Made by a program: the position numbers and the translations under genes. DNA of 39,819 nucleotides from Ignavibacteria bacterium (lineage in GTDB: Bacteria > Bacteroidota > Ignavibacteria > Ignavibacteriales > Melioribacteraceae). Positions 1 to 39,819 of this stretch are shown here, piece after piece; the first letter of the stretch is position 1, and each line of letters begins with the position of its first letter. The notes under the pieces were generated by a model that was given only the letters and a program-made list of their open reading frames with translations, ran no database searches and was not told the origin of the DNA. The stretch is taken from contig JAAYAN010000063.1 of the NCBI GenBank assembly GCA_012719345.1, positions 1 to 39,819 on the forward strand, given 5' to 3'.

Positions 1-2
1 AT

Positions 3-134
3 ACGGTAGTGCAGGGGGAAACAATTGCACTTAGCGGCAACAGCGGTTACAATACTACCGGGGCGCATCTGCATTTCGAAATATGGAAGAACGGTAAAGC
101 TGTGAATCCAAAAAATATATTATTAAATAATTGA
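3..134 (+). CDS. M23 family metallopeptidase, C-terminal fragment
   Basis: Partial gene cut by the left window edge; only the last 43 codons are present, ending at TGA 132-134. The reading frame contains [11 protein letters not shown], the HxH metal-binding motif of LytM/M23 zinc endopeptidases that cleave peptidoglycan cross-links, and ends in the usual short tail ([13 protein letters not shown]). It lies 10 bases upstream of a bactofilin gene; M23 peptidase plus bactofilin is a recurrent pair thought to shape local cell-wall remodelling. The N-terminal part, including any signal peptide, membrane anchor or coiled coil, is outside the window, so localisation cannot be judged. Confidence 0.85.
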
Positions 135-144
135 GGAGTGACAA

Positions 145-528
145 TTGGCTATGATGAAAAAAGACAATCTGCCTTCAAAAGATTTTAGCATTTTAAGTGA
201 TTGCGTAAAAATTGAAGGTAAAATTATCAGCGAAGGAAACGTGAATATTGACGGCGCTGTTACCGGTGATATTAATGTAAACGGTAATATCTCAATCGGT
301 GAAAAAGCTTTAATTAAAGGTACTGTAATTGCAGAAAATATTGTTTTGATGGGTAAAGTAGAAGGTAAAGTACAAGCAAAAGAGAAGCTTGTATTAGAAG
401 GAAAATCCTATTTAAAAGGGGATTTGATAGCAAAAATTCTGGTCGTTGAGGCAGGAGCAAAATTCGAAGGTCAAAGTTTAACAGCTCCGCCGGCTTCAAA
501 TAATCAGGTTAAATCCGATAATAAATAA
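145..528 (+). CDS. Bactofilin family cytoskeletal protein
   Basis: 127 residues built from short repeated beta-strand motifs (for example ISEGNVNIDGAVTGDI and ALIKGTVIAENIVLMGKV), the signature of the bactofilin (DUF583) beta-helix, which polymerises into filaments without nucleotide. The N-terminal 18 residues and the polar C-terminal tail look disordered, as in other bactofilins. TTG at 145 is the preferred start because GAGGAG at 133-138 is 6 bases upstream; ATG 151 is the alternative. It follows an M23 peptidase gene and its stop codon abuts the start of the next gene, so it is probably transcribed with the ATP synthase genes. Likely role: a scaffold for cell-wall enzymes. Confidence 0.9.
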   Translation: MAMMKKDNLPSKDFSILSDCVKIEGKIISEGNVNIDGAVTGDINVNGNISIGEKALIKGTVIAENIVLMGKVEGKVQAKEKLVLEGKSYLKGDLIAKILVVEAGAKFEGQSLTAPPASNNQVKSDNK

Positions 529-774
529 ATGAATTCGGAAAAAGATGAAGACGAAAGATTTAAGGGGCTAAAAAGTGCAGCTCCTTATATGGGATTAGGT
601 GTTCAGCTTGCAGCAACAGTGGTTTTAATGTTTTTTTTAGGTAAATGGCTTGATGAAGAGTTTGAGTTATTTCCGTATTTAACAATTATATTTTCAATAT
701 TTGGCGCGTTTGCGGCAATATATAATTTTATAAAAGTAGTTTTGGAATTGAACAAAAAGAATGAAAAAAATTAG
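529..774 (+). CDS. AtpZ/AtpI-type small membrane protein
   Basis: 81 residues with two hydrophobic helices (about residues 23-41 and 47-68) separated by GKWLDEEF, the arrangement of the AtpZ/AtpI family of small proteins encoded at the head of F-type ATP synthase operons. Family members have been linked to c-ring assembly or ion uptake; which applies here cannot be told. ATG begins immediately after the bactofilin stop, and the gene overlaps the next one by 14 bases, so translational coupling through the cluster is likely. Confidence 0.7.
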   Translation: MNSEKDEDERFKGLKSAAPYMGLGVQLAATVVLMFFLGKWLDEEFELFPYLTIIFSIFGAFAAIYNFIKVVLELNKKNEKN

Positions 775-1144
775 TTTGTATATTAGTATAGGATTTGTAA
801 TATCTTTTATAATATTATTCATTCTTGCTTCATATGATATTTTAAGTGAAAGGATATTTGTTTCTGCAAGCTATGCCGGAATAATTAATTTGTTAAATAT
901 TCTGCTTTCATTATTGTTATTCAATTATTCGTATAAGAAAAGCAATAAAGTTTTTTTAGTATCAGTTTTAGGTGGAATGGGTGCAAGAATGATAATAATA
1001 TTATTGACGGTCTTTATGATTATTAAATTCTTGAATATTGATATTTATGCATTTATATTTGTATTCTTTGTTTTATATTTTGCATTACTTTTAATTGAAG
1101 TACTGTATTTTAACAGATGTATGAAGTTGAAAACTGATAAATAA
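761..1144 (+). CDS. ATP synthase I-like membrane protein
   Basis: 127 residues with four predicted transmembrane helices and few charges, ending in a basic tail (KLKTDK). Length, topology and position directly upstream of atpB fit the poorly conserved AtpI/subunit I family, which helps c-ring assembly in some bacteria. A central GGMGARM motif between helices 2 and 3 is the only distinctive element. It overlaps the upstream small membrane gene by 14 bases and its stop abuts the atpB start. The assignment rests mostly on topology and context; any small integral membrane protein could look similar. Confidence 0.55.
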   Translation: MKKISLYISIGFVISFIILFILASYDILSERIFVSASYAGIINLLNILLSLLLFNYSYKKSNKVFLVSVLGGMGARMIIILLTVFMIIKFLNIDIYAFIFVFFVLYFALLLIEVLYFNRCMKLKTDK

Positions 1145-1987
1145 ATGCTATACAGTGAAACAAAAATAACAAGCGATACTCTTACAGCCGTTGCAGAAAA
1201 ATCTTCTGATACGGGCTGGATAATGCATCACATACTCGATGGGAATACACTCGACTTTTCACCTTTTGCTGTTATTAACTTGCCGCATTTCGAATTATTC
1301 GGGATTGATATTTCAATTACCAGGCACGTAGTTTTTATGTGGATAGCTTCAATTCTTTTAATAGCAGTATTCGTACTGGTTTCAAAAAGATATAAAAGTT
1401 CGATGGTGCCCAAAGGATTTACTAATTTTTTAGAAATATTTATTGTATTTGTTCGTGATGAAATAGCCAAACCTACAATAGGAAAAGGATACGAGAAGTT
1501 TTTAAGCTATCTCCTTACAATATTTTTTTTCATTTTAACGTGTAATTTTATTGGTCTTGTGCCTTTTGGTGCAACTGCAACAAGCAATATATCTGTTACG
1601 GCAACTTTGGCAATAATTTCGTTTTTAGTAATTCAAGCCGGCGGAATTATGAAAAACGGAGCTTTCGGGTACTTTAAAGGATTAATTCCTCATGGAGTTC
1701 CTTTTTGGCTTTTGCCTATAATGTTTGTTGTTGAATTGCTTGGCTTATTTACGAAACCTTTTGCTTTGGCAATAAGGCTTTTTGCAAATATGACTGCCGG
1801 TCATGTTGTTATACTTTCTTTAATAGGACTAATTTTCATTCTTAATACAATATGGGTTTCACCAGTTTCAATATTGTTTGCTTTGTTTATTTACTTATTG
1901 GAAATATTAGTTGCTTTATTACAAGCATATATTTTCACAATGCTGTCATCGTTATTTATTGGAATGGCAGTACATCAGGAACATTAA
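1145..1987 (+). CDS. atpB: F-type ATP synthase subunit a
   Basis: 280-residue integral membrane stator subunit of F0 that forms the ion half-channels. The diagnostic block KPFALAIRLFANMTAGH lies in the fourth helix, with the essential arginine at about residue 211. Earlier conserved segments are GKGYEKFLSYLLTIFFF and NFIGLVPFGATATSN. The N-terminal 40 residues are more hydrophilic than in E. coli and begin with a longer periplasmic-side extension, as is common in Bacteroidota/Chlorobi. It starts directly after the preceding stop codon and is followed 27 bases later by atpE. The assignment is secure. Confidence 0.97.
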   Translation: MLYSETKITSDTLTAVAEKSSDTGWIMHHILDGNTLDFSPFAVINLPHFELFGIDISITRHVVFMWIASILLIAVFVLVSKRYKSSMVPKGFTNFLEIFIVFVRDEIAKPTIGKGYEKFLSYLLTIFFFILTCNFIGLVPFGATATSNISVTATLAIISFLVIQAGGIMKNGAFGYFKGLIPHGVPFWLLPIMFVVELLGLFTKPFALAIRLFANMTAGHVVILSLIGLIFILNTIWVSPVSILFALFIYLLEILVALLQAYIFTMLSSLFIGMAVHQEH

Positions 1988-2014
1988 GATTATTAATCGA
2001 TAAAGGAGGATTTA

Positions 2015-2242
2015 ATGGATTTCTCATTGGCATATTTAGCAGCTGGATTCAGTGCAGCTTTAACTGTAATAGGCGGAGCTTTTGGTATTGGAAAATTGGC
2101 AAGCGCTGCAATGGAAGCAAGCGGCAGACAGCCTGAAGCAGCCGGCGATATAAGAACGTCTATGATTATTGCTGCAGCTCTTATTGAAGGTATTTCACTT
2201 TTTGCATTGGTAATCTGTATTCTGCTGGCATTAAAATCTTAA
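2015..2242 (+). CDS. atpE: F-type ATP synthase subunit c
   Basis: 75-residue helical hairpin of the rotor ring. The polar loop RQP is at residues 38-40 and the ion-carrying carboxylate is Glu58 in AALIEGISLF. The position matching the Na+-ligand Gln32 of Ilyobacter is Ile25 here, and the residue after Glu58 is Gly rather than Ser, so the sequence predicts proton rather than sodium coupling (inference from known Na+-type rings). AAGGAGG at 2003-2009 provides a strong ribosome binding site 5 bases before ATG, fitting the need for high c-subunit output. It sits between atpB and atpF. Confidence 0.97.
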   Translation: MDFSLAYLAAGFSAALTVIGGAFGIGKLASAAMEASGRQPEAAGDIRTSMIIAAALIEGISLFALVICILLALKS

Positions 2243-2276
2243 AAATTTTAAGACCAACTAATACAAAAGGTTTAAT

Positions 2277-2825
2277 ATGGCTTTAATCATTAATTTAATC
2301 CTGCTCGCTTTTTCGGAAAGCGGCAGTCATCAGGGCGGTATTCTTGATGTAAATCCAGGGTTAATTTTCTGGACTGCAATTACATTCTTATTACTTTTTT
2401 TGATTCTAAAAAAAGTAGCTTGGAAGCCCATTCTTAAATCGCTGGATGACAGAGAAAAATTCATTTCAGATTCTTTAGAAAAAGCTGAAAATGCCAGAAA
2501 AGAAGCCGAGAGACTTTTTGAGGAAAACAAAGCAAATCTTGCAAAGGCTGAAGAAGAAACACAAAAGATTATTTTACAAGGAAGAGAATACGCTGAAAAA
2601 TTAAAAGATCAGATAATTGAAGAAAGCAAAAATGAAGCAAAAAAAATAATGGATGCTGCAACATCTGAAATTCAGCGGAAAAATCAGGAGGCAATGAATA
2701 CATTGAAAGAGCAGATTGTTGAGATAGCTGTAAATGCTGCCGAAAAAATTATCCGCGAAAATCTTGATAAAGAGTTGCAGAAAAAAATTGTTGATAAATA
2801 TATTCAGGAATTGCCTAAAAACTGA
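2277..2825 (+). CDS. atpF: F-type ATP synthase subunit b
   Basis: 182-residue peripheral stalk subunit. A short N-terminal segment (1-27) precedes one transmembrane helix (about 28-45, [17 protein letters not shown]). A long, highly charged coiled coil then runs to the C terminus, rich in Glu, Lys and Ala (for example [16 protein letters not shown]). The first 15 residues are hydrophobic and may be a second helix or a leader-like extension; ATG at 2277 is the only clear start. The TGA stop overlaps the atpH ATG by one base, which couples translation of the two stalk subunits. Confidence 0.95.
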
Positions 2826-3361
2826 TGAGTACATTTAACGTTACATCAAGATACGCTAAGGCATTTTATTCGCAGGCAGAAAGCAAAGGGCTGCTGAAGG
2901 AAGTTGCTTCGGATGCAGAAGATGTATTAAAGACATTCGAAAACTCCAAAGAGCTAAGGACTTTTGTAAAAAATCCGGTTTTAGGAAATGAAAAAAAACT
3001 GGCAATTCTGAGCGAAATTTTTTCTGAAAAGGTTAATAAAGAGACCATAAACTTTATTACATTTATTACTGAAAAAGGCAGGGCTTTTTTACTTTTTGAA
3101 ATATTTAAGAGGCTTTCGCAAATAATAAACGAAAAAACCGGATATGTGGAAGTTGAAGTGTCGAGCGCAGTGGCGGTATCGGATGAACAGAATAAAATGC
3201 TTGTTGCCAGACTTGAAAAGTTTACAGAAAAAAAGGTGAAAGCAAAATATATAATTAACGAAAATTTAATTGGGGGATTTGTAGCCCGGATTGGTGATAT
3301 TTTAATAGATGCATCAGTGAAAAACCAATTAAAGATATTAAAAAAACAATTACTAAGTTAA
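2825..3361 (+). CDS. atpH: F-type ATP synthase subunit delta
   Basis: 178 residues, the usual length for the delta (OSCP) subunit that connects the b dimer to the top of the F1 head. Recognisable are the N-terminal SRYAKAFY helix, the central NFITFITEKGRAFLLFEI segment, and the C-terminal IGGFVARIGDILIDASVKNQ block that defines the family. The start overlaps the atpF stop (TGATG). A small hairpin lies just after its stop, before atpA. Confidence 0.95.
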   Translation: MSTFNVTSRYAKAFYSQAESKGLLKEVASDAEDVLKTFENSKELRTFVKNPVLGNEKKLAILSEIFSEKVNKETINFITFITEKGRAFLLFEIFKRLSQIINEKTGYVEVEVSSAVAVSDEQNKMLVARLEKFTEKKVKAKYIINENLIGGFVARIGDILIDASVKNQLKILKKQLLS

Positions 3362-3376
3362 AGCAGAATACTGCTT
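3361..3376 (+). other. Small hairpin between atpH and atpA
   Basis: AAGCAG (3361-3366) and CTGCTT (3371-3376) form a perfect 6-base stem with loop AATA. It is followed by a run of A, not T, so it is not a plus-strand terminator. It sits just upstream of the AAGGAA ribosome binding site of atpA and could shield the 5' end of a processed atpA mRNA or tune its translation; that role is speculation. Confidence 0.4.
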
Positions 3377-3394
3377 AAAAAAAGGAATAATTGT

Positions 3395-4942
3395 ATGGCT
3401 GAAGTTAGACCGGATGAAGTTTCTGCAATATTAAGAAAGCAATTATCTGGTTTCGATAGCGAAATAGATATTTACGATGTCGGTACTGTTTTGCAAGTTG
3501 GAGACGGTATTGCCAGAGTTTACGGACTTTCCAATGTTATGGCAAGCGAATTGCTTGAATTTCCGAACGATGTTATGGGAATGGTTCTTAATCTTGAAGA
3601 GGATAGCGTAGGCTGTGTTCTTTTTGGCGAAAGTTCACTTATAAAAGAAGGGGATACCGTTAAAAGAACAAAAAGAGTTGCATCATTTCCTGTAGGCGAT
3701 TCGTTGCTTGGCAGAGTAGTTGACCCTTTGGGTGAAACACAGGATGGGAAAGGTTCTTTAGATTCTGTAAAATATATGCCTATCGAAAGAAAGGCACTTG
3801 GTGTTTTATCCCGTCAGCCTGTCAAAGAACCGCTTCAAACTGGAATTACAGCCGTTGATGCTATGATTCCAATAGGAAGAGGACAAAGAGAATTGATAAT
3901 TGGTGACAGGCAGACTGGAAAAACTGCGGTTGCAATAGATGCTATAATTAATCAGAAATTTACGCATAGCGAAGAAGCAGTAAAATTAGGAATAAAACCG
4001 GTTTATTGTGTTTATGTTGCTATTGGTCAAAAAGATTCAACGGTTGCTCAAGTAGTTACTAAGCTCGAACAGCAAGGTGCAATGGAATATACTACTGTAG
4101 TTAAAGCTTCAGCCTCCTCTCCTGCGCCTCTTCAATATATTGCACCTTACTCAGGTGCAACATTAGGCGAATACTTCCGTGATAATGGCAAGCATTCTCT
4201 TGTAATTTATGATGATCTTTCAAAACAAGCTACTGCATACAGAGAATTAGCATTGCTGTTACGCAGACCTCCAGGGCGCGAAGCTTACCCCGGGGATGTG
4301 TTTTATCTTCATTCACGTTTGTTAGAACGTGCATCAAAACTTAATGATGATTTAGGCGGTGGTAGTCTTACAGCATTGCCGATAATTGAAACTCAGCAGG
4401 GAGATGTGTCGGCATACATCCCTACAAATGTTATTTCAATTACAGACGGACAAATTTATCTCGAACCGAATTTGTTTAATGCAGGCGTTCGTCCTGCAAT
4501 AAACGTTGGTATAAGCGTATCACGCGTTGGAGGAAATGCCCAGATAAAGGCAATGAAAAAAGTTGCAGGTTCACTTAAGCTTGAACTTGCACAATACCGT
4601 GAGCTCGAAGCTTTTGCAAAATTCGGTTCGGATTTAGACAAATCCACGCGTCGAACCTTGGCAAAGGGAGAAAGGCTTGTTGAATTGCTTAAACAGGGGC
4701 AGTACAAACCGATGCCGGTGGAAAAACAAGTGGTCAGCGTATTTATTGGAACCCAGGGATATTTAGAAAGTATTGCAATTAAAGATGTAAAACGTTTCGA
4801 AAAAGAAATTCTTGAGTTTATTGAGTTAAAGTATAACGATATTTTTAAGTCCATTCGCGAAAGTAAAGTGCTGGAAGATGGAACTGCAGAAAAGATAAAA
4901 GAAGCTGCTGAAGATTTCTTATCAAAATTTAAGCATAGTTAA
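3395..4942 (+). CDS. atpA: F-type ATP synthase subunit alpha
   Basis: 515-residue non-catalytic F1 subunit. The Walker A sequence GDRQTGKT is at residues 170-177. The family blocks [53 protein letters not shown] and [10 protein letters not shown] are present, the last with the arginine that reaches into the catalytic site of beta. The N-terminal region (1-95) is the beta-barrel crown, and the C-terminal helical domain starts near residue 380. It is preceded by a hairpin and an AAGGAA ribosome binding site. Subunits beta and epsilon are not encoded nearby and must be elsewhere. Confidence 0.98.
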
Positions 4943-4950
4943 TAAAAATA

Positions 4951-5835
4951 ATGGCAACTTTAAGAGATATAAAAAGGCGCATTGTTGGTGTTAAAAATAC
5001 CCAGCAAATTACAAAAGCAATGAAAATGGTTGCTGCTGCAAAACTACGCAGGGCACAAGATAATATTGTAAGCGCCAGACCATATTCTCGAATGATTAGA
5101 AAAATATTAAATAATCTGCTTGCTGTTTCAAAAATTGCTGAAAATCCGCTTACAGAAAAAAGGAATGCTGAAAAAATTGCTGTTATAATTATTACTTCAG
5201 ATCGCGGACTTTGCGGAAGTTTTAATATGAATATTATTCGCGAAGCTGAAGATATGATAAAGCAAGAATACAAAGCACAAATAGAGACGGGTAATGTAGT
5301 TCTTTATTGTTTCGGAAAAAAAGGTTATGAATATTTTTCTAAACGTGATTTTAAAATTGAAGGAAATTATTCAGGAGTTTTTTCGGAACTGAAATTTGAA
5401 GTTGCCTCAAAATTTGTTAATTCAATGATTCATAAGTTTTCTAAAAAAGAAATTGATAAAGCAGTAATTGTTTATAATAAATTTAAATCAGTTATACAGC
5501 ACGATAAAACTATTGAACAGCTTTTACCTATTGAAGCCGCAGATGAAACAAAAATTGAAAATAATGCTGAAGTTGATTACATTTACGAACCTGATAAAAT
5601 AAGTATTATTAATTCTTTATTGCCGAAATACTTAAATTCAATAATGTGGCAGGCTTTAATAGAATCGTATGCTGCTGAATTAGGTGCCAGAATGACTGCC
5701 ATGGATATGGCAACAGAAAATGCAAAAGAATTAATTCGTACTTTGAATATCACTTATAATAAAGAAAGGCAAGCCTCAATTACAAAAGAAATATTAGAAA
5801 TTGTATCTGGCGCTGATGCTCTTAAAAACGGATAA
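4951..5835 (+). CDS. atpG: F-type ATP synthase subunit gamma
   Basis: 294-residue central rotor shaft. The N-terminal helix MATLRDIKRRIVGVKNTQQI TKAMKMVAAAKLRRAQ and the C-terminal helix with ARMTAMDMATENAKEL and ITKEILEIVSGADAL are the two halves of the gamma coiled coil. The central ITSDRGLCGSFN block is diagnostic. The gene begins 8 bases after atpA and closes the ATP synthase operon here; the next gene is ffh rather than atpD, the split arrangement also known in Chlorobi and some Bacteroidota. Confidence 0.97.
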   Translation: MATLRDIKRRIVGVKNTQQITKAMKMVAAAKLRRAQDNIVSARPYSRMIRKILNNLLAVSKIAENPLTEKRNAEKIAVIIITSDRGLCGSFNMNIIREAEDMIKQEYKAQIETGNVVLYCFGKKGYEYFSKRDFKIEGNYSGVFSELKFEVASKFVNSMIHKFSKKEIDKAVIVYNKFKSVIQHDKTIEQLLPIEAADETKIENNAEVDYIYEPDKISIINSLLPKYLNSIMWQALIESYAAELGARMTAMDMATENAKELIRTLNITYNKERQASITKEILEIVSGADALKNG

Positions 5836-5858
5836 TTAGATTATTAGTTGTGTTCAAG

Positions 5859-5876
5859 ATACTTTTTTAGTATTTT
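5859..5876 (+). terminator. Weak terminator-like hairpin after atpG
   Basis: ATACT (5859-5863) and AGTAT (5869-5873) can pair around a T5 loop and are followed by a few T residues. The stem is only five base pairs, mostly A-T, so it may at best reduce readthrough from the ATP synthase genes into ffh. Confidence 0.25.
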
Positions 5877-5894
5877 AACACTGAATTGAGATAT

Positions 5895-7229
5895 ATGTTT
5901 GATGAATTAAGTTTAAAATTAGAAAAAGTTCTTAAAAAGGTTACCGGACAAGGGAAAATAACCGAGAGTAATATTTCGGATACTTTGCGTGAAATCCGGC
6001 TTGTTCTTTTAGATGCTGATGTTAACTACAAAGTAGTTAAGCAATTTATTGAGGATGTTAAAGAAAAAGCACTTGGCAAAGATGTTTTAATTTCCGTTAC
6101 GCCAGGTCAGCTCATCACGAAAATTATATATGATGAATTGACTAAACTGATGGGCGGGATGCGAAGCGAACTTGTTTTGAATGCTTCGGGTCCGACAATA
6201 ATTTTAATGGTTGGATTGCAAGGTTCTGGAAAAACAACTTTCAGTGCAAAACTGGCTAAATATTTAACTGATAAAAAGCGTAAAGCCCTTCTTGTTGCAG
6301 CCGATATATACCGGCCTGCTGCTATTGATCAGCTTAAACTTTTAGGAAAACAGATTGATGTTCCGGTTTTTTCGATTGATGATCTTAAAGATGCGGTTAA
6401 GATTGCAAAAGATTCTTTGAATTTTGCCAAGGAAAACAATCTGGATACAATTATAATTGATACAGCAGGAAGATTGCATATAGATGAAAATTTAATGGAT
6501 GAAATCTCTGCAATTAAAAATGCTGTTAATCCAACTGAAATATTGTTTGTTGTAGATTCGATGACTGGTCAGGATGCAGTTAATTCTGCAAAAGCTTTTC
6601 ACGACAAGGTTGACTACAGCGGAATTGTTCTTACAAAACTTGATGGCGATTCCAGAGGCGGATGTGCTCTTTCTATACGGGCAGTTGTAAATAAACCTGT
6701 TAAATTTACTAGTTCCGGCGAAAAATTGGATTCGATAGAAATATTTTATCCGGAAAGACTGGCTTCTCGTATTTTAGGCCGAGGCGATGTAATATCTTTA
6801 GTAGAAAAAGCGCAGGAACAGTTTGATTCGAAAGAAGCTGAAGATTTGGAAAAAAAGATTCTTTCTAATAAATTTGACCTTGAAGATTTTCTTAAACAGA
6901 TAAAAATGATTAAGAAAATGGGTTCTTTAAAATCAATTTTAGGAATGATTCCGGGTTTGGGAGCTCAGATTAGAAATGCAGATATTGATGAGAAGCATCT
7001 TGTTAGAGTTGAATCAATAATCCAGTCGATGACAGTATCAGAGAGAAAAAACCCTAGGATACTGAACGGGAGCAGAAGAAAGAGAATTTCTTTAGGAAGT
7101 GGAAATTCAATTCAGGATGTTAACAGGTTGATTAAACAGTTTGAAGAAATGCAGAAAATGATGAAAGTTTTTACAAATAAAAATAATATCAGAAATTTGA
7201 AAAATTTGAAAAATAAAAGATTTAATTAG
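5895..7229 (+). CDS. ffh: Signal recognition particle GTPase Ffh
   Basis: 444-residue SRP54 homologue that binds 4.5S RNA and delivers nascent membrane proteins to FtsY. The NG domain has GLQGSGKTT (residues 107-115), DTAGRLH, and LTKLDGDSRGG. The methionine-rich M domain contains SRRKRISLGSG, the RNA-binding helix, followed by FEEMQKMMK. An in-frame TTG at 5886 lies upstream, but ATG 5895 is chosen because the family begins with MFDxLS. It lies 59 bases after atpG and 26 bases before rpsP, heading a translation/secretion operon. Confidence 0.97.
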   Translation: MFDELSLKLEKVLKKVTGQGKITESNISDTLREIRLVLLDADVNYKVVKQFIEDVKEKALGKDVLISVTPGQLITKIIYDELTKLMGGMRSELVLNASGPTIILMVGLQGSGKTTFSAKLAKYLTDKKRKALLVAADIYRPAAIDQLKLLGKQIDVPVFSIDDLKDAVKIAKDSLNFAKENNLDTIIIDTAGRLHIDENLMDEISAIKNAVNPTEILFVVDSMTGQDAVNSAKAFHDKVDYSGIVLTKLDGDSRGGCALSIRAVVNKPVKFTSSGEKLDSIEIFYPERLASRILGRGDVISLVEKAQEQFDSKEAEDLEKKILSNKFDLEDFLKQIKMIKKMGSLKSILGMIPGLGAQIRNADIDEKHLVRVESIIQSMTVSERKNPRILNGSRRKRISLGSGNSIQDVNRLIKQFEEMQKMMKVFTNKNNIRNLKNLKNKRFN

Positions 7230-7255
7230 AATAATATAATTGGAGGAAAAGTAAC

Positions 7256-7687
7256 TTGGCAGTAAAGATAAGATTAAGAAGAATGGGAAAGAAAAGGCAG
7301 CCTGTTTACAAAGTAGTGGCTGCAGATGCAAGATCACCACGAGACGGAAGAATTATTGAAGCGCTTGGTCTGTATAACCCAAAAACAAATCCTGCAACTG
7401 TAGAATTAAATAATGATAGAGCTTTATATTGGCTTAGTGTTGGTGCACAGCCTACAACAACTGTCCGAAATATTCTGAGCAAAGAAGGCATTTTATTAAA
7501 GAAACAGCTGATGAAAAAAGGTGCAAGTGCAGAAGAAGCAGATGTTAAGGTTGCTGCTTGGAAAGAAGAAAGACTTGCAAATAGCGAAAAAAAAATAAAA
7601 AAATCTTCAAAAGAGAAAGTTACCGAAAGTGCTGCGGAAGTGAAAGGTACTACTTCTGAAGAAACTGCTGCTGAAATAAAAGAATAG
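7256..7687 (+). CDS. rpsP: 30S ribosomal protein bS16 with long charged tail
   Basis: The N-terminal 80 residues are typical bS16 ([20 protein letters not shown], then [16 protein letters not shown]). About 60 extra residues follow, dominated by Lys, Glu and Ala, giving 143 in all; such tails are usual in Bacteroidota and relatives. The start is TTG at 7256, supported by GGAGG at 7242-7246 and by the exact family N terminus; no ATG fits. It is part of the conserved rpsP-khpA-rimM-trmD-rplS order. Confidence 0.96.
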
Positions 7688-7758
7688 ATCTCTTTTTTCG
7701 AGCAGGGGATGCACTAAAAATAATGTACCAGAATCTCTAATATTTTAAAGGTATTCTC

Positions 7759-7992
7759 ATGAAACAATTTATTGAGTTCATCGCAAAAAACCTGGTTGAT
7801 AACCCTGATACAGTTGTCGTTGATGAAAAACAGACTGATCAAAAGAAAATTGTTTATACGCTAAAGGTTGGCGCTGAAGATGTTGGAAAAGTAATTGGGA
7901 AACAAGGCAAAACTGCACAGGCAATAAGAATATTATTGACAGCTGTTGCTGCCAAAGAAGGTAAAAGAGCAATACTGGAGATTCTTGATTAG
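7759..7992 (+). CDS. khpA: KH domain RNA-binding protein KhpA
   Basis: 77 residues forming a single type II KH fold. The GxxG loop is GKQG at residues 47-50, within VGKVIGKQGKTAQAIR, which contacts single-stranded RNA. The N-terminal half has the family pattern MKQFIEFIAKNLVDNPD. KhpA (YlqC) normally partners with KhpB and affects division and small-RNA biology in Gram-positive bacteria; its place between rpsP and rimM is conserved in many phyla. It is followed 2 bases later by rimM. Confidence 0.92.
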   Translation: MKQFIEFIAKNLVDNPDTVVVDEKQTDQKKIVYTLKVGAEDVGKVIGKQGKTAQAIRILLTAVAAKEGKRAILEILD

Positions 7993-7994
7993 TT

Positions 7995-8537
7995 TTGTAC
8001 TCTGGAAAAGAAGATAAAGATTATTTTTTAATAGCTGAAATAAAATCAGTTAATAGCTCTGACGGATTTTTGTGTGTAAGATCGCATTCTGATTCTGCTG
8101 AAAGGTTCTTACATCTGGAAAAAGTTTTCATCGATATTTTTGGTGGAATGAGGAAGTTTAAAGTTGAAGATGTGATAATTGACCGTCAGTTAATTTTAAT
8201 AAAGTTTCTTAATTTCGATACATCTGAAGATGTTTCTTTTCTTGTAGGAAAGAAAGTATTTGTTGAAAAGACAGACATTCTAAAAATTGATGAAGAAAGC
8301 AATACTTTCTTTATTCATGATTTAATAGGATGTAAAGTTGTCCGAAACGATAAATATATTGGTGTTTTAGAAGAAGTATTATCACTTCCGGCAAATGACG
8401 TTTATGTTGTTAAAGATGAAGAAGGTGGTGAAATACTAATTCCTGCAGTTAAGGATTTTGTTCTTAAAATTGATATAAAGAATAAAGTGTTAACACTTGT
8501 TCCCGGAAAATTTGATATATATGATGATGAGAATTGA
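7995..8537 (+). CDS. rimM: 16S rRNA processing protein RimM
   Basis: 180 residues with the RimM N-terminal beta-barrel (DYFLIAEIKSVNSSDGFLCV) and a C-terminal PRC barrel beginning near residue 100 (FIHDLIGCKVVRNDKYIGVL). It assists maturation of the 30S head domain and binds uS19. A TTG at 7995, two bases after the khpA stop, is the only start that keeps the first strand; the nearest purine-rich element (GGAG 7977-7980) is distant, so translation probably depends on coupling to khpA. The 3' end overlaps the trmD start by about 17 bases in another frame. Confidence 0.92.
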   Translation: MYSGKEDKDYFLIAEIKSVNSSDGFLCVRSHSDSAERFLHLEKVFIDIFGGMRKFKVEDVIIDRQLILIKFLNFDTSEDVSFLVGKKVFVEKTDILKIDEESNTFFIHDLIGCKVVRNDKYIGVLEEVLSLPANDVYVVKDEEGGEILIPAVKDFVLKIDIKNKVLTLVPGKFDIYDDEN

Positions 8538-9210
8538 TATAATATCTGCTGTACCCGATTTATTGATTTCTCCTCTGAACAATAGTATTATCAAACGGGC
8601 TCAGGATAAAGGTTATGTCCATATTTTTATACATAATCTCCGGGATTATGCTTTTAATAAGCATAGGCAGATAGATGATAAACCTTTTGGCGGAGGACCT
8701 GGTATGTTGCTTAAACCGGAACCGTTCTTTGAATGTATTGAAAAACTTAAAAGCGAAAGAAAATATGATAATATTATTTTTCCCGGACCAAGAGGAAAAA
8801 TATTTGATCAGAAGATGGCAAACAGGTTTTCGTTATGCGAAAATTTATTGTTTGTTGCCGGTCATTATAAAGGAATTGACCAGCGTGTTTTTGATTCTTT
8901 TGCAACAGATGAAATATCGCTTGGTAATTTTGTTTTAAGCGGTGGCGAATTGCCTGCATTGGTCTTTGTTGATGCAGTAGTTCGATTGATTCCCGGTGTT
9001 CTTAACGACAGCGAATCTGCTTTGTGTGACTCGTTTATGGATGAACATAAGATAGAAGCCCCATATTATACGCGTCCGGCTGAGTATAAAGGATTACAAG
9101 TTCCGGAAGTGTTATTATCGGGAAATAAAAAAAATATAGATGATTGGAAAGAAGAACAATCAAAAATAATGACAAATAAATGGAAATTAAATAATAGTTT
9201 AGGAGGATAA
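8521..9210 (+). CDS. trmD: tRNA (guanine37-N1)-methyltransferase TrmD
   Basis: 229-residue SPOUT methyltransferase that makes m1G37 and so prevents +1 frameshifts. The trefoil-knot AdoMet site is seen in [17 protein letters not shown], with upstream [11 protein letters not shown] and [13 protein letters not shown]. Three consecutive ATG codons (8521, 8524, 8527) are possible starts; 8521 is listed as closest to a GGAAAA element at 8505-8510, although [10 protein letters not shown] from 8527 best matches the family. The start lies inside the rimM 3' end. It is followed one base later by rplS. Confidence 0.95.
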
Positions 9211-9211
9211 G

Positions 9212-9556
9212 ATGAATAAAGTAATGGATATGGTTAAGGAGGAATTAAAGATTGAAAAACCTGCCTTTAAATCTGGCGACAGAGTAAAAGTACATGTCCG
9301 AGTTATAGAAGGCGATAAAGAAAGGATTCAGCCTTTTGAAGGAGATGTAATAAGTATAAAAGGAGAAGGTTCATCAAAAACATTTACAGTACGAAAAGTA
9401 TCTAGCGGTATAGGTGTTGAAAGGATATTTTTATTAAATTCTCCAAGAATATCGCAGATTGAAGTTGTTAAGGAAGGTAAAGTAAGAAGAGCTAAACTTT
9501 ACTATTTGCGTAATCTTTCCGGTAAAGCTGCAAGAATTAAAAGCAAAACTATCTAA
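9212..9556 (+). CDS. rplS: 50S ribosomal protein bL19
   Basis: 114 residues with the bL19 core [46 protein letters not shown] and [18 protein letters not shown]. It sits at the 30S-50S interface. AGGAGG at 9201-9206, inside the trmD tail, is 5 bases before ATG. It is the last gene of the rpsP operon and is followed by a strong intrinsic terminator. Confidence 0.97.
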
Positions 9557-9574
9557 GACTTTTAATAATTATTG

Positions 9575-9597
9575 CCGCCTTTTACAGGCGGTTTTTT
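9575..9597 (+). terminator. Intrinsic terminator after rplS
   Basis: CCGCCT (9575-9580) pairs perfectly with AGGCGG (9586-9591) around loop TTTAC and is followed by six T residues (9592-9597). This is a standard rho-independent terminator ending the rpsP-rplS operon. The next gene starts only 11 bases downstream. Confidence 0.9.
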
Positions 9598-9607
9598 CAT
9601 TTTAAAT

Positions 9608-10360
9608 ATGATAGCAATTCCAGATAACATATTTCTAAGACTTTTTGCAGACTCGGTTTTGAAAAAAAACTGCGAAGAAATAAAGTATGTATCTTCTTCA
9701 TTAGCCCTCAATAATCTGCTTGAAGACAGATGCGATGCTGCTATAATTCCATCGCTTGATTTGTTACAGCATAAGGACTTGTTTATCTCCGCCAGAAATG
9801 CAATATCCTTTGACGGATATTTTTCTAATCAATATTTGTATTTCAAAGAGAATGAAAAGATAATACAAGACTTATATTTACGTGGCGATTTATCTAAAAA
9901 CGAAATAATTCTCAGCAAAATATTGTTTCGCGAAAATTATAGTTCAGATATAAATATAATTATCGATACAAAAAGTATTGAAATAGGAAGCAAAAACTAT
10001 CTTGTTTCTGGAAATGAAAATTTTTCGGACAGTCTTTTTAAAAAAGGAATAAGTTTTTGTGATGAAATATGCGATTTGCTCGATGCCCCTTATGTAAACT
10101 ATGTAATAGCTTCAAAAAACAGGGATACTATTTCGGAAATAAACCGATTGTTTATTGATGCTGAAAATAAAGTTGAAAATTATTTGAGAACTTCAGCAGA
10201 TGTAGCAATTGGAAACGAGTTAAAAACCGAATTATTGAATAATTTCAACTCGTTTTATTTCGAAATGACGGAAATTGAATCTGATTCGCTTAAAGAACTG
10301 TTAAGAATATGCTATTATCAAGGTCTTGCAGAAGAATTATTTGATATAAATTTTGTTTAG
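9608..10360 (+). CDS. MqnA-like (VitK2_biosynth fold) protein, divergent
   Basis: About 250 residues without a signal peptide. The layout follows MqnA, the chorismate dehydratase of the futalosine menaquinone pathway: an early NNLLEDRCDAAIIPSLDLL segment (MqnA has a similar LxxGDxDIGPV region), a central KNEIILSKILFRENY helix, and DEICDLLDAPYVNYVIASK, which matches the MqnA LWxxWTGLPFVFAVW block in place. Identity to remembered MqnA sequences is low, so function may differ from chorismate dehydration. ATG 9608 is chosen because an upstream in-frame TTG (9572) lies inside the rplS terminator. The gene ends 3 bases before the converging dnaX stop. Confidence 0.5.
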   Translation: MIAIPDNIFLRLFADSVLKKNCEEIKYVSSSLALNNLLEDRCDAAIIPSLDLLQHKDLFISARNAISFDGYFSNQYLYFKENEKIIQDLYLRGDLSKNEIILSKILFRENYSSDINIIIDTKSIEIGSKNYLVSGNENFSDSLFKKGISFCDEICDLLDAPYVNYVIASKNRDTISEINRLFIDAENKVENYLRTSADVAIGNELKTELLNNFNSFYFEMTEIESDSLKELLRICYYQGLAEELFDINFV

Positions 10361-10363
10361 ATT

Positions 10364-12082
10364 TTATTTCAAAAGTTTTCCGCCTAAAAATTCTATAACA
10401 TTTTTACCCAGATCGCTAATTTCATCGATGTTAGTAATTGTTTCTGTCTGGGTGTTGTTTTTTGCCAATTCAGGTTTGTGAATGAACTCCAGCGAATACG
10501 AAAAATTAAAGTATTTCTCAGCTTCTTGTTTGTAGAAGGCAATATTATCATTTAATATTTTCATATCATCTTTGTTTGGTTGCCCAACGATTAAAATATT
10601 ATCTTTCGTTTCAATTAATTCAGTACCGGCTAGATGTGAACCTCTGAGAAGACTTTGAGATAACATATTTTCAGTAAAACTTTTCCAATCAACTTTTTTA
10701 TCGGAAACACTTTCTGAGTCAATTATTTCATTTGTTCCAACATTTAGCTGTTTTATTTCGCTGATCTGCTGAGGTTGATTTAAGGACTCTGATTCTTTTT
10801 CAGGGCGAATGCTTATATGTTCATTGCTCGGTTTGTCAACCAGTTCTGTTTCAGGGAGAAAAGCTGGTGTTTTTTTTGTGAGCCCTTCTTTTTCATAACT
10901 GAGCATTAAAGTTTTTTTTTTATCACCATTAGTGTCGTCTTCGGATGATGTATCGAACTCTGATACTGTTTTCAGAAGTTCGGAAATTGTTGATGTTTTT
11001 TCGAGTCCGATTAATTGTGATAAAGCAATTTCAATTTTCAACTTGTGGTTTTGAACTGATTTCAGTTCATACTGCGTTTTACTAAGAAAATTAAGCATAC
11101 GAAGTAAATCGCTTTCCGAAAAATTTCCAATATACTTTAAATATTTCTTTTTTATTTCGGAAGATGATTCAATAAGCTTATTATCGTTTGTAATAATGAC
11201 AGTTAAAATGTTGCGAAAATGTTCTGTTAATCCGTTAAGAAAGTCGGTATAGTTCCAGCCGTTGGAATAAAGCCTTGATGTAACATCAAAAGCTGCTCCG
11301 AAATTTTTATCCAAAATTGCATCCGAAACCTGAAAATAAACATCATCGTTTATAATATTAAGCATCAGACTTAAACCGCTTTCAGTAATATCATTTCCGC
11401 AAAAAGAAATAACCTGATCGAAAAGACTTTGTGCATCGCGAAGAGCGCCATCAGCTTTTTTTGCAATTATAGTTAAAGCTTCATCGTTTATGGAAATATT
11501 TTCGGAATCGGCAATTTTCTTTAAAAGAGATTTTATCTCCTCCATTTCGATTCTTCGAAAATCAAAACGCTGGCAGCGAGAAATAATAGTGAGAGGGACT
11601 TTATGAACGTCTGTAGTTGCAAAAATGAAGATTGTATGCTCAGGCGGTTCTTCCAAAGTTTTCAGGAGCGCATTGAATGATTCGGTTGTAAGCATATGAA
11701 CTTCGTCGATGATGTATATTTTGTAAGACCCGCGTGTAGGAGCATATTTCACGCTTTCACGTAAAGTCCGGATCTCTTCAATTCTTCTGTTAGAAGCACC
11801 GTCAATTTCAATTATGTCCAGCGATTGCGATTCCATAAAAGCTCTGCACATATCGCATTGATTGCAGGGTTCACCGTCAATAGGATTTAAGCAATTAAGA
11901 CGCTTTGCTAAAATTCTTGCGGTCGTGGTTTTACCAACACCTCTGGGTCCGGCAAAAATAAAAGCGTGTGCAACTCGGTTATTTTTAATGGCATTTTTAA
12001 GTGTCTGGGTTATGTGTTGCTGTCCCACAACTTCATCAAAAATTTTAGGACGCCATTTTCGCGCTGTTACTATATAATTCAT
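10364..12082 (-). CDS. dnaX: DNA polymerase III subunits gamma/tau
   Basis: 572-residue clamp-loader ATPase. Walker A is GPRGVGKT (residues 45-52). The four zinc-binding cysteines are 64, 73, 76 and 79 (CLNPIDGEPCNQCDMC). The DEVHM Walker B and the SRCQRFDFR sensor/arginine-finger region are clear. Residues past about 370 are a low-complexity linker, followed by a conserved C-terminal domain (WKSFTENMLSQSLLRGSHLA) that should bind the polymerase, so this looks like a full tau form. No evident slippery run suggests programmed frameshifting to gamma. It is last in the minus-strand lon-fRMsr-dnaX group, 9 bases after the fRMsr stop. Confidence 0.95.
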   Translation of the reverse strand: MNYIVTARKWRPKIFDEVVGQQHITQTLKNAIKNNRVAHAFIFAGPRGVGKTTTARILAKRLNCLNPIDGEPCNQCDMCRAFMESQSLDIIEIDGASNRRIEEIRTLRESVKYAPTRGSYKIYIIDEVHMLTTESFNALLKTLEEPPEHTIFIFATTDVHKVPLTIISRCQRFDFRRIEMEEIKSLLKKIADSENISINDEALTIIAKKADGALRDAQSLFDQVISFCGNDITESGLSLMLNIINDDVYFQVSDAILDKNFGAAFDVTSRLYSNGWNYTDFLNGLTEHFRNILTVIITNDNKLIESSSEIKKKYLKYIGNFSESDLLRMLNFLSKTQYELKSVQNHKLKIEIALSQLIGLEKTSTISELLKTVSEFDTSSEDDTNGDKKKTLMLSYEKEGLTKKTPAFLPETELVDKPSNEHISIRPEKESESLNQPQQISEIKQLNVGTNEIIDSESVSDKKVDWKSFTENMLSQSLLRGSHLAGTELIETKDNILIVGQPNKDDMKILNDNIAFYKQEAEKYFNFSYSLEFIHKPELAKNNTQTETITNIDEISDLGKNVIEFLGGKLLK

Positions 12083-12091
12083 TAACTCTCC

Positions 12092-12598
12092 CTAAATAAG
12101 GCTTTCATTAAAATTCAATGTCTCGGCAAGAAAACTGCATATCTTTTCAAGATAATTTTTATCGGTCTCGCTGAAAGCATTTAATATATTACTATCCAGA
12201 TCTAACACGCCCCAAATATTACCGTGGATAAAAAGGGGAACAACTATTTCGGATTTCGACTCGGCATCGCAGGCAATATGTTCCGGGAAGTTATCAACAT
12301 CTTCAACAATGATTGTTTTTCCTTGAATAAGCACCGTGCCGCAGACTCCCTTTCCTGAAGAAATTTTAACGCAGGCAGGTTTCCCTTGGAAAGGTCCTAG
12401 CCAAAGGTTTCCTTCTTTGTTTATGTAAAAACCGACCCAGCTTATTTTTTTTAAAGAATATTTCAGTAGTGAAATAAAATTTGAAAGTCCCGAAATAAGA
12501 GGTTCATCCGGTTTCAAAAAATGCTTCAATTCTTCAGTTATTCTAATGTAAATATCTTCATCTGCTTTTAGCATTTCTGTTTGAATATTACACGTCAT
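12092..12598 (-). CDS. msrC: Free methionine-(R)-sulfoxide reductase (GAF domain)
   Basis: 168-residue single GAF domain. The three redox cysteines are at residues 76, 86 and 110, with the same 10- and 24-residue spacing as Cys84, Cys94 and Cys118 of E. coli fRMsr; Cys110 in HIACDAESKSEIVVPL is the predicted catalytic residue. Ligand-pocket motifs WVGFYI, LGPFQGKPAC, GKGVCGTV and GVLDLDS are present. The enzyme reduces free methionine R-sulfoxide in the cytosol. Its ATG overlaps the lon stop codon (ATGA), so synthesis is coupled to the Lon protease, which fits a shared role in coping with protein and oxidative damage. Confidence 0.92.
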   Translation of the reverse strand: MTCNIQTEMLKADEDIYIRITEELKHFLKPDEPLISGLSNFISLLKYSLKKISWVGFYINKEGNLWLGPFQGKPACVKISSGKGVCGTVLIQGKTIIVEDVDNFPEHIACDAESKSEIVVPLFIHGNIWGVLDLDSNILNAFSETDKNYLEKICSFLAETLNFNESLI

Positions 12599-15003
12599 TT
12601 CTTTTTTTGCTGTTTTATTAATTTCTTTTTCTTATCGAAAACATATGGAATCGCTTCGGATATATTGCTGACAGCAACAATAGTTAAATCTTTTAGTATT
12701 TGTTTGTTTACTTCCTGTAAATCTTTTTCGTTATCTTTTGGAATAAGCACAAGCTTTATACCGCTGTTTTTTGCAGCTAAAAGTTTTTCATTCAATCCAC
12801 CAATTGCAATAACTTTTCCGCGCAAAGTAATTTCACCTGTCATTGCAACATCGTTTTTTGCCGGAATATTCAAAATTGCCGAATACATAGCCATTGCCAA
12901 AGTTATTCCGGCAGAAGGTCCGTCCTTGGGAATTGCACCTTCGGGAAGGTGAATATGGATTTCCTTATCCTTTGCAAAATTATCCGGCAATCCGAGTGTT
13001 TTATAATTTGAACGAAGATAACTTAAAGCAGCCTGTGCAGATTCTTTCATTACATTACCTATTTGTCCGGTAATGGTAAGCTTTTCCGTACCGCTCATTA
13101 AAGTAACATCTACATGCAAAATCTGACCTCCTACGCTGGTCCAGGCAAGTCCTACAACGCTTCCAATGCTTGCAGATTCTTCAACTTTCTGGTTTCGGTA
13201 AGGAGGAACTTTAAGAAATTGTTCAACTTTATTTTCTGTAATCTCAATGTTATCGGTTATCTTTCTCTTTATTTTCTGTTCTTTTTTAACAATTTCATTT
13301 GCTGTTTTTCTCAGTACTGTTGCAATTTCTCTTTCAAGGTTACGGACTCCGGCTTCGCGTGTATATTCATTTATAATCTTCAGGACAGCTTTATCATTAA
13401 AACGGAGTTTGTATTTTTTTAATCCGTGCATTGCAATCTGTTTAGGCAGAATATGATTTTTGGCAATCTGCAGTTTTTCGAACTCGAGATAGCCTGGAAG
13501 CTCAATTATTTCCATTCTGTCGAGTAACGGCAGCGGAATATTGTAACGAACATTTGCTGTGGTTATAAACATCACTTTCGAGAGATCGTAATCAACATCA
13601 AGGTAATGGTCGTTAAATGTATGATTCTGTTCAGGATCGAGAACCTCGAGCATTGCCGAAGCAGGGTCGCCTCGGAAATCCATACTCATTTTATCAATTT
13701 CATCTAAAAGAATTACAGGATTAACTGTTCCGGCTTTTTTCATTGATTGAATTATTTTGCCGGGCATAGAACCGATGTAAGTTCTTCGGTGTCCTCGAAT
13801 TTCAGCTTCGTCTTTAACACCGCCAAGACTTATACGCACGAATTTTCTTCCCAGCGCGCGCGCAATTGATTTTCCGAGGGAAGTTTTTCCTACTCCGGGA
13901 GGTCCGACAAAGCACAAAATCTGTCCTTTAATTTCCTTTACCAGATTTAAAACAGCAATTTGCTCGATAATCCGGCTTTTAGGTTTTTCAAGACCGTAAT
14001 GATCCTGGTTTAAGATTTTTCCCACGTTATCAATGTCAAGATTGTCTTTAGTCTTCTGAACCCAGGGAACATCAGTCATCCATTCCAGATAATTTCTTAT
14101 TACTCCCGATTCCGGGCTATTAGCAGGTGTTTTCAGTAACTTATTAAATTCTTCATCAGCTTTGGTTTTAACGCTTTCGGGCAGATGGGCTTTTTTAATA
14201 CGCTGCTTAATTTTATTCAGTTCAGGAGATATTTCTTCGTCGCCTCCTAATTCATCTTTCAGAATACGAATTTGTTCCTGAATAATAAATTTACGCTGCG
14301 ATTTATTAATGTTTTCTTGAACTTTGCCTTCAATTTCTTTTTCAATTTTAAGAATGTCTATTTCTGAATTAAGGATTTTAATAACTTCGTAAAGCTGATC
14401 CTTTAGAGAATATTTTTGAAGAATTGATTGTTTTATCTGCATAGATTGAGTAAGATTTGCTGCAACATAAAACATTTTCCTATCGGGTTCATTTATGTTT
14501 TCGAAAGCTCCAATTGCTTCGGAAGGAATGTTCCGGTTAATTTTAACATATTCGCGGAATAAAGCAGACATCTGCCGGATAAGTGCATTTAATTCTGTAA
14601 GATTATGCTTTACCGGCATTATGATTTCAACTTCTGCTTCCAGAAACGAATGATTCTCAACAAATCCGGTAATTTTACCCTGAATCAGACCGTCAATTAA
14701 AATTTTCATCAATCCGTTTGGAAGTCTTAAAATCTGTATAATCTTTGCAATTGTTCCGTCTGCATAAATATCTTCAAATCCCGGATCTTCAATATTCGAT
14801 TTTTTTTGAGCAGAAAGGAATATGTATTTTGAAGTTTCGAGGGAATGATTTGCCGCTTTAACAGATTGTTCGCGTCCTACTAAAACAGGAAAAATCATAT
14901 ACGGAAAAATTACATTATCGCGTAAAGGCAGTACTGGCAGTATTTTAGGTATATCATCAACAATAGCAAAGTTGTTTTCGGAATTACTTTCGGGTTTTCC
15001 CAT
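12595..15003 (-). CDS. lon: ATP-dependent protease La (Lon)
   Basis: 802 residues with the three Lon parts in order: N-terminal substrate-binding LAN domain (PVLPLRDNVIFPYMIFPV), AAA+ module with Walker A GPPGVGKT at residues 367-374 and Walker B LLDEIDK, and a C-terminal protease domain with the Ser697-Lys740 dyad (PKDGPSAGIT and GGLNEKLLAA). The 43-residue Ser-Lys spacing equals that of the E. coli enzyme. It degrades damaged and regulatory proteins in the cytoplasm. It is first gene of a minus-strand group and is transcribed divergently from the gene at 15120; the 116-base gap shows no CIRCE element. Confidence 0.97.
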   Translation of the reverse strand: MGKPESNSENNFAIVDDIPKILPVLPLRDNVIFPYMIFPVLVGREQSVKAANHSLETSKYIFLSAQKKSNIEDPGFEDIYADGTIAKIIQILRLPNGLMKILIDGLIQGKITGFVENHSFLEAEVEIIMPVKHNLTELNALIRQMSALFREYVKINRNIPSEAIGAFENINEPDRKMFYVAANLTQSMQIKQSILQKYSLKDQLYEVIKILNSEIDILKIEKEIEGKVQENINKSQRKFIIQEQIRILKDELGGDEEISPELNKIKQRIKKAHLPESVKTKADEEFNKLLKTPANSPESGVIRNYLEWMTDVPWVQKTKDNLDIDNVGKILNQDHYGLEKPKSRIIEQIAVLNLVKEIKGQILCFVGPPGVGKTSLGKSIARALGRKFVRISLGGVKDEAEIRGHRRTYIGSMPGKIIQSMKKAGTVNPVILLDEIDKMSMDFRGDPASAMLEVLDPEQNHTFNDHYLDVDYDLSKVMFITTANVRYNIPLPLLDRMEIIELPGYLEFEKLQIAKNHILPKQIAMHGLKKYKLRFNDKAVLKIINEYTREAGVRNLEREIATVLRKTANEIVKKEQKIKRKITDNIEITENKVEQFLKVPPYRNQKVEESASIGSVVGLAWTSVGGQILHVDVTLMSGTEKLTITGQIGNVMKESAQAALSYLRSNYKTLGLPDNFAKDKEIHIHLPEGAIPKDGPSAGITLAMAMYSAILNIPAKNDVAMTGEITLRGKVIAIGGLNEKLLAAKNSGIKLVLIPKDNEKDLQEVNKQILKDLTIVAVSNISEAIPYVFDKKKKLIKQQKKK

Positions 15004-15119
15004 TTTAACAAAATTATCCGTGTTTTTTCAAACTTGAAATATATTAAAATATAAAGGAGCTATCAAGAAATGAAAAATACTTAAATTTAAGCATTGGATT
15101 TTAAAACACTGGAGAATAA

Positions 15120-15908
15120 ATGTTAAACGATATTATTGCAATTACAAATGAAGCGGGAAATATGATAAAAAATTTTTACCGAAAGGATTTCGGAATTGAA
15201 TACAAAACAAATGCTTCAAACCTTGTTACCGAAGTGGATAAAAAATCTGAAGAAATAATTGTTGGATTCATTAAAAAGAAATTTCCTAATCATACTATTT
15301 TAGCTGAAGAATCGGGATTGAGTGATAAAAACTCGGATTATGTATGGATAATTGATCCTCTTGACGGAACAACAAATTTTGCACACGGTCTGCCATTCTT
15401 TTCGGTATCGGTGGCGTTAACCTATAAAAACGAAGTAATTGCCGGAGCTGTGTATGATGTAATGCGTGATGTTATGTTTTCGGCAGAAAAAGGTTCGGGG
15501 GCGTTTGAAAACGGTAATAAAATAAAAGTGAGCAGTAATACTGAACTTGAAAAGAGTTTTTTGGTAACGGGATTTCCGTATGAATTTGACGATGAACAGG
15601 AAACTATATTCCGCTTATTTAAAAATTTTATATTAAAATCGAGAGCGGTTAGACGTCTTGGTTCTGCCGCGTTAGATATGTGCTATGTTGCAACCGGCAT
15701 TTTTGACGGATTTTGGGAATCGTCGCTTAACGCCTGGGATATATGCGGAGCAAAAATAATAATTGAAGAAGCAGGCGGCGAAGTGCTTGATTATAAAGGA
15801 AATCTGCTTGAAATAAACACCGGGAAATTAAAAGTTTTAGCCACAAACAAATGCATTACGAAAAAGATGCTCGAAATCATACAGGAGCATAATAATATTT
15901 TGAAATAG
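15120..15908 (+). CDS. Inositol monophosphatase family protein
   Basis: 262 residues with all metal-site motifs of the family: TEVDKKSEEII, ILAEESG, WIIDPLDGTTNFAHG and, near the C terminus, NAWDICGAKIIIEEAGG. Such Mg2+-dependent, lithium-sensitive enzymes hydrolyse inositol-1-phosphate or related sugar phosphates; SuhB-like members also act with the transcription machinery at rRNA operons. Sequence alone does not separate these, so substrate is left open. GGAG at 15111-15114 precedes ATG. It is upstream of cmk and rpsA on the same strand with a 28-base gap. Confidence 0.9.
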   Translation: MLNDIIAITNEAGNMIKNFYRKDFGIEYKTNASNLVTEVDKKSEEIIVGFIKKKFPNHTILAEESGLSDKNSDYVWIIDPLDGTTNFAHGLPFFSVSVALTYKNEVIAGAVYDVMRDVMFSAEKGSGAFENGNKIKVSSNTELEKSFLVTGFPYEFDDEQETIFRLFKNFILKSRAVRRLGSAALDMCYVATGIFDGFWESSLNAWDICGAKIIIEEAGGEVLDYKGNLLEINTGKLKVLATNKCITKKMLEIIQEHNNILK

Positions 15909-15936
15909 GGAGATATATTTTTTATATTTACAAGCT

Positions 15937-16617
15937 ATGTTAAAAAAAATAATAATCGCAATTGATGGTCCTGCCGGATCGGGTAAAAGTACTTTAGCTA
16001 AAAAAATTGCTGAAAAACTCGGATTTATGTATCTCGATACGGGAGCAATGTACCGTGCGATTACTGCAGAAGCTATTAAAAATAATACTGTTGATGATAT
16101 AAATAATGTAATTAAAATTTCGCGTAATGCAGATTTAAGATTATTTCCGCGGAACGGCAAAACAGAAGTTTTTATTAATGGCAGAGATGTTACCACTGAA
16201 ATAAGGAGCATCGAAGTCAGCTCGAAAGTAAGCGAAGTAAGCGTAATACCCGAAGTCCGCGAAGAGTTGGTAAGAATGCAGCGGCTTATTGCAGCTGATC
16301 AGAATGTTGTAGTAGAAGGAAGAGATACAACCACTGTGGTTTTTCCTAATGCTGATATTAAAGTTTTTCTTAAAGCAGATATTGAAAAACGGGCTGAAAG
16401 AAGATTGAAAGACTTTAATGAAATGAAAGCGGGACTTAATATTTCCGACATCAAAAAAAATATTATTAAAAGAGATAAAATAGATTCGGAAAGAGAAGTA
16501 AGTCCTTTAAAAAAAGCTAAAGATGCAATTGAAATTGATACTTCGAATATTACAGTTGACGAAGAACTTGATATAATTCTTAAAAAAGTTAAAGAAATAA
16601 AATCCGTTGAAAACTAA
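15937..16617 (+). CDS. cmk: Cytidylate kinase
   Basis: 226 residues with P-loop GPAGSGKST (residues 11-19), the substrate-binding MYLDTGAMYRA, VVEGRDTTTVVFPNADIKVF, and the lid region IIKRDKIDSEREVSPLKKA. It phosphorylates CMP and dCMP for nucleotide recycling. The cmk-rpsA order is one of the most conserved gene pairs in bacteria and is kept here, with rpsA 77 bases downstream. Confidence 0.95.
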   Translation: MLKKIIIAIDGPAGSGKSTLAKKIAEKLGFMYLDTGAMYRAITAEAIKNNTVDDINNVIKISRNADLRLFPRNGKTEVFINGRDVTTEIRSIEVSSKVSEVSVIPEVREELVRMQRLIAADQNVVVEGRDTTTVVFPNADIKVFLKADIEKRAERRLKDFNEMKAGLNISDIKKNIIKRDKIDSEREVSPLKKAKDAIEIDTSNITVDEELDIILKKVKEIKSVEN

Positions 16618-16694
16618 CTGATGTTAAACTAAACAAAACCACTGTTCTATTCAATAACGGTAAGAATAAAACAGAAATGCTTTTTGGAGGCACA

Positions 16695-18518
16695 ATGTCT
16701 GAACAGACAATGGAAAGAACCGAAAATACTGCAAAACCAGCTAAAGGCAGAATAAAATACTTCAATGCCGATGAGTATTCGGATGCTGAGTTGGCAACAT
16801 TAACAAAAATGTATGACGATTCTTTCAAAGATATTAAAGAAGGTGAAATAATCACTGGAAAAATCGTAGCTATTTCGGAAGATAGTGTTGTAGTAGATGT
16901 AGGGTTTAAATCTAGCGGAACTGTTCCGAAAAATGAATTTTCTTCCGATGAAGAACTGAAAATCGGTCAGGAAATTGAAATAGTTATAGAAAGCACAGAA
17001 GGAAAAGAAGGCGATTTAGTTTTGAGCAAGAAACGCGCAGACTTCCTTAGAATTTGGGAAAGAATTATCAGCGCTCACGATACAGGCGAAACTATTCAAG
17101 GCAAAATTCTTAAAAGAATTAAAGGCGGAATGGTTGTTGACGTTCTTGGAATTGAAGCATTCCTTCCTGGTTCGCAGATTGATATCAGACCTGTAAGAGA
17201 TTTTGATGCATTTGTTGGTCAGACAATGGATTTCAGAATTGTTAAGATAAACATACCTACAGAAAACGTAGTTGTTTCGCATAAAGTCCTTATCGAGCAG
17301 TCAATTGCAGGACAAAGAAAAGAAATTCTTGACGGTCTTGATAAAGGTCAGATTCTTGAAGGTATTGTTAAAGCAATTACCGATTTCGGCGTATTCGTCG
17401 ATCTTGGAGGCGTTGACGGTCTTATTCATATCACCGACCTTAGCTGGGGCAGAATTAATCATCCTAGCGAAGTTGTTAAACTCGACGAAAAGATCAAAGT
17501 TGTTGTAACAGATTTCGATCTCGAAAAGAGAAGAATTTCGTTAAGTCTTAAACAATTACTTCCTCATCCTTGGGAAAAAATCGAACAAAAATATAATATC
17601 GGCGATAAAGTATCGGGACGTGTTGTATCTCTTACAGATTACGGCGCATTTATCGAAATTGAAAAGGGTATTGAAGGTTTGATACACATTTCGGAAATGA
17701 GCTGGACTTTACACATCAAACATCCTTCGCAGTTTGTATCAATGGGTCAGATTGTAGAAGCGGTTATTTTAAGTCTCGACAAAGACGAAAAGAAAATATC
17801 GCTCGGTATGAAACAGCTTGTTCCGGATCCTTGGACAGAGCTGATGAAAAAATATCCAATCAGTTCAAAACACGAAGGAGTTGCACGCAACCTTACAAAC
17901 TTTGGCGTATTTGTTGAACTTGAACCTGGTGTTGACGGACTTATTCATATTTCGGACTTATCGTGGACAAAGAAAATCCGCCACCCCGGTGAAGTTGTTA
18001 AAAAGAACGAAAAGATTGAAGTTGTTGTTTTAGGAGTTGATACAGAACAAAGAAAAATTTCTTTGGGACACAAACAGATAAACGATAATCCTTGGGATTC
18101 ATTCGAAACTAATTATGCTGTAGGAACAGAAACTCCGGCTAAAATAGTAAGAATTATTGAAAAAGGATTAATCGCTGAATTGCCTTCGGGCGTAGACGGA
18201 TTTATTCCTTCAACTCAGCTTTCAACATCTAAAATTAAAAATCTTTCGGCTTCATTCCCGGTAGATTCTTCAATTACTCTTAAAGTTGTGGAATTTGATA
18301 AAGAAAACAAGAAAATTGTGCTTAGCGCAATTGCTGCTGTTAAAGAAAAAGACGACAGCGAAATTCTTGAATATATCAATTCTCATAAACTTGAAAAAGT
18401 AAATGTTGAAGATATTAAAAATGCCGATGCAGGAAAGTTTGATTCGTCGGATTTTAATTTGTATGAGGAATCAAATATTAAACCTTCAGCTCCCAAAAAA
18501 GAAGCTGAAAGCGAATAA
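16695..18518 (+). CDS. rpsA: 30S ribosomal protein bS1
   Basis: About 607 residues containing six consecutive S1/OB repeats, each recognisable from motifs such as GVFVDLGGVDGLIHITDLSW, GAFIEIEKGIEGLIHISEMS and GVFVELEPGVDGLIHISDLS. The first two repeats (ribosome-binding) and the sixth are the most divergent, as usual. The protein captures mRNA on the 30S subunit. An in-frame ATG at 16677 would add six residues, but GGAGG at 16686-16690 would then be coding; ATG 16695 with this ribosome binding site is preferred. The 77-base leader after cmk shows no clear structure. A terminator follows at 18541. Confidence 0.96.
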   Translation: MSEQTMERTENTAKPAKGRIKYFNADEYSDAELATLTKMYDDSFKDIKEGEIITGKIVAISEDSVVVDVGFKSSGTVPKNEFSSDEELKIGQEIEIVIESTEGKEGDLVLSKKRADFLRIWERIISAHDTGETIQGKILKRIKGGMVVDVLGIEAFLPGSQIDIRPVRDFDAFVGQTMDFRIVKINIPTENVVVSHKVLIEQSIAGQRKEILDGLDKGQILEGIVKAITDFGVFVDLGGVDGLIHITDLSWGRINHPSEVVKLDEKIKVVVTDFDLEKRRISLSLKQLLPHPWEKIEQKYNIGDKVSGRVVSLTDYGAFIEIEKGIEGLIHISEMSWTLHIKHPSQFVSMGQIVEAVILSLDKDEKKISLGMKQLVPDPWTELMKKYPISSKHEGVARNLTNFGVFVELEPGVDGLIHISDLSWTKKIRHPGEVVKKNEKIEVVVLGVDTEQRKISLGHKQINDNPWDSFETNYAVGTETPAKIVRIIEKGLIAELPSGVDGFIPSTQLSTSKIKNLSASFPVDSSITLKVVEFDKENKKIVLSAIAAVKEKDDSEILEYINSHKLEKVNVEDIKNADAGKFDSSDFNLYEESNIKPSAPKKEAESE

Positions 18519-18540
18519 TTTGAAATATCTTTAAAATTGG

Positions 18541-18586
18541 GCTGTATTTGATCAAACTTTTTAGTTTTTTCGGATACAGCTTTTTT
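18541..18586 (+). terminator. Intrinsic terminator after rpsA
   Basis: GCTGTAT (18541-18547) pairs with ATACAGC (18574-18580) across a 26-base T-rich loop and is followed by six T residues (18581-18586). The loop is long, but the perfect stem and T run fit a rho-independent terminator closing the cmk-rpsA unit. Confidence 0.75.
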
Positions 18587-18602
18587 ATTATTACGGAAAT
18601 CA

Positions 18603-19892
18603 TTGAAAAAGAAAGTACATTTTCATACTCTCGGTTGTAAACTTAATTATTCCGAAACTTCCAGTATCGGTAAACAATTTATAAGCAACGGATTTAATAT
18701 TTCGGACGAAAACGAACCTGCTGACGTTTATGTTATTAATTCCTGCTCGGTAACCGAAAGCGCCGAACGGGAATGCCGGCAGATTGTAAGAAGATTTTTA
18801 CGAATAAATCCCGAAGCTTTTATTATTGTTACGGGATGCTACGCTCAATTACGTCCGCGGGAAATATCGGAAATTGACGGTGTGGATGCCGTTATCGGCA
18901 GCAACGAAAAGTCCCGGATCTTCAATTTTATCGATTCATTTAAGAAAAATGAACATTCGTGCACATTTCACACAGCAACAGAAGATATAAAAGATTTTTC
19001 TTTTGCATCGTCATCTGAAGCAGACGGGCGCACCCGCGCCTTTTTTAAAATACAGGACGGATGCAATTACCCCTGCACATATTGCACGATACCCAGAGCC
19101 CGGGGTAAAAGCCGCAGTCCAAAGTCTCCGCTTGTTTTAGAAAATTTCAAGAAATTGCTTGAAGAAGGTTATAAGGAAATAATTCTTACAGGCGTAAATG
19201 TGGGCGAATATGGTAAAGATAACGGGGAGAACCTTTACGGACTGCTTCGGGAAATGGTTGAAATTGAAGGAGATTTCCGGATACGAATCAGTTCAATCGA
19301 GCCTAATCTTTTAACGGATGAGATTATAAACTTTGTTAAGAACGAAGAAAAAATGTGCAGACATTTTCATATTCCTCTTCAAAGCGGAAGTTCAGAAATA
19401 TTACGCGTAATGAAACGAAGATACAATGTTCAGCTTTATGAAAACCTTGTTAACAAAATTCTTAAGGAAATACCCGATGCGGGAATTGGTGTAGATGTTA
19501 TTACCGGATTTCCGGGAGAAACGGAAATGCTCTTTAGCGAGTCGTATAATTTTATTAAATCTCTGCCGGTTTCGTATCTTCACGTTTTCACATACAGCGA
19601 AAGGCCTGATACGCCTGCAATAAATTTAGATGGATCGGTAGAAATACCGGAACGCAAGAAACGTAATAAAATACTTAGAGCATTAAGTGAAGAAAAGCAT
19701 GGTCTGTTTTGCCAAAAAATGAAAGGGAAGGAATTGGAAGTGCTTTTTGAAAATGATGAAAATAATGGTTATATAAAAGGATTTACCTCAAATTATATCC
19801 GTATTTTTTATAAATTTAATATAAGTCTTTGTAATAAATTCAGTAAAATAAAATTTACAAATGAATATCCCGAAAATTGCAGTGTAATTTAA
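18603..19892 (+). CDS. mtaB: tRNA t6A37 methylthiotransferase MtaB
   Basis: 429-residue radical SAM methylthiotransferase. The N-terminal domain carries three cluster cysteines at 12, 48 and 79 (LGCKLN, NSCSVTESAE, TGCYAQLRP). The radical SAM CxxxCxxC is at 154, 158 and 161 (CNYPCTYCTIPRARGKSR). The GCKLN and NSCSVTxxAE wording matches MtaB (YqeV) rather than MiaB. It converts t6A37 to ms2t6A37 in tRNAs reading ANN codons. The C-terminal TRAM region is short and poorly conserved. TTG at 18603, with GGAAAT just upstream, is the start that yields the family N terminus. Confidence 0.88.
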   Translation: MKKKVHFHTLGCKLNYSETSSIGKQFISNGFNISDENEPADVYVINSCSVTESAERECRQIVRRFLRINPEAFIIVTGCYAQLRPREISEIDGVDAVIGSNEKSRIFNFIDSFKKNEHSCTFHTATEDIKDFSFASSSEADGRTRAFFKIQDGCNYPCTYCTIPRARGKSRSPKSPLVLENFKKLLEEGYKEIILTGVNVGEYGKDNGENLYGLLREMVEIEGDFRIRISSIEPNLLTDEIINFVKNEEKMCRHFHIPLQSGSSEILRVMKRRYNVQLYENLVNKILKEIPDAGIGVDVITGFPGETEMLFSESYNFIKSLPVSYLHVFTYSERPDTPAINLDGSVEIPERKKRNKILRALSEEKHGLFCQKMKGKELEVLFENDENNGYIKGFTSNYIRIFYKFNISLCNKFSKIKFTNEYPENCSVI

Positions 19893-19948
19893 ATAAGAAA
19901 TGAATTTGCCGAAAGAAATATTATTGTTCAACTAGATAAAGAATAAAT

Positions 19949-20677
19949 ATGAAAGAAATTATTTTAGTGTTCGTTTTATCAATATTTATAAAAGCGCAGG
20001 AAAATCAGACTCTTTCGCTAATTGATCTTAAATCACAAATAAAAATAAACACGGATCTGATGGAAAGTACTGAAAATGAAGAATATCAGGTAATAAAGAA
20101 AAAAAGTGTTCCTATGGCTATTTTATACTCGTTTCTTCTGCCTGGAATGGGAGAACTTTATGCAGGTTCATACAACTCTGGCAAATATTTCACAATAGCC
20201 GAAGGGACATTGTGGATAACTTATGCCGGCGTAAGTTATTATTCTGGCTGGCAGAAAGATAATTATAAAGCTTTTGCCGTAAGTAAAGGCGGGGTAGCGC
20301 TGGAAGGGAAAGATGAAGATTATTTTGCAAATATAGGGAATTACACAAGCGTATATAGTTTTAATAAGGAAAAATTGCTTTCGCGTGATTATGAAAGTGC
20401 TTATAATGAAGCAAGCGATTACTGGTTTTGGAGTGACGATAATTTACGAAAAGAATACAGAAGTATGTGGCGTTCAAGCGAGCAGGCAAAGAATAACCTG
20501 AGATTTGTTGTTGGCGCAATGATAATTAACCGTGTAATAAGCGCAATTAATGCAGCACGGATAGTTGCATCCAAAAATAAAGAGATTGAGCAGATGTCCT
20601 GGAATATTTCAGTCGGCACTGTGGAATGTCCGGATAATTCGAAAGGGTTGTCGTTAAATTTTGTACAGACTTTTTAA
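19949..20677 (+). CDS. DUF5683-like exported protein
   Basis: 242 residues with an N-terminal hydrophobic signal-like segment ending near KAQ (residue 16-18). The block KKSVPMAILYSFLLPGMGEL YAGSYNSGKYF resembles the start of DUF5683-type envelope proteins (P-x-A-x-x-x-S-x-x-LPGxGxxY) common in Bacteroidota/Ignavibacteria; a second hydrophobic stretch is at about 165-190. Function is unknown. It is 8 bases upstream of truA and 56 bases downstream of mtaB, both housekeeping genes, so context gives no functional clue. Confidence 0.55.
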   Translation: MKEIILVFVLSIFIKAQENQTLSLIDLKSQIKINTDLMESTENEEYQVIKKKSVPMAILYSFLLPGMGELYAGSYNSGKYFTIAEGTLWITYAGVSYYSGWQKDNYKAFAVSKGGVALEGKDEDYFANIGNYTSVYSFNKEKLLSRDYESAYNEASDYWFWSDDNLRKEYRSMWRSSEQAKNNLRFVVGAMIINRVISAINAARIVASKNKEIEQMSWNISVGTVECPDNSKGLSLNFVQTF

Positions 20678-20685
20678 TTAGATCT

Positions 20686-21423
20686 GTGGCAAACTATAAA
20701 ATAATTGTCCAGTACGATGGAACTGATTATTCCGGCTGGCAGATACAGAAAAATGCAGTTACAGTACAGCAGATTCTTAATGAAAAAATCAGTCTGATTT
20801 TACGCGAAAAGGATTTAATTATAACCGGATCGGGAAGGACAGATGCAGGAGTTCATTCTTTAGGACAGACCGCTAATTTTAAAGCAGATCAAATAGAAGA
20901 TACAGGCAGGTTTCTGCACTCGCTGAATTCAATTCTTCCAAAAGATATTTCAGTTATTTCTTTAGAAGAAGTATCTGAAGAATTTAATGCAAGGTTTTCG
21001 GCAAAAAAAAGGAGCTATTTTTACATTTTAAATTTCACGAAATCGCCTTTTTACGAAAAGTACACTTGGTACGACTCGAGATTTGCAAACCTTGATATTG
21101 AAAAACTCAACAGCGTGGCAAAAATATTAAAAGGGACTAACGATTTTACTTCCTTTTCACGGAAAGATGATGAGAAAAAAAATAAAAACTGCGAAATATT
21201 CGAAGCATCGTGGCGCAAAAAGGGAAAATTGTTTTTCTTTTACATCGAAGCAAACCGGTTTTTACGCGGAATGGTAAGATCAATTACCGGAACAATGCTG
21301 AAAGCTGTAAATCAAGATGAGCCTGAAAGTTACATTAAAAAAATATTTGAAGCTTCCGACCGCAGTTCAGCCAACGAATCCGTTCCTGCTAAAGGACTTT
21401 TTTTATATAAAGTTAAATATTGA
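20686..21423 (+). CDS. truA: tRNA pseudouridine(38-40) synthase TruA
   Basis: 245 residues with the catalytic aspartate at residue 53 in GSGRTDAGVHSLGQ. Other family segments are YDGTDYSGWQIQ, FNARFSAKKRSYFY, FTSFSRKDDE and FLRGMVRSITGTML. It makes pseudouridine in the anticodon arm of many tRNAs. The start is GTG at 20686, 8 bases after the upstream stop; it yields the canonical MANYKIIVQYDG. No ribosome binding site is obvious, so coupling to the upstream gene is plausible. Confidence 0.95.
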   Translation: MANYKIIVQYDGTDYSGWQIQKNAVTVQQILNEKISLILREKDLIITGSGRTDAGVHSLGQTANFKADQIEDTGRFLHSLNSILPKDISVISLEEVSEEFNARFSAKKRSYFYILNFTKSPFYEKYTWYDSRFANLDIEKLNSVAKILKGTNDFTSFSRKDDEKKNKNCEIFEASWRKKGKLFFFYIEANRFLRGMVRSITGTMLKAVNQDEPESYIKKIFEASDRSSANESVPAKGLFLYKVKY

Positions 21424-21484
21424 TAAGTCATCTCTTTTATAAAAATTACTAAAACGATATATTTCTTTGTAAAAAAATTAAATA

Positions 21485-22084
21485 ATGAGAATAAAGATTA
21501 TGAAACTTACCAAGCTGTTGCCTTTTTTGCTGTTGATTTCCTGTTTTACAAATGCCCAGCCATTTAAACTTGGCGAGGCAAAAGGTATGTTTCTAAGCTT
21601 TGAAACAGGTCCAAGATTTCCTGTGGGCGTGTTTTCGGAAACGCATAATACGGGAATAGGGGGTAACCTGACGTTTTCGTATACTGACACTGGAGTTTTA
21701 CCTTTATTTATTTATTTTCGCACCGGATTTCAGCATAATCCGGCGGAACAATCTTTTTTATCAAAATCCGGACTTTCTTCAATCTCTACAAATATAATTA
21801 CTATAAATCCGGGAGTAAGGTATTATTTTCCGCCTGTTCTTGATATGGGAATAATTCTTATGCCGGTAATTGAAGGGGGCTTTACATACAAATATTCGGC
21901 AACTCAATTTTGTTACGGAGCTGGCAGCAGCATCACAGAAAATGAATCGGGGTACGGATTTCACGCTGGAGCAGGTTTTTCGGCATTTCTGATGGAGGTG
22001 CTTGTAAATTATCAGTATATTAAAAATTTTCAGACAGTATCAGTTGATATTGGTGTAAGAATACCATTGTACGCAAAAATTTAA
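21485..22084 (+). CDS. Outer-membrane beta-barrel-like protein, unknown role
   Basis: 199 residues with a signal peptide (LTKLLPFLLLISCFTNAQ). After it come alternating polar/hydrophobic strands typical of small outer-membrane barrels, for example GIGGNLTFSYTDTGVL and FLMEVLVNYQYIKNFQTVSV, ending near a basic/aromatic C terminus. ISC at about residues 18-20 could also serve as a lipobox, so a lipoprotein cannot be excluded. ATG 21500 is an alternative start giving a shorter n-region. It is followed 8 bases later by an enoyl-CoA hydratase gene, which probably only reflects co-transcription. No specific family was recognised. Confidence 0.5.
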   Translation: MRIKIMKLTKLLPFLLLISCFTNAQPFKLGEAKGMFLSFETGPRFPVGVFSETHNTGIGGNLTFSYTDTGVLPLFIYFRTGFQHNPAEQSFLSKSGLSSISTNIITINPGVRYYFPPVLDMGIILMPVIEGGFTYKYSATQFCYGAGSSITENESGYGFHAGAGFSAFLMEVLVNYQYIKNFQTVSVDIGVRIPLYAKI

Positions 22085-22092
22085 AGGCGGTT

Positions 22093-22875
22093 ATGAACTA
22101 CACATCTATTATCTATGAAAAAAAAGAACACACAGCATTTGTAATTTTGAATAGACCAGATAAACTAAATGCTTTAGACAATCATTTGCTTAACGAACTA
22201 AAAGATGTATTTACTGTAATAGCTCACGATGATGAAATATATACCGTAATAATTACCGGAAAAGATGAAAGATCGTTTGCTGCAGGAGCAGATATTAACG
22301 AACTGAACCAGCTTAATGTTCTTTCAGGAAAAAAAATTACAGAATTAGGACAAACAGTTTTTAATCAGATTGAAAATCTCGGAAAGCCTGTTATTGCTGC
22401 GATAAACGGATATGCTTTAGGCGGAGGATGCGAACTTGCGCTTGCCTGCCATATCCGGGTTGCTTCCGAAAATGCTGTTTTCGGGCAGCCGGAAATAAAC
22501 TTAGGCACAATTCCAGCATACGGGGGAACACAAAGACTTGCAAAACTGATCAATTGCGGAAGAGCTCTTGAATATATTTTAACAGGCGATTGTATTCCTG
22601 CACAGGAGGCTTACAGAATCGGGTTGGTAAATAAATTATGCAACCCTGAAGATGTTTTAACAGAAGCAGAAAAAATTGCGAATAAAATAGTTTCGAAAGG
22701 TCAGGTGGCGGTAAAAATGAGTCTGAAAGCCGTTCTCTCAGGTTTTAATCTTCCGCCAAACGAAGGGCAGCATGTAGAAGCCAGTTTATTTGCCGTTTGC
22801 TGCGGAACAGAAGATTTTAAGGAAGGAACATCTGCCTTTTTGGAAAAACGCCAACCGGTTTTTAAGAATAAATAA
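22093..22875 (+). CDS. Enoyl-CoA hydratase/isomerase family protein
   Basis: 260-residue crotonase-fold protein. Both catalytic glutamates of true hydratases are present: Glu114 in ALGGGCELALAC and Glu134 in FGQPEINLGTIPAYGGTQRL, with the 20-residue spacing of the rat enzyme. The oxyanion-hole segments AAGADINEL and INGYALGGG are intact. It should add water across 2-enoyl-CoA, as in fatty acid or amino acid degradation or butyryl-CoA metabolism; the short-chain (crotonyl) type is plausible. No other beta-oxidation gene is nearby, so the pathway cannot be fixed from context. Confidence 0.88.
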   Translation: MNYTSIIYEKKEHTAFVILNRPDKLNALDNHLLNELKDVFTVIAHDDEIYTVIITGKDERSFAAGADINELNQLNVLSGKKITELGQTVFNQIENLGKPVIAAINGYALGGGCELALACHIRVASENAVFGQPEINLGTIPAYGGTQRLAKLINCGRALEYILTGDCIPAQEAYRIGLVNKLCNPEDVLTEAEKIANKIVSKGQVAVKMSLKAVLSGFNLPPNEGQHVEASLFAVCCGTEDFKEGTSAFLEKRQPVFKNK

Positions 22876-22891
22876 AACAATATAAAATCAG

Positions 22892-23905
22892 ATGAAAAAG
22901 AAACTTAAATTCATAAATGTTTTACTGATAATATCTTTTTCGCTTATTTTTATAAACATCCTGACAGATGTATTTTTGCCAAAAAAGAAGATTCTGGATA
23001 ATCCGGTAAACGAAAAAGAAGTTGAAAAAATGTTTCTTTCGGTGATGAACGATTACGGTATAAAATCCGAATGGATACGGAAAGCACCGAAAGAAAAAAA
23101 ATCATCCGACAGCATAATTTATGTTACCATACCCAAATCTATTCCCACAACAGAAATAATTTCGGATTTAAAACTGAATCTGAGCGAAAGGGATGCTGAG
23201 GTGATATCGGACGAAATAAAGATTGACGGAGATGCCAGAGTTTCTGTTTTTTCGGGTAAATTGTTGAAATTTGAAGTCGAAATGATACTTCAAGATTCTT
23301 TGAACAGGGACAGGAATTCCATTGCGCTTATTCTTGAAGGCTTAAATGAAAATTCCGGTGAAAACCTGCTTGAAGTACTTAAAAGTTCCGTTACAAGCAC
23401 AATTCTTTTAGATGTTAACGAAAATAATATTGCAAGCGTAAAGACAATTAAAACTTTCGGTAAACATTATGCGGTTGTGATAAACGATGATATCGAAGGC
23501 GACAAATATCTTTTGGAAACCGAATATACTAAACAGCGCTTAACAGATGCAATAAGATCAATATTTACCGACTTCGGAGATGCTTCGCTATTTTTTATTG
23601 ATGAAAATTGCAGCGTTTATAAATCCGGAATTTACGAACACGTTAAAAAAGAGTTCGAAAAAAGAAACATTGTTTTACATAAGCTTGGAAATCTGATAAA
23701 TCTTAAGGATAAAGAAAAAGACGATATAAACTCCTTGTTCAATTTTTACTGCAATAACGAAAATTATAAAAACGGTTTTCCTGTATTAATTTCCTACGAA
23801 GATTTTATGAATTTGCAGCCTTCGATAATTAAATACAAGAAAAAAGGGAATGAATTTATTTACGCTTCAATGATTTTGGCAAATAAAGAACTGATGCGAA
23901 ATTAA
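22892..23905 (+). CDS. Membrane-anchored protein, possible degenerate YibQ-type deacetylase
   Basis: 337 residues with an N-terminal transmembrane anchor (about residues 7-27) and no other helix. The segment NRDRNSIALILEGLNENSGE, followed by strands ending in HYAVVINDD, resembles in layout the start of the divergent polysaccharide deacetylase (YibQ) domain (IAIIIDDLG..., then a barrel). The expected acidic and histidine metal ligands are not evident, so if related it is likely catalytically dead. This link is weak pattern matching. The C-terminal part (from about residue 215) repeats a strand/helix rhythm (DASLFFIDENCSVYKSGI). It is downstream of an enoyl-CoA hydratase gene with a 16-base gap. 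Confidence 0.35.
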   Translation: MKKKLKFINVLLIISFSLIFINILTDVFLPKKKILDNPVNEKEVEKMFLSVMNDYGIKSEWIRKAPKEKKSSDSIIYVTIPKSIPTTEIISDLKLNLSERDAEVISDEIKIDGDARVSVFSGKLLKFEVEMILQDSLNRDRNSIALILEGLNENSGENLLEVLKSSVTSTILLDVNENNIASVKTIKTFGKHYAVVINDDIEGDKYLLETEYTKQRLTDAIRSIFTDFGDASLFFIDENCSVYKSGIYEHVKKEFEKRNIVLHKLGNLINLKDKEKDDINSLFNFYCNNENYKNGFPVLISYEDFMNLQPSIIKYKKKGNEFIYASMILANKELMRN

Positions 23906-23962
23906 ATCGCGGAGAATAATTTATATCAAATCTAACATTTAATAAAACATAGAATTAGTAAA

Positions 23963-23980
23963 CCACGGATTGCTCCGCGG
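23963..23980 (-). terminator. Hairpin at the end of the minus-strand membrane-protein gene
   Basis: Read on the minus strand, CCGCGG, six loop bases and CCGTGG form a six-pair stem with one G-U wobble, extendable by two weaker pairs and followed by TTTA. It lies 6 bases past the stop of the gene ending at 23987 and fits a modest terminator, though the T run is short. Confidence 0.45.
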
Positions 23981-23986
23981 CTATAG

Positions 23987-24463
23987 CTAATTTATATTTT
24001 CAACAAGTCCAGTAAAAATAAATGCGAAAATAAAGAAAATCATTACTGCTCCTAATGATATTGCTCCGGTAACAACATATTTAAGAATATTATTCATCTC
24101 TGAACGAAACATTTTTGAATTTATTGTAAGTCCTATAAATCCTAATAATGCGCCAAGCAAACCGCCAACAAAAATTAAGGTAATGGGAAGTCCGCTCCAT
24201 ACAAGCTGATACCATTTTAAAGGTTCAACAAGAGTTATTTCTTGATTTTCAACTATAAGTTTTGGAACATCAAGTCCTAAACTCTGAGGCTTCCATTTTG
24301 CAACAACTTGCCGGCCATCATCAGATTGTATGACCATTTCTCCTTTATTACTGCCTTTTTGAGCTTGCTGGCCATCCGCAAAAAGTTTTGGTGCCGACCA
24401 TATACTTGTTTTAACTTCAACATTCTGGTTTTCAAACCCGGATATTTTTACTTTGTAAATCAT
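23987..24463 (-). CDS. Two-helix membrane protein of unknown function
   Basis: 158 residues. The N-terminal 80 residues are soluble and beta-rich (MIYKVKISGFENQNVEVKTS); two hydrophobic helices follow (about 84-112, rich in Gly/Leu with GGLLGALLGFIGL, and 126-155). The protein has no signal peptide, so the N-terminal domain is probably cytoplasmic. No catalytic motif or known family was recognised. It stands alone on the minus strand, between a plus-strand anchored protein and a 316-base spacer full of inverted repeats. Confidence 0.6.
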   Translation of the reverse strand: MIYKVKISGFENQNVEVKTSIWSAPKLFADGQQAQKGSNKGEMVIQSDDGRQVVAKWKPQSLGLDVPKLIVENQEITLVEPLKWYQLVWSGLPITLIFVGGLLGALLGFIGLTINSKMFRSEMNNILKYVVTGAISLGAVMIFFIFAFIFTGLVENIN

Positions 24464-24526
24464 TTTAATAATTCCTTATAATTAACGAAATATTTAACCA
24501 AGCAGATCGGTATATTATTATCCCAA

Positions 24527-24558
24527 ATCCGCCATTAGGAAACAATAAAATGGCGGAT
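24527..24558. repeat. 10-base perfect inverted repeat
   Basis: ATCCGCCATT (24527-24536) and AATGGCGGAT (24549-24558) are exact reverse complements separated by 12 bases. No T run follows on either strand, so it is not a normal intrinsic terminator. It could be an operator-like or mobile-element remnant structure just upstream of the minus-strand gene starting at 24463. Confidence 0.55.
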
Positions 24559-24603
24559 CCGTCAAAAGCCGGATAAATCGACTAACAAAATCTACACATT
24601 TCT

Positions 24604-24629
24604 GAAAAAAATCCCGATAAATCGGGATT
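24604..24629 (-). terminator. Intrinsic terminator for the minus-strand M16 operon
   Basis: AATCCCGAT (24610-24618) and ATCGGGATT (24621-24629) form a perfect nine-base inverted repeat. On the minus strand it is followed by a T run (complement of the A run 24605-24611). It lies about 150 bases past the stop of the M16 gene ending at 24780. Confidence 0.75.
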
Positions 24630-24630
24630 A

Positions 24631-24692
24631 CCTAAAATAGACAATAATAAAAACTCAAATATAATATTGTTTGTTCAAATGACTATTTTAGG
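24631..24692. repeat. 62-base segment bounded by 10-base inverted repeats
   Basis: CCTAAAATAG (24631-24640) and CTATTTTAGG (24683-24692) are exact reverse complements with 42 AT-rich bases between them. The left copy directly abuts the terminator hairpin. This may be a long-loop hairpin or the ends of a very small decayed element; no coding capacity is seen. Confidence 0.5.
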
Positions 24693-24779
24693 TTTGATTT
24701 ATTGTTATATTCAAAAATAGTTATTTTCATCTGGAAATACAAAAAAAGCATTTACATAGATAAGTATAATATAAAAAAA

Positions 24780-26126
24780 CTATTCTTTCAGCAGTTTTGC
24801 TTTCAATCCTGTTTCGTTTTCAAGTGCCGCTTCAATTTTTTCCCGATCGCCTACAATAACAATTGCAGCTTCTTCTTCGTGTATGTTTTTTTTGGCGGCA
24901 GCCGAAACTTCGGGAAGATTTATTTTTAATATGTTCGAAATATAGTTTTCAAAATAATTATCTTCGAGTCCAAAAATATGCAAGGCGGCAAGATTTCCGG
25001 TGATTTGAGAATAGGTTTCGAATTTAGAAGGATAAGTTTTAATTAAACTGGATTTCGCAAAATCAAGCTCTTTTTGCGTGATTTCTTTCGTTATGTTTTT
25101 TAATTCCTTAAAAATTTCAGAAACAGCAGCGGCTGTGTTTTCAGTTTGTACTGCTGTTGAAACACCAAAATAAGAAACATCCTGTTTATAATAAAAAGCG
25201 GAATGAGCTCCATAAGTAAATCCTTTATCTTCGCGAAGGTTAAGATTTATCCTGCTTGTAAACTGCCCTCCTAAAATTGAATTCATCACCGTTTTAGCAA
25301 AATAATCTTTTGTCTTTCTTCCTTCAGCAGGATGACCGATTCGTATTTCGGATTGAGGCGCGTTTTCTTTGTGAAGAATATAAAGTCCCGCAGAAGAAGA
25401 CATTTCGGGCAGATTGCTTTCGGGCGAAACTTTTCCAGACTGCCAGTTTCCCAGGTACTTGTTAAGCATATCAATAATTTCATTTTGCGGAATTGAACTT
25501 GCAATCATAATTGCAGCGTTTACGGGTGAAAAATATTTGCAGTAATAATCTGTAAGGTCGGTTCTTTTAAAATTTTTAATATTATTGTCAATACCGTAAA
25601 TAGGATTTCCGTAAGCGGAATTTCCGAAAAGAACCTTATCGAAATTTACCGAGGCAAGATATGAAGGTTCGCTTTTTAACTGGACAAGTTTGGTAAGTAT
25701 TTTATTTTTTTCCCTTTGGAAATCGGGTTCCGAAAAGGAAGGTTCCTGAACGACTATCGAAAAGAGCTCAAGCGATTTTTCGGCATTATTTTCTAAACTA
25801 AGAAGCGAAATAAAAACATTATCGTGATTTACCGAAATTGAAAGGTCAGTCCCGAGGAATTCGAGTTCTTCATCAAGTTCCAATGCCGTGTATTTCCCGG
25901 CGCCTTCATCAAGCATATGCGCGGTAAGATTAGCCAGTCCTGCATAGTTGTTCGGTTCGTATTTACTGCCGGAATCAAGTATTAAGTACATCTGCAAAAG
26001 TGGAAGATTATCCTTGTGCACATACAATATTTTCAATCCGTTATTTAACTGAAGATGTTCAATCCGGGGTAAAGTAAATTGAACCGTTCCTTTTTCAGAA
26101 GGTTTTACAGAGCGGTTAACAGGCAT
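24780..26126 (-). CDS. M16 family peptidase-like protein, non-catalytic partner
   Basis: 448 residues with the two-lobed M16 (insulinase) fold. Where active members have HxxEH, this protein has NLTAH (residues 66-70), so the zinc ligands are lost. The C-terminal substrate-binding motif is kept (LREDKGFTYGAHSAFYY, the R/Y pair). In heterodimeric M16 enzymes such as mitochondrial processing peptidase and bacterial two-gene systems, one subunit is catalytic and the other provides this R/Y segment. Its start overlaps the stop of the catalytic gene by one base (TAATG), strongly supporting a heterodimer. No signal peptide is visible, so it appears cytoplasmic or is exported otherwise. Confidence 0.88.
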   Translation of the reverse strand: MPVNRSVKPSEKGTVQFTLPRIEHLQLNNGLKILYVHKDNLPLLQMYLILDSGSKYEPNNYAGLANLTAHMLDEGAGKYTALELDEELEFLGTDLSISVNHDNVFISLLSLENNAEKSLELFSIVVQEPSFSEPDFQREKNKILTKLVQLKSEPSYLASVNFDKVLFGNSAYGNPIYGIDNNIKNFKRTDLTDYYCKYFSPVNAAIMIASSIPQNEIIDMLNKYLGNWQSGKVSPESNLPEMSSSAGLYILHKENAPQSEIRIGHPAEGRKTKDYFAKTVMNSILGGQFTSRINLNLREDKGFTYGAHSAFYYKQDVSYFGVSTAVQTENTAAAVSEIFKELKNITKEITQKELDFAKSSLIKTYPSKFETYSQITGNLAALHIFGLEDNYFENYISNILKINLPEVSAAAKKNIHEEEAAIVIVGDREKIEAALENETGLKAKLLKE

Positions 26127-27397
26127 TATTTTTTCCTTTTTGGTAAAACAGAAAGTTGAACATAAGGGTTGCTTAAGTATTTTAGCGCTGCTTCTTTAAT
26201 ATTTTCAGGCGAAAGCTGGCTGTATCTTCCGAGATCGTGATTGAACATATTCGGTTTGCCAAGGTTACAGTTGTAGTTATTCAATTGGTCTGCAATCATA
26301 TCAATATTTTGCAGCGAATAAATAAAGGACGATTCAAAATTATTACGGGCTCTTTCTAGTTCACGTTCTGTAACTCCGTTTTTAATTACATTTTCAATTT
26401 CCGAAAAAATAAGTTTCTTCAGCTCCGAAAGCGAAACACCGGGTTTAGCGGTAGATGCAATAATAAAATTTCCGCTTAAAACGGATGAATACTGATAGCA
26501 GGAAACATCCTGGGCAATTTGCTGATTGTGAACCAGAAGTTTGTGCAGACGGCTTCCTTTCGATCCGCTTAAAATATCGGATAAAATATCCAAGGCAGCA
26601 TCATCCTGTCCGTAAAGTTTCTCGGAAAGCCAGGTAAGATAAATCCTCGGAAGCTGGACGTTGTCTTCGAGAACAGTTTCAATATTATTCTCGAGTATTG
26701 GTTTGAAATAAATTCCAGAGGAAATTTCGGGACCTGCGGGAATATCCGAAAAATAATTTTCGATAAGTTTTTCTGCTTCTTCGTGTTTGAAATTTCCAGC
26801 AATAACCAGACTTGCATTATTGGGTGTGTAAAATTTACCAAAAAATTCTTTCACATCCTCAAGCCGGAATTTTTCGATATCTTCCATCCAGCCGATAGTA
26901 GGCCAATGATAAGGGAAATCTTTTGGATAAAGATTTGAAAAAATTGTTTCCCATGCACGCCCGTAAGGTTGATTATCGTAGCGCTGTCGTCTTTCATTCA
27001 TTACAACATCTTTCTGATTCTGAAGTTTTTCTTCGGTAAGTGCAGGCAGCATAAATCCCATCCTGTCCGATTCAAGCCACAGAGCAAGCTCAAGACTGTT
27101 TGACGGAACAGTTTCGTAATAATTCGTGCGGTCGAGACTTGTAGAGCCGTTAAGTGTTCCGCCGGCTTCCTGTATATAGCGAAAGTGCATTTCTTTAGGT
27201 ATGTTCTTACTTCCTTGAAACATCATATGCTCAAAAAGATGCGCAAATCCGGTTTTGCCTTTTGTTTCGTTTGCAGAACCTACTTTATACCAAAGATTTA
27301 CTGCAACAAGAGGCAGAGTATCGTTTTTGTGTAGAATTACTTCAAGTCCGTTTTTAAGTGTGTATTTTTCGTATTTTAAATCTAAAATTTCTGGCAT
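26126..27397 (-). CDS. M16 family zinc peptidase, catalytic subunit
   Basis: 423 residues. The inverted zinc motif HLFEH is at residues 53-57 with Glu135 (VVMNERRQRY) as the distal ligand. Further family segments are YKVGSANETKGKTGFAHLFE and NASLVIAGNF. It should cut peptides inside the clam-shell chamber formed with the downstream non-catalytic subunit. Compared with that partner, the R/Y motif of its own C-terminal half is not evident, so the two seem complementary. It lies 22 bases downstream of the phosphodiesterase-family gene, in one minus-strand operon of three. Confidence 0.92.
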   Translation of the reverse strand: MPEILDLKYEKYTLKNGLEVILHKNDTLPLVAVNLWYKVGSANETKGKTGFAHLFEHMMFQGSKNIPKEMHFRYIQEAGGTLNGSTSLDRTNYYETVPSNSLELALWLESDRMGFMLPALTEEKLQNQKDVVMNERRQRYDNQPYGRAWETIFSNLYPKDFPYHWPTIGWMEDIEKFRLEDVKEFFGKFYTPNNASLVIAGNFKHEEAEKLIENYFSDIPAGPEISSGIYFKPILENNIETVLEDNVQLPRIYLTWLSEKLYGQDDAALDILSDILSGSKGSRLHKLLVHNQQIAQDVSCYQYSSVLSGNFIIASTAKPGVSLSELKKLIFSEIENVIKNGVTERELERARNNFESSFIYSLQNIDMIADQLNNYNCNLGKPNMFNHDLGRYSQLSPENIKEAALKYLSNPYVQLSVLPKRKK

Positions 27398-27419
27398 AAA
27401 ATCCTTTCAGGTTAAAATG

Positions 27420-28616
27420 TCATTTAAGGATAAATTCAATATTTTCAGTATTTCCATCGATATTTTCAGCCGGATTTACCTTGAATATTTTACATAAAAG
27501 GGGATAAATGTCAATATTCCGCAATGTTCCGGTTTTGTAGTTTGTTTTAAATAACGGTCCGGCAGCGTAAAAAATTCCGTGCATATCAATAAAATTATTA
27601 TCAAAACCATGGTCTCCTTTAATTCGGAGTCCTTCGTAATTTTTAATCTTATTGTTTATCAAACTCCAGCCAGGTTCGGCAATAACAATAATTTCAGGTA
27701 TCACAATGTTTTTTTTGTAGTGATAATAATCAGGCAAATCTTCTTTTTTGTAAACGCGGAAATTTGATTCGTTTTGTTTCAGTGTGCGGTAAACAAACTC
27801 TTTTTCTTTTTCAGGCACATCAATAAGCATTACGGGTCCGTCTCCAGTAATTCCGGCATTAAATCCTTCGATATATTTCTCGATATTTACTGATTTTTCA
27901 AACGAAACTCCGGTCATTCCGTGATCGGAAAGTACGATGAGATTTATACTGTCGGCTAAATTGCTGGTTTTAATTTTATGCAGAATGTAACCTAAAACGC
28001 TGTCCATTTTATTAATGCTTTTAAACATTTCATACGAATCCGGTCCGCACCAATGTCCGGTGTCGTCAGTTTCTTCAAAATACAAAGTAGCAAAATTCGG
28101 ACGTTTTTCAATAGGCAGTTGCAACCATTTAAAAACTGTATCGATGCGGGATTTATAAGGGACAGTTTCATCGTAATACTTAAAATAATCGGGTCTGCGG
28201 TTCGGGTTATCCACTTCTGAACCGGGCCAAAAGAAGCTTGCCGATTTGATTCCGTTTTTCTTTAGGGTTTCCCAGAAAGCTTCGCCACGATACCATTTGT
28301 CGTTGTGTACTGCTTCGCGTTTTCCCAGACTGTAATACTCCCCAGTTAACGGATTGGTAAAATCATTAGAAATAATTCCGTGATTTTCAGGATACATTCC
28401 TGTGATTATTGAATAATGATTAGGAAATGTTTTGGAAGGGAAACTTGGACGAAGCGAAAGAGAATGAACCCCGGCAGAATCGAGTTTATCGAAATTAGGA
28501 GTAACACCCCGGTTTGGGTAATCCCATCTGAAGCCGTCAAACGAAACCATAACTACGTAAGGTTTCTGGGGAAATACAAAAACGGCAAACAGAATTATTA
28601 GAAAAAACTTTTTCAT
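27420..28616 (-). CDS. Nucleotide pyrophosphatase/phosphodiesterase family exported enzyme
   Basis: 398 residues with a signal peptide (MKKFFLIILFAVFVFPQ). The alkaline-phosphatase-superfamily NPP core is intact: metal ligand Asp27 in VVMVSFDGFRWDY, nucleophile Thr63 in FPSKTFPNHYSI, then ETDDTGHWCGPDS, LSDHGMT and GDHGFDN with the remaining Asp/His ligands. Such enzymes cleave phosphodiester or pyrophosphate bonds in nucleotides or lysophospholipids; the exact substrate cannot be read. It is the first gene of the minus-strand unit that also carries the M16 pair and is separated from the TonB receptor by a terminator. Confidence 0.9.
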   Translation of the reverse strand: MKKFFLIILFAVFVFPQKPYVVMVSFDGFRWDYPNRGVTPNFDKLDSAGVHSLSLRPSFPSKTFPNHYSIITGMYPENHGIISNDFTNPLTGEYYSLGKREAVHNDKWYRGEAFWETLKKNGIKSASFFWPGSEVDNPNRRPDYFKYYDETVPYKSRIDTVFKWLQLPIEKRPNFATLYFEETDDTGHWCGPDSYEMFKSINKMDSVLGYILHKIKTSNLADSINLIVLSDHGMTGVSFEKSVNIEKYIEGFNAGITGDGPVMLIDVPEKEKEFVYRTLKQNESNFRVYKKEDLPDYYHYKKNIVIPEIIVIAEPGWSLINNKIKNYEGLRIKGDHGFDNNFIDMHGIFYAAGPLFKTNYKTGTLRNIDIYPLLCKIFKVNPAENIDGNTENIEFILK

Positions 28617-28653
28617 AGTTACTTATCCTAAAATATAACAGATATGCAAATAT

Positions 28654-28677
28654 AAAAAACCCCTCGGTAAAGAGGGG
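28654..28677 (-). terminator. Intrinsic terminator after the TonB receptor gene
   Basis: On the minus strand CCCCTC and GAGGGG (plus positions 28672-28677 and 28660-28665) form a six-base GC stem followed by TTTTTT (complement of 28654-28659). It lies 23 bases after the receptor stop. A T run on the other side (28680-28684) means it may also stop plus-strand transcripts. Confidence 0.9.
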
Positions 28678-28699
28678 CATTTTTGCGAAGAAAATTAAA

Positions 28700-31402
28700 T
28701 TAATATGTAAGCGAAATGCCCAGATTAAACGAGCGGGGCAGACCTAAATAAACTTCTGCATCGTCGGCAGAGTGATTAAAACCGTTTGCTTTGTAAGCAT
28801 TATATTGGCTGTTATCTGTAGCATCTTGTACATAAATTGCATCGAAAAGGTTGAAAACGTGAGCAAACACTTGGAAATTTACGCCTTCGAAACTGACAGG
28901 CAGGTCATATTTCAAGTGCAGATCGAAAATTGTAGATGCAGGCATTTTCCAGCTTTGTTCTCTGTCATTTGAGTTTGTTCTTGTAAGCGGATCAAATTCG
29001 GAATAATGATCTCTGTAAGATTTTATCACTAACTGAGCTGCTAATCCTTCCACCGGAAATAATGAAACTGCGAGTGAAGCTTGTGTTTGAGGAGAATCGC
29101 CTACTTTTAAACCTTTAATGTAAAGATTTGCTTCAAGAGGTACTTCGTTGCCCGAAGCGTTGTAGGATTTATATTGAGCAGAAACGTCTCTCAAATATTT
29201 CCAAATTCCGAAAGATACAGAACCGTCGAAACGAACCATTGAAACCGGCTGGAAAGCTGCTTCAAATTCAATACCCGAATGACGCTGTTTAACTCCCCTT
29301 AAGAAAACTATTCCTTCGTCTCCCGGAGATAATTGAACATATTTTGTAAAAGCTCTGTCCTGCCAGAGAGTGTTGTAATAGTTAACTTTTAAAGCAAACT
29401 TCTGATCTTTGCTGTGGAAATTCAAACCGCCTTCAAAAGAAGTAAATTTTTCATTCTCAGGATCTTTTGCTTTGGAACCATCGGAATCATCAATAACATT
29501 ATCAAATATTGGTACCTTTTCAACATAACCGGCATTTCCGTAGATATCAATCATAGCTGTAAATCTGTAGCTTACGCCGCCTTTTACTTGATATCCGTTA
29601 ATCCAGTCAGCAAAAACTCTGAATTCTTTTCCTTCTTCTGTTTTTGCAAAATGGTCAGTAAAAGAATATCTGATTGTTGACCAGCCGTACATTCCGTAAG
29701 CTGTTATTTTATCTTCGTTATATTCTGCCTGTCCGTAAAACCCAAACCAACTTACTTTATTTGTATTGAAGTAATTAACTTTATCCCCAAGTTTTTTCTG
29801 CTGCATTTCCGGGGTAGTATCAAATTCGTTGTTTTTGTCTATAAAATACTGACCGCCAAGAAGATCTCTTACTTCGTAATAATGCTCAATTTCAGCAGTT
29901 CTCCAGTCGATACCTACAGATGTAGTGATGTTTTCGTTTACTTTATAGTAAGCTTTTGAAATAGCTCCGATAGTCCATTGGCTGTTAACGCTGTTTCTTA
30001 AAATACCGCGCGAAACAGATATATCATTAATTTTGTTCGCTATGTTGCGGGCAATAGTTCCATTCCAATCCGCAACTCTTTGAACATTCTGGGTATTCCA
30101 AACCATAGAACCGTAAGTTCCTGTACCGCCGCCGGTTCCGCCTGAATAGTAAGCAGTTGAATATAAACTTAAATCTTTTGTAAGCTGCGAATACCAGTTA
30201 AGGTTTATTATCGGTTTATGATAGTAATTTTCTCTTTCGTTTATAAAATCGGAAGCATACCTTTCGCTGGTTCCGCCGTTCCAATATTGTTTGCCGTTGT
30301 AAGCCGGATCAACAACATTCCAGTTAGGATTGTATTTTCGTCCTAATTCTTTAAATATAGTTAAAGCTGCAGGATCGTAATCTTTCTGATTTTCTGATAA
30401 ATTATTAGCCAGTTCGTGGCTGTAATTTCCGATATTCAATTTGTAAGAGTTTTGTCCGTGACGCTGCGGAGCTCCTATAGCATAAAGTTCAAGGCGGTTG
30501 CTTTCATCAACATTATACGCTGCGCCAAAATAATAAGCCCAGGCGTCTGTCCAGGTTTTATCTACAAGTCCGTCACCAACCTTTCTAACACCGGCTGCGC
30601 TGAAAGCCCATTTACCGTCAATCAAACCAGAGTTAGCAGAAATAGTAGATTTAAAAAACTGATCGTTTCCGAATTCCTGTTTGTATTTAATTCCGAATTT
30701 TTGAGAAGTTGGGTCGGTAATTACGTTCATAGTACCGCCGATTGAAGGCGTAGCGAGATTTACAGCGCTTAATCCTCTCTGAACCTGAATTGAAGAAGTA
30801 GCATCGCCAACTCCGTCCCAGTTAGACCAGTAAACCCAGCCGTTTTCCATATCATTAATCGGCACACCATTAATCATAATAGCAACATTCCGCTGGTTAA
30901 AACCGCGTACGTTAACTCTGGCATCACCTGCGCCGCCGCCCTGCATTGTTGCGTAAACGCTTGGTGTTATATTAAGCGCCATCGGAATATCCTGGGAACC
31001 GAGGATCATTTCAACGTCTTTTTTATCAATATTTGTAAATGCAACAGGAGTTTCTCTTTCTTTTGCACGATCTGCAATTACGGTAACTGAAAGTGAAAAT
31101 TCCTTCTCGTAGAGTTTGAAGTTTACTTCTGTGTTTTTTGAAACATTAACTTCAACCGACTGATTTTCGTATCCCACATAACTGCACATAATATTGTATT
31201 TGCCGCTGTTTACTTTGAAACTGAATTTTCCGTCCTCGTTGCAGGCAGCGCCGGTGCTTATTGATTTAATAAAAACATTTGCTCCGGCAAGAGCATCGCC
31301 GGTACGGGCATCGGTAACCTTACCCGAAATTGTATACTGCTGCGCAAAAACCGAAACAGTAACAAACAGCGTCATTAAAACAAAGCTGTAAAATTTTAAC
31401 AT
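28700..31402 (-). CDS. TonB-dependent receptor with N-terminal CarboxypepD regulatory domain
   Basis: 900-residue outer-membrane transporter. Signal peptide (1-20, ending VFAQ), then a carboxypeptidase-like regulatory domain (about 22-105: YTISGKVTDARTGDALAGAN, NIMCSYVGYENQSVEVNV). A plug domain follows (about 118-230, with NVRGFNQRNVAIMINGVPIN and QRGLSAVNLATPSIGGTMNV), then a 22-strand barrel ending in SFNLGISLTY with a terminal aromatic residue. No TonB box could be pinned down. Substrate is unknown; no SusD-like partner is adjacent, so it is not a standard SusCD pair. It is transcribed alone from a 367-base upstream spacer. Confidence 0.93.
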   Translation of the reverse strand: MLKFYSFVLMTLFVTVSVFAQQYTISGKVTDARTGDALAGANVFIKSISTGAACNEDGKFSFKVNSGKYNIMCSYVGYENQSVEVNVSKNTEVNFKLYEKEFSLSVTVIADRAKERETPVAFTNIDKKDVEMILGSQDIPMALNITPSVYATMQGGGAGDARVNVRGFNQRNVAIMINGVPINDMENGWVYWSNWDGVGDATSSIQVQRGLSAVNLATPSIGGTMNVITDPTSQKFGIKYKQEFGNDQFFKSTISANSGLIDGKWAFSAAGVRKVGDGLVDKTWTDAWAYYFGAAYNVDESNRLELYAIGAPQRHGQNSYKLNIGNYSHELANNLSENQKDYDPAALTIFKELGRKYNPNWNVVDPAYNGKQYWNGGTSERYASDFINERENYYHKPIINLNWYSQLTKDLSLYSTAYYSGGTGGGTGTYGSMVWNTQNVQRVADWNGTIARNIANKINDISVSRGILRNSVNSQWTIGAISKAYYKVNENITTSVGIDWRTAEIEHYYEVRDLLGGQYFIDKNNEFDTTPEMQQKKLGDKVNYFNTNKVSWFGFYGQAEYNEDKITAYGMYGWSTIRYSFTDHFAKTEEGKEFRVFADWINGYQVKGGVSYRFTAMIDIYGNAGYVEKVPIFDNVIDDSDGSKAKDPENEKFTSFEGGLNFHSKDQKFALKVNYYNTLWQDRAFTKYVQLSPGDEGIVFLRGVKQRHSGIEFEAAFQPVSMVRFDGSVSFGIWKYLRDVSAQYKSYNASGNEVPLEANLYIKGLKVGDSPQTQASLAVSLFPVEGLAAQLVIKSYRDHYSEFDPLTRTNSNDREQSWKMPASTIFDLHLKYDLPVSFEGVNFQVFAHVFNLFDAIYVQDATDNSQYNAYKANGFNHSADDAEVYLGLPRSFNLGISLTY

Positions 31403-31540
31403 AGATTTAATCCTGTTTTTTGTTGATAATTATGGTTAATTAACACTGCAATTTTAAATATATTCTGCCTTACAGGCAATTTCTCTTTTGTTTGTTAACA
31501 ATAACTTAATATTCATTGGATAAGAAAAGAAATGAAAACC

Positions 31541-31557
31541 CTCCCGGTTAACCGGAA
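31541..31557 (-). promoter_or_regulatory. Palindromic hairpin in the TonB receptor leader
   Basis: CCGGTTAACCGG (31544-31555) is a perfect palindrome. As minus-strand RNA the surrounding bases extend it to a seven-pair stem with a UUAA loop followed by GGUUUU, about 140 bases before the receptor start. It might be an attenuator-like hairpin or a regulator binding site; the T run is weak. Confidence 0.35.
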
Positions 31558-31687
31558 GATTTACGGGATTCGATTTTTCTGGAGACAGAGTAAACATTCA
31601 GAATGTTTTCTTATAAAGTTTTTCGAAATTAATAAAAATAAACGTAATAAAAAACCTATTTGAATTTTTATTCATAACTTTTTTTTT

Positions 31688-31724
31688 GAAATTTCGGATA
31701 AGACTTATGTTCATTCGAAATTTC
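31688..31724. repeat. Paired GAAATTTC palindromes upstream of the kdsC-like gene
   Basis: GAAATTTCG (31688-31696) and CGAAATTTC (31716-31724) are reverse complements, and each contains the palindrome GAAATTTC; their centres are 28 bases apart. They lie 46-80 bases before the ATG at 31770, where operator sites are common. In such AT-rich sequence chance occurrence is possible. Confidence 0.35.
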
Positions 31725-31769
31725 TTGTTATTTTTAAGGGCTAAAATTACGGAATAAAAAAGCAGGATT

Positions 31770-32267
31770 ATGAGCGGAATAGAAGAAAAATTGAGAAAAA
31801 TTAAGCTTGTTGTAACCGATTTAGACGGGGTTCTTACCGATGGGGGACTTTATTATACAGGCGAGGGAATGGTAATGAAAAAGTTTAACGTTAAGGACGG
31901 AATGGGTTCCAGGCTTCTTCAAAAAGAAGGAATTTTAGTGGGAATAATTTCCACGGATGTTTCGCCTATAATTGATAAGAGAGCTTCGCGGCTGGAAATG
32001 GATTTTGTTTACACCGGAATTTGGGAAAAAGACGAAACGTTAAAACAACTCTGCAAAGAAAAAAATATAAATTTGGAAGAAACCGCCTTTATTGGCGACG
32101 ATGTTAATGATTTGGGAATTATAGAAATTGCGGGCATTTCTGCCGCCCCATCCGATGCCGTGGATGAAGTTAAAGAAAACGTGGATTTAGTTCTAACACG
32201 AAAAGGCGGCGACGCTGTTTTTAGAGAATTTGCAGAAATGATTATCAAGAGTAAGAAGTATGAGTAA
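31770..32267 (+). CDS. KdsC-like HAD phosphatase
   Basis: 165 residues, the size of the tetrameric C0-type HAD phosphatases. Motif I is VVTDLDGVLTDGG (Asp17 nucleophile, Asp19 acid/base); the final motif is FIGDDVNDLGI; FNVKDGMGSRLLQKEGI and DAVDEVKENVDLVLTRKGG are typical of 3-deoxy-D-manno-octulosonate-8-phosphate phosphatase. That enzyme acts in Kdo synthesis for lipopolysaccharide, but close relatives act on KDN-8-P or other sugar phosphates. No kdsA, kdsB or kdsD is adjacent, so the substrate is inferred from family only. The stop codon lies inside an AGTAAG repeat hairpin. Confidence 0.85.
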   Translation: MSGIEEKLRKIKLVVTDLDGVLTDGGLYYTGEGMVMKKFNVKDGMGSRLLQKEGILVGIISTDVSPIIDKRASRLEMDFVYTGIWEKDETLKQLCKEKNINLEETAFIGDDVNDLGIIEIAGISAAPSDAVDEVKENVDLVLTRKGGDAVFREFAEMIIKSKKYE

Positions 32268-32308
32268 GAGTAAGATGTAAGAAAAATCTTACTCTTACTT
32301 CTTACTCT
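32249..32308. repeat. AGTAAG-type repeat forming an inverted repeat at the kdsC-like 3' end
   Basis: The sequence is built from AGTAAG/AAGAGT units on the left and their reverse complements on the right. AGTAAGAGTAAGAT (32263-32276) pairs exactly with 32286-32299 around a 9-base loop, and outer parts pair further with a 6-base bulge in the left arm. Six T residues follow at 32310-32315, so it may double as a terminator. The kdsC-like stop codon lies inside it. Confidence 0.65.
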
Positions 32309-32315
32309 GTTTTTT
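32286..32315 (+). terminator. Possible terminator made by the AGTAAG inverted repeat
   Basis: The right arm of the inverted repeat (32286-32308) is followed by a T6 run at 32310-32315, giving a long though AT-rich terminator-like hairpin for the kdsC-like transcript. Confidence 0.45.
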
Positions 32316-32323
32316 CCCGTTTC
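32311..32323. repeat. 13-base direct repeat, left copy
   Basis: TTTTTCCCGTTTC at 32311-32323 recurs in the same orientation at 34158-34170. The two copies lie on either side of the truncated polymerase gene, each after AGTAAG-type repeats. Confidence 0.5.
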
Positions 32324-32369
32324 CCACATTCACTCTTGCTTTTCTCCTTTAACAGTTTAAATTTATAGT

Positions 32370-32381
32370 GTACGAATGTTC
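32370..32381 (+). promoter_or_regulatory. Candidate LexA-like site at the polymerase fragment start
   Basis: GTAC-GAAT-GTTC at 32370-32381 matches the GAAC-N4-GTTC pattern of Gram-positive/actinobacterial LexA boxes at 7 of 8 fixed positions. TATAAT follows at 32384-32389. SOS control is usual for DnaE2-type genes, but a single near-match is weak evidence and the site overlaps the listed start codon. Confidence 0.25.
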
Positions 32382-34058
32382 ACTATAATGAATTTAAATT
32401 TAAAAAATACAGACTCTGAAATAAACCCGAAGTGGAAAGCTTCGCTCAGTATTCCGGTAATTCATCCCGACTTGCCGCGGAATACCGAAAACGTGCCGTT
32501 CGATATTTACGATTACGAAATGCTGTTCAACGACGAAGGCACAAAAAAGCTGATACGCGAAGGAAACACTATCGGCTGCTTTTACATCGAATCGCCGGGA
32601 ATGCGTTCGCTGCTGCAGCGGCTTAACTGCGACACGTTCGAAATGCTCACGGCGGCAAGTTCTGTAATACGTCCCGGAGTTGCCGAAAGCGGAATGATGC
32701 AGGAGTTTATCGAGAGGCATAAAAATCCCAAACGCCGCAAATATTTAGTTAAAGAGATGGAACTATACCTTGGCGAAACCTACGGCGTTATGATTTACCA
32801 GGAAGATGTTATAAAAGTGGCGCACCACATTGCCGGATTAACGCTCGAGGAAGCCGATCTTCTGCGAAGGGCAATGAGCGGAAAACTGCGTTCGCGCGAT
32901 GCTATGAAACGGCTTGCTGAAAGATTTGAGGAATCCTGCGCCGGAAAAGGATTTTCGCAAAGTGTAACGAAAGAATTGTGGCGGCAGATTGAATCCTTTG
33001 CCGGATATGCTTTTTGCAAAGCGCACAGCGCCTCTTTTGCCCTGCTGTCATTTCAGGTTGCATATCTTAAAGTCCATTACCCCGCCGAATTTATGGCGAG
33101 CGTTTTAAGCAACCGCGGCGGTTATTACTCGCCGGCGGTTTACGTGCAGGAATGCATTCGTATGGGACTTAAAGTTTTGCTTCCGTGCGTAAACAATAGT
33201 TTTTACGATTATTCTGCTGCCGGTAAAACCGTGCGCATCGGTTTTGTAGAGCTTAAAAATTTCTCAAAGAAGAGCGCCGGGAAAATTTCTGCAGAAAGGG
33301 AACGGAATGGCAGTTATAAATCTTTGCAGGATTTTCTTACCCGTACCGGCACAGGTTACGAGGAAAGCTCGATACTCATTCGCTGCGGTGCGATGGATAT
33401 TTTCGGCAAAACACGCCCGACACTGATGCGGCTGCTTGATGTTTATATGAGTCACCGCCGCCTGATTGATAACCGCAACGGGAACCTGTTTGCGGAGGAA
33501 ACTCTGAAACTTGAAAAGGAAATTGAAACCGACATTGATTACAGCATCGGGGAAAAATGCGCAATCGAGTACGAGACTTTCGGGTATATGATAACGCGTC
33601 ACCCGCTGGAGTTTTTCGGGAATGTGACTTCGCGGAAGGATATTGTGAAGGCTGCGGATATTAAAAAATATAACGGTAAACGGGTAAAAATGCTTGGCTG
33701 GTATATGACTTCCAAAAGAATTAAAACTAAAAAAGGGGAGATTATGAAGTTCCTTTCACTCGAAGACCTGACCGGGACTTTTGAAGCCGTGATTTTCCCG
33801 AAAGTTTATAACGGGTGCGCCGAGCTGACAATGTCGATGGGTCCTTACCTGATTGAAGGAATAGCCGATATGGTTAACGGGAATAATATTGTAGTGGAAA
33901 AACTTGCAGTGCTCACATCGCAAAAAACGCTTGCCGTAACGGAAAAAGACAGCGCCGAGAATAAATATTTTGGCGATACTGAAAAATTTGACGAAGAGGA
34001 AATAGGACTCGTGGAAGCGCTGGACAAAGAAAAGTTGAGGAGGGCGTATGTGGAATAA
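32376..34058 (+). pseudogene. 5'-truncated DnaE/DnaE2-type DNA polymerase III alpha subunit
   Basis: 560 residues that align with only the C-terminal half of Bacteroidota-type DnaE. Present: NTIGCFYIESPGMRSLLQRL (64-83), SVIRPGVAESGMM, YGVMIYQEDV (136-145), ADLLRRAMSGK (160-170), FAGYAFCKAHSAS (208-220), a helix-hairpin-helix region and an OB fold (about 440-520, VKMLGWYMTSKRIKTKKGE). Absent: the PHP domain and the palm segment with the PDxD catalytic aspartates, roughly the first 430 residues. The first 40 residues match nothing recognisable. The frame is open throughout, so expression of a partial protein is possible. GC is markedly higher than in neighbours (34 of 60 bases at 32581-32640). 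Flanks are repeated; most likely a transferred, broken gene, or half of a split one. Confidence 0.75.
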
Positions 34059-34060
34059 TT

Positions 34061-34090
34061 GAGAGTAAGAGTAAGTATCAAGAGTAAGAA
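34061..34090. repeat. AGTAAG-type repeat after the polymerase fragment
   Basis: GAGAGTAAGAGTAAG followed by a second AAGAGTAAG resembles the left arm of the repeat at 32249-32276, in the same orientation. It begins 3 bases after the polymerase fragment stop codon. Confidence 0.6.
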
Positions 34091-34157
34091 AAGGCAAAAA
34101 CCTAATTCCCTTAAATCCTGTTTTTACTTATAACTTATAACTGAAAACTTAAAACCA

Positions 34158-34170
34158 TTTTTCCCGTTTC
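34158..34170. repeat. 13-base direct repeat, right copy
   Basis: Exact copy of TTTTTCCCGTTTC found at 32311-32323, same orientation. It lies next to a bulged hairpin (34179-34195, CAGGTCT and AGACTG around TACG). Confidence 0.5.
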
Positions 34171-34196
34171 TGTCCCGTCAGGTCTTACGAGACTGC

Positions 34197-34242
34197 CCAA
34201 GAATATTTTAGAATGGGATAAACTAAAAATTCTCACCCGCAA
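34197..34242. repeat. Degenerate direct repeat, left of the toxin-antitoxin block
   Basis: CCAAGAA (34197-34203), then 22 variable bases and AAAATTCTCACC (34226-34237), followed by GCAA. The same pattern, in the same orientation, occurs at 35388-35434. The two copies bracket the toxin, antitoxin and small membrane protein. Confidence 0.5.
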
Positions 34243-34569
34243 TTAACCAATTAAAGTTAACAATTCACTTATCTCTTTATCCGTTAGGGTGTTCTTTTCA
34301 TTCTTATCATAAATGGAAAGCAGGTAAACAGCAGATTCTGAAATGACAATATGAGTAATTATTCTTGCTCCGCCGGATTTTCCTTTCCCCTTTGAATTGA
34401 TTGCAATACGGATTTTGTAACAGTTATTTCCCAAGGGAGTGCCTTGTTCGGGTTTTTTCTCCAAGCTCGTTATCAAATTGGCAAATTCATTTTTAAGCGA
34501 TGGGTATTTTTTAACTAATCTTTTTAGTTGTCTATCGAATGGCGGTATGGAAAAAACATCAAAGTTCAT
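34243..34569 (-). CDS. RelE/ParE-superfamily toxin
   Basis: 108 residues with the compact RelE/ParE pattern: N-terminal strand and two helices (FDVFSIPPFDRQLKRLVKKY, SLKNEFANLITSLEKKPEQG), the TPLGNNCYKIRIAI strand turn, and a C-terminal GGARIITHIVISESAVYLLSIYDKNEK strand pair. Conserved Lys/Arg residues (KKYP, KIRIA, GGARI) fit an mRNA-cleaving or gyrase-targeting toxin; the two cannot be separated here. It overlaps the upstream antitoxin gene by 11 bases, the usual two-gene arrangement with the antitoxin first. Confidence 0.8.
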   Translation of the reverse strand: MNFDVFSIPPFDRQLKRLVKKYPSLKNEFANLITSLEKKPEQGTPLGNNCYKIRIAINSKGKGKSGGARIITHIVISESAVYLLSIYDKNEKNTLTDKEISELLTLIG

Positions 34570-34765
34570 TCAACAATTCTTTTGCCGGTTTTGCTTTTAA
34601 TTTGTTCTGTTTTACTAAATTAAGGTTTTCAACAGCTTCTTTAATGTCTTCAATTAATAAAGCCTTTTCTTCCGAAATAGTTTTGGCTTTAACATAAGGC
34701 AGACTTTTAAGAACTTCCATCAAATGAACTGCCTTGTTGTCTTTTATCTCCAGTAAAACTCTCAT
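34559..34765 (-). CDS. Antitoxin of the RelE/ParE-type pair
   Basis: 68 residues, highly charged, with a short N-terminal strand (MRVLLEIKDNKAVHLMEVL) and a long C-terminal amphipathic helix (LLIEDIKEAVENLNLVKQ) ending in KAKPAKELLNEL. The latter would wrap the toxin. No clear DNA-binding fold (Arc, AbrB, HTH) is visible, so how the pair autoregulates is open. It is translated first and overlaps the toxin start by 11 bases. Confidence 0.75.
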   Translation of the reverse strand: MRVLLEIKDNKAVHLMEVLKSLPYVKAKTISEEKALLIEDIKEAVENLNLVKQNKLKAKPAKELLNEL

Positions 34766-34968
34766 TTTTCAATTCCTGCTAAATACTAATATAATACTTA
34801 AACAAACTAAGCAAAAAATAACTATTACAAGCAATTATTTCAAGATATTTCGTCTGTTCAATAATTTTCATCTCTTCGGGATTAACTCATTTCGGAAAAA
34901 CTATTTTTCCCATTTGCCTGAATTCTTGTTTTTGTTTATTTTTAGATACTATAAAATAAATTGTGCAA

Positions 34969-35367
34969 ATGAACAAATCATTAAACATATTTATAATGTG
35001 TTTATTCCTTCCTCACGGAATTGATGGTATTTTCAATAAAGTAATTAGCATAGATAAGAATAATGAATATAGTTTAAATGGAAGTGAAGCTGTATTCTTT
35101 GGATACCTTTTTATTATCATTGCCTCCATATTTGGAATTTTATATTATTTAAGTTTTTATAAATATGTAAAAATAGCTATAGAAAAATACCTTGGAATAA
35201 AACTATTATATATATATTGGTTTCTATATATAGTAATAATTTCAAGAATTGTTGTCGATATATCAGATTATCAATTATTTAATCTAATATTGATTTTAAT
35301 AAATTTTCCATTAACAATTTACCATCATGTTGTTGTTTCAAAGGAGGAATTAAAAATGAAGAAATAG
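34969..35367 (+). CDS. Small multi-helix membrane protein, unknown
   Basis: 132 residues from ATG 34969 (GTG 34963 is possible). It has four hydrophobic helices: about 3-18, 42-66, 80-100 and 104-124, with a charged C-terminal tail (VSKEELKMKK). No motif or family was recognised. The base composition is very AT-rich (11 G or C in 60 bases at 35161-35220), far below the polymerase fragment nearby, hinting at a separate origin. It is divergently placed from the antitoxin gene inside the repeat-bounded block. Confidence 0.5.
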   Translation: MNKSLNIFIMCLFLPHGIDGIFNKVISIDKNNEYSLNGSEAVFFGYLFIIIASIFGILYYLSFYKYVKIAIEKYLGIKLLYIYWFLYIVIISRIVVDISDYQLFNLILILINFPLTIYHHVVVSKEELKMKK

Positions 35368-35387
35368 TTTAAATATCCTACTTTACG

Positions 35388-35434
35388 CCAAGAAATTCTT
35401 CTTAGAAATAACCTAAAATTCTCACCTGTTGCAA
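35388..35434. repeat. Degenerate direct repeat, right of the toxin-antitoxin block
   Basis: CCAAGAA (35388-35394) and AAAATTCTCACC (35415-35426) with GCAA at 35431-35434, matching the copy at 34197-34242 in order and orientation with nearly equal spacing (27 versus 29 bases between the starts of the two blocks). Confidence 0.5.
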
Positions 35435-35477
35435 AGGGCAGTAAAATTAGTAAACACAACCTGATTGCCGTCTTAAT

Positions 35478-35512
35478 CTTGTACCTTACTCTTAATCTCC
35501 GCTTGTACCTTA
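35478..35512. repeat. Short tandem repeat with CTTACTCTTA units
   Basis: CTTGTACCTTA occurs at 35478-35488 and again at 35502-35512, a 24-base period, with CTTACTCTTAATCT between. The CTTACTCTTA core is the reverse complement of the AGTAAG repeats at 32249 and 34061, so all three spacers share the family. Confidence 0.5.
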
Positions 35513-35522
35513 GTTTTAAATC

Positions 35523-36020
35523 CTATTTATAATTCGTAAACTGAACAGGGAAATCCAAATCGGCTTCTTTTATCAATTTTATTACGGCTTGCAAGTCGTC
35601 TTTATCCGGACCCTGCACGCGCACGGTTTCATCCATAATTTGCGCGTTAACTTTAAGTTTAGATTCTTTAATTAGCTTGGTAATGTGTTTTGCATTATCT
35701 TTCGAAATTCCGCTTTGAAGTTCGATTACCTGTTTTAATCTGCCGTTTGCCGCAGGTTCGGCATCTTTCGGTTTTAACGATTTAAGTGAAAGTCCGCGTT
35801 TAATAAATTTTGACTGAAGAATATCATAAGAAGCCCGAAGAGTGTAATCATCTTTTGTGTTAATATTTATCAGCTTGTCTTTTTTGTTAAGTTCCAGCGT
35901 TGTGTGCGAATCTTTTAAATCATATCTTTGAATAATTTCCTTGGTCGATTGGTTAATTGCGTTATCAACTTCCTGAAAATCAATTTCGGAAACCACGTCG
36001 AATGATGAATTTTTTGCCAT
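35523..36020 (-). CDS. YajQ family protein
   Basis: 165 residues, full length for the family, with two ferredoxin-like halves. Diagnostic segments are SSFDVVSEIDFQEVDNAINQ at the N terminus, RYDLKDSHTTLELNKKDK, and the C-terminal DETVRVQGPDKDDLQAVIKL. Members bind nucleotides; some bind cyclic di-GMP and act on transcription factors, while others have been tied to phage or stress phenotypes, so its role here is not fixed. It stands alone on the minus strand, bounded by the repeat at 35478 and a 305-base spacer. Confidence 0.92.
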   Translation of the reverse strand: MAKNSSFDVVSEIDFQEVDNAINQSTKEIIQRYDLKDSHTTLELNKKDKLININTKDDYTLRASYDILQSKFIKRGLSLKSLKPKDAEPAANGRLKQVIELQSGISKDNAKHITKLIKESKLKVNAQIMDETVRVQGPDKDDLQAVIKLIKEADLDFPVQFTNYK

Positions 36021-36325
36021 TTTTAAATTCCTTTAAATAATATTAACTACACTAAAACTATAAGATACAAACAATATATGCAAGAATTAAGAACTGCCGG
36101 ATAATTATGAAATCCTGAAAAGATAAAATTGACAATTGCTGTTATTTATTTTAGCTTTGCAGTTAACTTAAACGATTACTTTAACTCTGTTCTGATAAGA
36201 AGATTTGTTTTAAAATTGCAGAAATATTTGCAAAATATTTAAAGATTTTCCTGTAAAGTTTTGCTGAAAATTCTAAAAGTTTATAAAATAGAACGCAAGT
36301 GTTTTAATCAAACGTTGGATAATTT
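36021..36325. other. 305-base divergent spacer before the uronate operon
   Basis: AT-rich, no gene or convincing structure. It must hold the promoters for the minus-strand yajQ-family gene and the plus-strand uronate genes. No clear operator palindrome was seen by eye. Confidence 0.5.
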
Positions 36326-37567
36326 ATGAAACTGTATGTGCTGCTGATTTCAATATTTTTCATTTTTTATTTTTCTGCCTGCAAAATGAATGTTGATGAT
36401 TTGGAAATTTCTCTTGTCAACAACCTCGATGCGGAAAGAAAAGCTGATATGATTTCAATAAGTATTGAGGAACTTAAAAGGCATAAAAATAATTCTCATC
36501 CGGGAAATTTTATAGTAATGGATAACGGAACTGAACTTCCGTATCAAATAGAAATTGATGATTCCGGAAAAGAAATGCTGATATTCCCGGTTGATATGCC
36601 GGCAAAAAGTGAAAAAGTAATAAAAATTGAATACGGCAGCGGAGTGGAAAAGAATAATTATCGCGCGCAAACTTATGCCGAGCTTGCAATGAAAACTTCC
36701 GAGGCTCCTGTTAACGGGATTTACCCGGGTGGAAATTTCGAGAAAGTATTTAAAATTAAAGTTCCCGGAATTCATAAAGACCACGACGCACTTTTCAAAT
36801 ATGAAGGTCCAGGCTGGGAAAGCGAACTGGTTGGCTACAGGTTGTATCTCGATAAAAGAAATGCAATTGACATTTTCGGAAAAGTTGAAAAGGGCTTATT
36901 TCTTGAAACGACAGGCATTCACGATACCGTTGCCGCGGATGATTCGTACCACAAAATGCAGACTTGGGGAATGGATATTTTTAAAGTCGGCGGCAGCGCA
37001 GGTTTAGGTTCATTCGGAATGTTTGTGAACGATAAGATCGAAAAAGTATCAGAAACGGATAGTGTGTTTTATGAGCTGGTTTGCAACGGTCCGGTTAAAT
37101 CGGGTATAAGACTAAATTATAACGGATGGAATGTTGCCGGCAGAAAGTATGATTTACAATCCGATTTAACTATAAATGCAGGAAGCAGACTTACCCGGAA
37201 TGATTTAAAAATAAATACTGATGTACAAAACTTATCAACCGGATTGGTTAAAAATGCTGATTCGCAATATTTTGAAAAAATCAATACAAATGGCTGGTCG
37301 TATATAGCTCTCTACGGAAATCAATCCTTAAATAACGACAGTCTCGGGATAGCGCTTTTTTTCAATAAAAATGATTTTATTAAAACCGCTGAAGATGAAG
37401 AAAATCATATTCTGGTGTTAAAACCTTCAAACGGCAAACTGACTTATTATTTTTGCGCTGCCTGGGAAAAAGAACCTGAGGGAATTAAAAATAAAAAAGA
37501 GTTTATTGAATATCTTGAGTCGGTAATTAACGAGCTGAATAATCCTGTAAAAGTAAATTATAACTGA
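36326..37567 (+). CDS. DUF4861-like lipoprotein of the uronate operon
   Basis: 413 residues. The signal peptide ends in a lipobox-like FSAC with Cys19, so it is predicted to be a lipoprotein. The body is beta-rich, with NFIVMDNGTELPYQIEID, KIKVPGIHKDHDALFKYEGPGWE SELVGYRLYLDKRNAIDIFG and DDSYHKMQTWGMDIFKVGGS AGLGSFGMF, which look like the DUF4861 family often found in polysaccharide-degradation loci of Bacteroidota. No enzymatic function is established for it as far as I know. It is 8 bases upstream of uxaC, so a role in handling uronate-containing glycans is inferred from context. Confidence 0.7.
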   Translation: MKLYVLLISIFFIFYFSACKMNVDDLEISLVNNLDAERKADMISISIEELKRHKNNSHPGNFIVMDNGTELPYQIEIDDSGKEMLIFPVDMPAKSEKVIKIEYGSGVEKNNYRAQTYAELAMKTSEAPVNGIYPGGNFEKVFKIKVPGIHKDHDALFKYEGPGWESELVGYRLYLDKRNAIDIFGKVEKGLFLETTGIHDTVAADDSYHKMQTWGMDIFKVGGSAGLGSFGMFVNDKIEKVSETDSVFYELVCNGPVKSGIRLNYNGWNVAGRKYDLQSDLTINAGSRLTRNDLKINTDVQNLSTGLVKNADSQYFEKINTNGWSYIALYGNQSLNNDSLGIALFFNKNDFIKTAEDEENHILVLKPSNGKLTYYFCAAWEKEPEGIKNKKEFIEYLESVINELNNPVKVNYN

Positions 37568-37575
37568 GGAATAAA

Positions 37576-38994
37576 ATGCAAAAACTTGAACTGAATGAAG
37601 ATCGTTTTTTTGATGCTGAACCTTCGATAAGAAAAAACGCCAGAGAAATTTATTCATCAATTTGTAATCTTCCGATAATCAGTCCGCACGGGCATGTTGA
37701 TCCAAATCTTTTCGTGGAAAACAAACCTTTCACTAATCCGACAGAATTGTTTCTAATTCCCGATCATTATGTTTTCAGGATGTTTTATTCGCAGGGAATT
37801 CCATTGGAAAATTTAGGAATTCCAACGGCTGACGGAAGTCCCGTTGAAACAGATCCGCGTAAAATCTGGCAGATATTTGCAGAAAATTTTTATTTATTCA
37901 GGGGAACTCCGTCCGGGGTTTGGCTCGATTACGAATTTAACAAAGTCTTTGGAATTGAAGAAAAACTTGTTGGCGGAAATGCTCAGAAAATTTATGATGA
38001 ACTGAATGAAAAACTTCATACAAAAGAATTTCTTCCGAGAAATCTTTTTGATAGTTTTAATATAAAAGTTTTAACCACAACCGATACGGCAACCGACCCG
38101 CTTGAAGCGCATAGAAAAATCCGGGAATCCGGCTGGCAGGGAAATGTAATACCGAGTTTCCGTCCGGATTCAGTAACGGATTTAAATAATCCTTCGTGGA
38201 ATGAAAACATTAAAATTTTAGGAAAATTGACTGAGAAGGAAATCACGGGTTACAAACAATATATTGCTGCGCTCGAAAACCGCAGAGAATATTTTAAAAG
38301 TCTGGGAGCAACATCAACCGATCACGGTTTGGAAATTCCTTATATGGCGCGGATAACCGAACAGGAAGCAGAAAAGATATTCCAAAAAGCTCTTGCCGGA
38401 AAATCCGATGCAGCTGATGCGAAAATATTTACAGCTCATATGATAATGGAAATGGGCAGAATGAGCTGCGAAGACGGTCTTGTAATGATGGTTCACGCCG
38501 GATGTTTGCGAAACCATAACAAATATATTCTTAAAAAATTCGGTCCCGATAAAGGAGCCGATATTCCTGTTCAGGCAGAATATGTAAGAAATATGCAGGA
38601 ATTTTTAAACGCTTACGGAAATGATCCGAGAATGACCGTAATTGTATTTACTCTCGACGAATCTGTTTATTCGCGCGAACTTGCGCCGTTTGCCGGTCAT
38701 TATCCCGCAATGAAACTTGGTCCTGCCTGGTGGTTTCACGACAGCATTGAAGGAATGACGCGTTATCGCCAACTGATGACAGAAACCGGCGGTTTCTATA
38801 ATACAGTTGGATTTATTGACGACACCCGCGCTTTTGTTTCAATTCCGGCACGGCACGATGTTGCACGCAGAATTGACTCTAACTTTCTTGGGAATTTAGT
38901 TGCCCGACATATTATTTCGATGGATGAAGCGTTAAAAATAGCTTATGAATTAACAAACGGTCTCGTGAAAAAATCATTTAAATTTAACATTTAA
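37576..38994 (+). CDS. uxaC: Uronate (glucuronate/galacturonate) isomerase
   Basis: 472 residues, the standard length. The amidohydrolase-fold family motifs are ISPHGHVDPNLF (metal-binding His pair), TTDTATDPLEAHRKI, PSFRPDSVTDL, HAGCLRNHNKY, and a C-terminal GFIDDTRAFVSIPARHDVAR RIDSNFLGNLVA. It converts D-glucuronate to D-fructuronate and D-galacturonate to D-tagaturonate in the cytoplasm. It is followed by KDPG aldolase and a reductase, as expected for a hexuronate route. Kinase (kdgK) and dehydratase (uxuA) are not in the window and may lie past its right edge. Confidence 0.96.
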   Translation: MQKLELNEDRFFDAEPSIRKNAREIYSSICNLPIISPHGHVDPNLFVENKPFTNPTELFLIPDHYVFRMFYSQGIPLENLGIPTADGSPVETDPRKIWQIFAENFYLFRGTPSGVWLDYEFNKVFGIEEKLVGGNAQKIYDELNEKLHTKEFLPRNLFDSFNIKVLTTTDTATDPLEAHRKIRESGWQGNVIPSFRPDSVTDLNNPSWNENIKILGKLTEKEITGYKQYIAALENRREYFKSLGATSTDHGLEIPYMARITEQEAEKIFQKALAGKSDAADAKIFTAHMIMEMGRMSCEDGLVMMVHAGCLRNHNKYILKKFGPDKGADIPVQAEYVRNMQEFLNAYGNDPRMTVIVFTLDESVYSRELAPFAGHYPAMKLGPAWWFHDSIEGMTRYRQLMTETGGFYNTVGFIDDTRAFVSIPARHDVARRIDSNFLGNLVARHIISMDEALKIAYELTNGLVKKSFKFNI

Positions 38995-38999
38995 GAAAA

Positions 39000-39662
39000 A
39001 TGCAAAAGCAGGAAACACTAAAAATATTTTTTGAAGAAAAAATTGTAGCTGTTGTACGAGTTACGGATGAGGAAAAACTTACAAAAGTAATAAATGCCAT
39101 TTACGAAGGCGGAATAAAAATAATTGAAATTACAATGACAGTACCGAATGCAATTCAGCAAATTGAAAAAATAAGTGAAAAATTTAGTGATAAAATTGTA
39201 GTTGGCGTCGGCTCGGTGATAGATAAGAAAACTGCAAAGGATGCTGTATCTGCCGGAGCAAAATACGTTGTTAGTCCTGTTACTAAAAAAGAAATTATTG
39301 AAACGTCAAAAAATCTCGGCGTGCCGGTGATGCCGGGCGCTTTTACCCCCACGGAAATTTTATCGGCTTGGGAAATGGGAGCTGATGTTGTAAAAGTATT
39401 TCCTGCAGATGTTCTTGGAATGAACTTTTTCAAAAGCGTTTTAGCCCCGATGCCGTTTCTTAAAATGATGCCTACAGGCGGCGTAACTTTAACAAATGCA
39501 GGCGACTGGCTAAAAGCCGGAGCTTGCGCAGTTGGGGTTGGAACCGCACTTCTTGAAAGCGTGGCTATAAAAAACGGTGATTATTTTAAACTTACTGAAA
39601 ATGCAAAAACAATTGTTAAATCGGTAAAAAATTATGAAGAAAATATAAAGGTGAAAAAATGA
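39000..39662 (+). CDS. eda: KDPG/KHG aldolase
   Basis: 220-residue class I aldolase. The Schiff-base lysine is Lys132 in VVKVFPADVLG and the catalytic Glu43 is in IIEITMTVPNA, corresponding to Lys133 and Glu45 of E. coli Eda. Also VGVGSVIDKKTA, GAFTPTEIL and MPTGGVTLTNA. It splits 2-keto-3-deoxy-6-phosphogluconate to pyruvate and glyceraldehyde-3-phosphate, the last step of the uronate route. It begins 5 bases after uxaC, and its stop overlaps the next start (ATGA). Confidence 0.95.
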   Translation: MQKQETLKIFFEEKIVAVVRVTDEEKLTKVINAIYEGGIKIIEITMTVPNAIQQIEKISEKFSDKIVVGVGSVIDKKTAKDAVSAGAKYVVSPVTKKEIIETSKNLGVPVMPGAFTPTEILSAWEMGADVVKVFPADVLGMNFFKSVLAPMPFLKMMPTGGVTLTNAGDWLKAGACAVGVGTALLESVAIKNGDYFKLTENAKTIVKSVKNYEENIKVKK

Positions 39663-39819
39663 ACAAGTATTCGTTTGACGATATCAAAGGGAAAGTAGTA
39701 GTTTTAACCGGCGGCGGCGGTGTAATCGGCAGCGCTTTTACAATGGGACTTGCATCTGCCGGAGCAAAAATTGCAGTGGTAGATTTTAATAAGGATAACG
39801 CGCAAAAAGTTGCCGATAT
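39659..39819 (+). CDS. SDR-family oxidoreductase, likely fructuronate reductase type (partial)
   Basis: The first 53 codons before the right window edge. The nucleotide-binding motif is VVLTGGGGVIGSAFTMGLAS, a Gly-rich Rossmann turn, followed by strand 2 with the acidic residue in IAVVDFNKDN, which prefers NAD(H). The TGGGGVxG pattern is common in SDR mannonate oxidoreductases (fructuronate reductases) encoded beside uxaC and eda; this is inferred mainly from context. The start overlaps the eda stop codon, so translation is coupled. Catalytic Tyr and Lys are outside the window. Confidence 0.75.
   Translation, partial: MNKYSFDDIKGKVVVLTGGGGVIGSAFTMGLASAGAKIAVVDFNKDNAQKVAD

Follow-up and report, generated by a model that had tools for sequence, protein, structure and literature searches.

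A DnaE2-type polymerase probably encoded by two separate genes in Ignavibacteriales, with a putative LexA operator at its C-terminal half

Among the closest described systems is DnaE2B-PolY-RecA of Bacteroidetes, which comprises, in the available part of PMC12926913, a second C-family polymerase beside DnaE1 that is encoded with an active PolY bearing a RecA-NT-like tail; the polymerase there is one ~1000-aa polypeptide. The ImuA-ImuB-DnaE2 (ImuC) mutasome likewise uses a LexA-controlled second DnaE together with a Y-family protein. Polymerases encoded in two pieces have also been described. The split DnaE of cyanobacteria is a C-family polymerase made from two separated genes, but it is the replicative enzyme, is split inside the fingers region, and is religated by an intein. 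T4-type phage gp43A/gp43B and PolB of M. thermautotrophicus are DNA polymerases made as two polypeptides, but they are replicative Family B enzymes, and the accessible portions of PMC2988022 and PMC7776575 do not report that one half is placed under damage control separately. The available text of PMC3919608 mentions only DnaE split by an intein and the discarding of fragments that lack an active site, while that of PMC12926913 makes no mention of a split DnaE2, and a literature search for split DnaE in Ignavibacteria found no report. A C-family polymerase kept stably in two genes without an intein throughout an order is undescribed in what is available of PMC3919608 and PMC12926913.

Here, we analyzed a stretch of 39,819 nucleotides from an Ignavibacteria bacterium (the window; contig C53 of a 323-contig genome that was examined through searches). 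We consider it likely that one open reading frame (ORF) of the window encodes the C-terminal subunit (fingers, HhH, and OB), here called the C-half, of a DnaE2-type translesion polymerase that is naturally divided between two genes and would have its fingers subunit induced by the SOS response. Unlike DnaE2B-PolY-RecA as described in the available part of PMC12926913, this polymerase occupies two genes, is never fused in the order, and has a LexA box on the C-half. It differs from the mutasome in that the DnaE2A of the latter lies on another branch and is in one piece, with an inactive ImuB and with ImuA present, and from cyanobacterial DnaE in being an accessory polymerase that is divided between palm and fingers and has no intein.

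The C-half in the window and its probable partner gene

The 560-aa ORF is flanked by stops and has no internal stop in a reading-frame check (Table 1). Pfam recognized the fingers domain (DNA_pol3_finger, E = 3e-38), HHH_6 (E = 7e-19), and a weak OB match at aa 441-482 (E = 0.005, under the curated cutoff), and gave no PHP or DNA_pol3_alpha (palm) match; NCBIfam DnaE models match from model position ~580 onward only. The earlier note on this DNA had described an open frame of 560 residues holding only the C-terminal half of DnaE, with PHP and palm missing, and both statements are borne out by these searches. Since the start codon at 32376 falls within the LexA box, a start at 32388 (556 aa) is likelier. 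The fingers motifs (Table 1) and F(C)KAHS are conserved in the C-half, and a conserved Leu-Phe is a putative positional match to the β-clamp motif, which is of the QxxLF type in DnaE1. In single-chain AlphaFold models, the C-half (pLDDT 78) matches DnaE structures from the fingers onward, and the N-half of a relative (pLDDT 87) matches them over the expected parts.

Table 1 Features of the C-half locus (window coordinates)
Feature	Position	Strand	Remarks
LexA operator (SOS box) TAGTGTACGAATGTTCACTA	32366..32385		Putative; overlaps the C-half start region
dnaE2 C-half	32376..34058	+	DnaE2-type; fingers, tandem HhH, clamp-motif region, OB fold; likely true start 32388
N-terminal extension at the split	32388..32519	+	Residues ~5-48; low-confidence segment, then conserved FDIYDYxxxFxDExTKxLI (alignment)
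Fingers domain	32520..32945	+	Pfam DNA_pol3_finger, aa 49-190; invariant CFYIESPGMR, IRPGVAESGMM, YQEDVIK, LRRAMSGK
FCKAHSAS motif	33012..33035	+	Uninterrupted (alignment)
HhH domain	33165..33422	+	Pfam HHH_6, aa 264-349
Leu-Phe where DnaE has its β-clamp binding motif	33486..33491	+	LF near invariant in the split family
OB fold	33681..33911	+	aa ~436-512; five strands in model (Pfam and AlphaFold)

Directly downstream of the C-half, on the minus strand, a RelE/ParE-like 108-aa ORF with a 68-aa ORF just upstream (34243-34765) looks like a type II toxin-antitoxin pair. Short AAGAGTAAG-type repeats flank the C-half on both sides (32255-32310 and 34058-34095) and could be a mark of exchange of this GC-rich gene.

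Where is the rest of the polymerase? A palm search of the genome led to two places, a full-length DnaE1 of 1162 aa on contig C56 and a 294-aa frame, with a palm only, that is cut off by the right end of contig C48 (C48:40936-41817). With the N-half of a relative as the query, the PHP part was found at the left end of contig C135 (C135:1-738). The ends of C48 and C135 meet to within a few residues (GKYKF / FPLP), indicating that the N-half is a single PHP-plus-palm gene cut by a contig break. Both searches proposed in the earlier note, for a PHP/palm fragment elsewhere in the genome and for a full-length second DnaE, thus gave a match. Upstream of the N-half on C135, on the same strand, there is a gene for a Y-family polymerase (PolY) with 63% identity to its counterpart in a relative, so that the genome carries DnaE1, an N-half accompanied by PolY, and the C-half of the window. 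Every sampled N-half, including the palm piece of our genome, retains the three catalytic aspartates (PDxDxDF and KxD). The PHP metal site is disrupted in the split family (TDH to TDx, and part of DIHY to Px(Y)F), altered as in other DnaE2s. Across the two proteins, the set of active-site and fingers motifs is complete.

Distribution, break site, and descent

We surveyed 164 Ignavibacteriales genomes, in which the named relatives are Ignavibacteriales, Melioribacteraceae, and Ignavibacteriaceae metagenome-assembled genomes (MAGs). Each half is present in 102 of them; 92 genomes have both, 10 only the C-half, 10 only the N-half, and 52 neither (Fisher P = 2e-22), in agreement with the alternative raised in the earlier note of a split polymerase with its N-half elsewhere. 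The 20 drafts with a single half are more fragmented assemblies (median, 430 versus 160 contigs; P = 4e-4). The largest open frame of either half is 628 aa, indicating that no genome of the order has them fused, and no intact full-length form was found in the 164 genomes. When both halves share a contig (40 pairs), all four relative arrangements are seen: 15 divergent, 14 C-first, 7 N-first, and 4 convergent. Outside the order, homologues in a survey of the phylum (395 genomes) are single frames of ~870 to 1060 aa with 38 to 44% identity; these closest fused homologues mostly adjoin a PolY gene, a likeness to DnaE2B-PolY-RecA. Among named genomes, an unclassified MAG has the nearest fused homologue found, a protein of 1047 aa with 47% identity (L083).

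Could assembly have broken one full-length gene at a contig edge or by a frameshift? The N-half of our genome is indeed cut between C135 and C48, and a distant locus of an Olavius symbiont MAG outside the order (L088, 9791-10155), an apparent N/C split of a DnaE2-type gene that we rejected as an overlapping-frame frameshift, can imitate a split. However, the ORF in the window is 5.7 kb away from its contig end and has a start, operator, and stop of its own, and the extra residues around the break described below are absent from fused homologues. An artefact is refuted by the single-contig genomes G035, G046, G048, G049, G092, and G150, which hold two separate genes, mostly far apart (477 to 789 kb in G035, G046, G049, and G092), making this explanation barely credible.

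The two halves are complementary. In fused relatives, the end of the N-half match coincides with the beginning of the C-half, and the halves tile fused ~1000-aa DnaE2-type proteins end to end. Aligned with Escherichia coli alpha, the N-half profile reaches residue 579 and that of the C-half begins at 591, placing the break at the palm-fingers border. The N-half continues for a median of 29 residues after its last catalytic motif, and the C-half has a median of 67 residues before FYIES; most fused homologues have 47 to 49 linking residues between these motifs, and the split proteins together are ~48 residues longer around the break. DnaE is the classic split-intein host according to the available part of PMC3919608, so joining of the halves by protein trans-splicing, as in cyanobacterial DnaE, has to be weighed. 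We found no intein fragments at the break, the tails leave no room for them, and the N-terminal extension of the C-half contains no HN[CST] motif. The break position also differs, lying between palm and fingers, and nothing interrupts the YxFCK motif of the C-half. The cyanobacterial split intein sits at the matching Y-C-F-N-K position, to be compared with FCKAHSAS in the C-half. On tail length, the missing motif, and the different site, we rejected a split intein as very improbable.

In separate trees of N- and C-halves, the split sequences form one clade each (SH-aLRT 99 in both), beside fused Bacteroidota and other PolY-linked DnaE2-type polymerases and away from DnaE1 and the ImuA/ImuB-linked DnaE2A, among whose rows there are long branches. 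Assignment to group B (DnaE2B) follows the description in the available part of PMC12926913 and the present tree, not the reference set of that paper. The two trees agree only in part, sharing 12 of the 18 clades with strong support and showing 4 pairs in conflict at SH-aLRT 95 (patristic r = 0.62), which suggests that single halves may at times be exchanged. A phage origin was rejected, as a viral collection yielded only ~30% identical relatives.

Both halves are under purifying selection, with dN/dS of 0.03 to 0.11 within genera, where synonymous sites are unsaturated. This bears on whether the ORF is a pseudogene in decay, the remnant of a second and perhaps horizontally acquired dnaE, as its lack of palm and PHP and its GC and GC3 anomaly in this genome might suggest. 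The short form is conserved in 102 of the 164 genomes, 92 of which keep the other half, its motifs are invariant, and its operator is conserved; with no relaxed selection and no intact full-length form in the order, we rejected decay as highly unlikely, and with it the truncated copy proposed in the earlier note. The sharp contrast in base composition that the note had pointed out is real, the C-half being the most GC-rich gene of the window (GC, 45.5% versus 35.5% for the window; GC3, 0.50 versus ~0.30 in neighbors), but part of it is a family trait, as C-halves average 4 GC points above their loci. In our genome, the GC3 gap between C-half and N-half (0.23, from the palm part of the N-half) exceeds that in all 44 other genomes (maximum, 0.14), suggesting that this C-half was replaced from a higher-GC relative. 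Recent acquisition, also proposed in the note, may therefore hold for this one C-half, but the split family is native to the order.

A further explanation is that the halves have diverged and form no polymerase, the C-half acting as a damage-induced DNA- or clamp-binding factor and the N-half as a PHP phosphoesterase or scaffold. Separate regulation of the halves, their occasional occurrence alone in drafts, and the partly incongruent trees fit this explanation. However, the Asp triad of the N-half and the nucleotide- and DNA-contacting finger motifs of the C-half are near invariant, which makes sense only if both meet in one active site, and the degenerate PHP metal motifs and the strong co-occurrence of the halves also argue against it. 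We consider separate functions unlikely, and a polymerase made of both halves the better reading.

A LexA-type operator at the C-half gene

Next to the C-half start, or overlapping it, is a 20-bp palindrome, TAGTGTACAWATGTNCACTA. Its matrix score is 14 or more in 47 of 50 genomes, as well as in 19 of the 21 outside the matrix-building set; two genomes of one genus (G044 and G051) lack it. A shuffled control gave no match at a score of at least 16 in 778 kb. A search of our genome allowing one mismatch found two places only, the box in the window and a site directly 5' of a canonical lexA gene, and on account of this sole other site the palindrome is very probably a LexA operator. The box thus points to LexA/SOS control of the C-half, which would presumably be induced by damage. 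Two adjacent LexA-box-like sites lie upstream of lexA (G000:C6:28538-28583; L178, 8539 and 8565), which suggests possible autoregulation.

Is the other half under the same control? Only 1 of 52 N-half genes has a box within 400 bp, which is that of a divergent promoter common to the C-half, and the 11 of 28 PolY genes with a box are all in divergent arrangement. Scanning the PolY and N-half regions to low score revealed no LexA box of their own beyond the shared divergent promoter. Even at loci with the N-half immediately before the C-half (G009 and L159), the box still lies between the two. Thus, the operator belongs to the C-half. In a good part of the genomes, however, linkage (divergent or C-first) lets the N-half share the box of the C-half, so a one-sided switch is not universal.

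Gene neighborhood and the meaning of the split

PolY and DUF72 are recurrent neighbors of the halves, a neighborhood that fits the DnaE2B-PolY-RecA system of Bacteroidetes as described in the available part of PMC12926913. In 28 sampled genomes, ours included, PolY adjoins one or the other half, and other sampled N-halves have no PolY neighbor. Its catalytic motifs are present in 26 of the 28, and a RecA-NT-like tail was detected by a strict pattern in 14 of the 28 and is visible in our copy. On the Desulfosarcina ovata plasmid Do28_1 (L239), lexA, DUF72, PolY-like, and DnaE genes form one operon, the same gene set but with the DnaE2-type polymerase in one piece, and DUF72/PolY precede fused DnaE2-type genes at Treponema and Desulfobacterota loci. 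The repeated encoding of DUF72 with PolY-like and DnaE2-type genes, and with lexA (L239, L085, L089, and L091), hints that DUF72 may take part in translesion synthesis. In one family of the order, N-halves without PolY lie beside ~425-aa genes (L161, L188, L190, L194, L204, L206, and L216), and the N-half evolves faster than the C-half (for example, 78% versus 93% identity between G048 and G085).

How might such a polymerase have arisen and work? A single split at the palm-fingers border in an ancestor of the order probably produced the two genes, which would then have moved apart freely. The partner of the C-half would be the separately encoded N-subunit, with degenerate PHP and a palm carrying three catalytic Asp residues, often beside an active PolY with a RecA-NT-like tail. 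We infer that the two proteins associate noncovalently, without splicing, into a working translesion polymerase; in the available part of PMC2988022, gp43A and gp43B of phage 25 copurify and are active, a precedent for noncovalent assembly. The C-half would be repressed by LexA and induced by DNA damage and, where the N-half has no box, its supply would be the step that switches the polymerase on. The assembled polymerase would presumably act with PolY and RecA in lesion bypass. It is possible, though we hold this tentatively, that the split itself is a regulatory device: the N-half, with PolY, would be made without LexA control, and the LexA-induced C-half would be limiting, so that its synthesis assembles and switches on a mutagenic polymerase.

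The split calls for caution in surveys: Ignavibacteriales genomes are misread when fragments lacking an active site are discarded or palm-only frames are counted. The putative LexA box obtained here for Ignavibacteriales offers an entry into the LexA regulon of the order, and the natural break offers cut points for a split polymerase and a simple test of control by assembly. To our knowledge, control by subunit completion has no known case in a C-family polymerase. If the split is indeed regulatory, translesion synthesis in these bacteria would be controlled by the completion of a subunit pair.
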